Source: Desulfofundulus salinus
GTDB lineage: Bacteria > Bacillota > Desulfotomaculia > Desulfotomaculales > Desulfovirgulaceae
Direction: 5' to 3'
Length of the DNA: 64,000 nt
NCBI RefSeq assembly: GCF_003627965.1
Contig: NZ_RBWE01000001.1
Coordinates: 688,546-752,545 of the forward strand
In this document: positions 1 to 64,000 of the stretch, in pieces
Layout: the number at the start of each line of letters is the position of its first letter
How positions within the stretch are numbered: the first letter of the stretch is position 1
Program-made: the position numbers and the translations under genes
The notes under the pieces: model-generated
Seen by the model: the letters and a program-made list of their open reading frames with translations, nothing else
Database searches by the model: none
Told to the model about the DNA's origin: nothing

Positions 1-27
1 AACACTACTTCGCAATCTATCGCTGCC

Positions 28-1596
28 ATGAATATAGAAGAGCTGCAAAGCCGCTGTCTACAGCTGGAAGAGCAGTGCAGATGGTTGGAACAACAGAATG
101 CCGAGCTGACCGCTAAACTGAATTGGTTTATGGAGCAGCTTCGCTTGAGCAAACACCGGCAATTCGGTGTTTCCAGCGAACGGACCGCTTCTGGCTACCA
201 GCAGCTTTCGCTTTTTAATGAAGCGGAAGTGGAAGCCCAGCCGGATTTGCCCGAACCGGCTGTCGAAACCATCACCTACCAGCGCCGCAAACAGCGTGGC
301 CGCCGGGAGATGGTGCTCGATAACCTGCCGGTGGAAACGGTTGAGTACCGCCTGCCGGAAGAAGAGCGGGTCTGTTCGTGCTGCGGTGGTCCTTTACATG
401 AAATGAGCACCGAAGTACGACAGGAACTGCAGATCATCCCGGCCCAGGTAAAAGTGGTCAAGCATGTACGTTACGTTTATTCCTGCCGCCATTGCGAGCG
501 CAACGAGCTAACCACCCCCATTGTCACCGCTCCCATGCCGGCTCCTGTACTTCCCGGAAGTATGGTTTCTCCCTCGCTTATGGCTTACATCATGAACCAG
601 AAATACGGGGAAGGTCTGCCGCTGTACCGCCAGGAGCAGCAGTTTGCCCACCTGGGGGTGGAGCTGTCCCGGCAGACGCTTGCCAACTGGGTGCTGCACG
701 GAGCGAATAACTGGTTGACCCTGATCTACGATCGCCTGCATGAACACCTGCTTAAGCGGGATATTCTGCATGCCGATGAGACAACCCTGCAGGTCCTCCG
801 CGAGCCGGGCCGGGCTGCTGAAACCCAATCGTACCTCTGGCTCTACCGCACCGGGCGGGACGGTCCTCCCATTATTCTCTACGACTACCAGACCACCCGG
901 GCCAGCAAGCACCCCCGCCGGTTCCTGGCAGGTTTTAAAGGCTACTTGCACGTTGACGGCTACGCCGGCTACAACGAACTGCCGGATGTCACCCTGGTGG
1001 GCTGCTGGGCCCATGCCCGGCGCAAGTTTGATGAAGCGTTAAAGGCCCTGCCGGAAGATAAACGCAATAAAGCAGTGGCCGCCCGGGTGGGGCTGGAATT
1101 TTGTAACCAACTTTTTGCCATTGAGCGCGACTTGAAAGATGCAACGCCCCAGGAGCGTTATCAAGCCCGCCAGGTGCGCAGCCGCCCCGTGCTGGATGCC
1201 TTTTGGGCATGGCTTAAAACCCAGAAAACACAGGTACTGCCCAAAAGTTCCTTTGGTCAGGCAGTTAACTATTGCCTGAGCCAGTGGGATAAACTCATTG
1301 CCTTTTTGCAGGATGGACGCCTGGAACTGGATAACAACCGGAGTGAGCGGTCGATCAAACCCTTTGTCATTGGCCGCAAGAACTGGTTGTTTGCCAATAC
1401 TCCGCGGGGTGCCCGGGCCAGCGCTATTACTTACAGCATCATAGAAACGGCAAAGGAGAATGGGTTGAATCCTTTCCAGTACCTCAGCTATCTTTTTGAA
1501 AAACTTCCCAACCTGGACCCTAAAGACAGTAACGCCCTGGATCAGTTACTCCCCTGGTCCGATTCGCTGCCCCCTGTGTGCAGGGTTAATAAATAA
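28..1596 (+). CDS. tnpC: IS66 family transposase (TnpC type)
   Basis: A 522-residue DDE transposase that cuts and joins the ends of the IS66 element. The N-terminus is a leucine-rich coiled coil (about residues 1-50). A zinc-finger-like segment follows (CSCCGG near residue 116 and CRHCE near 152). The catalytic core shows HADETTLQ (first Asp, near residue 247), HVDGYAGY (second Asp) and [12 protein letters not shown] (Glu) near residue 430. Length is normal for IS66 TnpC and the frame is open, so the copy may be active. It is the only transposase in the window. The family call is secure. Confidence 0.93.
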
Positions 1597-1608
1597 GCCA
1601 GATTATGT

Positions 1609-1640
1609 CCCCACCTGATTGCAAGGTGGGGTTTATTTTA
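1609..1640 (+). terminator. Intrinsic terminator-like hairpin at IS66 end
   Basis: CCCCACC (1609-1615) pairs with GGTGGGG (1625-1631), followed by TTTATTTTA. It lies 12 nt after the transposase stop and inside the element. It probably ends transposase transcription and would also limit read-through from the element into urtD. Confidence 0.65.
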
Positions 1641-1647
1641 CGCTTAC

Positions 1648-1689
1648 GTTATACAAATGCGAAGCCATGCTGAATTTTCTAAGAAATAA
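1648..1689 (+). pseudogene. Possible last codons of a disrupted urtC
   Basis: Directly after the IS66 end an open frame of 13 codons runs to a TAA at 1687-1689, six bases before the first ATG of urtD. Urea importer operons have the order urtABCDE with tight spacing. This tail is therefore where the end of urtC would be expected if IS66 had inserted into urtC. The peptide is too short to identify by sequence, so this is inference from position only. Confidence 0.22.
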
Positions 1690-1700
1690 GGTGGATGTCT

Positions 1701-2459
1701 ATGGCTGGAACAGTCATATATGTGGAAAACCTAACCGTGACTTTCAATGGGTTCAAGGCCATTGATAAAATGAACTTTTGTATGAATTATGGCGAGCTTC
1801 GGTTTTTGGTTGGACCGAACGGGGCTGGCAAAACAACGCTCCTGGACGTAATATGTGGAAGGTTAAAGCCAACAAGTGGACGCGTGATTTTTAAAGAGGA
1901 TATTGATATTGCAAAGAAGCAGGAACATGAATTGGTCCTGCTTGGCATTGGTAGGAAGTTTCAAACGCCATCGGTTTTTACGGATCTAACAGTTTTTGAA
2001 AATCTGGACCTGGCCTTGCGTCGGAAAAAAGGGATTTTACCCGCTTTATTCCACAAAAATACTGCAGCAGAAAAGGAAAGGATAATGTCAATCCTGGAAA
2101 GTGTGTGGCTGGTCGAAAAGATGCACTTAAAAGCTGGCATGTTGTCCCATGGTGAAAAACAGCGTCTTGAAATTGGGATGTTGCTGGTTCAAGAGCCAGA
2201 GCTATTATTGCTTGATGAGCCTGTAGCAGGATTAACGAAGGATGAAAGGCAAAAGATGGGTGAACTTCTTCAGACTATATCTAGGGAATGTTCCGTTTTG
2301 GTGGTAGAACACGATATGGGATTCATACGGCAGTTCGCACGGCGGATAACTGTAATGCACGAAGGCAAAGTACTAAGTGAGGGGAATATCACCAAAGTGC
2401 AAAGCGATCCCAAAGTAGTCGAAGTGTATTTGGGACGGGGTGGTGATAAACCATGTTAA
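1701..2459 (+). CDS. urtD: Urea ABC transporter ATP-binding protein UrtD
   Basis: ATPase of a branched-chain amino acid/urea type ABC importer; together with UrtE it would power the UrtBC permease. The sequence shows Walker A GPNGAGKTT (near residue 40), a signature region LSHGEKQRLEIG, Walker B LLLLDEPVAGL and the switch histidine in VVEHDMGF. The short C-terminal helix resembles LivG/UrtD. AAGGTGG at 1688-1694 touches an ATG at 1695 and is six bases from the ATG at 1701, so I prefer 1701. It overlaps urtE and precedes urease, which supports the urea assignment. No urtA, B or C is present upstream; an IS66 end is there instead. Confidence 0.85.
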   Translation: MAGTVIYVENLTVTFNGFKAIDKMNFCMNYGELRFLVGPNGAGKTTLLDVICGRLKPTSGRVIFKEDIDIAKKQEHELVLLGIGRKFQTPSVFTDLTVFENLDLALRRKKGILPALFHKNTAAEKERIMSILESVWLVEKMHLKAGMLSHGEKQRLEIGMLLVQEPELLLLDEPVAGLTKDERQKMGELLQTISRECSVLVVEHDMGFIRQFARRITVMHEGKVLSEGNITKVQSDPKVVEVYLGRGGDKPC

Positions 2460-3139
2460 ATGTAGAACGATTAACCGTTTCATATGGCGAAAGTATCGTT
2501 TTAAAAGATATCCAGCTACAAGTTCCTGACGGTGCCATTGTTGCTCTTATAGGTCGTAATGGTGTGGGTAAGACCACTTTACTAAAAAGTATTATGGGCT
2601 TGCTTCATATCAAAGAAGGCAAAGTTATTTTAGCTGGTGAAGATATTACTACTTACTCGACGGATGAAAGAGCCAGGCGTGGTATTGGTTATGTTCCGCA
2701 GGGGAGAGATATTTTTCCATACTTAACGGTTTACGAAAACCTTGTGGTTGGACTCGATAAGCGGCAGAGTTTTATGTTAGAAGAAGTTTTAAATCTTTTC
2801 CCGATGTTAAAAGGATTATTATCGCGCATGGGGGGGAATCTTAGTGGCGGACAACAGCAGCAACTGGCAATTGCTAGGGCCCTGGTTAGAGAACCGAGGG
2901 TTTTGCTTTTTGATGAACCGACAGAAGGTATTCAACCGTCTGTAGTAATAGAAATTGAGAGGGTAATCAAATCGATAAACAAAGAAAAAGGGGTATCCGT
3001 TCTGCTGGTGGAACAATATTTAGATTTTGCCTTAAGAATCGCAGATTATTTATATGTTATGGAAAAGGGACAAATTGTTTTGCAGGGGGAGACAAGAGAG
3101 ATAAAATCACAAAGTTTAAAGGAGTACTTGGTGATCTAG
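2453..3139 (+). CDS. urtE: Urea ABC transporter ATP-binding protein UrtE
   Basis: The second ATPase of the urea importer, LivF-like, 228 residues. Visible motifs are Walker A GRNGVGKTTL, signature LSGGQQQQLAIARAL, Walker B VLLFDEPTEGIQ (the TEGIQP wording is typical of UrtE) and the H-loop position, here VLLVEQYLDF with Gln instead of His as usual in LivF/UrtE proteins. It starts seven bases before the end of urtD and is followed 44 bases later by ureA, so one transcript is likely. Without the permease and binding protein nearby, function depends on genes elsewhere. Confidence 0.86.
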   Translation: MLNVERLTVSYGESIVLKDIQLQVPDGAIVALIGRNGVGKTTLLKSIMGLLHIKEGKVILAGEDITTYSTDERARRGIGYVPQGRDIFPYLTVYENLVVGLDKRQSFMLEEVLNLFPMLKGLLSRMGGNLSGGQQQQLAIARALVREPRVLLFDEPTEGIQPSVVIEIERVIKSINKEKGVSVLLVEQYLDFALRIADYLYVMEKGQIVLQGETREIKSQSLKEYLVI

Positions 3140-3183
3140 GTGTATAGTCTACCATATTTAGTAAAAAAGGGAGGGAGTCTTAA

Positions 3184-3486
3184 ATGCATTTAACCCCGCG
3201 GGAGCAGGAAATGCTGCTTATTTTCCTGGCGGGTGAGCTGGCCAGAAAAAGGAAGGCCCGTGGATTGAAGCTCAATTATCCTGAGGCTGTTGCTCTCATC
3301 AGTGCAGAAATCCTGGAGGGGGCCAGGGACGGTAAAACGGTGTCCGAATTAATGCGGCTTGGTGCTCAGGTACTCAAAAAGGATGATGTTTTACCGGGGG
3401 TAGCAGAAATGATTGATGAGGTTCAAGTAGAAGCGACATTTTCAGACGGCACTAAGCTTGTTACTGTCCACAATCCTATAAGGTAG
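3184..3486 (+). CDS. ureA: Urease subunit gamma
   Basis: Small structural subunit (100 residues) of the nickel enzyme that splits urea to ammonia and carbamate in the cytoplasm. The full-length gamma fold is visible: N-terminal [18 protein letters not shown], the [11 protein letters not shown] segment and the end [13 protein letters not shown]-like (here [14 protein letters not shown]). A GGGAGGGAG ribosome site precedes the ATG. First gene of ureABCEFGD; nine bases separate it from ureB. The segment is AT-rich compared with the downstream nif genes. Confidence 0.96.
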
Positions 3487-3495
3487 GGGTCAAAT

Positions 3496-3891
3496 ATGAA
3501 ACCAGGCGAGTATGTTTTGTCCGATACTCCTATTATTTGCAATAACGGGCGCTATACAATTACTATCACGGTCGCTAATACCGGTGATCGACCGGTACAG
3601 GTCGGCTCTCATTTTCATTTTTTTGAAGTAAACCGGGCATTGAGATTTGACCGGGGTAAGGCCTTTGGGATGAGGCTGAACATACCGGCAGGTACGGCAG
3701 TACGCTTCGAGCCGGGAGAGGAGAAAGAGGTTACCCTAGTGGCTCTAGCGGGTTTCAGGACTATTTACGGTCTGAACAAACTGACCGAGGGAACGGTTAG
3801 CGAAGAAAGGCGTAAAATTCAATGCTTAGAAAAGGCCGAGCAACTTGGTTACTATCGGGAGGTTACGGAAAATGGTATTGAGATTAAGTAG
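3496..3891 (+). CDS. ureB: Urease subunit beta
   Basis: Beta subunit of urease, 131 residues, a beta-barrel protein. The family start is clear ([10 protein letters not shown]), as are [48 protein letters not shown] and [13 protein letters not shown]. It overlaps the start of ureC by 20 bases, which suggests coupled translation and fits equal subunit amounts. Separate gamma, beta and alpha genes are the common bacterial arrangement. Confidence 0.96.
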
Positions 3892-5590
3892 AAAAGAATA
3901 CGCCGATATGTTCGGTCCGACCGTTGGCGATAAAGTTCGGCTGGCCGATACAGATTTGTTTATTGAGGTTGAAAAAGATCTCACGGTGTATGGAGATGAG
4001 TGTAAATTCGGTGGTGGGAAAGTAATCCGCGACGGTATGGGTCAGTCACCAAGGTTGACGAGAGCTGCCGGTGCGTTAGATCTGGTTATTACAAATGCCT
4101 TGATCGTTGACTACTGGGGCATTATAAAGGCAGATATTGGTATTAGGGACGGTTTAATTGTCGGTATCGGAAAAGCCGGTAATCCAGATCTAATGGAAGG
4201 GGTTGACCCTAATTTAGTCATCGGAGCCAGTACTGAAGTTATCGCCGGGGAAGGTTTAATTGTTACGCCTGGTGGGGTGGATACTCATATTCACTTTATT
4301 TGTCCACAGCAGGTAGAGGCTGCGCTTTGTGCTGGAATAACAACGATGATCGGTGGGGGAACCGGTCCAACTACTGGTACCAACGCCACCACCTGTACTC
4401 CTGGCCCATGGAATCTATACCGTATGCTGGAGGCGGCGGAGGCATATCCAGTAAACATGGGTTTTCTGGGAAAAGGAAACGCTTCTTTTCCTGAGCCATT
4501 AGTAGAGCAGGTAAAGGCAGGTGCGATGGGATTTAAACTTCACGAAGACTGGGGTACAACACCCGCCGCAATTGATTGTTGTCTAAGGGTAGCTGACGAA
4601 TATGATGTGCAGGTGGCCATCCACACCGATACATTGAATGAGGCCGGGTTTGTAGAAGATACTATTGCGGCAATTAACGGCCGTACTATTCACACCTACC
4701 ATACTGAAGGAGCAGGCGGGGGGCACGCGCCGGACATTATTAAAGTTGCTTCCTATCCAAATGTACTTCCTTCTTCAACTAATCCCACGATGCCATATAC
4801 GATTAACACTATGGAAGAGCACCTAGATATGCTTATGGTGTGCCATCATCTGGATAGCAAGGTGCCCGAGGATGTAGCATTTGCTGAGTCGCGGATTCGA
4901 CCCGAGACGATTGCTGCAGAAGATGTATTGCATGATATGGGCGTCCTAAGTATGATGAGTTCTGATTCACAAGCCATGGGTAGAGTGGGGGAAGTAATAA
5001 TACGAACCTGGCAAACAGCAGACAAAATGAAGAAACAACGAGGACGTTTACCGCAAGAAGTGGGCGATAATGACAACTTTCGGGTAAAGCGTTATGTAGC
5101 CAAATATACTATAAACCCAGCTTTGACACATGGTATCGCCAAATATGTAGGCTCGATAGAGGTGGGTAAGCTAGCGGATCTGGTATTATGGAAACCCAAA
5201 TTTTTTGGGGTCAAACCAGAGTTGGTGGTTAAAGGAGGTATGATTGTCATGGCACAAATGGGAGATGCCAACGCGTCAATCCCCACACCACAGCCTGTTT
5301 TAGGCAGGTTAATGTTTGGTGGATACGGACGGGCAAAGTATAGCACTTGCTTGACCTTTGTTTCGAAATATGCCTTTGAAAGTGGAATTTCGGAAAAGCT
5401 TCGGCTTCAAAAGAAAGTCGCACCAGTAGGAAGCTGCCGTACCCTGACAAAGAAGCAGATGGTTCATAATGATACTACACCGGTGATTGAAGTAGATCCC
5501 GAAACGTATGAAGTAAGGGTAGATGGCGAATTAATCACCTGCGAGCCTGCAAGGGAACTGCCGCTAGCTCAGCGATATTTCCTGTTTTAG
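3872..5590 (+). CDS. ureC: Urease subunit alpha
   Basis: Catalytic subunit, 573 residues with the start chosen here. GGGAGG lies nine bases upstream of the ATG at 3872 and the protein then begins [17 protein letters not shown] as in other UreC; an upstream in-frame ATG would add a foreign nine-residue extension. All nickel-centre residues are present: HIH (His139, His141), the carbamylated lysine in GFKLHED (Lys222), His251, His277 and Asp365 in MSSDSQAM. The mobile-flap VCHHLD (Cys324, His325) is also present. The enzyme therefore looks fully functional once nickel is loaded by UreDEFG. Confidence 0.97.
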
Positions 5591-5612
5591 TGGTCTTAAG
5601 GGGTGGTGGTGT

Positions 5613-6056
5613 GTGATTGTTAGCAAGATAGTGGGTAATATAAAAAACTTCCCTTGTGCCAATCGCCGGGTCGAGAGACTCTATTTATCTTGGGATGAAC
5701 TCGGGAAGAGAATAATCCGCAAAACCACGGATACAGGTACGGATATAGCTCTGGTGCTGTCTGAGACAGGGAGTCTGCATGAAGGGGATATTATTTATGT
5801 GGACGAGGAAAAACTCATCCTCGTGGAATTAAGACCTCTTGACGCCATTGTAGTTAGACCCAAAGATCTTTTTGAAATGGGACGTCTCTGTTATGTCCTT
5901 GGAAACCGCCATTTGCCTATCTTTATCGAGGGTGAGGATGTTATCACTCCCTATGATTCTGCAACCTGGGACTTTTTGTGCCGAAATGGGTTCGATATAG
6001 AAAGATGCGAGCGGGGGATATCCCATGCCTGTCGGTTATCAGGGCACCATCACTGA
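5613..6056 (+). CDS. ureE: Urease accessory protein UreE (nickel carrier)
   Basis: Nickel-binding metallochaperone, 147 residues, that delivers nickel to the UreG/UreF/UreD complex. It starts with GTG after a GGGGTGGTGG stretch. The N-terminal RXXRLYLSWDELGKR-like part and the central YVDEEKLILVELRPLDAI and LCYVLGNRHLPIFIE segments are family hallmarks; the conserved metal-binding His is in GNRHLP. The tail ends in GHHH, a short version of the His-rich UreE tail, so nickel storage capacity is probably modest. Overlaps ureF by 32 bases. Confidence 0.93.
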   Translation: MIVSKIVGNIKNFPCANRRVERLYLSWDELGKRIIRKTTDTGTDIALVLSETGSLHEGDIIYVDEEKLILVELRPLDAIVVRPKDLFEMGRLCYVLGNRHLPIFIEGEDVITPYDSATWDFLCRNGFDIERCERGISHACRLSGHHH

Positions 6057-6735
6057 TTCGGCATTTCTCAGCGCTTTACAAGTTGCGGACTCTCTTTTTC
6101 CTATTGGAAGCTTTAGCCACTCTTACGGTTTGGAGACTTTTGTCCAGGAAGGTGTGATTACTTCAGCTGCGTCCTTGAGAGACTTTATGTTAACATATAT
6201 TTATGTATTAGCTCATACAGATTGCCTTGGTGTTTTTTTAACCCAAAAGTATGCTCTTGTCCGTGATTTTGATTCAATTGTTCATTTAGACCAGCTTATG
6301 ACTGCTTTAAAGAACAGTTACGAAATTAGAGAAGCCAGTACGAGGATAGGTAGGGCGATGTTAAATATTGCTCAACAACTTTGGGTTTCTCCTTTACTTG
6401 AAAAGTATTCTGTGGAAGTAAGTAAGGGTGTTGCGCACTGTAACCATGCTGTTGTTTTCGGCTTGATCATGCAAATCATTGGATTACCCCCTCTGCAGGC
6501 CAACCTGGTTTTTCTTTACAATACTGCCGCTAGCATGGTCAATGCAGCCATAAAACTAGTCCCACTTGGACAGAGGGAGGGCCAGAGCGTTCTTTTTTCT
6601 CTTCACCCACTAATTATTGAAACTGCCAATAAGGTGCTTGAGCTTGAAGAAAGGGACTTAGGAGCGTTTGCGCCGGCTCTTGAGATAAGGTGCATGGCAC
6701 ACGAAAGGCTTTATACACGTTTATTTATGTCATAA
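6025..6735 (+). CDS. ureF: Urease accessory protein UreF
   Basis: Helical accessory protein, 236 residues, which bridges UreG and UreD and gates GTP hydrolysis during nickel insertion. The family segment [26 protein letters not shown] lies at about residues 15-40. [19 protein letters not shown] and the C-terminal [17 protein letters not shown] complete the usual pattern. It starts inside the end of ureE and is followed 26 bases later by ureG. Confidence 0.94.
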
Positions 6736-6761
6736 AAGTAGTATCGGTGGGGGGTAGTAAA

Positions 6762-7373
6762 ATGAAACCAGTTAGAATAGGTATAGGTGGACCTGTAGGC
6801 TCCGGTAAAACCCTTTTAATTGAAAAAATTACACGCCAACTGGTAAATGATTATAGTATGGCGGTGGTAACTAATGATATTTATACCAAAGAGGATGCCG
6901 AGTTCTTAATCAGAAATGGTGTTCTTCCCGCGGATCGTGTTGTGGGAGTAGAAACGGGAGGATGTCCACATACAGCCATTCGTGAGGATGCTTCAATGAA
7001 CCTGGAAGCTATTGATGCGTTAGCAAAAAAGTTCCCAGACCTTGATCTGATCTTCGTAGAAAGTGCGGGTGATAACCTGGCTGCTTCCTTTAGTCCCGAA
7101 CTTGTTGATTTCAGTATCTATGTTATAGATGTTGCGGCTGGAGACAAAATCCCTCGAAAAGGAGGGCCGGGAATAACTAGGTCAGATTTGCTGGTGATTA
7201 ATAAGATTGATTTGGCTCACTTTGTGGGAGCTAGCTTGGAAGTAATGGAACGGGATGCACGTAAGATGAGGGGAGACCGGCCTTTTGTTTTTACAAATTT
7301 AGTTAATGAGACTGGGTTGGAGAAGGTCGTTGCCTGGATAAGAAAAAATGCTCTTCTTGAGGATCTACGATGA
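6762..7373 (+). CDS. ureG: Urease accessory GTPase UreG
   Basis: SIMIBI-class GTPase, 203 residues, that drives nickel insertion into urease. Motifs: P-loop GGPVGSGKT near residue 9, the metal-binding CPH in [27 protein letters not shown], and the guanine-specificity NKID near residue 145. I place the start at the ATG following GGTGGGGGGT, because it gives the canonical [13 protein letters not shown] start; an upstream ATG would overlap ureF and add 24 unrelated residues. Overlaps ureD by four bases. Confidence 0.96.
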
Positions 7374-8230
7374 AAAAGGAGATACTTACCACAATCTCAA
7401 GTCCATTGCATATTGGGAAGCAAGGGCATCTTTATATCAAATTATCTCATAAAGAAGGCTTCACCTATATCGATGATAGCTATTGCGTCGCACCGCTAAA
7501 AATTGCCAAGCCCTTTTATTTGGATTCTAGTGGAGAAGTATTTCTTTACATCATGAACCCGACCGGTGGGATGGTACAGGGAGATCGCTATCGCATGGAT
7601 GTAGTTTTGGAGCCAGGCGCGCAAGCATTTCTCACTTCACAGGCTGCTACAAAAATATATCGTATGGAATATGATTATGCTGCTGCAACTGATTGTTTTA
7701 AGGTTAAGGAAGGAGCTTTATTAGAATATTTTCCTGACCCGGTTATACCGTTTGCGGGCTCTCGTTTTGTTGGTGAAACAGAAATAATAATTGATAGGGG
7801 TGGTAGCGCTTTTATTGGTGAAATATTGTTTCCCGGTCGTTTGAAAAGAGGTGAGATGTTTCAATATGATTTCTACAGCAGGAGAACAAGGGTTTTTTAC
7901 CAAGGGGAGCTAGTTTACTATGATTTTTTTGACTTGCGGCCAAAGGATAAAAAAGTTGACGTATTAGGCATGTTTGAGGGTTACACCTATTATGGACAGC
8001 TTACCATTTTTTCGAGTGCGGTAACCAGGGAACTCAGCGATCTCCTGCATTTTGCCTTACAAGATACTTCAGGCTTAACTGGTAGTGCCTCCTTGACTCA
8101 GAAGTATGGTGTTATTGTTCGCATTCTTGGCTCAAATAGTATACAGTTAACCAGTGCTTTAACCAAGTGTTGGGATATATCGCATAAATTTCTGTTAGGT
8201 CGACCTGCTCCTAAAATAAGGAAGTATTAA
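7370..8230 (+). CDS. ureD: Urease accessory protein UreD (UreH)
   Basis: Scaffold protein, 286 residues, that binds apo-urease and forms a tunnel for nickel. Visible family features are [29 protein letters not shown] (the conserved TSQAATK), [17 protein letters not shown] and [10 protein letters not shown]. It overlaps ureG by ATGA and closes the operon. After it the AT-rich segment ends; the following leader and amtB are more GC-rich, which suggests that urt/ure has a different history from the nif island. Confidence 0.94.
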
Positions 8231-8270
8231 GATAAAAATTTCCTTATCTGGCCCTGTGCTACGGCAATAT

Positions 8271-8295
8271 ATACGGGCCCCAGCGGGACCCGTAT
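8271..8295 (+). other. GC-rich hairpin between ureD and the amtB promoter
   Basis: ATACGGG (8271-8277) pairs with CCCGTAT (8289-8295) with an inner CCC/GGG extension and a bulged A. There is no T-run, so it is not a classical terminator. The rest of 8231-8402 shows no gene I can support. Confidence 0.4.
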
Positions 8296-8402
8296 GGTGA
8301 GGCTGAGGGTGGCCATCTTCGTGCAGAAGATGCTTGAGGGTGAAGCACCCACAATTTACGTTGATAGGGAAGGGGCTAGGTCTATGAACTTTAAAAAAGG
8401 TG

Positions 8403-8431
8403 TTGACAACAAATTCTCCCTGACTTATAAT
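8403..8431 (+). promoter_or_regulatory. Consensus sigma-A promoter of the amtB-glnB leader
   Basis: TTGACA at 8403-8408 and TATAAT at 8426-8431 are separated by exactly 17 bases, a perfect housekeeping promoter. Predicted RNA start is around 8438, immediately before the first ANTAR-type hairpin. A maximal promoter followed by terminators fits control by antitermination rather than by initiation. Confidence 0.88.
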
Positions 8432-8443
8432 CTGAACAGAGGC

Positions 8444-8510
8444 AGATACAGGGGAGTATCTAAGGAGGCAAGGGCGCCTTCTAAGGGAGGGTTCCGTTAG
8501 GAGGCGTTTT
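8444..8510 (+). promoter_or_regulatory. ANTAR-target dual hairpin overlapping terminator 1 (amtB leader)
   Basis: Hairpin P1 is AGATAC (8444-8449), loop AGGGGA (8450-8455), GTATCT (8456-8461). Hairpin P2 is AGGAGGC (8463-8469), loop AAGGGC (8470-8475), GCCTTCT (8476-8482). Both hexaloops have A at position 1 and G at position 4, the known recognition features of ANTAR antiterminator proteins (EutV, NasR, AmiR class). The 3' arm of P2 is also the 5' arm of a terminator, CGCCTTCTAA (8475-8484) with TTAGGAGGCG (8497-8506) and TTTT. P2 and terminator are thus mutually exclusive, as in the established mechanism. Confidence 0.85.
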
Positions 8511-8526
8511 ATCCCGTACAAACGGT

Positions 8527-8594
8527 ATATCCAATGGTGGAGATCAAGCAAAGGCGCTTTTTCAGAAGGTGTTTCTTCTGAAGGGCGCCTTTTT
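8527..8594 (+). promoter_or_regulatory. Second ANTAR-type module with terminator 2 (amtB leader)
   Basis: A P1-like hairpin has loop AATGGT (8533-8538) on a CC/GG stem extended with one A-G mismatch. A P2-like hairpin is AAGC (8546-8549), loop AAAGGC (8550-8555), GCTT (8556-8559). Both loops again have A1 and G4. P2 overlaps the 5' arm of a long terminator: 8552-8568 pairs with 8575-8590 with one bulge, followed by a T-run to 8594. Stems are weaker than in module 1 but the layout is the same. Confidence 0.72.
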
Positions 8595-8600
8595 ATCATA

Positions 8601-8666
8601 CCAGCGTGGGCTCAAAGCAAGGGTGCTTTAAAGGGAGCAATGTTGTTCCGCTAAAGCACCCTTTTT
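8601..8666 (+). promoter_or_regulatory. Third ANTAR-type module with terminator 3 (amtB leader)
   Basis: P2-like hairpin AAAGC (8614-8618), loop AAGGGT (8619-8624), GCTTT (8625-8629), with A1 and G4 in the loop. Its 3' arm is part of the terminator GGGTGCTTTA (8621-8630) / TAAAGCACCC (8652-8661), followed by TTTTT (8662-8666). The candidate P1 (loop AGCGTG, 8603-8608) has only a two-pair stem, so the dual-hairpin form is uncertain here. 8667-8802 before the amtB ribosome site shows no gene. Confidence 0.62.
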
Positions 8667-8817
8667 ACGTTTGCAGGAAACGTCCGGCCGGTGAATTGGC
8701 GCCGTTCACCCCGGGCGATAAGATACAGGTCATCTTCAGCCGTTATAGCAGGGTCAGGAGACTGCAGCGGCTGGAGGTGCAGAAACCAGGGTAGGTTTGG
8801 ATAGGAGGTTGGTGTAA

Positions 8818-10215
8818 GTGTACAGGCGAATCATGAATGGCCTTTACCTTTTACTTCTGGTATTGCTGGCCGCACCCGGTCTGGCCTGGGCCGGTGAAGC
8901 TCAAATTGATACGGGAGATACCGCATTCATACTTATCTCTGCAGCACTGGTGATGCTCATGACCCTGCCCGGAGTGGCCCTGTTTTACGGTGGTATGGTC
9001 AGGCGCAAGAATACCCTCAGCACGATCATGCAGAGCCTGTTTATCATGGCCCTGATTTCGGTGCAGTGGGTGCTCTGGGGTTACAGCCTGGCTTTTGGTC
9101 CCGACCAGGGGGGGGTAATCGGTGACCTTTCCTGGCTTGGCTTAAACGGTGTGGGTCAAGAACCCAATGCCGATTATTCGGCTACCATTCCGCACCTGGC
9201 TTTTATGGCCTTCCAGATGATGTTTGCGGTCATTACGGCAGCCCTGATTACCGGGTCCTTTGCTGAGCGCATGCGTTTCCCGGCTTTTGTAGCCTTTACC
9301 CTGCTCTGGTCGACTTTCGTTTACGACCCCCTGGCTCACTGGGTATGGGGCGTGGACGGGTGGATGCGTAACCTGGGCGCCCTGGACTTTGCCGGCGGCA
9401 CGGTGGTGCACATTTCCTCCGGCGTATCCGGCCTGATCGCGGCCCTGGTGCTGGGCCGGCGAAAGGGTTACGGTTCGGAGCCGATGGTGCCCCATAACCT
9501 GCCCCTTACGGTCCTGGGAGCGGCGCTGCTGTGGTTTGGGTGGTTCGGTTTTAATGCCGGCAGCGCCCTTTCGGCCAGCGGACTGGCAGCCAGCGCTTTT
9601 GTGGTGACCAATACGGCCGCTGCAGCGGCAGCCCTCTCCTGGGTCTTTGCCGAGTGGATCCGTCACGGCAAGCCTACCGTGCTTGGTGGCGCCAGTGGCC
9701 TGGTGGCCGGTCTGGTGGCCATCACCCCCGCTTCCGGCTTTGTCGGTCCCATTCCTGCCGTAATCATCGGCCTGGTGGCCGGCGTGGTCTGCTACCTGGC
9801 GGTGAGCGTGGTCAAGACCCGGCTGGGTTATGATGATTCACTTGACGCTTTCGGCGTGCACGGTATCGGCGGTACGTGGGGCGCGCTGGCCACCGGCCTG
9901 TTTGCTTCCAGGGCTGTTAACCCTGCCGGTGTTGACGGGCTGCTCTTTGGCAACCCCCATCAGCTGTGGATCCAGTTTATCAGCGTACTGGCCAGCTGGC
10001 TGTTTGCCGCCGTTATGACTTTCGTCATCCTCAAGGTGGTGGGATTGTTCTTCAAGTTGCGGGCCAGCGAAGATGAAGAGGTACAGGGTCTGGATATCAC
10101 CCAGCATGGTGAGGATGCCTACTCAGACATGGTGCTGGGCGCACCGGTGAGCCGCATTCAAAGCTTATCGGGTTCTCATTCTACCGTGGTCACTACCAGG
10201 GAAGCCGGTGTGTAA
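8818..10215 (+). CDS. amtB: Ammonium transporter Amt
   Basis: Polytopic ammonium channel of 465 residues with an N-terminal signal-like segment and about 11 membrane helices. Family signatures include GVALFYGGMVRRKNTLS, FAGGTVVHISSGVSGLIAALVLG, LGAALLWFGWFGFNAGSA and FGVHGIGGTWGALATGLFAS; the twin pore histidines are in the VVHI and GVHG segments. The GTG start at 8818 is nine bases after AGGAGG; an in-frame ATG at 8833 has no comparable site. The 3' neighbour is a PII protein, the usual partner that blocks the channel when nitrogen is plentiful. Transcription is probably controlled by the upstream antitermination leader. Confidence 0.95.
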   Translation: MYRRIMNGLYLLLLVLLAAPGLAWAGEAQIDTGDTAFILISAALVMLMTLPGVALFYGGMVRRKNTLSTIMQSLFIMALISVQWVLWGYSLAFGPDQGGVIGDLSWLGLNGVGQEPNADYSATIPHLAFMAFQMMFAVITAALITGSFAERMRFPAFVAFTLLWSTFVYDPLAHWVWGVDGWMRNLGALDFAGGTVVHISSGVSGLIAALVLGRRKGYGSEPMVPHNLPLTVLGAALLWFGWFGFNAGSALSASGLAASAFVVTNTAAAAAALSWVFAEWIRHGKPTVLGGASGLVAGLVAITPASGFVGPIPAVIIGLVAGVVCYLAVSVVKTRLGYDDSLDAFGVHGIGGTWGALATGLFASRAVNPAGVDGLLFGNPHQLWIQFISVLASWLFAAVMTFVILKVVGLFFKLRASEDEEVQGLDITQHGEDAYSDMVLGAPVSRIQSLSGSHSTVVTTREAGV

Positions 10216-10614
<399 letters not shown>

Positions 10615-10651
10615 TGATTCTCTGGAAAAGGCAATTGCTACTCGCAGGTGA

Positions 10652-11677
<1,026 letters not shown>

Positions 11678-11760
11678 CGGAGTGGAAATGTAAAGGCGGC
11701 ATATGTAAATGAAGCCTCAGAGGAATGAGGAAAAAATTGTTACACCGGGGAGGTTATAGT

Positions 11761-12078
11761 ATGAAAATGATCAGGGCCATCATCCGTCCCGAAAAAAGTG
11801 AGGAAGTGGTGGACGCCCTGGCTGAAGCTGGATACGTAGCCCTGACCAAAATGGATGTGGTTGGGCGGGGCAAGCAAAAGGGCATTCATGTGGGCAGCAT
11901 ATACTACGACGAGCTGCCCAAGGTGATGATCATGCTGGTGGTGGAGGACGGCAAGGCGGCAGAAGTAGTGGAAATCGTTACCAGAGCTGGTTATACCGGA
12001 AACTTCGGTGACGGGAAAATCTTTATCACCCCGGTGGATGAGGCCTACACCGTACGCACCGGTGCTGCGGGGCTGTAA
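11761..12078 (+). CDS. nifI1: PII-like nitrogenase regulator NifI1
   Basis: PII-family protein of 105 residues that with NifI2 forms a hetero-oligomer able to bind and shut down NifDK when ammonia is present. The sequence reads MKMIRAIIRPEKSEEVVDAL, then GRGKQKGIHVGSIYYDELPKVMIM with a short T-loop lacking the usual uridylylation Tyr context, and TGNFGDGKIFITPVDEAYTVRTG. GGGGAGG lies eight bases before ATG 11761, which excludes the longer upstream start. Position between nifH and nifI2 is diagnostic. Confidence 0.93.
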   Translation: MKMIRAIIRPEKSEEVVDALAEAGYVALTKMDVVGRGKQKGIHVGSIYYDELPKVMIMLVVEDGKAAEVVEIVTRAGYTGNFGDGKIFITPVDEAYTVRTGAAGL

Positions 12079-12171
12079 GCCGCGGGAGGTTAACGGATTC
12101 TTGCCGGAGGCCGGTAAAACGCCGCTGGCACCGGCACTCTCCGGTGGATTTTGCATGGGGGTGAATATACC

Positions 12172-12534
12172 ATGAAGGAAGTAATTGCCATTATCAGGCC
12201 CAATAAAATAAACGCTACTAAAGAAGCCCTGGCCGTGCTGGGTTTTCCGGGTCTGAACGCCTGCAAGGTGGTGGGGCGGGGCAAGCAGAAGGGAATCACG
12301 GGTGAAGTGACCTTTGCCGTCAGCCCCGAACTGGAAAAGCAGGAGGGCGGGATGAAATACGTGCCCAAACGGATGATTTCCCTGGTGGTGGACGACCGGG
12401 ACGTGCCACTGGTCGTGGCTGCAATCATCAAAGTCAACCGTACCGGCCGGATAGGAGACGGGCGCATCTTTGTCTGCCCTGTAGAAGAGGTAGTCCGGGT
12501 ACGCACGGGGGAAAAGGGCCCGGCAGCCATCTGA
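12172..12534 (+). CDS. nifI2: PII-like nitrogenase regulator NifI2
   Basis: The second nif-specific PII protein, 120 residues. The start MKEVIAIIRPNKINATKEAL is preceded by GGGGGTG. The T-loop is extended (GEVTFAVSPELEKQEGGMKYVPKRM), as is usual for NifI2, where this loop contacts NifDK. The C-terminal RIGDGRIFVCPVEEVVRVRTGE is canonical. Presence of both NifI proteins indicates fast post-translational ammonia switch-off independent of ADP-ribosylation. Confidence 0.93.
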   Translation: MKEVIAIIRPNKINATKEALAVLGFPGLNACKVVGRGKQKGITGEVTFAVSPELEKQEGGMKYVPKRMISLVVDDRDVPLVVAAIIKVNRTGRIGDGRIFVCPVEEVVRVRTGEKGPAAI

Positions 12535-12648
12535 TAACAGGACGGGTCATAAAGCGTCCGGGAATTATACGCTTAAATGAAGGTGAAAGATGGTCCGTCC
12601 GGCCGGGAGGACGGCTGTCGCGAAAGACGTGAGGGGAGGAATGAAATC

Positions 12649-14109
12649 ATGCCTGTGGTAAGAATGAAGTGCAACGAAACGATTCCCGAGCGGGATAAGC
12701 ATATTTACCGCACAGAAAAGGAGAAATCCATAATTCCCGCCTGTAATATCGCCACCATTCCGGGGGATATGACCGAGCGCGGGTGAGCTTTTGCCGGTGC
12801 CCGCGGGGTCGTGGGCGGACCAATTTCCGACGTCATTCAATTGGTTCACGCGCCGGCAGGTTGCGCCTGGTACACGTGGGGTACACGGCGGCATCTATCC
12901 GACTTTTATCCCTGGGCTACGCCCACCCGCCTGACCAATGTCGCCTTCAACCGCCGCTACTGCATGTGTACCGACATGCAGGAAAAAGACGTTGTCTTCG
13001 GGGGCATGAAAAAGCTGGAACAGGCCTGCCTGGAAGCCATCCGGCTGTTCCCCGAGGCAAAGGGTTTGATCATTTTTACCACCTGCACTACAGGCCTGAT
13101 CGGCGACGACGTGCAGGCGATAGCCCGGCAGGTGGAAAAGAAAACCGGCAAGCTGATCTTCACTTCCGAATCACCGGGTTGTTCCGGGGTGAGCCAGTCC
13201 AGGGGGCACCACGACTTTAACACCCAGTTTTACCGGCAGATACGGCAGTTGAGGGAGCGTCGTCCGGAGCTGAAAATGTCCGAAGAAGAGAAAACTCCCT
13301 ATGACATCTGCTTGATTGGCGAGTACAACATGGACTGGGATTTAAAGATAGTCAGACCGCTCTTTGAGAAAATCGGCGTGCGCATTGCAGCCGTTTTCAG
13401 CGGCAACGAGCGCATCGAAAACCTGGTCAAGATGCCCGATGTGAAATTAAACGTGGTGCACTGCCAGCGTTCCGCCGAATATATCGCCCACATGATCAAA
13501 GACGGGTTTAACATTCCGTTTATCCGCGTCTCGCTCTTCGGGATTAAGCAGACTGCAGAAGCGCTGCGGAAAACCGCTGCTTTCTTTGGCCTGGAGGAGC
13601 GGGCCGAGAAGGTGATTGCCGGGGAAATGAAGCGGGTGGAAAAGAGCCTGGCTTTCTACCGGGAAAAGTTAAAGGGCAAGCGGGTGGCCATTTACGTCGG
13701 CGGCCCCCGGGTATGGCACTGGATCAAGCTGATGGAGGAACTGGGGATGACCGTGGTGGCCGTCGCCTGCACCTTTGCCCACGAAGACGACTATGAAAAG
13801 ATCAACGCCCGGGCGCCGGAGGGAATGCTGGTTATTGACAACCCCAACGAGTTTGAGATCGAAGAGATGCTCAAGACCGAAAAGCCGGACCTGTTTTTAA
13901 CCGGGCTGAAAGAAAAGTATATCGCGCGCAAGATGGGCATTCCCACGGTAAACTCCCACTCCTACGAAAAAGGTCCTTATGCCGGCTTTGTCGGTATGGT
14001 TAATTTCGCCCGGGATATCTACCAGGCTCTTTACGCACCGGTTTGGAAATACCAGTGGGGCATTGATGGTGCTCCGGCAAAAGACGAGGAGGAAGGGTCA
14101 TGCAGCTGA
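12649..14109 (+). CDS. nifD: Nitrogenase MoFe protein alpha chain NifD, with in-frame TGA at the P-cluster Cys (candidate selenocysteine 46)
   Basis: Alpha subunit of dinitrogenase, 486 residues if the TGA at 12784-12786 is read through. The N-terminal part from ATG 12649 (GAGGGGAGGA upstream) runs through ACNIATIPGDMTERG, then TGA, then AFAGARGVVGGPISDVI in the same frame. The TGA occupies the position of Azotobacter Cys62, a P-cluster ligand: the next ligand Cys72 is 26 residues on, exactly the 62-to-88 spacing. The remaining key residues are intact: Cys146 (TTCTTGLIGDD), GVSQSRGHH, the FeMo-co ligand Cys in NVVHCQRS, and His in TVNSHSYEKGPY. One trait differs: VVGGP replaces the common VVWGP. 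No other lesion is seen. Selenocysteine is inferred; nonsense mutation is the alternative. Confidence 0.93.
12784..12821 (+). promoter_or_regulatory. Putative bacterial SECIS element after the nifD TGA
   Basis: After the TGA a hairpin can form: GGT (12796-12798) with ACC (12819-12821), a GG bulge, then GCCCGC (12799-12804) with GTGGGC (12811-12816). This leaves the six-base apical loop GGGGTC (12805-12810). The loop begins 18 bases after the TGA and has G at its first positions followed by GUC. This agrees with the known loose rules for bacterial SECIS elements (loop 16-37 bases downstream, G in the first two loop bases), and E. coli fdhF also has GGUC in its loop. The same bases encode conserved NifD residues, so chance pairing in GC-rich codons is possible. 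Confidence 0.6.
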
Positions 14110-15578
14110 AGGAAATTCCCGTTACGGGCATACCTTACGATCAGATAAAGATCGAAAAAGTCCCGGCGGCGCCCGAGTATTGTGAGCGTCCGGCGGAGTT
14201 GATTCCCTCCGCCAACAGGGCTGTGGTGATCAATCCCAACCGCACCTGTATGCCCCTGGGAGCCATGTGGGCGGTGCTGGGAGTAAGGAAGGCGATCCCT
14301 TTTGTCCAGGGTGCCCAGGGCTGTACCACTTACGTACGGTATACGTTCTGCCGTATTTTTAAGGAACCGGCCGTTATCGCCACCGCCTCTTTCCATGAGG
14401 ATGCGGCGGTTTTTGGCGGCCGGCGCAACCTGGTGGAAGGCATTCGCAACCTGGTGGTACGTTACTGGCCGGAGCTGATTGGTGTGGTGACCACCTGTTC
14501 CAGTGAAATTATCGGCGACGATATGGTCAGCTTTATTAAAATGGCCAGGGCCAACCTGCGTAAAGAGATCGGACCTGAGAAAGCGGACCGGATCCCCATA
14601 GTGCTGGTCAACACCCCCAGCTTTGCCGGGTCCCATGTGGAAGGTTATGACCGGGCCTCCCGTGCCTTTGTGGAGACCCTGGCCACCACCAGGGGAGAAC
14701 CCAACGGCAAGGTGAACATCATTCCGGGTCTATTTTACCCGGGCGACATCCGGGAAATCAAGCACCTGCTGCGCCACATGGGTGTGGAGGCGATAGTGCT
14801 CTTTGACATTTCCGATACCCTGGACGCTCCCCTGGAGCCGCCAATGTCCGTCCCCTACTATCCTCCTGGGGGTACTGCGGTGGGGGAAATCAGAGACATG
14901 GCCAATTCGCTGGCCACCTTTGCCCTGCAGCCCCACGCCGGTCAGGCCGGCGCCCGCTACCTGGAGCGCAAATACGGCGTGCGTGCCGTGGTTGGTCCAC
15001 CACCGGTTGGGGTACAGGGTACCGATGCCTTTTTAAAGGCGCTGCGGGAGATAACCGGAAAACCCATCCCCGAAAGCCTCTTACAGGAAAGGGGACGGTT
15101 AGTCGATTCCCTGGCCGACACCCTGCACCACACCATGATGAAAAAGGTGGCTGTCATGGGGGATCCTGATATAGTACTCGGTGTCACCCGCTTCGTGCTG
15201 GAAATGGGGATGGAGCCGGTGGCCCTGGCCGGTGGTACGGCCAGCAAGACCTTCGTCCACGATGTGGAGGCCATCCTGGCCGAAGCGGGCTACGAAGGCG
15301 AACCGCCGCTGATCATCAATGGCGGCGACCTTTTCGAGTTTGAGGAGTACCTGAAAAAACAACCGCGCCTGGACCTGATTATCGGTAATTCCCGGGCGGT
15401 GGACATCTCCCGTGAGCTGCAGGTACCGCTGGTGCGGGTAGGTTTCCCCATCTACGACCGCTTCGGTTATCAAAAACGTCCCATTGTGGGTTACCGGGGT
15501 GGGGAAATGCTGCTTGCGGAAATTGTAAACAGCATGCTGGATTACCAGTACCCCGATGACCGTACCCAGCAGTTGTAG
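14100..15578 (+). CDS. nifK: Nitrogenase MoFe protein beta chain NifK
   Basis: Beta subunit, 492 residues, forming the P-cluster with NifD. Its three P-cluster cysteines are normal Cys codons: Cys50 (NRTCMPLGA), Cys75 (GAQGCTTY) and Cys133 (VTTCSSEIIGDD). So only the alpha side carries the TGA. The segment TASFHEDAAVFGGRRNLVEG and the C-terminal VRVGFPIYDRFGYQKRPIVGYRGG are typical. It overlaps the end of nifD by ten bases (translational coupling), which argues that nifD is meant to be translated to its end. The N-terminal extension of some NifK proteins is absent, as in short anaerobe types. Confidence 0.96.
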   Translation: MQLKEIPVTGIPYDQIKIEKVPAAPEYCERPAELIPSANRAVVINPNRTCMPLGAMWAVLGVRKAIPFVQGAQGCTTYVRYTFCRIFKEPAVIATASFHEDAAVFGGRRNLVEGIRNLVVRYWPELIGVVTTCSSEIIGDDMVSFIKMARANLRKEIGPEKADRIPIVLVNTPSFAGSHVEGYDRASRAFVETLATTRGEPNGKVNIIPGLFYPGDIREIKHLLRHMGVEAIVLFDISDTLDAPLEPPMSVPYYPPGGTAVGEIRDMANSLATFALQPHAGQAGARYLERKYGVRAVVGPPPVGVQGTDAFLKALREITGKPIPESLLQERGRLVDSLADTLHHTMMKKVAVMGDPDIVLGVTRFVLEMGMEPVALAGGTASKTFVHDVEAILAEAGYEGEPPLIINGGDLFEFEEYLKKQPRLDLIIGNSRAVDISRELQVPLVRVGFPIYDRFGYQKRPIVGYRGGEMLLAEIVNSMLDYQYPDDRTQQL

Positions 15579-15655
15579 GGACTTTTATGGAATTCCGGGT
15601 GATAGTTGCCACGATTCATTTCTTAAATATTGTCAGGAAACGCCAGGTTTGGGTC

Positions 15656-15706
15656 GGGCCGGCCGGTGGGGGGCGTGAAAGCTCCCCAGGGCGCCCGGCC
15701 GGTCCC
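15656..15706 (+). other. Large GC-rich hairpin between nifK and nifE
   Basis: GGGCCGGCCGG (15656-15666) pairs with 15695-15706 with one bulged T, and an inner TGGGG/CCCCA stem closes a short loop. No T-run follows, so it is not a classical terminator; it could protect the HDK part of the mRNA or lower expression of nifEBV. The 224-base nifK-nifE gap holds nothing else I can name. Confidence 0.5.
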
Positions 15707-15802
15707 GGCTCAATTAATAAACAACACAAAGCAACGGGTGGTTTTGAGAAGAGGCCCGTTGGGCTCAAGAGGGGATGCTTTTCGATTAAGGAGAGGATAA
15801 CT

Positions 15803-17191
15803 ATGCAAATACCCATTGATGTAATACCTGAACGGGCCGGGCACCTGGAAGTGGTGGAGATACCCGCATGTGACCGGCGTACCCTCCCCGGGGTAGTTTC
15901 CCAGCGGGCCTGCCTGCTTTACGGAGCCCGCTGGATGCTGGCAGCCATCAGGGACGCGGTTCACCTTATCCACGGGCCGGTGGGTTGTGCTTACTACAGC
16001 GGGACGGTGCGTAAAAAGAACTACAGGGTGTTTTCCACTGCCCTGGGTGAAAAGGAGATTGTCTTTGGTGCCGGGCAAAAACTGGAAGATGCCATCAGGG
16101 AAGCAGTAAGTTTGCGTCCCCGGTCTTCTGCCGTGCTGGTTTACACTACCTGCGCGGTAGGACTGATCGGTGAGGACGTGGAGGCAATCTGCAAACGGGC
16201 ATCGGCCTCCCTGGGCCTGCCGGTGGTGCCGGTCAACTGTCCCGGTTTCGGCGGGGTGAGCCAGGGTAAAGGGCACGATGTCGCCGCGGCAGCCCTGCTC
16301 GAGCATTTTATCGGGCGTGCTCCGGCCGGGCCGCCCCTGGAGAACAGTGTAAACATACTTGGTGAGTTTGACGTTCAGGGGGATTTGAAGGAAATTGAGC
16401 AGTTGTTGCAGCGTCTCGGTTTAAATATTATCTGTGCCGTGTCCGGCCGGGCGACGGTAGAAAATATGGCCCGGGCTCACCGGGCCGGGCTCAATATCGT
16501 CCACTGCGGGCGTACCGGGCGCTGGCTGGCCCAAAAGATGGAGGAGCGCTTCGGCATTCCCTGGCGGAAGGTTTCCTTTTTTGGTTTGGCCGAAACCGCG
16601 GCGGCGCTGCAGGCCATTGCTGCTTTCTTTAACCGCCCGCGGGAGGCGGCGTGGGTGGAAAAGGAGGCGGAAACCGCCAGGCAGAGGGCGCTTTCTTACC
16701 TGAGACGCCTGGCAGGCAGGCGGGTGGCCCTGTTTTTTGGCGCTTCACGTATGGATTCCATGGCCAGGGCCTTTGGCGAACTGGGCATGGAGGTGGTTTT
16801 ATGCGGCTCCCAGTTCGGCTGCCGGGAAGATTATACCGAGTCCCGCCGCTGCCTGGGCCGGGGAACGCTGATGATTGATGACGCTCACCAGCGGGAGCTG
16901 GAGGAATTTTTACACCGGTACCGGCCGGACCTGCTGGTGGGGGGCACCAGGGAAAGGTTCATGGCCCATAAGATGGGAATACCCTTCCTGGTCTTTCCAC
17001 AGGAAACAAGCCCTTATGCCGGCTTCAACGGTTTTGTCAACCTGGCCCGGGAAGTGGCGGCCCTGGTGGGAGCCCCGGTGTGGCGGCTGGGTAACAGCGG
17101 GTTTTCGCGGAAGGAAGGCGAAGAAATGGTGGTCAAACACGTGCGGTATATGGAGAGGGGGATAAACGAGAATGAGAGATCCAGCCTGTGA
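15803..17191 (+). CDS. nifE: Nitrogenase FeMo-cofactor scaffold protein NifE
   Basis: NifD paralogue of 462 residues that, normally with NifN, matures the NifB-derived cluster into FeMo-cofactor. Cluster cysteines are in SQRACLLYG, HGPVGCAYY and VYTTCAVGLIGED. The NIVHCGRTGR and MGIPFLVFPQETSPYAGFNG segments match NifE rather than NifD or NifN, and the cofactor His of NifD is replaced here by Gln. I chose ATG 15803, preceded by AAGGAGAGG; the open frame extends 72 codons upstream into the hairpin but without family similarity. nifB follows directly and no nifN is present, which is unusual. Confidence 0.9.
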   Translation: MQIPIDVIPERAGHLEVVEIPACDRRTLPGVVSQRACLLYGARWMLAAIRDAVHLIHGPVGCAYYSGTVRKKNYRVFSTALGEKEIVFGAGQKLEDAIREAVSLRPRSSAVLVYTTCAVGLIGEDVEAICKRASASLGLPVVPVNCPGFGGVSQGKGHDVAAAALLEHFIGRAPAGPPLENSVNILGEFDVQGDLKEIEQLLQRLGLNIICAVSGRATVENMARAHRAGLNIVHCGRTGRWLAQKMEERFGIPWRKVSFFGLAETAAALQAIAAFFNRPREAAWVEKEAETARQRALSYLRRLAGRRVALFFGASRMDSMARAFGELGMEVVLCGSQFGCREDYTESRRCLGRGTLMIDDAHQRELEEFLHRYRPDLLVGGTRERFMAHKMGIPFLVFPQETSPYAGFNGFVNLAREVAALVGAPVWRLGNSGFSRKEGEEMVVKHVRYMERGINENERSSL

Positions 17192-17987
17192 GGAGATAAC
17201 CAGGGAGCATCCCTGCTATAATAAAGCCGCTGCCAGGTGGTTCGGGCGCGTACACCTGCCGGTGGCGCCGGACTGTAACATAAAGTGTCGTTATTGTACC
17301 CGGCTCTACGACTGCGCCAATGAAAACCGCCCCGGCGTGACCAGCCGCCTGATGACCCCGGGGGAAGCCCTGGAGTACCTGAAACGGGTGGTGGAAAGGG
17401 ACGGGCGCATCCGGGTGGTGGGCGTTGCGGGTCCCGGGGAGCCCCTGGCCAATAAAGCCACCATATATACCCTGCAGCTGGTGCATCACCGTTTTCCAGA
17501 GCTGATCAAATGTATCAGCACCAACGGCCTGCTGCTGGCTGAAAAGCTGCCGGAACTGCAGGAAGCAGGGGTGCGGGCGGTGACGGTGACGGTGAACGCT
17601 GTTTCACCGGTGGTAGGCAGCCGGATTTACGATTACGTATCTTACCGGGGGCAGGTATATAAGGGGACTGCCGGGGCGGAACTGCTGTGGCGGGCCCAGC
17701 ATGCGGGCATCCGCCTGGTCCGGGAACTGGGCATGGTCGTTAAAGTAAACAGCGTGCTTATTCCCGGAGTAAATGACGATCACCTGGAAGAGGTGGCCCG
17801 GGCGGTGAAGGCGGCCGGGGCGCATGTCATGAATATTATCCCCCTGATTCCCCAGGGGAAGTTTGCCGGCCTGCTTCCACCGCCGCCGGAGCGGGTCAAC
17901 CTGCTGCGTCAAAAGCTGTCTCCCATTATTGAGCAGATGACCCACTGCCGGCGCTGCCGGGCGGATGCGGTGGGGATGCTGTCATGA
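17172..17987 (+). CDS. nifB: Nitrogenase cofactor biosynthesis radical SAM protein NifB
   Basis: Radical SAM enzyme, 271 residues, which makes the carbide-containing NifB-co. The SAM cluster motif is CNIKCRYC (near residue 35). GVAGPGEPLAN and ISTNGLLL follow, and the C-terminal CRRCRADAVG, typical for the end of the NifB core, is present. The protein stops there and lacks the NafY-like C-terminal domain, as in archaeal and other minimal NifB proteins. It starts 20 bases before the end of nifE. Confidence 0.94.
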   Translation: MRDPACEEITREHPCYNKAAARWFGRVHLPVAPDCNIKCRYCTRLYDCANENRPGVTSRLMTPGEALEYLKRVVERDGRIRVVGVAGPGEPLANKATIYTLQLVHHRFPELIKCISTNGLLLAEKLPELQEAGVRAVTVTVNAVSPVVGSRIYDYVSYRGQVYKGTAGAELLWRAQHAGIRLVRELGMVVKVNSVLIPGVNDDHLEEVARAVKAAGAHVMNIIPLIPQGKFAGLLPPPPERVNLLRQKLSPIIEQMTHCRRCRADAVGMLS

Positions 17988-18075
17988 GATTTTAAATTGT
18001 GCGGGCGGCAGGGTAGATTTGCCCTGCCGTTTCTCTACCCGGTACCACCGGTCATTTTATCCGGAGGTGAAACTG

Positions 18076-18957
18076 ATGCAGGTGCATATTGTGGATACGA
18101 CCCTGAGGGATGGAGAGCAGGCACCGGGGGTGGCTTTCAACCTGCAGGAAAAGGTGACCATCGCCAGGATGCTGGACCGGCTGGGGGTGGCCCAGATCGA
18201 GGCCGGCACGCCGGCCATGGGGGAAATGGAGCAGCAGGCCATTGCGGCCATTGTCCGGCTGGGTTTAAAAAGCCGGGTGAGCACCTGGAACAGGATGGTG
18301 CTGGCGGATATCCGCGCTTCTTTAGCCTGTGGGGTACAGCATGTGCACATTTCTGCCCCCGTTTCCGGCATTCAAATCCGCTATAAACTGGGGAAAAACC
18401 ATCAATGGGTGCTGGACCGCTTACGGCAGGCCTGCCTCTATGCCCTGGATCACGGTCTTTCCGTGACGGTGGGGGCGGAGGATGCTTCCCGTGCAGACCC
18501 AGGCTTTTTACTGGAGATTGCCTTTTTAGCCGGGGAAGTGGGTGCAAAACGGCTGCGTTACTGTGATACCGTAGGCATCCTGGACCCGTTTACCACTTTT
18601 GAACGTCTCGTCTGGCTGAAGGAGAACACGACCTTAGAGCTGGAGTTCCACGGGCACAATGACTTCGGCCTGGCCACGGCCAACGCCCTGGCGGCCATTA
18701 AGGCCGGTGTCGGTTGGGTGGATGCCACCATCAGCGGGCTGGGGGAAAGGGCAGGGAATACTTCCCTGGAGGAACTATACCGGGTACTTACCGAACTTTA
18801 CGGTCTGGATCCGGGACTGAACACCCGTTATCTACCCCTTCTGGGCCGCTTCGTGGCCCGGGCGGCAGGGCGGTTGAATCAATATTTTTTACAAACAGCT
18901 TTAAGGGACGGTATTTCCAGGGGATGCCGGCAAACAAATCTTTGCTCTCCACAGTGA
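18076..18957 (+). CDS. nifV: Homocitrate synthase NifV, C-terminally truncated
   Basis: Condenses acetyl-CoA and 2-oxoglutarate to homocitrate, the organic part of FeMo-co. ATG 18076 follows GGAGGTG and begins MQVHIVDTTLRDGEQAPGVAF. The metal-binding HGHNDFGLATANAL and GERAGNTSLEEL segments are intact. At 293 residues it is about 80 shorter than usual NifV. Similarity stops after FVARAAGR, and the last 27 residues look unrelated. The missing part includes the HESGIH-type segment that contributes to the active site. It may be inactive or work with a partner; a split NifV is known in Clostridium pasteurianum. Only this copy is in the window. Confidence 0.8.
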   Translation: MQVHIVDTTLRDGEQAPGVAFNLQEKVTIARMLDRLGVAQIEAGTPAMGEMEQQAIAAIVRLGLKSRVSTWNRMVLADIRASLACGVQHVHISAPVSGIQIRYKLGKNHQWVLDRLRQACLYALDHGLSVTVGAEDASRADPGFLLEIAFLAGEVGAKRLRYCDTVGILDPFTTFERLVWLKENTTLELEFHGHNDFGLATANALAAIKAGVGWVDATISGLGERAGNTSLEELYRVLTELYGLDPGLNTRYLPLLGRFVARAAGRLNQYFLQTALRDGISRGCRQTNLCSPQ

Positions 18958-19102
18958 ATCCTTTAAGAAGGACAGAAGATGCCTCGCCCAAAATAAATAT
19001 ATTTCCGCTGTCTATTTCTCCGGATCCACAATCCGGTATTCTTGCTTTATACCCTTGTTTTTGTTAGAATACCGGTAAGAAAATTGCTTTGGAGCAATGG
19101 TG

Positions 19103-19138
19103 CCCCTGTCCTTCCGCTTTAACGGGGACAGGGTTTTT
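19103..19138 (+). terminator. Intrinsic terminator after nifV / before nadE
   Basis: CCCCTGTCC (19103-19111) pairs with GGGACAGGG (19125-19133) and is followed by TTTTT (19134-19138). It probably ends the nif transcript. The AT-richer stretch 18958-19100 contains no gene I can support; it may be foreign sequence joined at the nifV break. Confidence 0.8.
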
Positions 19139-19168
19139 CAATTTCATCCCTGAAAGAAGGGAGAGCAT

Positions 19169-20932
19169 ATGCGCATAGCCCTGGCCCAGTTGAATCCGAC
19201 CATTGGAGATATAAGCGGCAATGTTGACAAAATCCGGCAGGCTGCAGGAAAAGCCCGGCGTATCGGAGCCGGGCTGGTGGTTTCTCCTGAGCTGGCAGTT
19301 ACCGGTTATCCGCCCCGGGATTTGCTCTGCCGTAAGGATTTTTTAGAACGGGTAAAAAGGGCGCTGGAGGAAGATATTGCCCCCCTGAGCAATGAGATAG
19401 CCATCCTCGTCGGTGCGCCGGTGAGGGGAACGGAAGTGCCGGGAGAGGAAAGAAGCACCGCGCCGGATTTCCTGTTCAATGCCGCGCTTCTTTACGCGGG
19501 AGGAAAACAGATCGGCCGCCAGGATAAAAGCCTTTTGCCCAACTACGACGTTTTTGAGGAAAGCCGCTATTTCCGCCCGGCCGGGCGAAGGATTCCGGTG
19601 CAACTGGGCGAGTGGAGCCTTGGTCTAACCATCTGCGAGGACATCTGGAACGATAAGGACTACTGGAACCGGCAGCTTTACGAGGTGGACCCGGTGGAGG
19701 AACTGGTGGCCCGGGGTGTGGACCTGCTGGTCAACATTTCCGCTTCGCCCTACCACTACGGCAAAATCAGGCTGCGGGTGGATATGCTCCGCAGCCTCGC
19801 CCGTAAGCACGGCCGGGTGATTATTTATGTCAACCAGGTCGGGGGCAATGACGAGCTGATCTTCGATGGCACCAGCCTGGCAGTGGATGCTTCCGGCAAT
19901 GTGGTTTGCCTGGCCCAGAGCTTTAAGGAGGACCTGCTGGTGCTTGAGGTGGAGCAGCATGGATCCCGTTGGATTTTAGCGGAGACGGCGGCTGAGGCCG
20001 GCCCGGCGCCCGACCGGGATAAACCGGCCGCGGCGGCAAATAATGAAGGCAGGCTTTCTCCCTGCGGGGACCTGCCCGCCCGGGCTCTTCCTGAAGAGGA
20101 TATCAGCTACGTTTACCGGGCACTGGTGCTGGGCATCGCCGATTACATGCGCAAGACCGGCTTTCGTAAGGCCCTGGTGGGGTTAAGCGGGGGCATTGAT
20201 TCCTCTGTTACTGCCGCTCTGGCTGCCGCGGCTCTGGGGCCGGAGAACGTGCTGGGGGTTTCCATGCCTTCCCGCTACTCCTCTCCCGGCAGCCGTTACG
20301 ATGCCCGGAAACTGGCGGAAAACCTGGGCATTGCCTTCCGGGAAGTGCCCATCGAAGGAATGTTCAGTGCCTTTCTGGAAGTTATGAATCAGGGTGGCGA
20401 ACCGTGCGGAGACCTGGCGGAGGAGAACATCCAGGCCCGCATCCGGGGCAATATCCTCATGTTCATTTCCAACCGGGAGGGCTACCTTACCCTCACCACC
20501 GGCAACAAGTCCGAGATGGCTGTAGGCTACTGCACCCTCTACGGCGACATGTCCGGAGGGCTGGCAGTGCTGGCCGATGTACCCAAGGTGATGGTTTACC
20601 AGCTGGCCCGCTATATTAACCGGGAGCGAGAAATCATTCCCCACAGCGTGCTGGTTAAGCCCCCTTCGGCAGAGTTGAAACCGGGCCAGGTGGACCAGGA
20701 CTCCCTCCCTCCCTACGAGGTGCTGGACGCCATCCTGCAGGCATACATCGAAGAGGAGAAGCCGGCTGATGAAATTGCCGCCCGGGGGTTTGACCCGGAT
20801 CTGGTGCGGGAAGTAATCCGCAAGGTGGACCGGGCCGAGTACAAGCGCCGCCAGGCCGCGCCGGGCCTGCGGGTGACCTCCAGGGCCTTTGGTATGGGCC
20901 GGCGTATGCCCATTGCCTGGCGGGCGGGGTAG
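19169..20932 (+). CDS. nadE: Glutamine-dependent NAD+ synthetase
   Basis: Converts deamido-NAD to NAD using glutamine-derived ammonia, 587 residues. The N-terminal nitrilase-type glutaminase domain has its triad Glu in SPELAVTGYPPRDLL, Lys in GRQDKSLLPNYDVF and Cys in LTICEDIWN. The C-terminal synthetase domain has the PP-loop GLSGGIDSSVTAAL near residue 340 and TTGNKSEMAVGYCTLYGDMSGG. GAAGGGAG precedes the ATG. It stands alone after the nif terminator. Confidence 0.95.
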   Translation: MRIALAQLNPTIGDISGNVDKIRQAAGKARRIGAGLVVSPELAVTGYPPRDLLCRKDFLERVKRALEEDIAPLSNEIAILVGAPVRGTEVPGEERSTAPDFLFNAALLYAGGKQIGRQDKSLLPNYDVFEESRYFRPAGRRIPVQLGEWSLGLTICEDIWNDKDYWNRQLYEVDPVEELVARGVDLLVNISASPYHYGKIRLRVDMLRSLARKHGRVIIYVNQVGGNDELIFDGTSLAVDASGNVVCLAQSFKEDLLVLEVEQHGSRWILAETAAEAGPAPDRDKPAAAANNEGRLSPCGDLPARALPEEDISYVYRALVLGIADYMRKTGFRKALVGLSGGIDSSVTAALAAAALGPENVLGVSMPSRYSSPGSRYDARKLAENLGIAFREVPIEGMFSAFLEVMNQGGEPCGDLAEENIQARIRGNILMFISNREGYLTLTTGNKSEMAVGYCTLYGDMSGGLAVLADVPKVMVYQLARYINREREIIPHSVLVKPPSAELKPGQVDQDSLPPYEVLDAILQAYIEEEKPADEIAARGFDPDLVREVIRKVDRAEYKRRQAAPGLRVTSRAFGMGRRMPIAWRAG

Positions 20933-20996
20933 GTTTCGCCGGTATTATACATGTGGATTATGGGAGTTCAGGCGGCTGGTGTCATTTTAAATACAT

Positions 20997-22655
20997 TTAT
21001 GAGCGAATGATTACCTCCTGCTTCATGATGATTTCCGTGAACAACTCCACCAGGTGAGGGTCAAACATTTTCCCGGCTTCTTGTTTTAAGACCATACACG
21101 CTTCCCGGGGGGTTTTGGCCGCTTTATAGGGACGGTCTGTGGTCATGGCGTCAAAGCTATCGACAATGCGCAAGATACGGGCAAAAAGGGGGATATCTTC
21201 CCCGGCCAGGCCATCCGGATAACCGGTACCGTCGTAATTTTCGTGATGGTGACGGATCAGCGGGACAATGGCCGAGAGCAGGGTAAGGGGCCGCACAATG
21301 TTCCCGCCCCAATCAGGATGGTTTTTAATCATCTCCCATTCATTTTGATCCAGTTTGCCGGGCTTGTTCAGTATTTCCGGCGGTATCTCAACCTTGCCTA
21401 TATCGTGCAGGTACGCGCCGCACTGGAGCAGGCTGACATGTTCCGGGGGAAGCCCCATCCTCTCCGCCAGAGCAACGGCGTAACCGGCCACCCGCTCGGA
21501 ATGTCCAAAGGTATAACGGTCCCTGGCGTTGATAATGGTAAGAAGGGTTTTTAAGGAATTAAAGAGCTCTTTTTCCGAGTGGCTAAAGGCGCGCAGTTCG
21601 TCCACCACGGAGAAGTACAGGTGGGTTTTCCGGCCGTATTTGGCCCGGTAAAGGGCGTCATCCGCCACCCGGACCAGTTCCCGCGCGGTGGTACCGTCCC
21701 CGGGATAGCAGGCTATGCCCGAGGAGATGGTCATCCTGCCTGCCGGCAGGTTTTCGGCGCCTTCAAAGGGAAAACCGGCCACCTCTCGCTTGATCTGCTC
21801 GTCCAGTTCCCGGGCTGCCTCCCGGTCCGCCCCGGGCATGACTACTACAAATTCTTCTCCTCCATAACGGGCCGCAAAAGAAGGCTCCTTTACCAGCCGG
21901 GCCAGTATACGGCCGATGGTGGCCAGGACTTGATCACCCTTCTGGTGACCGAAGGCATCGTTATAAAACTTGAAGTAGTCTATATCCATCATGATCAGGC
22001 TTAAAGGCCTGCCGGTTTTTTCGGCTTCTGTCAGGCGGCGGCGCAGCTCTTCCTGGAAGTACCGGTGATTGTAAAGCCCGGTCAGGCCGTCGGTATTGGC
22101 CAGGTGGATCAGGCTGTTCCTGGTTTCGGTTTCGATATCCGTAAGCCCGCCGATAAACCACCCCGCCAGGACGATTACGCCGGTATTGACCAGATCTACC
22201 TGGAAAGCCTGGGGTGAAAAAGGACGCAGGATGGGGAATAAATCGCTGATAAGCACCACGCAGCTGGAAAAGGCGGCCACTGCCACCCCTACCTTTTTAC
22301 CCCAGGTGGTGGCAGCGATAATTACCGGTATAAGCAAAAGAAATTTGGTTGCCGGAAAGGCTACGGCCAGGGAAAGGGTGAGGGGTAGTAAAATGCAAAT
22401 TATCAATAGCTCGCCTAAATAAGGCAGGTAAGGCTCACTTTTGAGGGTTAATTTTTTGATTAAATACAAAGTGATATTTAAAGCGATTGTTGCCGAAAGG
22501 ACTACCGAGAAGTAAAAAAAATTACGGTAAGCTTCCCACGGTGTAAAATTATATAAAGCCGGTAGTACCAATAATGCTAACAGGATGCATACGATATGGG
22601 TACAGGTAATATGCTCCGTAATATTTCTTTGCCTTTTATCCTTCCATGTAACCAT
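20997..22655 (-). CDS. Membrane GGDEF and HD-GYP domain protein (cyclic-di-GMP turnover)
   Basis: A 552-residue protein with about six N-terminal membrane helices (residues 10-175), a GGDEF domain (DGLTGLYNHRYF, active-site YGGEEFVVVMPG) and an HD-GYP domain (HSERVAGYA, LHDIGKVEIP, HHENYDGTGYPDGL, RILRIVDSFDAMTTDRPYK). It may both make and degrade cyclic-di-GMP; both active sites look intact. CGGGGA lies six bases before ATG 22655; the longer upstream ATG falls inside a hairpin. It is the last gene after agrD, suggesting that its membrane part senses the Agr peptide directly or through the membrane protein at 23508. That role is inference. Confidence 0.9.
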   Translation of the reverse strand: MVTWKDKRQRNITEHITCTHIVCILLALLVLPALYNFTPWEAYRNFFYFSVVLSATIALNITLYLIKKLTLKSEPYLPYLGELLIICILLPLTLSLAVAFPATKFLLLIPVIIAATTWGKKVGVAVAAFSSCVVLISDLFPILRPFSPQAFQVDLVNTGVIVLAGWFIGGLTDIETETRNSLIHLANTDGLTGLYNHRYFQEELRRRLTEAEKTGRPLSLIMMDIDYFKFYNDAFGHQKGDQVLATIGRILARLVKEPSFAARYGGEEFVVVMPGADREAARELDEQIKREVAGFPFEGAENLPAGRMTISSGIACYPGDGTTARELVRVADDALYRAKYGRKTHLYFSVVDELRAFSHSEKELFNSLKTLLTIINARDRYTFGHSERVAGYAVALAERMGLPPEHVSLLQCGAYLHDIGKVEIPPEILNKPGKLDQNEWEMIKNHPDWGGNIVRPLTLLSAIVPLIRHHHENYDGTGYPDGLAGEDIPLFARILRIVDSFDAMTTDRPYKAAKTPREACMVLKQEAGKMFDPHLVELFTEIIMKQEVIIRS

Positions 22656-22681
22656 AACATTTCCCCGTTGTACAAAAGGTA

Positions 22682-22709
22682 TTAGGAGAGGTATAAAAGC
22701 CTCTCCTAA
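22682..22709 (-). promoter_or_regulatory. Perfect hairpin between agrD and the GGDEF/HD-GYP gene
   Basis: TTAGGAGAGG (22682-22691) is perfectly complementary to CCTCTCCTAA (22700-22709) around an eight-base loop. In the gene direction it is followed by only a weak T stretch (TACCTTTTG), so it may be a leaky terminator or processing site that gives much more agrD than downstream mRNA, as is common after signal-peptide genes. Confidence 0.65.
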
Positions 22710-22721
22710 ATACACGAAATG

Positions 22722-22853
22722 TTACTTTTTTAAGGCGCGAGGTATTTCTGGTTGATAGAACCATGTGAAACATGCCGGTTTTATACTGACCGTAGCAACA
22801 AAAAGCAACACACTGAAGAGAGCTGTTAAAGCACTAAAATACATCCGCTTCAT
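22722..22853 (-). CDS. agrD: AgrD-like cyclic peptide pheromone precursor
   Basis: A 43-residue prepeptide that I found by reading the strand directly; it is below usual length limits. GGAGGTGATCC lies just before the ATG. The protein has a positively charged start (MKRMY), a hydrophobic leader (about residues 5-23), then PACFTWFYQPEIPRALKK. The cysteine followed by aromatic residues and YQPE.P..L matches the clostridial AgrD family, where Cys forms a thiolactone and the charged tail is cut off by AgrB. The predicted ring probably starts at or near Cys28. Directly follows agrB. Confidence 0.9.
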   Translation of the reverse strand: MKRMYFSALTALFSVLLFVATVSIKPACFTWFYQPEIPRALKK

Positions 22854-22870
22854 TGGTGGATCACCTCCAT

Positions 22871-23500
22871 TTAGATGAAATTAAATATTTTGTCTATCCT
22901 GGCTACAAAGCGGTGGCCAATACGGGTCAGGGAAAAAACCTGCCACAGCATACCTATTTCAGCAGCCAGGATTAGGATTGCCATGTTGGGGCTGGAGAGT
23001 ACTAGAAGAGCGAGTTGAAGCGTAACAATACCTAACACTGCTGCTGATGAGAGCCAGCGAAAACGTTGCCGTTCCCGTGGTGAGGTAATGGGCTTGGCCG
23101 GGGAATCCACCGGCGCCAGCCGCCAGGCAACCGCAAAAGCCAATGCCCCGCCGGCCAGAATCACCAGAGCTAGTAAAGGACGTGGGAAAAATGGTGTAAG
23201 ATTGGTTGCCAGCGTTCCAAACAGGGGGACAGTCAGGATACTTAAAATGGTACACCGTGCGGGCGATGTACAATGGGCGCCGCCGGAAAAAGAGCGCAGG
23301 AAGGCGCTTGTAAAAAGTGCTGCCAGGGCGGCCGGCAGGCATCCCGCCAGCCATGCCACCAGCGATATGCCCAGCATGGAGACGACGGTCTGAAAGAGGA
23401 TCAGCAGGCTGTAGGCCGCAATCTCTTCCTGCTCTTCTGTTAGCGCCAGGGTTTTGCGCAGGTAACCGGCTAATTCCCGGGAGGGACTAAAACGGACCAC
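22871..23500 (-). CDS. agrB: AgrB-like peptide-processing membrane endopeptidase
   Basis: Membrane cysteine protease, 209 residues, that cleaves the tail of AgrD and cyclises the peptide. The AgrB hallmark FLRSFSGGAHCTSPARC is at residues 67-83; catalytic His76 and Cys83 have the spacing of His77/Cys84 in Staphylococcus AgrB. Several hydrophobic segments follow. The GTG start is supported by AGGTGA overlapping the stop of the upstream gene. It is followed 17 bases later by agrD. No AgrC kinase or AgrA regulator is found in the window. Confidence 0.93.
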   Translation of the reverse strand: MVRFSPSRELAGYLRKTLALTEEQEEIAAYSLLILFQTVVSMLGISLVAWLAGCLPAALAALFTSAFLRSFSGGAHCTSPARCTILSILTVPLFGTLATNLTPFFPRPLLALVILAGGALAFAVAWRLAPVDSPAKPITSPRERQRFRWLSSAAVLGIVTLQLALLVLSSPNMAILILAAEIGMLWQVFSLTRIGHRFVARIDKIFNFI

Positions 23501-23507
23501 CGAGGCA

Positions 23508-23984
23508 TCACCTGGATACTTGTTTGCGATTCCGATGGTTGAAATAATTTTTCACCAGGGCCAGTATTAATAAAGCAACCTCATAGGGAAGGCTGAAAAG
23601 GCCCCTTAATAGAGGGTTTTTAACTGCCTGTTCATATGAAAGATTGCTTAAGGCTATCAATGGCTTAACGCTAATCAATTCGACTAGAGATATTACAATA
23701 AAGCAGACGAGAACTGCCAAAAAAACCCTGCTGGGCTTGGCACCCGTGACCAGCCTCGTGTAAACTACCAGGGAAATGGCCAAAATCACCGTGTGCATCC
23801 CAAAGGCAATGGGCAGTAAACGCACCAGGTTGGTGGCAGTCTGTAAAAGGGCTACCGCTGCAATCTTTTTCCATTCCAGCGGCAGGCCCAGGAGGGCAAA
23901 AACGGCCATGGCCATGACAATACTTTCAGGCAGGTCCTGTACGGGTAATGCCAGCAATGCCTGGGGTAATGTTTCTCCAAACAT
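23508..23984 (-). CDS. Membrane protein upstream of agrB, possible AgrC-like sensor without kinase
   Basis: A 158-residue, almost entirely hydrophobic protein with five to six predicted helices and a basic C-terminus (FNHRNRKQVSR). I do not recognise a family with certainty. Size and topology resemble the membrane receptor half of AgrC or ComP, but no histidine kinase part follows. It is the first gene of the agrB-agrD-GGDEF/HD-GYP operon and its stop overlaps the agrB ribosome site, so a role in peptide sensing or export is plausible but unproven. Confidence 0.75.
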   Translation of the reverse strand: MFGETLPQALLALPVQDLPESIVMAMAVFALLGLPLEWKKIAAVALLQTATNLVRLLPIAFGMHTVILAISLVVYTRLVTGAKPSRVFLAVLVCFIVISLVELISVKPLIALSNLSYEQAVKNPLLRGLFSLPYEVALLILALVKNYFNHRNRKQVSR

Positions 23985-24281
23985 GTTGTAAGGTCTCTCC
24001 AGGTAGGAATAACCAGCCTTCTGCCTTTACTTCGTCATAAAACAAGAAAATCCTGCTACTTGCCGCGAAAAAAAGAAACCTACCTTTTCTTTTTCCTTCG
24101 ACATGAAGTTACAATAAAACCTGGCTGACAGAATTTACGTACAATATGATCATGAGGAAAGCTGTTGCCAGGAAGGCTTTTGTAAAAAAATTTCCCGGCA
24201 ATGGAACCGGAGGGCCTTCCGGTTCGTCTTATTAATGTAGGGGTATGGATGGAGTGTATGTTGATTTGAAGTGAAAGGGGC
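23985..24281. other. Divergent intergenic region with hairpin and Spo0A-box-like site
   Basis: Between the agr-like operon (leftward) and the gene at 24282 (rightward). It contains GAACCGGA (24204-24211) / TCCGGTTC (24218-24225) with a six-base loop and no T-run. On the minus strand, TGTCGAA (complement of 24097-24103) matches the core of a Spo0A box, but a seven-base match is weak evidence. No convincing -35/-10 pair was found. Confidence 0.35.
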
Positions 24282-27013
24282 GTGCCTGGAAGGTTGATGT
24301 GTCGAATATTAATGAGACGGTTAACTAAAGCCTTGGCCAGAAGTGCAGGTTGTTATGCTTACCCGGGCCGGTTTCTGCCTTTTCAGTCAGGGAGATGTTA
24401 CTACCCGCCCGGTGTGGCCGCTCAACTCTTGTGGTGGCTGCCGTTGCGGCGATGGTCCACCGCCGTACTGGCAGTTGTAATGCTCTTTTGTTTCTTGCCG
24501 GCTGTTTTTGCCGCACCCGGTCCCGTTAAAATCAGCGTGGTGCCCGGCTGGCAGGGACAGGTGGTGCCGGGTAGTACGGGTCCGGCGGTGGTCACCCTGA
24601 AGAATACCAGCCGGCAGGATATCAGCGGCGTGGTGGAAGTTATCAACTATTACAGGCACGTACCGCCTCCACCGCCCGGTTCACCACCCGGTGCCAAACC
24701 ATCAGGGCCGCCTGTTTTTATTCCCGCCTCCGCCTTTGGCGAGAAAGTTTCCCTGCCCGCCGGTGCGGAAAAGCGGGTGGTGTTGTGGTTTCCCTGGCAT
24801 GGTCCCGGGGACAAGATGATATTCCGTTTTCTGGAAGACCAAAAAGTCCTGGGAAGCGTAGAAGTTAAGGTACCGGGCACCGCCGGCGTGATACACGGTC
24901 CCATGGCCGGGGCGGTGGGGGTGCTTGGGCAGGTGCCTCCGGCACTGGAAAAGGTGCGCCTGACCACGCCCGACGGTGTTCCCCGGGCTCCCCGGATAAT
25001 TTCCCTGAGCGCCGATCTTTTCCCCGGCGTGGTGAAGACTTAAATGCTTTTGACACCATCCTGGTAACCGGGTCCGGGGCGGGTACCCTGACGGAAGAAC
25101 AGCGGCGGGCCCTGGCCGGTTGGGTGGAGTTCGGAGGTCACCTGGTCCTGGCTGGAGGGCTTGAGATTAGCGATACCCTGGCCGTTCTGCCCGCCGGAAC
25201 TACCACCATTAAAAGCGAGGGCATAACTGACCGGGGCAACTGGCAACCGGCGGCCGCCTGGTTGAAACAGCCCTCCGCGGAGGTAACCGGCGCCCCCGCA
25301 GCCCGTCTGGCCGGGAAGGGAACCTGGTGGGGGCCGGTGGAGAGCCCGCTGGGATTGCAGGAAGATTACGGCTACGGTAAAATTACCGTGCTTACCTTCG
25401 ATCCCAATCAAGCCCCCTTCAGTCGGGGTTCCCTTGGGCAGGCCTTGTGGAAAGAGCTTCTCATGACAAGAAATCAAGAGGAATACAAGTTTAACCCCGC
25501 ATTCCCCATGGTCCGGTTGGAGAGTATGTCCCACCTGCCCAACAACCTGCCCCGTACGGCCTTTCCCCGCTGGTGGGTAGTGGGTCTCTGTTTGCTGGCC
25601 TATATTTTGATGGCGGGGCCACTGGTTTATCTGGTCTTGCGGAAGTTGCAGCGGCCCGAGTTGACCTGGCTGGCCGTACCCCTGCTGGCCGTGATTTTTA
25701 CCGGCAGCCTTTACCTTTACATGCTCCGGGCGGGCACCAGCGTACTGGTCAACACGGTACAGGTGGCCGATGCCGCCACCGGGGACCGGGTTAAAGGATA
25801 TACGGCGGTGGGCTTTTTTGCTCCCACCCGGTCCATTTTTACCGCCACCCTGGCCGGAGGTGACCGTTCGGTACAGGTGCAAACCTTTGGGGGCCGACCC
25901 TGGGAGATATATGGCCCGCCCGCAGAACCGCCCTATACCGTAATCCGCGGTAACGACCTGGAGGTGCGTTTCAGCGATGCATCCCAGTGGACCATGCGCA
26001 CCCTTGCTTTTCGCCAGGACATGGCGGAGGCCGTTACCGGGTTAACGGCAAAACTGCGGGTGGAAGGGTCCCGGCTGACCGGCACGGTGAAAAACGGTAC
26101 CGCCCTTCACCTGGATCACGTTACCCTGCTGCTGGGCGATGATTACCGGGGACTGGGGGACCTGGCGCCGGGTAAGGAGGTGGCCGTGAATATGCCCATC
26201 CCCGTGCCGCCTGCTTATAATCCCCAGGGGATGCCCCGTCCCAACCTGCCCACCTGGCAGATTTTCCTGCAGCCCAAGGGCCGCAGGGATGATAAGCGCG
26301 GTCAGACGCCGTCCCAGGGGCCTTACCCGCCGGACTACCAGCCTCCGCCCCGGCCGCTGACCGTGGAGGAGCAGCGGCGGGCCATGATGCTGGACCAGTG
26401 GCTGGGCATGTACCGCTACGGGCCGGTGGAGAATGTGAGTCAGCCCCTGACCCTGGTGGCCTGGACCCACGACCCGCTGCAGGATGTGGGGGTGAAACAC
26501 CTGCGGTCTAAAAACCATTACCTGGGCATGATTTTATTGCACCCGGAACTGGTTGTTCCCAAAGGAGCTTTTAAGCTGCCCCCGGGCCTGGTGGTCCCCC
26601 AGTTGGCGGACATCGATGTGCGGGGCATGTCCGGCCACAATAACCTGATTGGCCTGGAAGGGGGCTCTTTGACATATGCTTTCCGGCCGGGTTTGCCCGC
26701 AGGGGCAAAAGTAGAGGAGATTACGGTAGAACTGCCTTTCTTCCCCGCCCGGTCCACTCCCGGTATGCCCAGGGGGGCCATGGGACCGCCTGTTTCCCAG
26801 CCGGCAGATGTAGCTCCGGGGGCGCTGGAAGTGTATCACCCCGGGCGGGGGTGCTGGGAGCCGCTGGCGGGGGCCAAAAGTTTTACCCTGCCTGGAGAAT
26901 ATGTCAAGCCGGACGGGGAAGTACTGCTGCGGGTAAATGGCGAGAGCTTTTCCTCCGGGAGAGGATTTTACTTCCTGCCGCCGACGGTGGCCTACAGGGG
27001 GGTGATGGAATGA
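24282..27013 (+). pseudogene. Large exported/membrane protein gene split by a frameshift near 25035
   Basis: The upstream frame (24282-25043) has a signal-peptide-like segment RRWSTAVLAVVMLFCFLPAVFA and a beta-rich domain. It stops right after FPGVVK. The other frame continues without a gap as DLNAFDTILVTGSGAGTLTEEQ and runs to 27013, with one or two membrane helices (WWVVGLCLLAYILMAGPL) and a Pro/Gly-rich C-terminus. A one-base deletion at about 25035-25045 explains the break; there is no slippery heptamer, so programmed shifting is unlikely. The combined product of about 900 residues is unknown to me; context is an ABC exporter. The start is uncertain: GTG 24282 or ATG 24297/24312. Confidence 0.75.
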
Positions 27014-27936
27014 TCCGTACCAGCGGGCTGGTTAAGTATTACGGGCGGATCATGGCATTGCAGGGGCTGGATATGACGGTGCCTCAAGGGGCCATTTACG
27101 GGTTCATCGGGCAGAACGGGGCCGGTAAAACCACCACCCTGCGCATCCTGGCCGGGCTGCTGCTGCCCGACGGCGGCGCGGCCGAAATAGCGGGCTACGA
27201 TGTGGTGCGCCATCCCCGGGCAGTGCGGGGGGTGGTGGGGTACATGCCCGATTTTTTTGGCGTGTACGATGACCTGAGGGTGGGGGAATACCTTTTGTTT
27301 TACGCCGCTGCCTACGGCATCCGGGGCCAGCGGGCGGCCAGGTTGCGGGATGATCTCCTGGAACTGGTGGAACTGGGGGACAAGCGGGAGGCCTTTGTGG
27401 ATACCCTGTCCCGGGGTATGCAGCAGCGTCTGTGTCTGGCCCGCTCCCTGATTCACGATCCCCAGGTGTTGCTCCTGGATGAGCCGGCCAGCGGTCTGGA
27501 CCCCCTGGCCCGGGTGGAAATGAGGGAAATATTAAAGGAATTGTGCCGCATGGGAAAAACCATTATTATCAGCAGCCACATCCTGTCGGAGCTGGCCGAT
27601 CTCTGCACCCACATCGGCATGGTTACGGCAGGCCGGATAGTGCGCCAGGGGCTTTTGCACGAAGTGCTGGCCGCCGCACACCGGCGGAATTTTATCGTGC
27701 GCTGTTACGGGTCCCTGGCCCCGGCGCTGGCCGTCCTGGAAGCGTGGCCCGGCGTGGAAATCATCAATACCACGGAGGAACAGGTTGAATTCAGCCTGTC
27801 CGACGGCCCGGCCCAGGTGGCGGCCCTGTTGAAGGAGATGATCTCCAGTGGGGCAGCCGTAACCCATTTTGCCGAGACGCAGCAGAGCCTGGAGGATACC
27901 TTTCTGCAGCTGGCCAGGGAGGGGGATAAAGCATGA
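27010..27936 (+). CDS. ABC transporter ATP-binding protein (ABC-2 exporter type)
   Basis: A 308-residue ATPase with Walker A GQNGAGKTT, Q-loop YMPDFFG, signature LSRGMQQRLCLARSL and Walker B VLLLDEPASGLDP. A C-terminal domain of about 90 residues follows, as in NodI/CcmA-like exporters. ATG overlaps the previous stop (ATGA) and its own end overlaps the permease gene (ATGA), so the four genes from 24282 to 30856 are tightly coupled. The substrate is unknown. Confidence 0.93.
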   Translation: MIRTSGLVKYYGRIMALQGLDMTVPQGAIYGFIGQNGAGKTTTLRILAGLLLPDGGAAEIAGYDVVRHPRAVRGVVGYMPDFFGVYDDLRVGEYLLFYAAAYGIRGQRAARLRDDLLELVELGDKREAFVDTLSRGMQQRLCLARSLIHDPQVLLLDEPASGLDPLARVEMREILKELCRMGKTIIISSHILSELADLCTHIGMVTAGRIVRQGLLHEVLAAAHRRNFIVRCYGSLAPALAVLEAWPGVEIINTTEEQVEFSLSDGPAQVAALLKEMISSGAAVTHFAETQQSLEDTFLQLAREGDKA

Positions 27937-29003
27937 AAACATTCCTCCGGAACCAGTGGGAAGGACTGCGCAACGGCCTGGTTCCCATGCTGGGCAAGGA
28001 AATGCGTGGCCGTACCCGGGGACTGCGTTCCCCTTTGTTGCTCAGCTTTTTCCTGGGGTTGATGAGTGCCGGTACGGTGGCCTTTCTATGGCTCATGACC
28101 GATCGCACCAGCCAGATCATGCCTCAGGTGGGCCTGAACCTCTACAGCCTTCTGGTCCTGGGCATGATCCTGCTTCTGGCCTTTATTGCCCCGGCCATAG
28201 CCGCGGGAGCCATCAGCGGCGAGCGGGAGAGACGCACCTATGATCTCCTGCTGGTGACCAGGGCTTCTTTAACGGGAATTGTCCTGGGCAAGTGGCTGGC
28301 CTCGGTGGCCTACCTCCTCTTCCTGGTGCTGGCCGCCCTGCCGGTGCTGGCGGTGGTCTTTCTCTTCGGCGGGGTGCCCCTGTCCAACATGGGCATGGCC
28401 CTGGTGGTGGCCTTAACCACCGGTTTGGGCTACGGCGCCCTGGGCCTGGTCCTGTCGGCCATTTTGCGCCGCAGCCAGGCGGCCACCATTGTTTCCCTGG
28501 TCCTGGTCTTTATGCTGGTCTTTGGTTCCCTGGTAGTGGCAGGAGTGGTCAGTGCCGGCAGGCAGCCGGCGGGAGATATGCCCGTGCCGGCTGGTGAGCC
28601 GTGGCAGTCCGTTCCCGGCCCACCCTGGTATGTTTACCTGAGCCCTCTGGCGGCCCTTTCCCCGGCCCTGCCCGGTATGGAAAATGAAGGGCTGTCCATG
28701 AGCGGCCGCATCCCCCTGGTGGGAACGATGCTCAACGAAATCCTGCGCCAGTTCCGGATGGGTCCGGAAGCCGGAACTTATGTTTACGGGTATGCTTACG
28801 GGCCGGGTTACCCGGGCGTATATCCCGGGGCCCCGGGAAGGGCCGGGTTACCGTCCTGGGCCCGTTTTGCCCTCTGCCAGGGAATACTGGCGGTGATCTC
28901 CCTGGTGATATCGGTTCTGGTCATTGCCCCCCGCAAACCCTGGTCGGTGTGGCTGGCCTCCCGGCGGGCCAGGGCCAGGGGGCAGGGAGGAATTCCGTTA
29001 TGA
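27933..29003 (+). CDS. ABC-2 type permease
   Basis: A 356-residue membrane protein with six or seven predicted helices. The N-terminal LGKEMRGRTRGLRSPLLLSFF and the GAISGERERRTYDLLLVT segment (an ABC-2 permease hallmark, where the enzyme-facing coupling helix lies) support the call. An extracytoplasmic loop rich in Gly/Pro/Tyr (YVYGYAYGPGYPGVYPG) precedes the last helix. It is the partner of the ATPase just upstream. An exporter of unknown substrate. Confidence 0.88.
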   Translation: MKTFLRNQWEGLRNGLVPMLGKEMRGRTRGLRSPLLLSFFLGLMSAGTVAFLWLMTDRTSQIMPQVGLNLYSLLVLGMILLLAFIAPAIAAGAISGERERRTYDLLLVTRASLTGIVLGKWLASVAYLLFLVLAALPVLAVVFLFGGVPLSNMGMALVVALTTGLGYGALGLVLSAILRRSQAATIVSLVLVFMLVFGSLVVAGVVSAGRQPAGDMPVPAGEPWQSVPGPPWYVYLSPLAALSPALPGMENEGLSMSGRIPLVGTMLNEILRQFRMGPEAGTYVYGYAYGPGYPGVYPGAPGRAGLPSWARFALCQGILAVISLVISVLVIAPRKPWSVWLASRRARARGQGGIPL

Positions 29004-30856
29004 GCAATGGCATTCGCGTAATATTGTTGTCTTTTCAAAAGAAACGCCATGGCTGGCCTCATGCCGGCCTGGCGGACGCCCTGTCGCCGCTGGGGAGGCG
29101 GGTGCGCACCCGCTACCTGCTGGAGAGCCTGCGGCTGGCCCTTTTGTGGGGGATGGCCCTGGCTGCCGGAACACTGGTGCTACTGCGGTTGACTCCGGTG
29201 GGCTTGCCGGGCCTGTGGGCCGCCGTAACGGGCGGGGTTTCGGCCCTGCTGGTGGTTGCCTGGCGTGCCTGCAGGCGTCCCGATGCCCTGGATGTGGTGC
29301 GGGTGGCCGATTCCCTTGGCCTGGACGGGCGTGCCGTTACCGCCTATCGCCTCCTGGCCCGGCAGATACCGCCGGATCCCTGGGCACAGGCGGCGGTAGG
29401 GGAATCCCTGGCTGCCTGCCGTGAGCTGGGTACCAGGGTGGAACGTATTTACCCGGTCATACCCGCCGCCGGGCCCTGGAGGCACGCCGGCCTGATGGCG
29501 GCGGTGTTGCTCGTCCTTTCCCTGCTGCCCAATCCCCTTGCTTCCCACTGGGACGCCCGGCGTGAAGAACGGGCGGCCCTGGCCGAGGCGGCCAGGCAAT
29601 CCAGGCTGGCGGTGGAAAAGGTGCATCAGTTAAAGATAGGGGCGCAGGGGCTGCTTCCTGAGGAGCTACGCCGTGAGCTGGCAGCTCTTCCCCGGGCGGT
29701 GAGCCGGTCCCCCAACCGGGTGGAAGCGGCCACCCGCCTGGAACGGTCGGGTCGGAAGCTGGATGACCTGCTGGCCGGTCTTAACCCCGGTGCCCGCCGG
29801 GATGTCCGGGAACTGGCTGCCCTCTGGGGGCGGAAAAATGACCGGGTTTTAATGGGCCTAGCAGCCGCTTTAGAAAACGGAGATGCCGCAAAAGCCCAGG
29901 AGCTGGCCCGCCAGCTCTTCGGGGCAACTGATGGGAAAGAAAGGGAAGAGCGGGCCCTGGCCCTGTTCCAGGGAGCGGAAACGGTGAAAACCCCGGCCCT
30001 TCGCCAGAGCCTGCGGGATGCGGCCCGGGCCGTGCTGGAGGGTGATCCGGCGGGCAGTTCCCGGGGAGTAGGAGGCGGTAAGGGTAATCATTCTGACAGT
30101 GCCGGTGAAGCCCTGGCCTCTGCGCTGGGTGAACTGGCGGAAACAGCCCTGGCTGCTTCCCGGCTGGCCGCGGCATCCTCCGTCTTTAACGGCCTGGCCC
30201 GGCAACTGGCTGCGGGGGCTCCGGTATCTGCCCTGGCTATGGCCGGAAACGCCGGTTATCCCACCGGTCCGGGGGCCGAAATGGCCGGGGCCGGCGGTTA
30301 CCCCGGTGGAGCCGCAAATCCGGCAGGTGCAGGCACTGGTGCGCCTGGGGCGGCAGGTGGGAGTGCAGCCGGTACCGGCGCTGCCGGAAGTGGTGGTTCC
30401 GGTGACAGCGCCGGTGGGAGCGGGGCCGGGGGCACCGGTCAGGACCAGGGCACGGGAGATCGGACCGGTGGCGGTAACGGCGGTGGAGAGAATACCGCTT
30501 CCGGTGGTCGGGGTAATAATGGGGGTAATGGCAGCGGCAGGGGTGGTGGCAGCAATGGGGCGGGCGGCCAGGGAGCCGGTCATTCCGGCGGAGGAATGGA
30601 GACAATCTATGCCCCCTTCTTACTGGGAGGCAAAGGGGAGGAATCCCGGGTGGCCGGGCAGGTGCGTCCCGGTGAAGCCGGCGAACAGGTGGGCCTGCAC
30701 CAGTCCCCCACCACCCTGGGGGCCATACGTCCCTACAGCGAAGTTTATGCTGCGTATAAAGCCGAAGCCCAGGAATCGTTGTCCCGGGCGCCCCTGCCGC
30801 CGGCCCTGCAGTCCCTGGTCTGGCAGTATTTCGAGGGGGTAAAACCGGAAGAGTAA
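29000..30856 (+). CDS. Membrane protein with long Gly-rich linker, unknown function
   Basis: A 618-residue protein. Two hydrophobic segments near the N-terminus (about residues 35-85), an Arg/Ala-rich helical middle, then a low-complexity segment of about 100 residues dominated by Gly, Ala, Ser, Asn and Asp (about residues 430-530). It ends in a conserved-looking tail (IYAPFLLGGKGEESRVAGQV). I do not recognise the family; similar large membrane proteins occur beside MoxR/DUF58/VWA genes. The start at ATG 29000 is coupled to the permease stop (ATGA) and preceded by GGGAGG. Confidence 0.8.
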   Translation: MSNGIRVILLSFQKKRHGWPHAGLADALSPLGRRVRTRYLLESLRLALLWGMALAAGTLVLLRLTPVGLPGLWAAVTGGVSALLVVAWRACRRPDALDVVRVADSLGLDGRAVTAYRLLARQIPPDPWAQAAVGESLAACRELGTRVERIYPVIPAAGPWRHAGLMAAVLLVLSLLPNPLASHWDARREERAALAEAARQSRLAVEKVHQLKIGAQGLLPEELRRELAALPRAVSRSPNRVEAATRLERSGRKLDDLLAGLNPGARRDVRELAALWGRKNDRVLMGLAAALENGDAAKAQELARQLFGATDGKEREERALALFQGAETVKTPALRQSLRDAARAVLEGDPAGSSRGVGGGKGNHSDSAGEALASALGELAETALAASRLAAASSVFNGLARQLAAGAPVSALAMAGNAGYPTGPGAEMAGAGGYPGGAANPAGAGTGAPGAAGGSAAGTGAAGSGGSGDSAGGSGAGGTGQDQGTGDRTGGGNGGGENTASGGRGNNGGNGSGRGGGSNGAGGQGAGHSGGGMETIYAPFLLGGKGEESRVAGQVRPGEAGEQVGLHQSPTTLGAIRPYSEVYAAYKAEAQESLSRAPLPPALQSLVWQYFEGVKPEE

Positions 30857-30881
30857 AGCCGGCTTATCACCTGTGTCCCCG

Positions 30882-31886
30882 CTACTCCCTCCCGGCAACC
30901 GCCCCTATAACGGCTGCGGAAACCACCGGGTTATCCCGCAATTTTAAAAGATCGGCCGGTTTGCCGCAAACCACCAGGCCGTAGTAGCGAATGCCGTTCT
31001 GCTGTAAATAATCGGCCGTGCGCTTGAGCAATTCAGAAGAGTAACTGGGAATCCCGCTTAAACGCCGCAATTCTTCGGGAAATTTTTCATCGGTAAACCT
31101 TGGCTCCGCGTCCTCCCCGTCCGGGAAACCGCCCAGGGGAAGGCCCACCAGCCGGTGTGCCAGGCTGTATGCCGCAAAGGGGCTTTTCTTGCCCGCCTCC
31201 GCAATTTCCTCGTTGCTGTAGGCGGAAATGGCGCCCCAGAGCGGCTCCACCCCCGCGGGAAGCAAGGCGGTCATCTCTTCCCTGGTGAGCAGGCGGCTAA
31301 AGGACAGGGCCATTTCTACTGTTTTACCGGCGGGGATCCCGCTTAACCGGTCGAACTGGCGGGGAAGCTGTTCGTGGGTTACCGCCGGGTGGAAAAACCT
31401 TAACCGCGGGACCGCGCCGGGCAGCAGGTATTCCTGGCCCCCCACCTGGAGCACGGTCTGGTCCGGGTCCCGGAACATTTCCCCGCCCCAAACCTGGTAT
31501 TCCACCCTGGTGGTGCCGACGTAAACGGGGTGGTCGCCGACCATCCGGACCAGGAGGTATTCCCTTTGCTGCCCCAGCCAGCCCACATCCTGCCAGGAGC
31601 CGCGGACGGCAATGGTGTTCGGAGTGCTGTAACGGATCAGGTCGGGGTAAAAACTATCGATCCGGTTCCCCTGCTCGTTCAGGAGGTGCCTGGTCCACAC
31701 AAAAAGGAGCGCGAAACTGACCACCATCACCCCCAGGGCAATCAGGATCGTGCGCAAAGCGCTGCGCCACCGCATCCGGCGTAAAAAGCGCCGCTCATCC
31801 CAAAAAAACTGTTCTTCTTCGCCCCCGGCCAGTCCTCCCGAAGTTTCACCTTCTTTTTCGCCCATGTTCAACTCTTTTTCGGTCAT
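30882..31886 (-). CDS. Anti-sigma factor-like membrane protein (sigma factor regulator family)
   Basis: A 334-residue protein. A cytoplasmic N-terminus of about 45 residues (acidic, then RRFLRRMRWRSALR) leads into one membrane helix (about 46-65), and a large extracytoplasmic domain follows. This fits the sigma-regulator N and C domains found in YhdL/YlaD-like proteins. It begins two bases after the stop of the ECF sigma gene, the standard sigma/anti-sigma arrangement. It most likely holds the sigma factor inactive until an envelope signal arrives. Function is inferred from topology and context. Confidence 0.82.
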   Translation of the reverse strand: MTEKELNMGEKEGETSGGLAGGEEEQFFWDERRFLRRMRWRSALRTILIALGVMVVSFALLFVWTRHLLNEQGNRIDSFYPDLIRYSTPNTIAVRGSWQDVGWLGQQREYLLVRMVGDHPVYVGTTRVEYQVWGGEMFRDPDQTVLQVGGQEYLLPGAVPRLRFFHPAVTHEQLPRQFDRLSGIPAGKTVEMALSFSRLLTREEMTALLPAGVEPLWGAISAYSNEEIAEAGKKSPFAAYSLAHRLVGLPLGGFPDGEDAEPRFTDEKFPEELRRLSGIPSYSSELLKRTADYLQQNGIRYYGLVVCGKPADLLKLRDNPVVSAAVIGAVAGRE

Positions 31887-31888
31887 GA

Positions 31889-32368
31889 TCAGCCCTCCCA
31901 GAGTTTTGTGTATTCCTCTTTAAACTTCTGCCTGGCCCGGAAGAGCCTCACTTTGACGGTGCCGGGCTTCATCTTCAGGGCGGCGGCGATCTCTTCCGTG
32001 TTCAGGCCCAGGTTATACTTCAGCGCCAGCAGGGTCCGCTCCGGGGGGCTTAAGCGGTTCAGCGCAGCCACCACCGTCTCCCGGACCGCCCCGGCGAGCG
32101 CGGCTTCCTCCGGCCCCCGTGCCCCGTCCGTCAGCTCTTCGGCAGGAAAATTCACCAGCACCACCCCCTTGGGGGAGCGGCGCAGCCAGTCAATGTACTT
32201 GTGGCGGGCGACAGTGAAAAGCCAGGCCCTTAACTTTCCCGGCCGTACCCCGTCCAGGTGGAGGTAGGCCGCCACCAGCGTCTCCTGGGCCAGGTCCTCG
32301 GCATCTTCCCGGGCCAGCCCCAGGCCGCTGAAGTAGTGGTAAATCAACCGGTACAATTCCTGCCACAA
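31889..32368 (-). CDS. ECF (sigma-70 family) RNA polymerase sigma factor
   Basis: A 159-residue group IV sigma factor. Region 2 is seen in LAREDAEDLAQETLVAAYLHL and LRAWLFTVARHKYIDWLRR (the -10 recognition helix). Region 4 is RLSPPERTLLALKYNLGLNTEEIAAALKMKPGTVKVRLFRARQKF with a clear helix-turn-helix. The best start is TTG at 32368, seven bases after AAGGAGAGG; no ATG lies in the open frame upstream. It forms an operon with the downstream anti-sigma gene and appears autoregulated (see 32460-32486). Confidence 0.93.
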   Translation of the reverse strand: MWQELYRLIYHYFSGLGLAREDAEDLAQETLVAAYLHLDGVRPGKLRAWLFTVARHKYIDWLRRSPKGVVLVNFPAEELTDGARGPEEAALAGAVRETVVAALNRLSPPERTLLALKYNLGLNTEEIAAALKMKPGTVKVRLFRARQKFKEEYTKLWEG

Positions 32369-32459
32369 GGGGCGCCTCTCCTTCAGGAACTTTTTGCCGG
32401 CCGGCCTGATGGCATCCGGCGCGGGTTGGATGAAAAAGAATTCTTTTTCATTCTATAAA

Positions 32460-32486
32460 GACGGTGGAAAACCAGAAAAGGTTACA
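32460..32486 (-). promoter_or_regulatory. ECF-type promoter upstream of the sigma gene
   Basis: On the minus strand TGTAAC (32486-32481) and CGTC (32463-32460) are 17 bases apart. This matches the common ECF layout (AAC-containing -35, CGTC -10) and lies about 90 bases upstream of the sigma start, suggesting autoregulation. Assignment to this particular sigma factor is inference. Confidence 0.6.
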
Positions 32487-32590
32487 GGAGATTTTACGAC
32501 AAAAAAAGGGGGGCAATAAAAAAGGAATAACATCACCACCCCCTATCCGCAATATGATAACATTATGCCGACTCGGCGTTCGGGTGCTTG

Positions 32591-33674
32591 TCACCTCACC
32601 TCCCGAAACTCCGGTGCCGCGCCGCCTGCCGGGATGCGGGCCAGCACGCAAGGGTAGGTGATTACCTGGGCCGCCATCTGGCCGGGCGGCGGGCCGGCAA
32701 CCCGGTAATGCACCGTTAGTTTGCCCCGGCCGTCATCGTGGATGCCGGTAATCTCCACCCTGTAGGCGGCGGTAGGTTTTTCGCCGGCCGCGATGAAGAT
32801 GTAGCGCCACTGCCCGGAAGTAAAGGAGCCCGCAAAGGGCTGCCGGCTGTTGGCCGCCACCCACTTTTTTACTTCTTCGGGGACGGGAGCGGTGGTTTCC
32901 AGTTCGCGCCATAAATCCCCGGCATCCCCGGAAACCAGCACCTTATAGGGCACGGCCGACCCATAAGGGCGGATATTTACGTAAAGAGGTAATTTCATCT
33001 CCTCCAGGAGCTTTTGCGCCTTTTCAGCCGCGTCGCCCTGAGGATATTCTCGAATGATTTTTTTCAGGTAACCGGTGTCGCCGGTGTAGGCGCCCAGGAC
33101 CAGGAGCGCGTCGTCGGCCATGGAGATCTCCGGATATTCATTCACGAACTGCCGGTAGGTGGAGATTATCTTTTGTCTCACTTCCGAGGGGGTAAAGGCA
33201 AACCAGGCGTCCTGACCCCACTGTTCCAGGCCGATGTAGCACAGACCCAGGGAGTAAAGCGCCCTGGCCTTTAGTTCGGGGGAAGCGGCGGGATGGCTGT
33301 AAACCTGTTGGAAATACGGGAGGCTGTGGCTGTAGTTGATCATTTCCCGGGCAAAGGCCGCCATCTCCGCCGGCGCCCGGCCGGAGGCGGTGGCGTTGAT
33401 ATAGCCGAGCCAGTTGTACCACTGCCGCTGTCCCGCCCAGAGGTGGTTGTAGTAAAGGAACTGGTCGTGGTAGATGGCCGCCGCCAGGTCGTACAGGCGG
33501 GCGGGATCTTGAGTTTTTTCCCACTGCTCCTTTCAATACGCATTTGCCTCCACGGTCACCGCCGGCGCCGCCGAAATCCTGGTCTACGGAACCGCCGTGA
33601 AGATCTAAACTATCTAATGGTCCGGTTATAACCATGGCGTCGGTGATGATTTGCGGGCCTGTTCGCTGTCTCAT
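32591..33674 (-). pseudogene. PrcB-domain protein gene with broken 5' end
   Basis: An open frame from about 33533 to 32591 encodes a helical region (KTQDPARLYDLAAAIYHDQF, then TPR-like ALYSLGLCYIGLEQ) and a C-terminal domain like protease-complex subunit PrcB (SGQWRYIFIAAGEKPTAAYR, GKLTVHYRVAGPPPGQ). There is no start codon with a ribosome site at its beginning. The same frame upstream has TGA (33534-33536) and TAG between recognisable pieces (SAAPAVTVEANAY), while an ATG at 33674 coupled to the previous stop opens in another frame. The likely reading is a lipoprotein or exported protein with decayed N-terminus. Confidence 0.65.
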
Positions 33675-35290
33675 TCGCAGGATAATACCACCAGCCTGCC
33701 CTCCTCGCCGGACCGGTCGTCCCAGATATAGACCAGCCGCTTGCCGTTTGCTCCCAGGACCATCTTTTGGCCGCCGTCGGCGGTGATTTGCGTTGCGCGG
33801 TCACCCTGCACCCAAAAAATCTCTTCCTCGCCCCCTGCGCCCCCGGTGAGGAAGAAACCGTCCGCGCAGCCGGGCACGGGGAAGAGGTCATCCCAGAAAT
33901 CAACAACGGAGGCGACTTCCACCGGCTTTTCCCCTTCCCGGGCAACCCACAGGGAGCATTTATCCTGCCTGCTCACCAGGTAATGCACCTGCCTGCCGTC
34001 CGGGCTGACGTTTAAGGGTGTAATGTAGGCGGCGTCGGGGGGTAAATCGGCCACTTTCGTCATTTTTCCCTGGAGGTCGGCCACCCACAGGGACTGCCAT
34101 TCCATCGCGGCCTCCCTCCAGGTTCCGGTCTGGCCGGCGGGGCTGCCCTTGACTTTCCCCGCGGCAAAAGCCAGGTGATTGCCGTCCGCCCCCCAGCGGA
34201 AATTCGCCACCTTCGCCCCGGGGACAGTTATACGGGCAACCTTTTGACCGTCCGGGGTAACTATTTCCACTGCTTCCGCCACTGGCGCGGGGCCGTCTTC
34301 TAAAGGCACGACGTGGTAGTCGTTGGCGTACCGGCCGGCCTTTTGACCGGGCTTCAACGGCGCCGCGTAATAGGCCAGGTGACTGCCGTCCGGGGAATAC
34401 CGGGGGAGGAAGTTCCAGTTCTCGCCGTTTAGCGCCAGGGCTTTTTCCCGGCCGCTTTCCAGGCTCAAGAGGAAAATCCCTTTTTGGTCCGGCTCCCACA
34501 GTTCGTAAACGCAGCTGTCGCCGGCAGGAGAAAGCAGGGGATAAAAAAGGCCGTCGTAGGAAGGAATATTATCCTTTAAAAGCGTTTTTTTGCCGTCGGC
34601 AAGATCCAGCCGCCACAGGGCGCGGGAAGCCTGCACAAAAACGCCATCAATGCCGGGGAGCAAATGCACCTGGCGCACCATGCCCTCCGGCACGGGCAGC
34701 CAGGCTATCTCCCGGGCTTCGCCCTGATCCGGCGCGGCCGCCCGCAGGGAAATCCCCCGCTGCCCCTGGTGGGCTCCGTCGGGCTGGGTTCCCTGGCGGG
34801 CGAAGACCACCTGGTTGTCCCTGGTCCAGCCCAGCAGTTGCAGAACTAGCGTACCGCCGGTCAATTCGTCCCCGGTCCGGGCCAGGAGCCTTCCCCCGGA
34901 GCCGTCCAGGGCCATCACCCACAGTCCGGCCGTCCGGCCGTCCGGCTGTTCCTGCCTGCCCTGAAAGGCAATCCACCGGCCGTCCGGCGAAAACATGGCC
35001 GCGGCCGGCGTATAATCAAGCGCGCCTCGCTCCATGGCAAAGGAGGCCAGGTGGATCGCACCGCCCCTGACCGTACCGCCGCCGGTGGTTACTTTTATCC
35101 CGAGAATTTCCGCTGTCTTTTCCGGCAGCGGCTGGGGCGGCTGCACCGGCGGCTGCCCTCGCTGCTCCTGTTGCGCCGGCGGCGCCTGCCCCGGCCCCGC
35201 CTTCGGTCCGCAGCCCGCCGCCCCGATCACCAGCGCCACCCCCAGGAGCAGGCAGGCGGCTAAATGCTTGTAAGCCTTTTTAACAGCCAC
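33671..35290 (-). CDS. TolB-like beta-propeller lipoprotein
   Basis: A 539-residue protein with lipoprotein signal (LLLGVALVIGAAGC, lipobox AAGC) and a Gly/Pro/Gln-rich linker. A propeller follows, with repeats such as MFSPDGRWIAFQG, RYSPDGSHLAYYA, FRWGADGNHLAFAAGK and NVSPDGRQVHYLVS, the TolB/PD40 pattern. It starts with GTG after GGAGATACCGGG. Exposed on the outer face of the membrane; function is unknown. Its stop overlaps the next ATG (ATGA), so it was in an operon with the PrcB-like gene. Confidence 0.85.
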   Translation of the reverse strand: MAVKKAYKHLAACLLLGVALVIGAAGCGPKAGPGQAPPAQQEQRGQPPVQPPQPLPEKTAEILGIKVTTGGGTVRGGAIHLASFAMERGALDYTPAAAMFSPDGRWIAFQGRQEQPDGRTAGLWVMALDGSGGRLLARTGDELTGGTLVLQLLGWTRDNQVVFARQGTQPDGAHQGQRGISLRAAAPDQGEAREIAWLPVPEGMVRQVHLLPGIDGVFVQASRALWRLDLADGKKTLLKDNIPSYDGLFYPLLSPAGDSCVYELWEPDQKGIFLLSLESGREKALALNGENWNFLPRYSPDGSHLAYYAAPLKPGQKAGRYANDYHVVPLEDGPAPVAEAVEIVTPDGQKVARITVPGAKVANFRWGADGNHLAFAAGKVKGSPAGQTGTWREAAMEWQSLWVADLQGKMTKVADLPPDAAYITPLNVSPDGRQVHYLVSRQDKCSLWVAREGEKPVEVASVVDFWDDLFPVPGCADGFFLTGGAGGEEEIFWVQGDRATQITADGGQKMVLGANGKRLVYIWDDRSGEEGRLVVLSCE

Positions 35291-35483
35291 CCCGGTATCT
35301 CCTTTGTCTGGTTTTTATATTATTTGACGGCGACAAGGGAGGTTTTGTTCCCGGGGTGGAGAGCAAATACTGCAAGATATTCTTCCCCCTTTGCAAAGAA
35401 TCGATTTCTTTGGTGATCCTGGCCAAAACCCGTTGGTATTCGTCTACCCGCTGCCGGATATGCCCCGCCTGATCCTTTAGCAT
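35280..35483 (-). CDS. Small coiled-coil ORF, possible fragment
   Basis: A 67-residue frame beginning MLKDQAGHIRQRVDEYQRVL, strongly helical for the first 45 residues and ending basic (KTRQRRYRGGC). It resembles the C-terminal dimerisation helix of MerR-type regulators, so it may be the remnant of one; no helix-turn-helix is found upstream. It overlaps the start of the TolB-like gene by 11 bases and has no good ribosome site. Confidence 0.3.
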   Translation of the reverse strand: MLKDQAGHIRQRVDEYQRVLARITKEIDSLQRGKNILQYLLSTPGTKPPLSPSNNIKTRQRRYRGGC

Positions 35484-35718
35484 CTTCACCGGCTAAAATA
35501 GAATAGCATGACAAAAAATTTGTTTAAGCAGGAACTGAAACTAATTTTCCTGCGTCTAAAATAATAGTTGAATCATTCAATAGCAGCTGTGCTAAAAATA
35601 CGAAATTAACAACGGGGAAATTTATTGCAAGGGTTCTTGGGGTTGATTTTGGCAATAGTTACTTTCTCAGTGATTCACGAAGGGATACATTACGAGGGAA
35701 AGGACAGGATAACAGCCA

Positions 35719-36279
35719 GTGCTCGAGTTGGTTAATTTATCGAAGTCATACGCCGGAGGACGGGTCAAGGCGGTCGACAACGTCAGCTTAAAAGTGCACC
35801 AGGGAGAAATCTTCGGTTTTTTGGGTCCCAACGGAGCGGGCAAAACGACCACCATTAAAATGATCGTCGGCCTTTTACAGCCCGATGAAGGAACGATCTT
35901 GATCGACGGGATTAATCTGGAAAAAGACCCTCTCGCCGCCAAACGCAAAATCGACGTGCCCGATCACCCCGACGTTTACGAAAAATTAACCGGGATCGAA
36001 TATCTGAATTTCCTCGGGGATGTCTACCAGGTGCCCGCCGAAACCCGCCGGGAAAGGCTGGAACATTACCTGGAAATTTTTGAGCTAAAGGACGCCGTGA
36101 AAGATTTGATCGGCAGCTATTCCCACGGGATGAAACAAAAGCTGGTCTTAACCGGCGCTCTTTTGCACGACCCGCCGGTGTGGATCATGGACGAACCCAT
36201 GGTGGGCCTGGACCCCCGTTCCGCCTTTTTGCTCAAGGATTTGATGGCCGGCCACTGGTTTTTCCGCCCTCAAGTATAA
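35719..36279 (+). pseudogene. Truncated ABC transporter ATPase
   Basis: N-terminal two thirds of an exporter ATPase (186 residues). Walker A GPNGAGKTTT, signature YSHGMKQKLVLTGAL and Walker B VWIMDEPMVGLDP are present. Similarity ends at LLKDLM, before the H-loop and C-terminal part, and the frame then runs into unrelated AGHWFFRPQV. The region after Walker A also lost residues (KRKIDVPDHPD instead of the usual KIGYVPDNPD form). The join with permease sequence in another frame points to an internal deletion that fused two genes. The promoter side (35484-35718) shows no feature. Confidence 0.8.
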
Positions 36280-36922
36280 ATATTTTCAGCAAAAGAAAGA
36301 ACTCTGGCGGCCGGTGGTCGGAATCCTGGGCGGAGGCGCCGCGCTTCTCGTCTTGATGGGGACGTATTTCTCGCTGGCGGGCGCTTTCTACGCGGGCGGG
36401 AAAATGCTGGGGCAGCCCTGGCTGGTGCTGGAATTGGCCATCCTGCTGGGAGAACTGCTGGTATTCTTTTTCGGGCTGGGCTGGGCAATTTCGGTTCTTT
36501 ATTTTTCCAGCGATCTCCCCATTCTCCTCCCCCTCCCCTTGAAGCCGCAAGAAATCTTGCTGAGCAAGTTCCTGCTGGTTTTGACCAACCAGTACATTTT
36601 TCTGCTTTTTGTTTTCCTTCCCCCTTTTCTTATCTATGGAATAGGAGAAGGGGCGGGCTTTCTTTATTACCTCACGGCCCTGGCAATTTTCCTTTTCGCG
36701 CCCGTCATCCCGCAAGGGCTCGGCACTCTGCTGGTTCTCCCCTTGATGAACTGGGCCAGTAAAAAACGGGCGCGCGACTTTTTCACCGTGCTGACCTACG
36801 TGCTGTCGCTGGGCGTGGCCATCGGAATACAGTTTCTTTTCCAGAAGAATCCTTTTTTCCACCAGTCCAAAAATATCTCCGGCGGGAATGGAAACTGTTC
36901 ATCAGAACGCCCGTCTACGTAA
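36254..36922 (+). pseudogene. ABC exporter permease remnant
   Basis: Open from about TGFSALKYKYFQQKKELWRPV in a different frame from the ATPase end. It continues with four hydrophobic segments (ILGGGAALLVLMGTYFSLAG, LELAILLGELLVFFFGLGWA, LLLFVFLPPFLIYGIG, ALAIFLFAPVIPQGLGTLLV). It stops after about 220 residues, roughly 40 percent of a normal permease of this type, with a scrambled C-terminus. No start codon belongs to the true N-terminus. Together with the ATPase it is a decayed exporter cassette. Confidence 0.7.
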
Positions 36923-36972
36923 TGAGGAGCGGTTGCATGTAAAACAGGGTTCGGGAAAGTCGGCCGGGGAAC

Positions 36973-38169
36973 CTACTTTGTTTCTTTGCTGGCAAGTTCT
37001 TCCAGGGCTTTCCGGGGTTTGTCCCAACCGGGCAGGTAAATTAAGGCTTTCTGGAAGTATTCAGCGGCCCTTTGGTTCTGTCCCAACCTGGCGTAGATCT
37101 CGCCTGCCTCGTAACAGGCTTCGCCCATCATGCGGGGGGAAAGATCGGCAGTTAAAAGACTTCGGATAGCAGAACCCATACTGGCGGGTTTTTGCGGGTG
37201 GGGAAGCTTTTTCTCCCCTGCGGCGATGATGTCCTGGTAGATGGCGGTGGCCTCATGATAGCGTTCGAGACCGGTTAACGCCCGCGCTTTAATCAGTTGA
37301 AAACCATATATAGAAGGGTAGATTACCTTGTCTGCAACCATCCCTTTTTCGGCTGCTTCCAGGGCCTGCCGGTATTCCCTTACCTTAACCAGGGCGTCCG
37401 CCAGGTAGTACCAGTAAAAGCTGGCCTGCGGGTGTTCCCGCACCCTTTTCCGGTAGTACTCTACCACCCTTGGGAAATAGGCGAGGTAAACGTCTTCAGC
37501 GGAGATCAAATTTTTCCCATCCCAGCGCAGTACATCTACGGCCATGGCGTCACCGGTGTCCTTGACCCAGACGGCCAGTTCCTGCCGGCCGTCTTTACCT
37601 TTTTCACCGGCCAGGTCCTCCACTTCCAGGCGGTGGTAACCTGTGCCGGCAATTTTTTTCAGGTTTCCATCCTGCCAGGCCAGGATGTCCAGGCCATTGC
37701 CCGCCGAGGCGCCGATGGCCCAGCCGATAAGCAATTCATCCCGCCCGTCGCCGGTAATGTCGGCCAGTTGCAGCCGTTCCAAACTATATCCGCCTTCCTC
37801 CTGCCACAACTTTGCCCACTTACCGTTCTTTATTTCCTCCAGAACCAGGACACCTGCACTGCCCTGGCTCGTGCGGTAACCGGCAATAATTTCCGGTTGC
37901 CCGTCATGGTTTAAGTCGCCGGTTTGAATTAATTCCCGGGTGCTTTGGGCCACCTCCCCTGCCGGTTCCGGGGCTAAAAGGTGTGCACCGGCAGGTAAGA
38001 AGGTCTGCACAATCTTTAGCAGCTCGTTCTGATTACCCGCCTTTCTTCCGGCGGCAGTGCTGGCGCCTGTTCCCGGGGGCTTAATCAATGCTCCGGGCGT
38101 GGGGAACTGGGCGCAGGCGCTGATGATTATGCTTCCCGCAATGAGCACGGGCACAAGTTTTTTACGCAT
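36973..38169 (-). CDS. Lipoprotein with FG-GAP/VCBS-like and TPR domains
   Basis: A 398-residue protein. Lipoprotein signal VPVLIAGSIIISAC (lipobox ISAC). The middle has FG-GAP/VCBS-type repeats with calcium-loop wording (TGDLNHDGQPEIIAGY, ADITGDGRDELLIGW, DLAGEKGKDGRQELAVW). The C-terminus has TPR units (WYYLADALVKVREYRQALEAA and CYEAGEIYARLGQNQRAAEYF). ATG 38169 is chosen because the AAAGGATGG site overlaps the earlier ATG at 38178. An envelope protein of unknown function; the promoter region carries an ECF-like site resembling that of the sigma gene. Confidence 0.82.
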   Translation of the reverse strand: MRKKLVPVLIAGSIIISACAQFPTPGALIKPPGTGASTAAGRKAGNQNELLKIVQTFLPAGAHLLAPEPAGEVAQSTRELIQTGDLNHDGQPEIIAGYRTSQGSAGVLVLEEIKNGKWAKLWQEEGGYSLERLQLADITGDGRDELLIGWAIGASAGNGLDILAWQDGNLKKIAGTGYHRLEVEDLAGEKGKDGRQELAVWVKDTGDAMAVDVLRWDGKNLISAEDVYLAYFPRVVEYYRKRVREHPQASFYWYYLADALVKVREYRQALEAAEKGMVADKVIYPSIYGFQLIKARALTGLERYHEATAIYQDIIAAGEKKLPHPQKPASMGSAIRSLLTADLSPRMMGEACYEAGEIYARLGQNQRAAEYFQKALIYLPGWDKPRKALEELASKETK

Positions 38170-38235
38170 GGCCACCATCCTTTTGCCGCTGTTGTAAAAA
38201 AAGGGCCTTTTAGCGCAAGTTTATCAGATCTTTAA

Positions 38236-38261
38236 ACCGGAGTGGTTACAAAAAGGTTACA
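38236..38261 (-). promoter_or_regulatory. Possible ECF promoter of the FG-GAP/TPR lipoprotein
   Basis: On the minus strand TGTAAC (38261-38256), with the same TGTAACCTTTT wording as the sigma gene promoter, is followed after 16 bases by CGGT (38239-38236). The -10 differs from CGTC, so this is a suggestion that the lipoprotein belongs to the regulon of the ECF factor at 31889. Confidence 0.35.
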
Positions 38262-38321
38262 GAACTAACCTGTTATATGCGGTTTTTCTAAAGGCAGGGA
38301 AACGTAAACCGTTGTTCCGAC

Positions 38322-38346
38322 ACCCGTATTCTTTGTGCGGGTTTTT
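38322..38346 (+). terminator. Terminator-like hairpin upstream of moxR
   Basis: ACCCGTA (38322-38328) pairs with TGCGGGT (38336-38342), followed by TTTTT. It lies 148 bases before moxR within a 324-base gap (38170-38493), where the only other thing noticed is the ECF-like site. It could be a leader attenuator for the moxR operon. Confidence 0.5.
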
Positions 38347-38493
38347 GGACTTCATCCCTCTATATTCAGGACGGATTGACCCTGCAAAAAGTTCCCCAAA
38401 AACAAAAAAATAACCCCTGGTGGGAACCAAATGGGCCTGCCCGTCGTCATATTAAGGTAAAGAAGAAAGCATCTCAAAGTAAAGGATGATTTT

Positions 38494-39552
38494 ATGGCCG
38501 TAAACAATAAAGAAAGGGACTATGGACCGGCAGGTACAGGGGGCGCCGGCCTTCCGGCACCGGAAGGCGCGGAGATTACCCGCCGTTTACATGAGGTTAC
38601 CCGCCGGCTGGGTGAAGTGCAGGAAGCCATCGGACGGGTGATTGTGGGGCAGCAGGAGGTGGTCCACCAGGTATTGATTGCCCTTCTGGCCGGGGGACAC
38701 GTGCTCCTGGAAGGCATACCGGGTTTGGGTAAGACGGTGCTGGTGCGGACCATCGGCCAGGTGACCGGTCTTACCTTCCGGCGCATCCAGTTCACTCCCG
38801 ACCTGATGCCGGCGGACATCACCGGCACCATGGTCTTTGAGGAGCGGGGTAGCGGCGGGCCTTTTCGTTTTGTGCCCGGACCAATCTTCGCCAACATTGT
38901 GCTGGCCGATGAAATAAACCGGGCTACTCCCAAAACCCAGAGCGCGTTACTGGAAGCCATGCAGGAACGCACGGTAACCGTGGGGGGGACGAGCTATCCC
39001 CTGCCCAATCCTTTCTTTGTACTGGCCACCCAGAACCCGCTGGAGATGGAGGGAACCTATCCCCTCCCTGAAGCCCAGCTGGACCGGTTTTTATTTAAAG
39101 TTAACGTACCCTACCCCACGGCCGAAGAGCTGGCGGTCATTGCCGCCCGGACCACCGGTGCCGTGGAGCCCCCGGTACCGGCGCTGCTTGAGCCCCACGA
39201 ACTCCTGGAGTGGCTGGGGCTGGTACGGCACGTGGTGGTGGTTGAAGACATAATGAACTACGCGGTGCGACTGGTGCTGGCAACCCAACCCGAAAACCCC
39301 CACGCCCCCGAGCGGGTGCGCCGTTATGTCCGGTACGGTTCCAGTCCCCGGGGGTTGCAGGCCTTGATCCTGGGAGCCCGGGCCGAGGCCCTGCGGGACG
39401 GTCGCCCCCAGGTGGTTTACCGGGATGTACAGCGGGTGGCACCGGCCGCCCTGCGCCACCGTTTGATCCTGGGCTTCGAAGCGGCCGCGGAAGGAGTTAC
39501 GGCCGATGACCTGGTTGTCGAGATACTGGCTACGGTGCCGGCGATATCGTGA
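38494..39552 (+). CDS. moxR: MoxR family AAA ATPase
   Basis: A 352-residue AAA+ chaperone-like ATPase. Walker A GIPGLGKTVLVRT, Walker B LADEINRATPKTQSALLEAMQE, sensor ATQNPLEMEGTYPLPEAQLDRF and the C-terminal RYGSSPRGLQALILGARAEAL are all standard. It usually works with DUF58 and VWA-domain proteins to assemble or activate complexes at the membrane, and those genes follow directly. AAAGGATG precedes the ATG. Confidence 0.94.
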   Translation: MAVNNKERDYGPAGTGGAGLPAPEGAEITRRLHEVTRRLGEVQEAIGRVIVGQQEVVHQVLIALLAGGHVLLEGIPGLGKTVLVRTIGQVTGLTFRRIQFTPDLMPADITGTMVFEERGSGGPFRFVPGPIFANIVLADEINRATPKTQSALLEAMQERTVTVGGTSYPLPNPFFVLATQNPLEMEGTYPLPEAQLDRFLFKVNVPYPTAEELAVIAARTTGAVEPPVPALLEPHELLEWLGLVRHVVVVEDIMNYAVRLVLATQPENPHAPERVRRYVRYGSSPRGLQALILGARAEALRDGRPQVVYRDVQRVAPAALRHRLILGFEAAAEGVTADDLVVEILATVPAIS

Positions 39553-39573
39553 CGTTATAATGGCGGAGGATTT

Positions 39574-40470
39574 ATGAAATTCCAAAATCATTCTCATAAC
39601 CCTGACCCGGCTCCCGGCAGGTACTTGCTAGAGCCCGGCCTGGTGGCCCGCCTGGAAGGCTACCGCCTGGTGCGTTACCGCCCCGCCGGGGGTGAACCCG
39701 GCGGGGGCCGGCGTTCCCACCGTAAGGGGGGCGCGGTGGAATTTGCCGACTACCGCCAGTATACGCCCGGAGACGAACCCCGCCGGGTGGACTGGAAGGC
39801 CTATGCCCGGCTGGGTCGATTGTACGTCAAGGAGTTTCTTGATGAGCGGCAGGACTGCGTCCTGCTGCTGGTGGATACCAGTGCCTCCATGGATTACGGC
39901 GGGGAGGCCCACAAAGGGCGCTGCGCCCTGCGGGTGGCTGCCGGGCTGGGGATATGCGCCCTGGCGGGCCATGACCGTTTGGCCGCCGCGGCCGGTGGGA
40001 GCCAAACAGCCCTCTTAGCCCCTCTGGGAGGGCGGGGGAGTATTTTTCGCCTGCTGCAGTTTCTGGAGGGATTGACTTTTGGAGGCGTTTCCGACCTGGC
40101 CGGGGACCTGCGTGCCGCTTTAGCCATGGCACCCCGTACGGGCAGCCTGTACGTTTTTTCCGACCTGCTGGATCTGGAGAAGGTGGAAAAGACCCTGCGC
40201 CTGGCTGCGGGTTACGGTTTGGAAACGACGCTCCTGCACATCATGGCACCCCAGGAGCGGCAGCCAGTTTTGGAAGGGGAATGGGCGCTGGTGGATGCCG
40301 AGAGCGGGGACCGGGTGGAAATATCCGTAACCCCCGCGTTGCTCCTGGCATACCGGCGGCGCCTGGAAAACCATATGGGGCAACTGGACGACCTGTGCCG
40401 GCGCTGGGGAGCCCGGCGGGTGATGGTGGACAGCGGTGAGAGGCCGCCGGCACCTTCTTCATTACCTTGA
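39574..40470 (+). CDS. DUF58 domain protein
   Basis: A 298-residue cytoplasmic protein with the DUF58 core YRQYTPGDEPRRVDWKAYARLG followed by a VWA-like fold with a partial MIDAS motif (LLVDTSASMDYG). It is the second gene of the moxR operon, 21 bases after it with GGAGGA upstream. It probably interacts with MoxR; biochemical role unknown in this family. Confidence 0.92.
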   Translation: MKFQNHSHNPDPAPGRYLLEPGLVARLEGYRLVRYRPAGGEPGGGRRSHRKGGAVEFADYRQYTPGDEPRRVDWKAYARLGRLYVKEFLDERQDCVLLLVDTSASMDYGGEAHKGRCALRVAAGLGICALAGHDRLAAAAGGSQTALLAPLGGRGSIFRLLQFLEGLTFGGVSDLAGDLRAALAMAPRTGSLYVFSDLLDLEKVEKTLRLAAGYGLETTLLHIMAPQERQPVLEGEWALVDAESGDRVEISVTPALLLAYRRRLENHMGQLDDLCRRWGARRVMVDSGERPPAPSSLP

Positions 40471-40637
40471 CCCGGGCAGGGGTATTGCACCCGCGATCAA
40501 GCAGTAGGGAATGCCTGCCGTAGCAAGCAATGTACTAACTTTGGTTGGCGGATCGGTCATGTTAATCTACTCCCTGCCGGAGCTTTTGGGTTATCCGGGA
40601 TATTTTCTGCAGACGGTTGAAACCGGAGGCGATTTGT

Positions 40638-42560
40638 TTGAGCTTTTTACACCCCCTTTTCCTGTGGGTGGGCCTGACTTTGCCGGCCATAGTGGCCCTG
40701 TACATATTGCGACCCCGGCGCAGGGAAATGATTGTTCCCAGCACCCTTTTCTGGCAGGCAGCGCCGTCCAGTATAGAGGCCAGCCGCCCCTGGCAGCGGC
40801 TGAAACCCCGGTTGTTATTGTGGCTGCAGCTGCTGGCGGCCGCATCCCTGACCCTGGGGGCTGCAGCGCCGGTGTGGTACTGGGGTTCACCTTCCAAAAG
40901 CGTCATAGTACTTCTTGATGCCTCGGCCAGTATGAACGCTACCGATTTAGGGCAGACCCGCTTTTCCCGGGCATTGCGGGAAGTGGAGGCCCTGGCCGAT
41001 AGCCTGGAGAAGGGGGCTACCATGACGGTTATTGCCTTTGACCGGCAGCCCCGGATGGTGGTGCGTGAGGCTGCCGATTCCCGGCAGGTGCACCGGGCGC
41101 TGCAGGGGCTCAAGCCGTCCTGTTATCCGGGGGACCTGGGGCCGGCCCTTTCCCTGGCCCGGGCACTGGGCCGCCAGCAGGACCGGCCCCGGATAGTCCT
41201 GGTGAGTGACGGCGGTCTGGCTCCGGTGGACAATGCCGGGGATCTGGAACTGGTCACCGTGGGTAAGGATGGGGCGGCCAATGTGGCCCTGGCCGGTTTG
41301 CAGCTTCGCCCGGCCGGAGAAGGCCAGGCAGCCCAGGTAACGGTTGTTAACCATGGCGGGCGGGCGGCTTCCGGCCAGGTTTACCTGAGTGCAGGCCGCC
41401 AGGAAATGCAGGCCCGGAAATGGCACCTGGGGCCGGGGGAAAGCACCCACCTGCTGTGGCCCGATTTACCTGCCGGGGTGCCGGTGGCGGCACGCCTGGC
41501 CGTAGATGATGCCGGGATGGATCACCTGGCCCTGGACAACCAGGCCTGGGCGGTGCCCGAAAACAAACACCGCGTGCGGGTTTTGCTGGTCAGCCGGGGA
41601 AATATCTTCCTGGAACGGGCGCTGGGTGTATTGCCGGGCGTTGAGGTATATAAATGCACCCCTCAAGAATACCCATCCCTTTTGGGCGGAGCTTACAACT
41701 ACGAGATTACCGTGCTGGACGGCCTTAATTCCCCCTTGCCGCCGGGGGCGGCGCTTTTTGTAAATCCCCCGGCGGGGGAGGTGGCCGGATTAAAAGTGGG
41801 TGGCAAATTTCATCCTCCGGCTCTGGCGGGAATGGAAGGAAGTGCCATCCTCCACTATGTGGATCTTTCCCAGGTGCATATTGCCTCTGCCCGCGACCTG
41901 GAACCGGGCAGCGGCTGGGCCGCCGACGTAAAGGCGGCCGGGAAAACGGTGCTGGCCCACGGTCAGGGGCAGGGAAAACGCCTGGTGGTCTGGGGATTTG
42001 ATTTGCATGATTCCGATCTCCCCCTGCGTCCGGCCTTTCCCGTTCTCCTGCATAACACGATGGCCTGGCTGGCACCTCCTGACCTGGAGCTGCCGGCACA
42101 GGTTTACCCGGGTCAGGAGGTAGAGGTGGCCGCTTTACCTCTGGCCCGGGGTATAGAGGTGGAGCCGGTTTCACCGGAAGCAGTTTTTTTCCGGGGAGCT
42201 TCCCTTTCCAGTGTTCCCAATGAGAACAATTTAGATGATGGCAAGCCTGGTGCTCGGGTGGTGCTTGCCCCACCCTTCCCGCCTGCTCCCTGGATTCCCT
42301 CTGCGCCGGGCCTGTACCGCATCGTGGAAAGCTGCGGGGATGGGGATTATCCCGGCCACCAGATCAGCCGTCTGGTGGCCGTAAACGGATACCATCCCCG
42401 GGAATCGGATCTGCGCGTGCGGGACCCCCGTTCCCAGCAGGGGGAGGAGGTAACCTCCACCGCCCCGCGGCCCCGGCCCCGATCCCTGGCGGGCTTGTTG
42501 AGTGCTCTGGCCCTGGCGGTGGTGCTGGTGGAGTGGGGGGTGGCCAGCCGTGGGCATTAG
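40638..42560 (+). CDS. BatA/VWA-type membrane protein
   Basis: A 640-residue protein. The N-terminus LSFLHPLFLWVGLTLPAIVALYIL is the standard BatA-like first helix, then WLQLLAAASLTLGAA, a VWA domain with MIDAS (VLLDASASMNATD), beta-rich CARDB-like domains and a final helix (LAGLLSALALAVVLVEWG). I chose TTG 40638, nine bases after GGAGG; a TTG 21 bases earlier has no better site. The 167-base gap after the DUF58 gene shows no independent gene. It overlaps the next gene by 11 bases. Confidence 0.87.
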   Translation: MSFLHPLFLWVGLTLPAIVALYILRPRRREMIVPSTLFWQAAPSSIEASRPWQRLKPRLLLWLQLLAAASLTLGAAAPVWYWGSPSKSVIVLLDASASMNATDLGQTRFSRALREVEALADSLEKGATMTVIAFDRQPRMVVREAADSRQVHRALQGLKPSCYPGDLGPALSLARALGRQQDRPRIVLVSDGGLAPVDNAGDLELVTVGKDGAANVALAGLQLRPAGEGQAAQVTVVNHGGRAASGQVYLSAGRQEMQARKWHLGPGESTHLLWPDLPAGVPVAARLAVDDAGMDHLALDNQAWAVPENKHRVRVLLVSRGNIFLERALGVLPGVEVYKCTPQEYPSLLGGAYNYEITVLDGLNSPLPPGAALFVNPPAGEVAGLKVGGKFHPPALAGMEGSAILHYVDLSQVHIASARDLEPGSGWAADVKAAGKTVLAHGQGQGKRLVVWGFDLHDSDLPLRPAFPVLLHNTMAWLAPPDLELPAQVYPGQEVEVAALPLARGIEVEPVSPEAVFFRGASLSSVPNENNLDDGKPGARVVLAPPFPPAPWIPSAPGLYRIVESCGDGDYPGHQISRLVAVNGYHPRESDLRVRDPRSQQGEEVTSTAPRPRPRSLAGLLSALALAVVLVEWGVASRGH

Positions 42561-44147
42561 TTTTACCGAACCTTTATGGTGGCTGGCCCTGCCGGTAATT
42601 CTGGCCGCCGCCTGGTACCTGCGCCTGCCCTGGCTGCAGATGGCCCGGCTGGCCGGACGGGGGCCCTGGCGGCGGGAAATTTTCCGGGTCGCTTTTCGTT
42701 TTGCCATCCTGATCCTCCTTGTGGCCGTGCTGGCGGGGCCGCACCTGGTTATGCCGGTGCAGCGGCAGGCGGTAATTATGGCCCTGGACGCTTCGGCCAG
42801 CGTGGGGCCGGCCAGAAGCCAGGGAGAACAGTGGATCCGGGAAGCGCTGGAGGCCAGGCCGGCTTCCGCCCTGGCCGGCGTGGTTGCCTTTGGCCAGCGG
42901 GCACTGGTGGAAGAACCCCCGGGACTCCGGCCGGTGTTTCACCAGCTGGGGACCGATCCCGGCGTGGCGGGCAGCCGGGTGGGAGAAGCCCTGCGCCTGG
43001 CCGGGGCCCTTTTCCCCGAAGATGCCCGGCGGCGGGTGGTATTGTTGTCCGACGGGCGGGATACCGGGGGTGATGCCGTGGCGGCGGCCCGCCAGCTGCG
43101 GGAAGAAGGAGTGCGGGTGGATGTGGTGCCTCTGGGAGGTCCTGCCGGTCCGGACGTGCGTGTGGAAGCTTTAAAAGTCCCTCTCCGGGCCCGGGTGGGC
43201 GAAAAGACGGCCCTGGAAGTGGTGGTTACTGCCAACAGGGACACCCGGGCCACCCTTTATATAGACCGGGACGGGATGATGGTGGCCTCCCGGGAGGTGC
43301 AGCTGCGGGCGGGGGAAAACCGCATCAGCCTCTCCGTTGATGCGGGCAGTGCCGGCCTGCACAGCTACCATGCCCGCCTGGTGGCCGCCGATCCCGCCCG
43401 GGATGTTTTTACGGCCAATAACCGGGCCGGTGCGGTGCAACAGGTTAGTGGGCCGCCCCACGTCCTGGTGGTGAGCCCTGATATAAAAGAGACTGTTACC
43501 CTGGTCCGCTCGCTGCGCAGCGCCGGAAAAGTAGAGGTTACGGTGGTAACCCCGGAAAGCGTGCCCGGGGGATTGGCCGCCTGGGCCCGTTACCAGGCGG
43601 TGTTTCTGGTTGACGTGCCTGCTTTCAGTCTGGGAGAAAAAACCATGCAGGAGATTGAAACCTATGTGCGGGACGGGGGTGGCGGCCTGGTTATGGTGGG
43701 CGGACCCGACTCCTATGGTCCCGGCGGTTACGCCGGTACCCCGGTGGAACGGGCGCTGCCCGTGGAAAGAAATGTTCGTTCACGGCAAAACTGCGGGTAG
43801 CCATAACCGTTTCCCTGGTAAATATGGCCGGAATGGTTCCGGCATCGGCAGTGGCGTAAAAACGCCTGCTCCCGCCTGGACCGGCCGCACCCTGGCCACT
43901 ATAGAAAAGCTGGGTTTCCGGGTCGGCAGGAGGGGTAGGACGGTTACCGGTAGTCAAACAGACGGTGGCGGAAAGGCAGGAAGTGAAGCGGCAGAAACAC
44001 ACCCGGTGGCGGGCAGGGCAGGCGGTGGGGAGGAAACCGGTTCGCTTCAAGAACAAAGAGCCGGCCGGGGTGCCGGACCTGTCCAACCAGATTCACCACA
44101 AGACACCGCCGCCAGGCTCCTGGCCGCCAAACGCCGGAGAAAAAGTT
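42550..44147 (+). pseudogene. VWA/glutamine-amidotransferase-like membrane protein, truncated and frame-broken
   Basis: From GTG 42550 a normal start is read (two helices, then MALDASASVGPARSQG, a VWA domain, then PPHVLVVSPDIKETV). The frame goes on to GGPDSYGPGGYAGTPVERALPVERNVRS and then a stop at 43800. Full-length relatives continue from there with a second large VWA region and C-terminal tail. Here the tail-like end (a polar linker, then DTAARLLAAKRRRKS) appears in another frame near 43860-44147, so several hundred codons were lost. The truncated 416-residue product may still be made, but the gene looks broken. Confidence 0.75.
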
Positions 44148-44170
44148 AGGCTGGGTGAGAAATACATGGG

Positions 44171-45055
44171 CTATTTCAGCTCCGCCAGCCCCTGCGCCAG
44201 GGTCCTGGGTTTAAACCCGAAATGTTTTTCTACTGCATCCAGGTCGGTCACATTGTCCAGCTCCATTTGCTTTAACTCTACGGAAGTTACCGGCGGATCG
44301 GGCAGCAGGCGCTCCATCACCGGGACCACAAGGCGCATCAGGGTCAGGGGGACGGGCAGTTTGACCCGCCGCCGGCCCTGGCTGGCCAGCCAGATATCCA
44401 GCATCTGGCCGTAGGTCAGGTGCTCCGGCCCGCCGATTTCGTAGGTTTGTCCTATAGACGCCGGGTTGTTTAGAGCAAGGACGACGCAGCAGGCCAGGTC
44501 TTCGGCAGCCAGGGGTTGAAAGCGGGAGGATGCGGCGGGGACCGGAGCAAAGGGTGGAGGGCTCATCCTTAAGGACTGGTCCATGCGGTCAAAAAAGCCG
44601 AAGCCCCGGCCGTAGAGCACTGAAGGACGGAAGATGGTCCAGGCCAGGCTGCTCCGGCGCACGGCTTCTTCACCCAGCCACTTGGAATAGGCGTAGCGGT
44701 AGGCCGGGTCCGGGCGCACACCCAGGGCACTCATATGGACGAAACGCCGGCAGCCGGCCCTTTCGGCGGCGGCAACCATGTTGCGCGTGCCCTGGACGTT
44801 GATGCTCTCAAAGGTAACCGGTCCCTTTTCCCGGATTACCGCCACCAGATGGACCACTGCCTCAGCGCCGCGGCAGGCTTCATCCAGGGAAGCCGGGCCG
44901 GTAACGTCTCCAGTGTAGAACTCGGGCTCGTTACCCAGCAGGGTGCGGGCCTTTTCCCTGTCCCTCACCAGGCAGCGCACCCGGTAACCCGCCTGCAACA
45001 GTGCCGGGACAATGTGCCGGCCCACCAGCCCGGTAGCTCCGGTAACCAGAATCAT
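44171..45055 (-). CDS. NAD(P)-binding epimerase/NmrA-like protein (complex I NDUFA9 type)
   Basis: A 294-residue atypical short-chain dehydrogenase. Rossmann motif ILVTGATGLVGRHIVPALL at the N-terminus, GDVTGPASLDEA, VVHLVAVIRE, and a YAYSKWLGEEAVRRS segment containing the YxxxK pair. The C-terminus resembles NDUFA9-like and NAD-dependent epimerases. Start ATG 45055 is five bases after GGAGGTG; the longer in-frame ATG would overlap the upstream gene. Substrate unknown. Confidence 0.86.
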   Translation of the reverse strand: MILVTGATGLVGRHIVPALLQAGYRVRCLVRDREKARTLLGNEPEFYTGDVTGPASLDEACRGAEAVVHLVAVIREKGPVTFESINVQGTRNMVAAAERAGCRRFVHMSALGVRPDPAYRYAYSKWLGEEAVRRSSLAWTIFRPSVLYGRGFGFFDRMDQSLRMSPPPFAPVPAASSRFQPLAAEDLACCVVLALNNPASIGQTYEIGGPEHLTYGQMLDIWLASQGRRRVKLPVPLTLMRLVVPVMERLLPDPPVTSVELKQMELDNVTDLDAVEKHFGFKPRTLAQGLAELK

Positions 45056-45072
45056 ATGCTGCACCTCCATAA

Positions 45073-47382
45073 TCATCCGTTTTCCGGCAATTCCAGCCCG
45101 CGTTCCTGGTCATATGCAAGGTGACAAAGGATGATCTTCTCCCGGGGGCTGTCCAGGATAGAAAATAATTGGGGATGGCGGGAGTACCATTCTGCGGGTA
45201 CCTTCATTTTACGCTCCCCCATGGCAGCCGGTATGGCAAGAAGTTCCTCCTGCCACAATTCAGCCGGGATTACGTCTATTAACCGCTCCCGGGGTTGCCA
45301 CAGGTTTACCAGGGGGGATGCGGCGTAGCGCACCTCCCGGGGTGAATAGCCGAACAGCGTACAGGCGCGGAATATTTCCTCCAGATTGGTGGGAATGTGT
45401 TTATTCCGCGCATATTCCTCTTCCAGGATGGCTTCCAGGTAGCCCGGAGTGACGGAAAGGGGTTGAGTGAGAGCCGGGTTAAAGCTATGGCTTTCTGGTT
45501 CATTTCTGCTGGAGGAAGAGTGAAGCACCAGTACCCCCGGCCCACGGCAGCCGTTGTTCTTGTCCTCAAGACATTGCGGGCCAGTGTCCCTGCGCCAGAG
45601 GGGATAACTGTGCCGTAACAACCTGGTGGGTCCGGCACTCCCCGTATGCACGACATCGCATTCCGGAGGTCCCGCTGGATCGATGTCCCCACCAATTATT
45701 AACAGCCAGGGGCCGGGTTGTCCTCCCAATAACAGCATTTCTCTTTCCAGCCTGTCCCGGTCCCCGTGGGTGAACAGGGAATGATAAAGAAAAACCGGGC
45801 ATCCGGGCAGGGCCGGTTTGAGTTCGCGGGTGATTTGCCTTGCCTCCCGGGCGGACGGGGTATAAACCACCTGCCTGAGACCCAGGCGGTAGTATTCCCG
45901 GATCAGCTCCGGCTGCCTGCCCTGGCAGCGGATCAACTCAAAGAGAGGCTTGTTGTGCCCGGCAACGTGATCTTCCACCACATAACCCGCATCCGCCAGG
46001 TATTTTTTAAATGCCGGAGCCAGTGCCGTTTCTAGAATTATATGGGGGATCTCCATTTTCCGCAGCAGGGCCAGGGCGTCCAGGGTATAATGAAAGGCCG
46101 GGCTCGACGGTTCCGGCAGCCCGTCCAGGACCACTACCGCTTTCATCAGGTTGCCCAGGATATAATCGGCCTGCCGTAAACCGTGGACGAGGGAGAAAAC
46201 CAGATGGTCCAGGGTGGCTACCGTTACCGGGCAGGCAAAAATGCTTTCCCTGGAATTGGTGGCCGTACCGTCAGGGCGGCCGTAATTGTTTTGCGGCAAC
46301 CCCCAGAGGTAAGGGTCATTCCCGTAGTAGCTCGTAGCATGCACCAGGGCCACCTGTTCCGCGCCCCAGAAGCGGGTTAACTGGTGGCGGGTAAAGCCGG
46401 AGGCGATTTGTCCGGGGCAGATCCATACCAGTTTTTCCCGGCATCTTTCCCGGCCCAGGGACACGGCCCGGGCCAGGGCCAGCGTCATCCTTCCGGAGCC
46501 GGGGGGTGCCAGGAGCAGCAAAAACCCGCCACCGGCCGCCGTACCGGTTGCTTTAACCGTCGCAGCGGCAAAAGGCGGCCGGTTTAAGGCCGGGCGGTCG
46601 AAGGCTGACTCAAGGTGATAAGGTCCTGAACTCCTGTCCTGTGCATTAACCGCGTTTCTTAATAGCGACCCGCAAACCGTTCCGCCGGTCAGGGCGGCCT
46701 GGTGAAAAGCCCGGCTGGCCTGGCTGTCACAATACTTTAAAAGGTTAATGGCAAAACAGTACAGGGCCTTGGTTCGCGCAGCATTGCCCCACAGGCTTAC
46801 CCCTTGCTGAAGCCGGGTTACTTCCCCCTGCAGCCTTTCTCTTAAGCCGGTTTCGGCGATGTAAGCAGGAGGGCGGAAAACCGGCCGGGCGGAAAGGGGA
46901 AAGATATCCTTGAAGTAACGAGTATACAGGTCCTGGTAGCTTTGCAGGTAATCTTTTATCTGCTCAGTCAAGTAGTTTACCCGGGGAAGCAGTTCAAAGC
47001 TGTAATAAAGGTGGTCGAAAGGCTGGGTGTGGTGGGTAAGTACCAGTATCCTTACCAGAAGATTGTACTCCGGCGGCAGATCCGTTTCCACCAGGGGCAG
47101 GCTGAAAAAGGTATGGGAAAGCTCCCGGCTCAGTTCCTCTTTGACCAGCCGTTCTTGAAATTCCCGGGTGGCCTTGCCGATATCGTGTAAAAACAGGGCG
47201 AAAAAAAGGATCTGGCAAAAATCTGTTAAAGGCAGATACTGCTCGTCAACCAACCTCTGCACTGCCGGGCGGTGTTCCCGCAGGTAACGGTACAAGACAA
47301 TCAGGGCATCTTCCGTGTGGCCTGCGAGGGTTTGATATACATCCACGCCCGCACGCTTTTTGGCCAGGAGGGATACAGGCAT
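45073..47382 (-). CDS. Orphan Cas3-like protein: HD nuclease domain with degenerate helicase
   Basis: A 769-residue protein with the Cas3 architecture. The N-terminal HD domain keeps its metal ligands: AGHTED, FLHDIGKATREFQ, the His in SHTFFSLP and THHTQ. The helicase-like part is recognisable but altered: Walker A reads APPGSGRMT (no Lys), the DEAH position reads VVVLDGLPEP, and the usual SATLP motif reads LETALAPA. Other Cas3 landmarks are preserved, such as CPVTVATLDHLVFSLVHGLRQADYILGNLMKAVVV. Start ATG 47382 follows TTAAGGAG. No cas genes, Cascade genes or repeats are nearby. ATP-driven unwinding is unlikely; nuclease activity or a regulatory role is possible. Confidence 0.8.
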   Translation of the reverse strand: MPVSLLAKKRAGVDVYQTLAGHTEDALIVLYRYLREHRPAVQRLVDEQYLPLTDFCQILFFALFLHDIGKATREFQERLVKEELSRELSHTFFSLPLVETDLPPEYNLLVRILVLTHHTQPFDHLYYSFELLPRVNYLTEQIKDYLQSYQDLYTRYFKDIFPLSARPVFRPPAYIAETGLRERLQGEVTRLQQGVSLWGNAARTKALYCFAINLLKYCDSQASRAFHQAALTGGTVCGSLLRNAVNAQDRSSGPYHLESAFDRPALNRPPFAAATVKATGTAAGGGFLLLLAPPGSGRMTLALARAVSLGRERCREKLVWICPGQIASGFTRHQLTRFWGAEQVALVHATSYYGNDPYLWGLPQNNYGRPDGTATNSRESIFACPVTVATLDHLVFSLVHGLRQADYILGNLMKAVVVLDGLPEPSSPAFHYTLDALALLRKMEIPHIILETALAPAFKKYLADAGYVVEDHVAGHNKPLFELIRCQGRQPELIREYYRLGLRQVVYTPSAREARQITRELKPALPGCPVFLYHSLFTHGDRDRLEREMLLLGGQPGPWLLIIGGDIDPAGPPECDVVHTGSAGPTRLLRHSYPLWRRDTGPQCLEDKNNGCRGPGVLVLHSSSSRNEPESHSFNPALTQPLSVTPGYLEAILEEEYARNKHIPTNLEEIFRACTLFGYSPREVRYAASPLVNLWQPRERLIDVIPAELWQEELLAIPAAMGERKMKVPAEWYSRHPQLFSILDSPREKIILCHLAYDQERGLELPENG

Positions 47383-47510
47383 GGTCGAACTCCTTAAGAT
47401 CAAAATTTTTATTACATATTACTCCAGGGGATAAATGAAAACAAGGGTAATGTGCAGTCCAGGAAGGAATTGAGGAACGAAAAACCGAAAAACTACATAA
47501 TCAAAAGGGG

Positions 47511-47643
47511 AGAATTTCTACTACTGGAGTATCCCCATTTTTCACCTGTTCTGGCTTGCGAGGCTCACCGGAGCGAGCGAGAGTCAAAGCAGGCTAAGTA
47601 GAAAAGTGGGGATAAGGTCAGATTTCCACTACTGAAGGGGAGG
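47511..47643. repeat. Long imperfect palindrome flanked by short direct repeats
   Basis: TATCCCCA (47530-47537) is complementary to TGGGGATA (47607-47614); inside it TTTTTC/GAAAAG, CCTG/CAGG and a GC-rich core with GAGCGAGCGAGAG give an 85-base hairpin. It is flanked by similar sequences AATTTCTACTACTGGAG (about 47513) and GATTTCCACTACTGAAG (about 47620). The right copy leads into the ribosome site of the HIT gene. It could be a miniature transposon-like element or a structured leader. I cannot tell which from one copy. Confidence 0.5.
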
Positions 47644-47653
47644 AGTCAAGACC

Positions 47654-48142
47654 TTGGAGCGGATCTGGGCACCGTGGCGAACGGTATACATCGGCAAGCA
47701 TAAAGAAGAGGGATGTATTTTTTGTGAAAAATTACGGTCCACGGAAGACGAAGCCAATTACGTGCTCCTGCGGGGACAGGAGACCTTTGTTTTGCTCAAT
47801 CTCTATCCCTATACCAACGGGCACCTGCTTATTGCTCCCAACAGGCACGTGGGGGAATTGACGGAACTTACGGAAGGTGAATTGCTGGAACTGGGCAAAA
47901 TGACCCAGCAGGTGGTTTCCCTTTTGAGGGCGGCCTTTAACCCCGACGGCTTCAACATTGGGGTCAACCTGGGCAGGATTGCCGGCGCCGGTGTGCCGGG
48001 CCACTTCCATATTCACGTGGTGCCCCGCTGGGCCGGAGACACCAACTTCATGCCCGTCCTGGGGGATGTGCGGGTTATTTCCGAAGCCCTGGACACGACC
48101 TACCGCAAGCTTAAAGAAGCTCTGGCCAGGGAAAGGGCCTAA
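47654..48142 (+). CDS. HIT family nucleotide hydrolase (Ap4A phosphorylase-like)
   Basis: A 162-residue HIT protein. CIFCEKL near the N-terminus is a zinc-type CxxC, followed by LNLYPYTNGHLLIAPNRHVGEL and the histidine triad PGHFHIHVVPRW with the catalytic His. MERIWAPWRTVYI is typical of the Actinobacteria/Firmicute HIT group with AP4A phosphorylase-like activity. The TTG start is eight bases after GGGGAGGAG. Precise substrate unknown. Confidence 0.93.
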   Translation: MERIWAPWRTVYIGKHKEEGCIFCEKLRSTEDEANYVLLRGQETFVLLNLYPYTNGHLLIAPNRHVGELTELTEGELLELGKMTQQVVSLLRAAFNPDGFNIGVNLGRIAGAGVPGHFHIHVVPRWAGDTNFMPVLGDVRVISEALDTTYRKLKEALARERA

Positions 48143-48167
48143 ACGCATAAAACGGTCGGAAACGACA

Positions 48168-48225
48168 GTGCGCTGGTCCCGGGGAGGCTCAGGTGCAGCA
48201 CTGCAGTGAGCGGGAACCAGCGCAC
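48168..48225 (+). terminator. Strong hairpin between convergent genes
   Basis: GTGCGCTGGTCCC (48168-48180) pairs with GGGAACCAGCGCAC (48212-48225) with one unpaired A, and a smaller inner stem lies in the loop. It sits between two convergent genes; the T-run after it is weak (CTCTTATAA). Probably a bidirectional terminator. Confidence 0.6.
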
Positions 48226-48280
48226 ACTCTTATAAATGTTCAGTTTGCCCGCTTCAGGCACGGCGTTTTCCAGAGCGACA

Positions 48281-49315
48281 TTAGCACTCCATTCCCGGAT
48301 AGGGACGGAGCACTCTTTCGTCGATGTCGCTTAATGAGGCACATCCGGTGAGAATCATGGCCTGTTTCAGCTCACCGGTGAGTTTCTCCAGGACAAACTT
48401 TACCCCTTCGGCGCCGCCGCCAAAGGCTCCGATCACCAGGGGCCGGCCCACCAGCACCGCGTCAGCCCCCAGGGCCAGCAGTTTCAACACGTCAGCTCCC
48501 GAGCGAACGCCGCCGTCGGCCAGAATGGTCACCCGGCCTTTTACGGCCCGGGCAATGGCCGGTAATACCTCAGCCGCCCCGGGAGTATGGTCCAGAATGC
48601 GCCCGCCATGGTTGGAGACCACAATGGCCGCCGCTCCCGCACCGGCCGCCAGTTCGGCTTCGTCCACGGTCATAATACCCTTGACGATAAAGGGCAGGCG
48701 GGTGGCACTGACCAGTTCCTTGAGTTCGTCAGCTGTCTTGGGTCCCACCGGTTGTCCGAACAGGGCCATTGTCACAAGGCCCGCGCCGTCCACGTCCACG
48801 CCAACTGCCGGGGCACCGGCTTCTTCTGCCCGGCGTATGCGCTCAATGACGGCCTGTTGCTCCCGGGGTTTAATCACCGGGATACCGTGCCCTCCTTCTG
48901 CAGCGATGGCTTCCAGTCCGGAGGTGTAACATACCGGGTCGCCGCTGTCCCCCGACATGCCCAGGGTGCCGGCCTGGCGGGCCCCGGCCATGATCATGCC
49001 GATGAACTCCCGCTCGGTAAGGGCACCCCCCATGTTATAGGTAACTCCGGTCATGGGTGCAGCAAGAATGGGGGTGGACAGTTCTTTGCCAAAAAGGGTC
49101 AGGCTGGTATCCGGATTTTTGGCCCCGTGAAGCGTGCGCAGATTTAAGCGGTAACGGGCCAGGGCTTCTATATTCGCCTTAAAGGATGCTCCCGTACCGG
49201 TTCCGCCCATGCCCGGGACTTCTCCGGCACAGGCACGGCCATCACAGCTCGGGCACACCCGGCAATACCCTTTCAGTTTTTCCCGGGCCGCTTCCCGCAA
49301 CTCTTTCCAGTTCAT
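48281..49315 (-). CDS. FMN-dependent alpha-hydroxy-acid oxidase/dehydrogenase family protein
   Basis: A 344-residue TIM-barrel flavoprotein of the lactate/glycolate oxidase type. FMN and substrate signatures: ILAAPMTGVTY, GVDVDGAGLVT, PFIVKGIMTVDEAELAAGAGA (active-site Lys), IVVSNHGGRILDHTPG (catalytic His) and LADGGVRSGADVLKLLALGADAVLVGRP. The N-terminal CRVCPSCDGRACAGEVPGMGG with four Cys is an added feature found in anaerobe homologues and may bind metal. It begins after CAGGAGG. Substrate unknown; an oxygen-independent dehydrogenase or an isopentenyl isomerase-like use is possible. Confidence 0.88.
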   Translation of the reverse strand: MNWKELREAAREKLKGYCRVCPSCDGRACAGEVPGMGGTGTGASFKANIEALARYRLNLRTLHGAKNPDTSLTLFGKELSTPILAAPMTGVTYNMGGALTEREFIGMIMAGARQAGTLGMSGDSGDPVCYTSGLEAIAAEGGHGIPVIKPREQQAVIERIRRAEEAGAPAVGVDVDGAGLVTMALFGQPVGPKTADELKELVSATRLPFIVKGIMTVDEAELAAGAGAAAIVVSNHGGRILDHTPGAAEVLPAIARAVKGRVTILADGGVRSGADVLKLLALGADAVLVGRPLVIGAFGGGAEGVKFVLEKLTGELKQAMILTGCASLSDIDERVLRPYPGMEC

Positions 49316-49391
49316 AACAGCAATACCTCCTGTCTTCTAGTGATCAGACCATATTATAAATTTCACCTTTCTTTTGCATTTTCCTGCTTTT

Positions 49392-51995
49392 TTAAAAATG
49401 CGGGGCCCAGGTAACCAGGGGCAACTCAAAGATGTGGGCAAAATCGCCGTTAACCGGGCGGACCCTGACGGTGTAGCCCACGGTTCCCTGGGGCAGGATG
49501 AGATTGCCCTTGTAAAGGTATGTCCCTTCGGGTGTTTGTCCTGTCATGGTCATGGGTATGTTTTTTATGTTACGTAAGTGTCCATTGGAATTTAATAAAC
49601 AAAAAGCGCCGGGCATGTGTTCAAAGCTATAAAAACAGTGGTTGTCCACCGTACCGTAGACTATCTCCACGGTAACGTCTTCCGGTGAAAGGGAGCCCAG
49701 CTGCACCACGGCTTCGATGGGCAGCGGTTCCCCTACCCCCATGGCCTGGGTGTCCCCGGCCTTCACGGACGTAATGGTCACCTGGGGCCAGTTTTCCTTG
49801 AGCCTTTCTTTAAAGGCGGCTAAATGCCGTGCAGGTTCGTAGTTATTGCGGCTTAAGTGCAGGTTCCGCTGCATGGCCGGCACATAAAACTGCTGGCAGT
49901 ATTCTTTAACCATCCGTTCTGTATTAAAAAAGGGCGGTATGGTTTGCAGGGATCGTTTCATCAGCTCGATCCAGGCCCGGGGTATTCCCTTTTGATCCCT
50001 GTCATAATACATGGGAATAATGGTTTCCTCCAGCAGGGCAAAGAGGGAGTAGGCATCATCCCGGTCCTGGGTTTCTTCATCGTGGTATTCCCTGGTTTCT
50101 CCCACGGCAAAACCGTTTTCCCCATCGTAGGCTTCGGGCCACCAGCCGTCAAGGATGCTGCAATGAATTACCCCGTTTACGGCGGCCTTTTGGCCGCTGG
50201 TGCCGCTGGCCTCCAGGGGGCGGCGGGGAGTGTTCAGCCACACATCCACTCCCTGCAGCAGGGACCGGGCCAGGGCGATGTCGTAGTCTTCCAGAAGGAC
50301 CACCCGTCCTTTAAAGGGTTCCTGGTTGGTCAGTTCGTAAATTTGTTTGATCAGCTCCTGCCCCAGGCGATCTGCGGGATGAGCCTTCCCGGCAAAGATG
50401 ATCTGGATCGGGCGCACCGGATCGCTTACCAGCCGGGCCAGGCGCTCCTTGTCCCGCAGGAGCAGGTTGGCCCTTTTATAGGTGGCAAAACGGCGGGCAA
50501 AGCCAATGGTCAGTATTCTGGGGTCCAGGTATTGCTCCACTTCCCGGATACGCAGCGCCGGTTCCTGGTTGCGCAGGCGCTGACCGCGCAGGTTGTCCCG
50601 GGCGATGCGGATCATTTTTTCTTTTAACCGGCAGTGTACCTCCCACAGTTCTTCAGCCGGGATGGCCGAAACTTGTTCCCAGGCTTGCTGGTTGCAGCAG
50701 TTCTGCCGCCAGTCGGCTTCCAGGTAACGGTCGAACAGTTCCTGCAATTCCGGGGCGAGCCAGCTACCGAGGTGCACCCCGTTGGTGATGGAGGAAATAG
50801 GAATTTCCTCCATGGGTATACCGGGATAGAAGCGGCGGAACATTTGCCTGGTTACCTGGCCGTGCAGCTTGCTTACCCCGTTGCAGTAGCTGGAAAGACG
50901 CAGGGCCAGGAGGGTCATATTGAATACCTTTTGCTCCTCATCCCAGCCCAGGGCTAAAAAGGTATCGGGCCCCATGTTCAACTGGTCGTACAGGTGATTG
51001 AAGTACTTGTCAATCATCTCGGCGCTGAAAACATCGTGTCCGGCCGGAACGGGGGTGTGGGTGGTAAACAGGGTGCCCGCACGCACCGCCTCCACGGCGG
51101 CATTTACCGGTACTCCGGCCTGAACCAGCTCACGGATCCTTTCAATAAGCAGGAAGGCGGCGTGGCCTTCGTTGATATGCCAGGCCAGGGGGTGAATGTT
51201 CAAGGCGCGCAGTACCCGCACGCCGCCAATGCCCAGCAGGATTTCCTGGCAAATACGTGTTTCCCGGTCGCCACCGTAGAGCTGGCCGGTTAAAGCCCTG
51301 TCGGCCATGTTATTACGGGTCACATCAGCGTCCAGGAGATAAACGTGTACCCGGCCCACCTGCATCTGCCATATTTTCAGGTATACGGTCCGGCCGGGTA
51401 GTTCCACGGGAACATACAGCGTGCTGCCATCGGGATGGGTTACAGGGGTGATGGGCATCTGGTAAAAATTTAAGCTGGGATAATGGGCTTCCTGCCAGCC
51501 CTCCCGGTTAATGCGCTGGGTGAAGTAACCATTTTTATATAACAGGCCCACACCTACAAAGGGCAGGCCCAGGTCGCTGGCCGACTTGCAGTGATCCCCG
51601 GCCAGCAATCCCAGCCCGCCGGAATAGGTGGGGTGGGATTCATGGACGCCAAACTCGGCGGAAAAGTAGGCGATAACGTGGTTAGTGTGCTCGGGGTATT
51701 GACGATTAAACCAGGTTTGAGCAGTCATGTACTGGTTCAGGTCTTCCATTACCTGGTTGTAGAGCAAAAGGAAAGATTCGCTTTTCGCTACCTTTTCCAG
51801 CTGCTCCTGGCTGACGTTGAGCAGGAAACAGACGGGGTTGTGTTTTACTTCCTCCCAAAGGGAACTGTTGATGCGCCGGAAAAGTTCCTGTGCCTGGGGG
51901 TTCCAGCTGAACCAAAGGTTCCGGGCCAGCTCACCCAGGCGGGAGATCTTATCTGGCAGTTTGGGTGCTACAGTAACCGTACGGATAAAGTACAT
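49392..51995 (-). CDS. glgP: Alpha-glucan (glycogen/maltodextrin) phosphorylase
   Basis: An 867-residue GT35 enzyme of the short GlgP type that releases glucose-1-phosphate from glycogen or maltodextrins. Recognisable parts: NLWFSWNPQAQELF near the N-terminus, AYFSAEFGVHESHPTYSGGLG, HINEGHAAFLLIER, TTHTPVPAGHDVF, SITNGVHLGSWL, and the PLP-site segment SGTSGQKAAVNG. The extra C-terminal domain (about 150 residues, beta-rich) is typical for this bacterial subfamily. AGGAGG lies before the ATG. Monocistronic. Confidence 0.94.
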   Translation of the reverse strand: MYFIRTVTVAPKLPDKISRLGELARNLWFSWNPQAQELFRRINSSLWEEVKHNPVCFLLNVSQEQLEKVAKSESFLLLYNQVMEDLNQYMTAQTWFNRQYPEHTNHVIAYFSAEFGVHESHPTYSGGLGLLAGDHCKSASDLGLPFVGVGLLYKNGYFTQRINREGWQEAHYPSLNFYQMPITPVTHPDGSTLYVPVELPGRTVYLKIWQMQVGRVHVYLLDADVTRNNMADRALTGQLYGGDRETRICQEILLGIGGVRVLRALNIHPLAWHINEGHAAFLLIERIRELVQAGVPVNAAVEAVRAGTLFTTHTPVPAGHDVFSAEMIDKYFNHLYDQLNMGPDTFLALGWDEEQKVFNMTLLALRLSSYCNGVSKLHGQVTRQMFRRFYPGIPMEEIPISSITNGVHLGSWLAPELQELFDRYLEADWRQNCCNQQAWEQVSAIPAEELWEVHCRLKEKMIRIARDNLRGQRLRNQEPALRIREVEQYLDPRILTIGFARRFATYKRANLLLRDKERLARLVSDPVRPIQIIFAGKAHPADRLGQELIKQIYELTNQEPFKGRVVLLEDYDIALARSLLQGVDVWLNTPRRPLEASGTSGQKAAVNGVIHCSILDGWWPEAYDGENGFAVGETREYHDEETQDRDDAYSLFALLEETIIPMYYDRDQKGIPRAWIELMKRSLQTIPPFFNTERMVKEYCQQFYVPAMQRNLHLSRNNYEPARHLAAFKERLKENWPQVTITSVKAGDTQAMGVGEPLPIEAVVQLGSLSPEDVTVEIVYGTVDNHCFYSFEHMPGAFCLLNSNGHLRNIKNIPMTMTGQTPEGTYLYKGNLILPQGTVGYTVRVRPVNGDFAHIFELPLVTWAPHF

Positions 51996-52228
51996 ATTCC
52001 GTTACCTCCTAAATTTGTGGGGCCGACCTGTTATGTTTTTAGGCCCCGGTGAGGTATAGGTATTTTATTTTCGTGTAAAGTATTGTATTCCTCATGAGCG
52101 GTAAATTTCCTTTTCTCTGGTAAAATTTAATTAAAACAGCCTGTTGCACCCTCGGTGTTTCGGGGCAGGATTTTAACGATGCTATAGCTAATATAAAGCT
52201 GGGAATTACATGCCAAGGAGTTGCTACC

Positions 52229-53725
52229 ATGTTATACCAGAGTACCAGGGGAAATAGCCAGCCGGTGAGTGCCGCCGGAGCCATCAAGCTGGGTATTGCT
52301 CCCGACGGGGGGCTGTTTGTGCCCGACCGCCCGGTCTTTGTGACCGCCGGCGAGCTGGCCTTGATGGCTGGAATGACTTACCAGGAACGGGCGGCAAGCA
52401 TACTGCAATTGTTTCTGACTGACTTCACCTCCGGTGAAATCAGGGAATGTGTACAGGGAGCCTACGACCGGGAAAAGTTTGACGTGCCGGAAGTTGCCCC
52501 GCTGCAAAAACTGGATGAACACCTGTACGTGCTCGAGCTGTGGCACGGCCCCACCTGCGCCTTCAAGGATATGGCCCTGCAAATACTGCCCCGGTTTTTG
52601 CCCCGGGCGGTGAAAAAGACGGGGGAAGATAGGGAAATTGCCATCCTGGTGGCCACCTCCGGCGATACGGGTAAGGCCGCCCTGGAAGGTTTCCGGGATG
52701 TGCCCGGTACCCGTATCATTGTCTTTTTTCCGGCCCGGGGGGTCAGTGAAGTACAGCGCCTGCAGATGATCACCCAGGAGGGCCGCAATGTCCACGTGGT
52801 GGCGGTGGAGGGCAACTTTGACCAGACCCAGAGCGGGGTGAAGGCAATTTTCACCGACCCTGCGGTAAATGCGGCCATTGACCGCCGGGGCTACCGCTTT
52901 TCTTCAGCCAATTCCATTAACTGGGGGCGACTGGTGCCCCAAATTGTTTATTATTTTTCAGCCTATGCGGATCTGCTGGCCAAAGGGGAGATTGCTTCCG
53001 GTGAAACCGTGAACTTCGTGGTGCCTACAGGTAACTTCGGCAATATCCTGGCCGCCTTTTATGCCCGGCAGATGGGACTGCCGGTCAAACGGCTTATCTG
53101 TGCGGCCAACCGCAACAATGTGTTGACGGACTTTATCCGCACGGGCACCTACGACCGCACCAGGGAATTTTATCGCACCATCTCCCCTTCCATGGATATC
53201 CTCATTTCCAGCAACCTGGAGCGATTGCTTTATGAGGTTACCGGTGGCGATGCCGCGAGGGTGCGGGAGTGGATGGGGGCGCTGCAAACTGCAGGGCGCT
53301 ACCAGGTGGACGGCGAAACGCTGGAAAAGATCCAGGCCGTTTTCTGGTCCGATTTTGCCGGTGACCCGGCCACCATGGAGACCATCCGCAATACTTACCG
53401 GCAGTATGGTTACCTGATGGACACCCATACCGCCGTGGGCAAGTATGTTTATGACCGCTATGTCGAGGCTACCGGGGATACCGGTAAAACTGTGATTGCC
53501 TCCACGGCCAGTCCCTTTAAGTTCAATCAAAGCGTGGCCACGGCCATCCTGGGGGAAGAGGCGGTACGGGGAAAAGGGGAATTCGAGTTGCTCGAGATCC
53601 TGTCCCGGGCCACCGGGCTGCCCATACCCAAAGGGTTAAAGGACCTGGATAAAAAACCGGTGCGCCATACTTTGACCGTGGCACCGGAGGAAATGAAACG
53701 GGTGGTGCAGGAGCTTTTAACCTAG
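52229..53725 (+). CDS. thrC: Threonine synthase
   Basis: A PLP enzyme of 498 residues converting O-phosphohomoserine to threonine. MLYQSTRGNSQPVSAAGAIKLGIAPDGGLFVP is the yeast/E. coli-type N-terminus. PLP lysine in GPTCAFKDMALQ, phosphate loop VPTGNFGNILAAF, SGDTGKAALEGF and SSANSINWGRL are all typical. CAAGGAG precedes the ATG. The 233-base upstream gap includes an AT-rich stretch but no promoter I would defend. Confidence 0.95.
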   Translation: MLYQSTRGNSQPVSAAGAIKLGIAPDGGLFVPDRPVFVTAGELALMAGMTYQERAASILQLFLTDFTSGEIRECVQGAYDREKFDVPEVAPLQKLDEHLYVLELWHGPTCAFKDMALQILPRFLPRAVKKTGEDREIAILVATSGDTGKAALEGFRDVPGTRIIVFFPARGVSEVQRLQMITQEGRNVHVVAVEGNFDQTQSGVKAIFTDPAVNAAIDRRGYRFSSANSINWGRLVPQIVYYFSAYADLLAKGEIASGETVNFVVPTGNFGNILAAFYARQMGLPVKRLICAANRNNVLTDFIRTGTYDRTREFYRTISPSMDILISSNLERLLYEVTGGDAARVREWMGALQTAGRYQVDGETLEKIQAVFWSDFAGDPATMETIRNTYRQYGYLMDTHTAVGKYVYDRYVEATGDTGKTVIASTASPFKFNQSVATAILGEEAVRGKGEFELLEILSRATGLPIPKGLKDLDKKPVRHTLTVAPEEMKRVVQELLT

Positions 53726-53927
53726 CGCAACGCGAATATTCAGTGAACCCTGTTGGTTACAGCCCAGCACTCATTAAAACGTGACTCCGCTCCTGGTGTT
53801 TCAAGTTTAATTGATACATCCGGTTTTAGGAAGACCTGGTATCCCAGTGAGTGCTGGGTCCCTGCTCACCCAGCATAGTTGCATTGAATGGCCACTGATG
53901 TCAGTAACTCAGGGGGAGGAACCTGGC

Positions 53928-55166
53928 ATGCCCGTAATAGACCTGGCCCGGCTGCTCGTCAACCTGTCCCTGGCCCTGGATTTCTCCCGCCGGGGTTTAA
54001 TGCGCCATCACCAGCGGGTGGCCCTGATAGCCCTGCGCCTGGGTGAAGCGGCGGGCATGTCGGGGGATGAACGTTTTGACCTTTTTAAAGCGGCCATCAT
54101 TCACGATGCCGGGGCGGTTACCTGGCCCGAAAAGGATGCCCTGGAAGTTTTCGACGTGCAGCAACCCTGGGAACACTGCCACCGGGGTTACCGGTTTATT
54201 TCCGATGTAGCTGTTTTATCGCCTGCCGCTGAAATTATCCTTTCCCACCACGACCGCTGGCAGGGAGGAAATCCTTCCGGGAATATAAAGGCCGGTATTC
54301 CCCTGGCAGCCCGGATTATTCATCTGGCTGACCGGCTGGACGTGTTACTGAACGACGGGGAGTACGTCCTGGATCAAAAAGAGTCCATTATCAGGCAGGT
54401 TCAGCTGCTTGCGGGAAAAGTTTTTGATCCCGACCTGGTGGATATTTTTATGCAGCTGGCCAGGGCGGAAAGCTTCTGGCTGGATATTACCGCTCCCTGC
54501 CTGACCGAAAACCTGCTGGAACTGGTGGGGGAGCACGCTTCCACCATTGACCTTGCCGATCTCATTTCCATAGCCCGCCTTTTTGCCCGGGTCATCGACG
54601 CCAAGAGCCCTTTCACCCACCGCCATTCCCGGGGGGTGGCTGCGGTGGCCCGCTACCTGGCCCGGCGCATGGGGATGTCCGACGAGGATTGCCTGTTGAT
54701 GGAGGTGGCGGGCCTGCTGCATGACCTGGGCAAGTTGACCGTCCCGGAGGATATTCTGGAGAAACCTGGGCGCTTAACCGAAAAGGAATTTAACCGTGTC
54801 AAGCAGCATACTTACTATACTTACTGGCTGCTCAAGCCCTTCGACAACCAACTGCCGATTGCCCGCTGGGCGGCCTTCCACCACGAAAAAATAAATGGCC
54901 AGGGATATCCTTTCCGGCTGTCCGGTTCCCAGTTGTGCCCGGGGGCCAGGATTATGGCGGTAAGTGATATCTTTACGGCCCTGAAGGAGGACCGCCCGTA
55001 CCGGCCCGGCATGGCCTGGCCGGAGATAGAGCGTATTATTGCCCGGCAGGCCGGGCAGGGTATGCTGGACGGGGATGTGGCGGGGGTGCTTATTGACAGC
55101 CGGGGAGAGTTGGAAGAAATATGGGGTGACCTGGTCACTGCCGGGGACCACTGTGCCCTGGGATAA
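53928..55166 (+). CDS. HD-GYP domain protein with tandem HD domains
   Basis: A 412-residue cytoplasmic protein. The N-terminal HD-like domain (HHQRVALIALRLGEAAGM, IIHDAGAVTW, ILSHHDRWQGG) and the C-terminal HD-GYP (HRHSRGVAAVARYLARRMGM, LLHDLGKLTVPEDILEKPG, HHEKINGQGYPF, DIFTALKEDRPYRPGM) both keep metal ligands. It probably hydrolyses cyclic-di-GMP or a related dinucleotide. ATG 53928 is nine bases after GGGGGAGG; the open frame upstream lacks family similarity. No sensor domain is present, so it is probably controlled by a partner. Confidence 0.9.
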   Translation: MPVIDLARLLVNLSLALDFSRRGLMRHHQRVALIALRLGEAAGMSGDERFDLFKAAIIHDAGAVTWPEKDALEVFDVQQPWEHCHRGYRFISDVAVLSPAAEIILSHHDRWQGGNPSGNIKAGIPLAARIIHLADRLDVLLNDGEYVLDQKESIIRQVQLLAGKVFDPDLVDIFMQLARAESFWLDITAPCLTENLLELVGEHASTIDLADLISIARLFARVIDAKSPFTHRHSRGVAAVARYLARRMGMSDEDCLLMEVAGLLHDLGKLTVPEDILEKPGRLTEKEFNRVKQHTYYTYWLLKPFDNQLPIARWAAFHHEKINGQGYPFRLSGSQLCPGARIMAVSDIFTALKEDRPYRPGMAWPEIERIIARQAGQGMLDGDVAGVLIDSRGELEEIWGDLVTAGDHCALG

Positions 55167-55251
55167 AATGGGCGTGATAAACGCGGTAATTCTCAGGTGT
55201 TCTCAAGAAAATGGATAACCGGCCGGAGATTTTAAAAGGAAGGTGGAAATT

Positions 55252-56433
55252 ATGTCTTATCCTCCCCTGGCGGAGCTGGAAACCAGGGTAAAGCGTTTCC
55301 AGGAGGTTTTGCGTGCACAGGGCATGGATGGCGCCCTGCTCCTGCAGGGAGCGGATCTGGTTTATTTTTGCGGCACCACCCAGAACGCCCATCTTTATAT
55401 CCCGGCCCGGGGGCGTGCCCTTTTCATGATCCGGCGGAGCAAAGAGCGCATTGATCCCGCCCTGGTGCCGGCGGAAGTGGTGCCCCTGCGCAGGCTGGAA
55501 GAGATTCCCCAACTGTTATCCGCCCGCGGCCTGGCGGTGCCCGGGGTGCTGGGCATGGAGCTGGACGTGCTGCCGGTTAACCTGTATCGCCGCTACGAAA
55601 AAATTTTTCCCGGCCGGATTATTGACTGCTCGCTCCAGATCAGGGAACTGCGGGCTGTGAAGTCGGCGTACGAGATCGGTCTTTTAAAAGAGTCTGCAGT
55701 CATGATGGACAATGTCTTTGCCCGGATTCCGGAAATGCTCCGGGAGGGAATGGACGAGCTTGAGCTGGCCGCCCGCTTGGAGGCGGCAGCCCGTTGTGCC
55801 GGCCATATGGGCCTGATCCGGGTGCGGGGATTTAACCAGGAGTTCTTCTGGGGATGCCTCCTGGCGGGGCCCAGCGGTGGGGTGCCCAGTTACTTTGACA
55901 GCCCCCTGGGCGGGCCCGGCCTTACGCCGGCTTTTCCCTTTGGTGTGGGCAGGCACCGCCTTGCTCCCGGCGAACCGGTGATGGTTGACTATGTGGGGGT
56001 AGTCAACGGCTACCAGGTGGACATGACCCGGGTTTTTGCCCTGGGGTACCTGCCTGAAGACCTGCTCAGGGCCCATGAGACGGCGGTAAACATCCAGAAT
56101 GCCCTGGTGGCGGCGGCCCGGCCGGGAGTAACATGCGGGGAACTTTACGACCTGGCCCTGGAAATGGCTACCGGCGCCGGCCTGGCGGAACACTTCATGG
56201 GCTGCGGTGAGCAGGTGCGTTTTGTGGGCCACGGCATCGGCCTGGAATTGAACGAGTTGCCCGTGCTGGCCCGGGGGGCGAAGGATAAGCTGCGGGCGGG
56301 TATGGTGCTGGCTATAGAGCCCAAATTTATCTTTCCGGGCCGGGGGGCGGTGGGTATTGAGAATACCTTTGTGGTTGGGGAGGAGGGGTTGGAGAGGTTA
56401 ACTACATTCCCGGATGAAGTGGTAATTGTTTAG
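55252..56433 (+). CDS. M24 family metallopeptidase (Xaa-Pro dipeptidase-like)
   Basis: A 393-residue protein with a creatinase-like N-terminal domain and a pita-bread C-terminal domain. The metal ligands are visible: Asp in VMVDYVG, Asp in YQVDMTRVFALG, His in FVGHGIGLELNELP, Glu in LAIEPKFIFPG and Glu in GIENTFVV. AGGAAGGTGG lies five bases before ATG 55252. Probably cleaves X-Pro dipeptides; relatives with changed specificity exist. Confidence 0.93.
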   Translation: MSYPPLAELETRVKRFQEVLRAQGMDGALLLQGADLVYFCGTTQNAHLYIPARGRALFMIRRSKERIDPALVPAEVVPLRRLEEIPQLLSARGLAVPGVLGMELDVLPVNLYRRYEKIFPGRIIDCSLQIRELRAVKSAYEIGLLKESAVMMDNVFARIPEMLREGMDELELAARLEAAARCAGHMGLIRVRGFNQEFFWGCLLAGPSGGVPSYFDSPLGGPGLTPAFPFGVGRHRLAPGEPVMVDYVGVVNGYQVDMTRVFALGYLPEDLLRAHETAVNIQNALVAAARPGVTCGELYDLALEMATGAGLAEHFMGCGEQVRFVGHGIGLELNELPVLARGAKDKLRAGMVLAIEPKFIFPGRGAVGIENTFVVGEEGLERLTTFPDEVVIV

Positions 56434-56454
56434 TTTGTCTTACATTGACTGTTT

Positions 56455-57003
56455 TTGCAATTTATTGCTACTTTTTTATTGGAGCCCGCTGGAAATTCCA
56501 GTTTTAAGGAAATTCTGGTCCGTTTCGAACGCTGCCTGGGCTGTCGTTCCTGCCAGCTGGCCTGTGCCGTGGCCCACTCCGGTGCCGGCAGCCTCCTGGG
56601 CGCCGTGTTGAACGGTGAAAGGCCCCGCGCCCGCATTTTCATCCACCAGGCGGGCGGGTACAGAGCCCCCCTGAACTGCCGCCACTGCCAGGACGCTCCC
56701 TGCATCGACGCCTGCATTGCCGGAGCCATGTACAGGAAGGATGACGGTACCGTGACCAATGTGGGCGGCGAGCAGCAGTGTACCGCCTGCTGGATGTGCG
56801 TCATGGTCTGCCCGTACGGTGTGATCCGTAGCAATGCTGAGGGCACCATGGCCCTGAAGTGCGACCGGGAGTGCCGGGGCGAAAAAGAGGTGCCGGCCTG
56901 TGTCCGGGCCTGCCCCACCGGGGCTCTGGTCTACGACGAGGTGGACGACTACAGTGATAAGCGGCGTCTGGATGTCCTGAACCGCGCTTTGAGCAATCTA
57001 TAG
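56455..57003 (+). CDS. Polyferredoxin-like 4Fe-4S electron transfer protein (CooF/HycB type)
   Basis: A 182-residue protein with four cysteine groups: CLGCRSCQLAC near residue 27, CRHCQDAPCIDAC near 75, CTACWMCVMVC near 110 and CDRECRGEKEVPACVRAC near 136. This fits four [4Fe-4S] clusters as in CooF, HycB and DMSO-reductase-type beta subunits. The start is uncertain: TTG 56455 has no clear ribosome site and the conserved part begins only at ILVRFERC. No catalytic partner is adjacent; the next genes encode a siroheme-type protein and a Cys-rich protein. Confidence 0.85.
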   Translation: MQFIATFLLEPAGNSSFKEILVRFERCLGCRSCQLACAVAHSGAGSLLGAVLNGERPRARIFIHQAGGYRAPLNCRHCQDAPCIDACIAGAMYRKDDGTVTNVGGEQQCTACWMCVMVCPYGVIRSNAEGTMALKCDRECRGEKEVPACVRACPTGALVYDEVDDYSDKRRLDVLNRALSNL

Positions 57004-57037
57004 CTCCCAGTATGTGGAGCGGGGCTCTGTCGCCTTT

Positions 57038-57071
57038 AAAGCCGGGCCCGGTTTAGCACCGGCCCGGCTTT
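57038..57071 (+). terminator. Bidirectional-looking terminator after the ferredoxin gene
   Basis: AAAGCCGGGCC (57038-57048) pairs perfectly with GGCCCGGCTTT (57061-57071), followed by AAAGCTTTAAA. It separates the ferredoxin gene from the siroheme-protein gene, so the two are probably different transcripts. Confidence 0.75.
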
Positions 57072-57261
57072 AAAGCTTTAAATATCAATCAGGGTGGGGC
57101 AACCTTATTAGTAATAAGAAAAAATATTATTTCTAAGAAGGAATATTCCTGGCTCTGGCAAATATCATTAATCAGGTACCCGCTGGACAAAAAGGAGCAG
57201 GTTGTGGCGGGTATGACAGCAGTATTCAATCAATTGATAAAAAGGAGGTTGTGTTCCCCCA

Positions 57262-57969
57262 ATGGGTGAAGGGTATTTCAAGCAGAGAAACGGCTTGATT
57301 GCTGTGGACATCATGGCCGCTTGCGGCGTGATGACTCCGGAACAATGGGCTGGCCTGGGCCAGGCAGCCCGGGAAAATAATGTGTTCCGGCTGAAGATGA
57401 CCGCCCGCCAGACGGTGGTAGTTTTGCTGCCGGAGGAAAATGTGGAGAAGCTGGTGGCCGCCCTGGAGCCGCTCGGTTTGCAGGTGGCCCCCTTCGGCAA
57501 GGTGGTGCGACCGGTGAAAGCCTGCCCGGGAAACGAGTCCCTGTGCCCGCGGGCCATTGCCGATGCCCTGGGCCTGGGAATCGCGATCCAGGAAAAGTAC
57601 GTGGGGCAGGAGGTGCCCAAGGATTTTAAAATTGCCGTGGCGGGGTGTGCCCGGGGCTGCACGGACCCCCAGTGCGCCGATTTTGGTGCTCGGGCTTCGG
57701 GTCAAGACCGGTTTGACGTTTTCATCGGCGGACGGGGAGGTACGGTTAAACCGGTTCACGGCATTGCCATTGCGCGCAAAGTAACTGCTGAACAGGTGCT
57801 GGGGCTGCTGGATTTTGTACTGGAACGCTACCGCAGTCTGGCCCAGCCCTACGAGCGCCTCTGTCAAACCCTGGCCCGGGCCGGGGAGGGGCAGTTCCAG
57901 CCGCCCGCAGAACTTCTGGCATCGCCGGGGGAAGAGGCGTCTGAATTTGCCAGGTTTTTGCAAGGTTAG
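57262..57969 (+). CDS. Small siroheme sulfite/nitrite reductase-like protein
   Basis: A 235-residue protein with one ferredoxin-like half domain (residues 1-75) and one siroheme/[4Fe-4S] domain. The cluster ligands are in ACPGNESLCPRA (Cys-x5-Cys) and VAGCARGCTDPQCADFG (Cys-x3-Cys). The size matches the low-molecular-weight assimilatory-type sulfite reductases of anaerobes rather than two-repeat CysI/NirA. It may reduce sulfite or nitrite or serve in redox sensing. GGAGG upstream; 19 bases after it comes the Cys-rich gene, likely co-transcribed. Confidence 0.85.
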   Translation: MGEGYFKQRNGLIAVDIMAACGVMTPEQWAGLGQAARENNVFRLKMTARQTVVVLLPEENVEKLVAALEPLGLQVAPFGKVVRPVKACPGNESLCPRAIADALGLGIAIQEKYVGQEVPKDFKIAVAGCARGCTDPQCADFGARASGQDRFDVFIGGRGGTVKPVHGIAIARKVTAEQVLGLLDFVLERYRSLAQPYERLCQTLARAGEGQFQPPAELLASPGEEASEFARFLQG

Positions 57970-57988
57970 GGGAGGTGGTAATTGAAAG

Positions 57989-58444
57989 ATGGCCACGGTT
58001 AGAGTTGAAGAGATAAATTTAGCAGCTTTAGAAGCGCAATTGGACAGGATCTGTCAAGGCTGTGATTTATATAATTCCGCCGGTTGCAAGGAGTCCCAGT
58101 GTCTGGTGGGGTTCGCCCGTAAGGTTTTAAGCTTTGCCGCCCAGAAGAAGCTCCTGGATATTCCCGGGGCGAGCAAGCTTCTTCCCACCCAGGACTTTAA
58201 ACCCTACTACCCGGAACAGGTGGCCGGGGCCATTGCTGAAACCTGCCGCCAGTGCCGGCAGTGCCGCGATAACCATTCCCCCGACTGCGTTATTGCCCTG
58301 GTGCGTTCGGCCCTTGAAAGCGCCCTGCTGCAGGAAACCATCGACTACCCGGGCAGCGTCTTCCTTTACCTGGCCCGGATCAAGGAGCAGCACCCCCAGT
58401 TGGCCGCCCTTTTAGCCCGGGAGCTGCAGAAGGGCAGGACCTGA
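57989..58444 (+). CDS. Cysteine-rich protein of unknown function
   Basis: A 151-residue soluble protein with two cysteine groups. The first is CQGCDLYNSAGCKESQC (residues 22-38), the second CRQCRQCRDNHSPDC (residues 86-100). The spacing could hold an iron-sulfur cluster or zinc but fits no ferredoxin pattern I know. The rest is helical. It directly follows the siroheme protein and probably serves it as electron donor, maturation factor or sensor. GGGGAGGTGG precedes the ATG. Confidence 0.75.
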   Translation: MATVRVEEINLAALEAQLDRICQGCDLYNSAGCKESQCLVGFARKVLSFAAQKKLLDIPGASKLLPTQDFKPYYPEQVAGAIAETCRQCRQCRDNHSPDCVIALVRSALESALLQETIDYPGSVFLYLARIKEQHPQLAALLARELQKGRT

Positions 58445-58472
58445 AAAGTTACGTAAAAGCGAGGAATAGCCT

Positions 58473-58739
58473 ATGAATGTAATGGCTGATCATGAAAAAT
58501 CACGGCAAACCCAGGTACAATACCTGGCCATCTCACCGGAAGACCTGGGGATTATGGCCGGGTACCGGGATCTGTTTGTTAGAGAAGCCGACAGGGTAGT
58601 GGATTATTTCTACAGCCATATTTTGCAGTTTCCCCACCTGAAAGAAATTATCGAGAGGCACAGCAATGTAGACAGGCTGATCCAGAAGAACAGGGAAGCT
58701 ATTATGAAGATGCAGAAGATCAACGATGATAATCTATAG
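58473..58739 (+). CDS. N-terminal half of a sensor globin, standalone or truncated
   Basis: An 88-residue protein similar to the start of protoglobin/globin-coupled sensor domains: LAISPEDLGIMAGYRDLF and VVDYFYSHILQFPHLKEI. It ends with TAG before the helix that would hold the heme-ligating histidine. The gene after it encodes a chemoreceptor with its own membrane helices. This may be the relic of a HemAT-like sensor or a short heme-free domain. It starts at ATG 58473 with a weak AGGAATAG site. Confidence 0.6.
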   Translation: MNVMADHEKSRQTQVQYLAISPEDLGIMAGYRDLFVREADRVVDYFYSHILQFPHLKEIIERHSNVDRLIQKNREAIMKMQKINDDNL

Positions 58740-58750
58740 GGGGGCTTGCC

Positions 58751-59961
58751 ATGGGATTGCAAAGTGAGGTGTTGTGCCGCCTGGCCGCGAGGGGCAGTTT
58801 GTTCCGGGTGTTGTTTCTTTCCATGATTGTGATGGGATTGCTTATCGGGGCGGTTTTCCCTTTTTTTATGGTAGCCCTGGGATTGCCCTCCGGAATGGTA
58901 TTCCGGCCGTCGTTTTTTGGAGCCTGTGTACTGGCGGGGCTGCTCGTCGGAGAGATCAACTACCTGCTGGCTCGTTTCGTACTGGCCATTCCTTTAAAAA
59001 ACCTGGCCGGGATGGCTGAACGGGTGGCCAGCGGTGATTTGAAAGACGGGGGCGACCTTTTTTGCAGCCGGGAATTATAAGGCGGGGTGACATGGTGGAA
59101 AAAGACGCAATTGGCCAACTAATCGGTTCGTTTGAACAAATGCGCCGAAACTTGGCCCACCTGATCGGCGAAGTTGCGGAAGAGGCCAGGAAGGCATCGG
59201 AGCTGGCCGAGCAGCTTTCCAGCGCCACGGATCAGATCTCCCAGGGGGCTACAGAAACGGCCAGCGCGGCGGTTCAGATTTCCGCCAGCGTGGAGGAAGT
59301 GGCCGGGCGGGCGGAAACGGTGGCCCGAACGGCCGGCCGGGCCGCTTCCCTGGCCGAAGACGGCGGCCGGAAGATGGATGAGGTTAGCCGCCAGATCCGT
59401 ACCATGCATGATACCACACGCCAGGCGGTGGAACGGGTGGAGCGTTTTGCCCGGATGTCCGAGCAGATCGGGGAAATACTGGGCATTATCAGCAGCATTG
59501 CCGACCAGACCAACCTGCTGGCGTTGAACGCGGCCATTGAAGCCGCCCGGGCCGGGGAACACGGCCGGGGCTTTGCCGTGGTGGCCGAAGAGGTGCGCAA
59601 GCTGGCGGAGAGATCGGCCTCTTCAGCCGAGGAAATAGGCAACCTGGTGTCAGCCATCCGGGAAGAGATCAGCGAGGTCACTGCCCTGATGGAAGGATCG
59701 GCCCGGGAGGCGGACCGGGGCCTGGCGGTGGTTGAGGAGGCCGGCACCGCCTTTAAGGAAATTTTAAGTGCGGTGCAGGAAGTGGATTCCCAGGTGGCCG
59801 ATGTAGCGACGGCTTCCCGGCAGGTGTCGGAGGCGGTACAAAATATCGCCGCCTCCACCGAAGAGCAAAGCGCCCTGCTGCAGGAAACCGCCAGCAGCAT
59901 TGCCACCCTTTCCAGCATGGCCGAGAAGTTAAAGGCTATGGCTGCCCGGTTTACGGTTTAA
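58751..59961 (+). pseudogene. Methyl-accepting chemotaxis protein gene, frameshifted in a T6 run
   Basis: The first frame (58751-59080) gives two membrane helices and a HAMP start ([23 protein letters not shown]) and then stops. The second frame, open from about 59062, continues the HAMP domain ([23 protein letters not shown]) and a complete signalling domain with the tip [34 protein letters not shown] region. The frames meet at TTTTTT (59058-59063), so a one-base change in this homopolymer separates them. It could be a phase-variable switch, a decayed gene or a base-calling error. Joined length would be about 400 residues. Confidence 0.82.
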
Positions 59962-62058
59962 AACGCCGATTTCAATGATATCCCCGTCGTGCAACTCGTC
60001 GGTAAAGGATGCTTCTTTGCCGTTGAGGGTGAGGCGGATGGGCGGCTTAAGCTCGCTGGGATCCAGGTCAATGTAATTGAAGATGTCGATGAAAATATAA
60101 CTGGAACGCCCCGTCAGGTTGACGGTAGATCCGTTTACCGTGACGGTGATGCCCTGGGTGATTCCGGGGCTGAGTGTACCTCCGGGTATTCCCTGGTTTT
60201 CGGGAAATATCTCTGTGGCATCCTGGTGTTTCCAGAGCTCCTCAGCGACCGGGGCCTTTTGCCCTGCCGGCTGACTGCGGCCTTTCCCATCCCTGGGCCG
60301 GTAGTCCACCCTGTCCCCATCGTGCAGGCGGTAGGCCGGTGGGGCAACCTGGTCGTTCACCAGCACCTCCCACGCCCCCAGTTCCGCCAGAGGAACGGCC
60401 AGGTATTCTGCCAGCCACTCAAAAAGGGGTTTTACGGCGCAGATTTCCACTTCACCATCCAGGGGGATTTCCCGGGATGGTTCGGCGACCTGCCCGTTGA
60501 TTAAACAAAGGGCCGCTGTTTCCACTGGCCTCCCGTTGGCGTGAACGGTGATGGTGCCCGGGGGTGGCAGAAGGTCGGCTACTGTGGCCCGGGCATCTTC
60601 ACCATTCACTGCCGGGTGGACCACAATCCGGTCTCCGTGGGCCACCCTGGTTTGCATGTTGGCTTCCCGGTCATTCACCAGAATCCTGGCCGGTTGGGAG
60701 AGCCCTCCGTAAATGACCTGGCGCTTGCCGTTTAAGGTAAAGGCCAGGTTTTTCCCGTTTTGCCCGATCAGCAGGCGGGGGTTAAAGCCGGTTAAAGCCA
60801 GCACATTCCCCACGGTAAATTCCCGGGCGTTGAAGAGCCGGTGTTCCACCCCGTTCACCATGATGTGGATAAAATCATGGCCCAGTTTGCGTAAAGCAAC
60901 CAGGGCAATGCCCGCTACCGTCACCCCTTCCGGCCCGGGAATTTGATCCTTACCCTCCACCATGAGTACCTGTCCCAGGCTGCGCCGGTCCCGCAGGACC
61001 ACCCGGTTTTTGTCCAGCTCCAGATGCCGGGCAATCTTTTCCGTCAAGCCGGGAACCTGCCCGCCGCCTCCTACGCAAAATACCGAACGGGGTGGTCGCC
61101 CCCCGTTTTGGGCCAGGATTTGGGTGCTGATTTCCCGGGCCAATCTTTCCAGTGCCGGGTCGATGCGGGCCAGCAGGTCCTGGCAGGAGATGGTATTTTC
61201 CATGCCCACGATGTCCGTGTAACGTATATCCTCGCCCCGGACCAGCTCCCTTTTCATGCGCTCGGCGGTGTCAAAATCAACCAGGCAGGTCTGGACAATT
61301 TCCTCGGTAATTTCGTCTCCAGCCACGGGGACCATGCCGTAGGCGGTGATGGCACCGTCCCTGGTGATGGCAATATCGGAGGTGCCGGCGCCGATATCCA
61401 CCAGGGCCAGGTTTAAAAGGCGGTAGTTTTCGGGAATGGCTGCTTCGATGGCGGCAATGGGTTCCAGGGTGAGGCTTAAAGGCTCCAGTTCCACCCTCTG
61501 GAGCACGGCGTAGAGGCTGTTGACCACCGAGCCGGGCAAAAAAGTGGCCAGCACATCGGCTCCAATGGTTTTGCCCCGGTGGCCCACCAGGCTGGAAATG
61601 GGGTAGCCGTCCAGGTAATAAGAAACGATGCTGTAACCTACGCACGTGAAATCCTGTCCGTTGGGCGGCGGTTCGGCTGCCAGTTCCCGGTGGGCCTGCT
61701 GGATGGCTGCCAGTTCCAGGGCGTTCACTTCAGGCCAGTCAATTTCCTGGCCGCTGGTTTCCTGCTCAATGTGGCAGGACCGGGTAATCAGGGAGCGGCC
61801 TGCGGCGGCAATGGCCACATGTCGCAAGGGGAAGCCCAGTTCTCCTTCCAAATCTTTTTTGACCGCCCGTACCGCTTCCGCCACTCCCGGAATGTCGTGG
61901 ATCTGCCCGTCCAGCATGGTTCGCCGGCGGTGTTCCACCAGCCGCTGCGCCGCCAGCCTTAACCGGCCGTCTTCGGGGACGGCTACCAGTCCGATTACCG
62001 TACGGGTGCCGATATCCAGGGCAAAGATGGTATTTTCAGGAGATACTTTTAAAGCCAT
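59929..62058 (-). CDS. FtsA-like actin-fold protein with C-terminal beta-grasp-like repeats
   Basis: A 709-residue protein. Residues 1-390 are an FtsA/PilM-type ATPase: [15 protein letters not shown] (phosphate 1), [15 protein letters not shown] (phosphate 2) and [21 protein letters not shown] (adenosine). The remaining 320 residues contain repeated short domains with [33 protein letters not shown] and [23 protein letters not shown], like ThiS/ubiquitin-type beta-grasp folds. It lacks the FtsA membrane helix, so it is a paralogue, not the divisome FtsA. It overlaps the convergent chemoreceptor gene by 33 bases. GGAAGG precedes the ATG. Confidence 0.85.
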
Positions 62059-62285
62059 GCCACATACCTTCCCGTTCAGTTCGCCAATAGGGTGTCGATG
62101 TAAACATCTGCCAAAAGGCTGTTATGTTTAGTTATTCTACCTGATCAGAAATGGATCCTGCCTTAGGGCATGTGTTATTTGTTACGGCTGTTGGTGCCTG
62201 CGGGGCAGGAGATCATAAACTTTAGTGCAAAGTTAAAGGGTAGAGGCTTCGATATTTCAAGATTTTGGGGATTTGGTGATGGTGA

Positions 62286-63053
62286 GTGGCGATCCATGCT
62301 GATGGTTTTTTTCTGGATCGGGTATGGCGTACGGCTGCCGGCAATGAAGGGCAGCCGGTCACCATACTCGAGGACATTACAGCCCACTTTCCCGGGGGTA
62401 CCATCACGGCCCTGGTGGGGCCGTCGGGTTCGGGTAAAAGTTCCCTGCTGCGTCTTTTAAACCGTCTGGATGAACCCAGCCGGGGCAGGCTTTACTGGCA
62501 GGGCAAGCCCCTGGAAGGGTATCCCGTGCGGGAACTGCGGCGTCAGGTGGGCATGTTGTTTCAAACCCCGGTCCTTTTTCCCGGTACCGTAGAAGAAAAC
62601 CTCCTTTACGGTCCCCGGGTTACCCGCTCGGCCCCGCGCGTAGAGCCGGCAGAGTTGCTGGAACAGGTCGGGCTGGACGGCACGTTTTTGCGGCGGGACG
62701 TGAGCAGCCTTTCCGGTGGCCAGGCCCAGCGGGTTGCCCTGGCCCGGGTGCTGGCCAACCGGCCGGCGGCCCTTTTGCTGGACGAACCCACTTCAGCCCT
62801 GGATCCCGGGGCCCGGGATGAGATAGAAGCGTTGATCACGCGGCTGCAGCGGGAAAATGACCTCACCGTGGTGTGGGTAACCCACGATGCCGCCCAGGCC
62901 CTGCGGGTAGCCCGGGTGCTGGCCGTCATACAAAAGGGGCGCCTTACGGCCTGCGGTCCGAAGGAGGATTTCATGCGCGGCGATGTCGATCCCTGGGTGC
63001 GCCAGTTCTTCCAGGAGGGCAGGCACACCCCGCAAAGGTGCTGCCGGCCCTGA
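62286..63053 (+). CDS. fetA: ABC transporter ATPase, FetA/YbbL type
   Basis: A 255-residue ATPase with Walker A GPSGSGKSSLLRLLNRLDEPS, Q-loop VGMLFQTPVLFPGTV, signature LSGGQAQRVALARVL, Walker B ALLLDEPTSALDP and H-loop VWVTHDAAQAL. The wording around the Q-loop and the neighbouring FetB-like permease support a metal (iron) exporter. The start is GTG 62286; the ribosome site is weak. The 227-base gap upstream has no feature I can name. Confidence 0.87.
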   Translation: MAIHADGFFLDRVWRTAAGNEGQPVTILEDITAHFPGGTITALVGPSGSGKSSLLRLLNRLDEPSRGRLYWQGKPLEGYPVRELRRQVGMLFQTPVLFPGTVEENLLYGPRVTRSAPRVEPAELLEQVGLDGTFLRRDVSSLSGGQAQRVALARVLANRPAALLLDEPTSALDPGARDEIEALITRLQRENDLTVVWVTHDAAQALRVARVLAVIQKGRLTACGPKEDFMRGDVDPWVRQFFQEGRHTPQRCCRP

Positions 63054-63069
63054 AAAGAGGTGAAATCCC

Positions 63070-63837
63070 TTGACCGATGCAGCTCTATTGTCCACGCTGG
63101 CCCTGGTGCTGGTGGCCATGCTTTTGTCTTTGTGGCAGCAGCTGCGCCTGGAGCGGGATTTGCTGGTGGGGACGGTCCGTACTTTTTTGCAGTTGCTGGC
63201 TATCGGTTATGTGCTGACCTTTGTGCTCAGGCAGGACCGCTGGTATTTTACCGCGGGGGTATTGTTGCTGATGACCCTGGTAGCCGCCCACAATGCGGCC
63301 GGAAAGGGCAAAAAGATCCCGGGGATATTCTGGCGGGTGATCCTGGCTATTGGGCTGGGGGAAGTAGTTACCCTGGGCCTGATGCTCTCACTCCACATCA
63401 TCGATGGTAGCCCCCGCTTTGTCATTCCGGTGGCGGGGATGATTGTCGGCAACGCCATGGTGGCTGCCGGCCTGGTGCTCAACCGTTTTCAAGCCGATAT
63501 CCGCCGGCAAAGGCGGGAGGTGGAAGCCGCCCTGGCCCTGGGGGCATCTCCCCGGCAGGCGGTGGAAGGCGTTCTGCAGGCGGCCGTTAAAGGGGGCATG
63601 CTGCCTACCATTGATTCTATGAAAACCGTTGGGCTGGTTACCCTGCCGGGGATGATGACCGGCTCCATCCTGGCCGGGGCCGATCCCTTGCTGGCGGTTA
63701 AGTACCAGATCATGGTTATGCTGATGCTCAGCAGCGCCACGGCCATTTCAAGCATTGCCCTGGGGTTTACTCTTTACCGGGCTTATTTCAGCAAGGCCGA
63801 GCAATTGATCATACCGGGTAATTCTTCTCGGCCGTAA
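63070..63837 (+). CDS. fetB: FetB/YbbM (UPF0014) family membrane permease
   Basis: A 255-residue protein with about seven membrane helices. Family segments are LRLERDLLVGTVRTFLQLLAIGYVL, VIPVAGMIVGNAMVAAGLVLNRF, EVEAALALGASPRQA and LVTLPGMMTGSILAGADPLLAVKYQIMVM. With the adjacent ATPase it forms an iron/metal exporter linked to oxidative stress resistance in E. coli. The TTG start follows AGAGGTG. It overlaps the convergent gene at the window end by 29 bases. Confidence 0.92.
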   Translation: MTDAALLSTLALVLVAMLLSLWQQLRLERDLLVGTVRTFLQLLAIGYVLTFVLRQDRWYFTAGVLLLMTLVAAHNAAGKGKKIPGIFWRVILAIGLGEVVTLGLMLSLHIIDGSPRFVIPVAGMIVGNAMVAAGLVLNRFQADIRRQRREVEAALALGASPRQAVEGVLQAAVKGGMLPTIDSMKTVGLVTLPGMMTGSILAGADPLLAVKYQIMVMLMLSSATAISSIALGFTLYRAYFSKAEQLIIPGNSSRP

Positions 63838-64000
63838 GCATTTCCAGCCACCGTTTTAGATAAATGGGCAGGGTAAAGTTCTTCCTGACATGTTCCCTGG
63901 CGTTTTGACCCAGCCTCTCTCCCAGGGCCGGGTCGCGTAAAATCCTCACCAGTGCCCGGGCCATTTCTCCGGTGGTGGCGGCGGCCAGCCCGGTTTGCCC
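63809..64000 (-). CDS. Glycosyltransferase family 4-like protein, C-terminal end (partial)
   Basis: The last 63 residues of a gene that begins beyond the window. The frame reads GLAAATTGEMARALVRILRD, PALGERLGQNAREHV and FTLPIYLKRWLEML, the usual end of GT-B glycosyltransferases (variable helix after the UDP-sugar site). It stops with TGA inside the 3' end of fetB. Identification rests on this C-terminal pattern only; the donor and acceptor cannot be named. Confidence 0.7.
   Translation of the reverse strand, partial: GQTGLAAATTGEMARALVRILRDPALGERLGQNAREHVRKNFTLPIYLKRWLEMLTAEKNYPV

Follow-up and report, generated by a model that had tools for sequence, protein, structure and literature searches.

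A predicted series of three ANTAR-type attenuators ahead of amtB in Desulfofundulus salinus, the third without a P1 hairpin

Transcription of the ammonium transporter gene amtB in Desulfofundulus salinus would have to pass three terminators, each of them overlapped by a hairpin with an ANTAR-type hexaloop. The question raised by this locus is whether all three could be released by ANTAR antitermination proteins, as the third terminator is accompanied by only one of the two usual hairpins. The preferred answer, with a probability of about 0.85, is that the leader is a serial transcription attenuator relieved by ANTAR protein at every terminator (T1 to T3), including the one that overlaps the lone P2 hairpin of module 3. 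The hairpins, the terminators, their overlap, their conservation, and the ANTAR genes with their conserved RNA-binding residues were all obtained by computation on the window, that is the whole stretch of 64,000 nucleotides, and on genomes of the same order.

Gene content and leader anatomy

Profile matches gave the gene order in the window as urease operon, amtB, P-II, nifH, P-II and the nitrogenase component 1 genes.

Upstream of the amtB leader: urease operon (urease alpha; ureD-like gene, end at 8230), profile matches
8818..10215, plus strand: amtB, ammonium transporter, TIGR00836 above cut-off
10276..10614, plus strand: glnB-like P-II protein, PF00543
10850..11677, plus strand: nifH, TIGR01287 above cut-off
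11725, after nifH: second P-II gene in the window, P-II match
12811: nitrogenase component 1 gene, alpha subunit, above the subfamily cut-off
14100: nitrogenase component 1 gene, nifK-like, below cut-off

An IS66-family transposase (28-1596) was located at the start of the window. In addition, positions 4027-4322 on the minus strand, antisense to the urease alpha gene, matched the Rfam family 5_ureB_sRNA with 104 bits, which may reflect conserved coding sequence instead of a true antisense RNA.

The leader between the urease operon and amtB was composed of the following elements, all on the plus strand.

8403..8431: sigma-A promoter TTGACA-17-TATAAT, 12/12 consensus positions
8444..8461: P1 hairpin of module 1, 6 bp around the loop AGGGGA; class A by its closing pairs AC[]GT; found by the hexaloop script and within the model R1 match 8444-8479 (32.5 bits)
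8463..8482: module 1 P2 (antiterminator) hairpin, loop AAGGGC, -10.0 kcal/mol; stem longer if one mismatch is allowed
8473..8510: module 1 terminator T1, U-tract 8507-8510, -23.2 kcal/mol (-22 to -24 across computations)
8527..8544: P1 hairpin of module 2, 5 bp plus one mismatch around the loop AATGGT; class B by its closing pairs CC[]GG
8546..8559: module 2 P2 hairpin, loop AAAGGC, 4 bp; found by the script and within the model R1 match 8527-8559 (13.2 bits, E 0.1)
8550..8594: module 2 terminator T2, U-tract 8590-8594, -25.2 kcal/mol
8614..8629: module 3 P2 hairpin, loop AAGGGT, without P1 upstream; found by the script
8619..8666: module 3 terminator T3, U-tract 8662-8666, -25.3 kcal/mol

The hairpins were located by a script for ANNGNN hexaloops, which also reported two hairpins inside terminators 1 and 3. 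The promoter had been called perfect in an earlier, sequence-only reading, and its 12 matching positions with a 17-nt spacer justify the word; it is retained in the congeners L006 and L008, and in L009 with one extra spacer base. The three terminators proposed in that reading, ending at 8510, 8594 and 8666 and each overlapped by a hairpin with A1 and G4 in its hexaloop, were all recovered by script or folding. The P1 partners AGGGGA and AATGGT of the first two modules were found as well, the stem of AATGGT being weak (3 bp core, -2.0 kcal/mol). The 5' arm of each terminator sits in the loop and 3' arm of its P2, so P2 and terminator are mutually exclusive by sequence overlap in modules 1 to 3. 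The whole leader folded with z = -5.5, and none of 200 shuffles folded equally well.

A generic terminator scan over 4.5 kb listed T2 alone among T1 to T3, with 6 sites in total compared with 4.9 in shuffles. It is the overlap with hexaloops, and the conservation of that overlap, that counts as specific evidence, rather than the terminators by themselves.

Module 1 fits the two-hairpin definition of an ANTAR target, with A1 and G4 in both loops (AGGGGA and AAGGGC). Module 2 fits it by its loops AATGGT and AAAGGC, with only the 3 bp core in its P1 and the low model score given above. The linker between P1 and P2 in these two modules is 1 nt with the longest stems and 5-8 nt with 3 bp cores, the value hanging on the stem definition; the linker of Enterococcus faecalis eut is 5-12 nt, and 3 or 14 nt impaired function. 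For module 3, no conserved P1 was found in the own leader or its congeners, the candidate CC[AGCGTG]GG having 2 bp and being absent from L006 and L008. Module 3 is therefore not a standard ANTAR target. It fits just the single-hexaloop minimal binding motif of Walshe 2022 (PMC8934654), a paper that reduces the definition of the minimal ANTAR target to one hexaloop and calls for bioinformatics on single hexaloops.

Covariance model and conservation across the order

An independent covariance model (R1) was built from intergenic regions adjoining ANTAR genes, with 39 glutamine-synthetase-cluster elements from 24 loci of the order and none from amtB. In total 42 such elements were found, of which three atypical ones (L048, L046:1428 and L049:1422) were dropped. 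The consensus was GGTAC[RNNGNN]GTAYC, a short linker and GGC[RNNGNN]GCC. Five of the six P1 pairs change on both sides, a count biased upward because the script picked P1 for pairing, and three P2 pairs are invariant.

In the window, model R1 placed amtB module 1 at rank 1 (8444-8479, E 7.5e-7), a site before nifH (10666-10701, 21.7 bits) at rank 2 and module 2 at rank 4. Rank 3, with 15.5 bits, was a match at 22901 which outscores module 2; it lies in a non-leader stretch and was taken as chance. Thus the covariance check suggested by the sequence-only reading came out clearly for module 1 and weakly for module 2. Across the own genome, the five best places were taken by amtB module 1 and four elements of the glutamine synthetase cluster, two of which belong to the seed. 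Another match at 1,446,588 (28.2 bits) was discarded as a false positive, since the module scan (L057) detected no terminator there and the stretch is apparently coding. Module 1 was also detected in L006-L012 and L111, with 13.2-40.8 bits.

At E 0.01 the model matched 54 of the 60 genomes of the order, and ANTAR protein matches were present in 55. The model matched without an ANTAR protein match in G021 and G044, the reverse was seen in G034, G051 and G053, and neither was found in G024, G047 and G059.

Conservation was followed in 58 amt leaders of the order (up to about 850 nt), comprising 53 of the 73 listed matches and 5 others; 20 of the 58 leaders were retrieved by their location, and the listed amt matches outside the set are mostly weaker paralogues. 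Leaders from one genus are not independent. The promoter and the three hairpins recur in congeners. In L006, L008 and L009 module 1 is degraded by a closing C.A mismatch and a short U-tract and gave no module call (the counterpart of T1 is weak in L009 and was not called in L006 and L008), so three modules are not strictly maintained. Three modules with altered loop letters were present in other genera (L010 and L011) and in another family (L111), and the series of three besides the own leader are L007, L010, L011, L096, L111 and L112. L011 was listed with four modules, but the fourth was rejected as false, since it sits in coding sequence; this false module was left in the array counts and removed for the comparison of terminator strength.

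Arrays of at least two modules were called in 26/58 leaders and of at least three in 7/58. These array sizes are lower bounds, because the caller recognizes only apices of the form GC[RNNGNN]G and passes over others, for example GCC[..]GGC in L102, L103 and L106. For Desulfotomaculum acetoxidans, Ramesh 2012 (PMC3369931) counts no fewer than 13 elements, distributed over six transcription units, by which tandem ANTAR modules are already implied in print. The former statement that the series goes beyond the usual single element was hence too strong.

Among the 125 terminator-overlapped GC-hexaloop-GC apices of the 58 leaders, 95 had a purine at loop position 1 and G at position 4 (R1/G4); the numbers of such apices were 6, 3 and 4 in shuffles and 2 in reverse strands. 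Position 1 was A in 68, G in 40 and another letter in 17 of all 125, therefore the rule here is R1 and not strict A1. This agrees with the EutV structure, where G4 is stacked against Tyr164 and the protein does not contact A1 specifically (Walshe 2022, PMC8934654). The same loop test in the window from 20 to 64 kb gave R1/G4 in 20/115, no marked excess. In an AmtB scan of named genomes, mostly of other phyla, 18/47 terminator-overlapped apices in 79 leaders were R1/G4, an excess much weaker than within the order. A loose scan for P2-terminator pairs over the 64 kb returned dozens of chance-like matches, so the later tests were confined to leaders and their GC-hexaloop-GC apices, with shuffles and reverse strands as controls.

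The presence of P1 depended on position in the array. A P1 within 12 nt was called in 29/34 non-last modules versus 6/26 last modules (Fisher p 1.4e-6, a value that ignores shared ancestry), against a call background of 173/1160 random positions (15 percent) and 14/45 terminator-free apices. The closing pairs were AC[]GT in 15/26 first modules and CC[]GG in 6/8 middle modules, and 20/26 last modules had none; the module called first in L006, L008 and L009 is really module 2. The order class A, class B, none was kept in five of the seven three-module arrays (L005, L007, L010, L011 and L111), the exceptions being L112, whose first module lacks P1, and L096 with P1 in all three. This positional rule looks new; in the texts available to an open-access literature search, no report was found of a three-module series, of P1-less last modules or of P1 classes.

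The lack of P1 is not confined to last modules, since 16/28 single-module leaders also had no standard P1. Inspection by eye added several observations. In the single-module leaders L101, L113, L116 and L117 a hairpin of GGTGAC/GTCACC type, with an 11-nt loop opening RNNG, stands at the expected place of P1 and near the apparent end of the upstream gene, and is possibly a P1 variant overlapping a stop codon. The single modules of L122 and L123 have a P1 26-27 nt away, and the P1-less last modules of L097-L099 carry what resemble decayed P1s.

P1-less modules with a terminator-overlapped R1/G4 hexaloop numbered 39 (30 distinct 14-mers) in the 58 leaders, compared with 6, 2 and 3 in shuffles and 2 in reverse strands; at about tenfold over shuffles they are therefore real as a class. 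Their P2 hairpins are slightly more stable (-4.0 versus -3.1 kcal/mol), and terminator strength rises at the end of arrays (median -27.6 kcal/mol for last versus -22.3 kcal/mol for earlier terminators; the last is the stronger in 20/26 leaders).

These numbers bear on the best surviving alternative, in which modules 1 and 2 are ANTAR attenuators and module 3 is a plain terminator, or is released by another factor, its hexaloop being a by-product of the 5' arm of the terminator. The missing P1 and the greater strength of last terminators would suit it, as would the loss of antitermination in vitro when the linker was lengthened by 20 nt (Walshe 2022, PMC8934654) and, in E. faecalis, the negative effect of P1 deletion on eutP induction. 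Against it stands the tenfold excess of P1-less R1/G4 hexaloops, and the last module retains R1/G4 while its other letters differ among genera (AAGGGT, GAGGGT, AAGGGC), although the caller itself demands R1/G4. This alternative deserves consideration but is rather unlikely. The sequence-only reading of three ANTAR modules is supported for module 1 (strong by model R1) and module 2 (weak), helped by the layout in other genera, the two ANTAR proteins of the genome and the nitrogen genes downstream; for module 3, which lacks P1, it is not borne out in that form.

Further elements and the ANTAR proteins

Two further modules were recognized in the leader of nifH, both on the plus strand.

10666..10745: module N1, P1 loop AAAGAT, P2 loop ATTGGC, GC-rich hairpin, poor U-tract, model R1 21.7 bits
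10774..10819: module N2, P2 loop AAAGGT, no P1 call, strong terminator, partial model R1 match 10776-10789

Together with the three of amtB they bring the amtB-glnB-nifH stretch to five modules. Among relatives, the N1 counterpart had the same P1 and P2 in L006, L008 and L009, a P2 without P1 in L007 and no P1 call in L010 and L011. N2 was P1-less in L006-L008, and a P1-like hairpin was called in L009. For the nifH leader of L012 the module caller gave none. Elsewhere in the window, positions 19089-19136 hold a candidate P1-less hexaloop/terminator (AATGGT) ahead of an NAD synthetase gene with amidohydrolase domain, which may be due to chance.

Outside the window, ANTAR-type elements are gathered in a glutamine synthetase cluster.

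L004 9910-17900 (own genome C1, about 598-606 kb): cluster of three glutamine synthetase genes, two ANTAR genes and about five ANTAR-type elements
L004 14069-14650 and 9910-10494: the two REC-ANTAR genes, each adjoining and upstream of a glutamine synthetase gene

Two-hairpin elements were found before ANTAR1, before two of the glutamine synthetase genes and after the last of these, and a P1-less element before a further glutamine synthetase gene. The element ahead of the ANTAR gene makes autoregulation possible. Near 683 kb, at another P-II/amt locus, both genes are preceded by a module; model R1 (23.0 bits) and visual inspection revealed the first of the two, and the caller the second. The amt gene there (L018 1501-1929, own genome C1 683780-684208) aligns over query residues 293-442 only and lies in an open frame of 260 aa, with counterparts of 517 aa in G003 and G005; it looks truncated. 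In G031, two modules were called before one amt gene (L108) and one before another (L092), and two matches to model R1 lie 273 nt apart near its other amt genes.

The earlier reading had made its case depend on the genome encoding an ANTAR-domain protein; two REC-ANTAR proteins above the Pfam ANTAR cut-off were identified, with the RNA-contact residues kept, and a third match was below the cut-off. The residues were surveyed in 31 ANTAR proteins, namely those of the best-scoring 30 loci of the order and the second own protein. In this sample, the EutV contact residues R142, K143, Y/F164 and M172 were kept in 31/31, and position 147 was K or R in 29/31. The phospho-acceptor position 54 was Glu in 22, Asp in 6 and Gly, Ser or His in 1 each, so pseudo-receivers seem to be used across much of the order. 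Both own proteins have Glu in place of Asp54, and are thus not classical phosphorylated REC-ANTAR regulators of the EutV type. It may be guessed that the signal enters through a partner such as P-II or glutamine synthetase.

With two such paralogues in the genome, class A and class B P1 hairpins could be read by different ANTAR proteins, making the leader an AND gate with two inputs. The succession of class A by class B, seen in five of the seven arrays with three modules, would fit this idea, as would the finding in E. faecalis that altered P1 closing pairs abolished induction with the stem kept. On the other hand, G033 has one ANTAR match and yet its array (L112) contains a class B P1, and the two own proteins share their contact residues except for K or R at 147. 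The AND gate is improbable; the multi-input control mentioned in the sequence-only reading is possible in view of the two P1 classes and two proteins.

The hairpins might also merely insulate amtB from the urease operon, since they sit between the end of the ureD-like gene and amtB. But the leader's own 12/12 promoter precedes them, and insulators in that place would block amtB itself; the hexaloop overlap, the P1 pairs and the persistence in congeners with different upstream sequence would be left unexplained as well, and this explanation has very little to recommend it. Terminator leaders ahead of metabolic genes are frequently riboswitches, but a riboswitch or T-box leader with serial terminators is hardly credible here, for in the leader Rfam gave no family at gathering score, and relaxing the limit to E 10 added just two matches, both on the minus strand and below threshold; none was credible or to an ANTAR family.

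Proposed mechanism and known systems

In the preferred reading, serial attenuation relieved by ANTAR protein, we infer the binding, the antitermination, the direction of the nitrogen response and the hand-over to module 3. RNA polymerase would start just past 8431 and meet the three terminators before amtB. When ammonium is sufficient, each terminator hairpin would form and the transcript would end early. Under nitrogen limitation, an ANTAR dimer of one or both REC-ANTAR proteins would load in modules 1 and 2 first on P1 and next on P2, and by holding P2 would prevent T1 and T2. At T3, ANTAR protein on the solitary P2 hexaloop would do the same, probably in the form of dimers that the upstream RNA has recruited beforehand. 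As polymerase would reach amtB only if all three terminators were prevented, the basal leak would be multiplied down. The same logic may be repeated before nifH with two modules.

The control had been supposed to be very tight and possibly switch-like. A calculation for three independent modules in series gave an apparent Hill coefficient of 1.22-1.26, which makes the switch weak; the dynamic range multiplies, for example from 10-fold each to 1000-fold. According to this model, the series layout provides tightness and not a switch.

For EutV, Walshe 2022 (PMC8934654) proposes recruitment of the dimer by P1 and its reception by P2, both hairpins being needed. Extending this, it is conceivable, if somewhat doubtful, that the upstream P1s recruit ANTAR dimers to the nascent RNA and that these pass to the P2 of the last, P1-less module. 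If so, one recruitment step would serve several terminators, P1-less modules would be inert alone and active behind a full module, and the presence of P1 in most upstream modules and its absence from most last ones would be explained. The many single-module leaders without standard P1 speak against such a simple relay. Through this idea the recruitment-hairpin model of Walshe 2022 could be tested directly, and the P1-less last modules of arrays are a natural system for testing the purpose of P1. More broadly, ammonium transport and nitrogenase are costly, and the bacterium seems to keep both under the control of serial RNA attenuators.

NasR/nasF and AmiR/amiE are likewise ANTAR proteins acting on the leaders of nitrogen genes. 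These two systems use other sensors. In Geobacter sulfurreducens, nif genes are said to be under a two-component antiterminator, GnfK/GnfR. NasR and AmiR act at one locus each according to the available part of Ramesh 2012 (PMC3369931), and AmiR also has a pseudo-receiver without phospho-acceptor (Walshe 2022, PMC8934654).

EutV/eutP of Enterococcus faecalis shares with the present system a REC-ANTAR protein with the same RNA-contact residues, the order P1, P2 and terminator, and the G4 of the loop. As far as the available text goes, it differs in that EutV is activated at Asp54, where both proteins here have Glu; in addition, loop position 1 here is A or G, and arrays with P1-less modules occur.

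A close likeness is that to D. acetoxidans, in which Ramesh 2012 (PMC3369931) predicted ANTAR attenuators before ammonium transporter, P-II, nif and glutamine genes. Its RNAs have the same two hexaloop hairpins, a P2 overlapping the terminator and nitrogen genes downstream; the series of three, the P1-less last modules and the order of P1 classes are not described in the available part of that paper. ANTAR attenuation before nitrogen genes is thus a known type, and the serial layout with a P1-less third unit is common to relatives of this bacterium.
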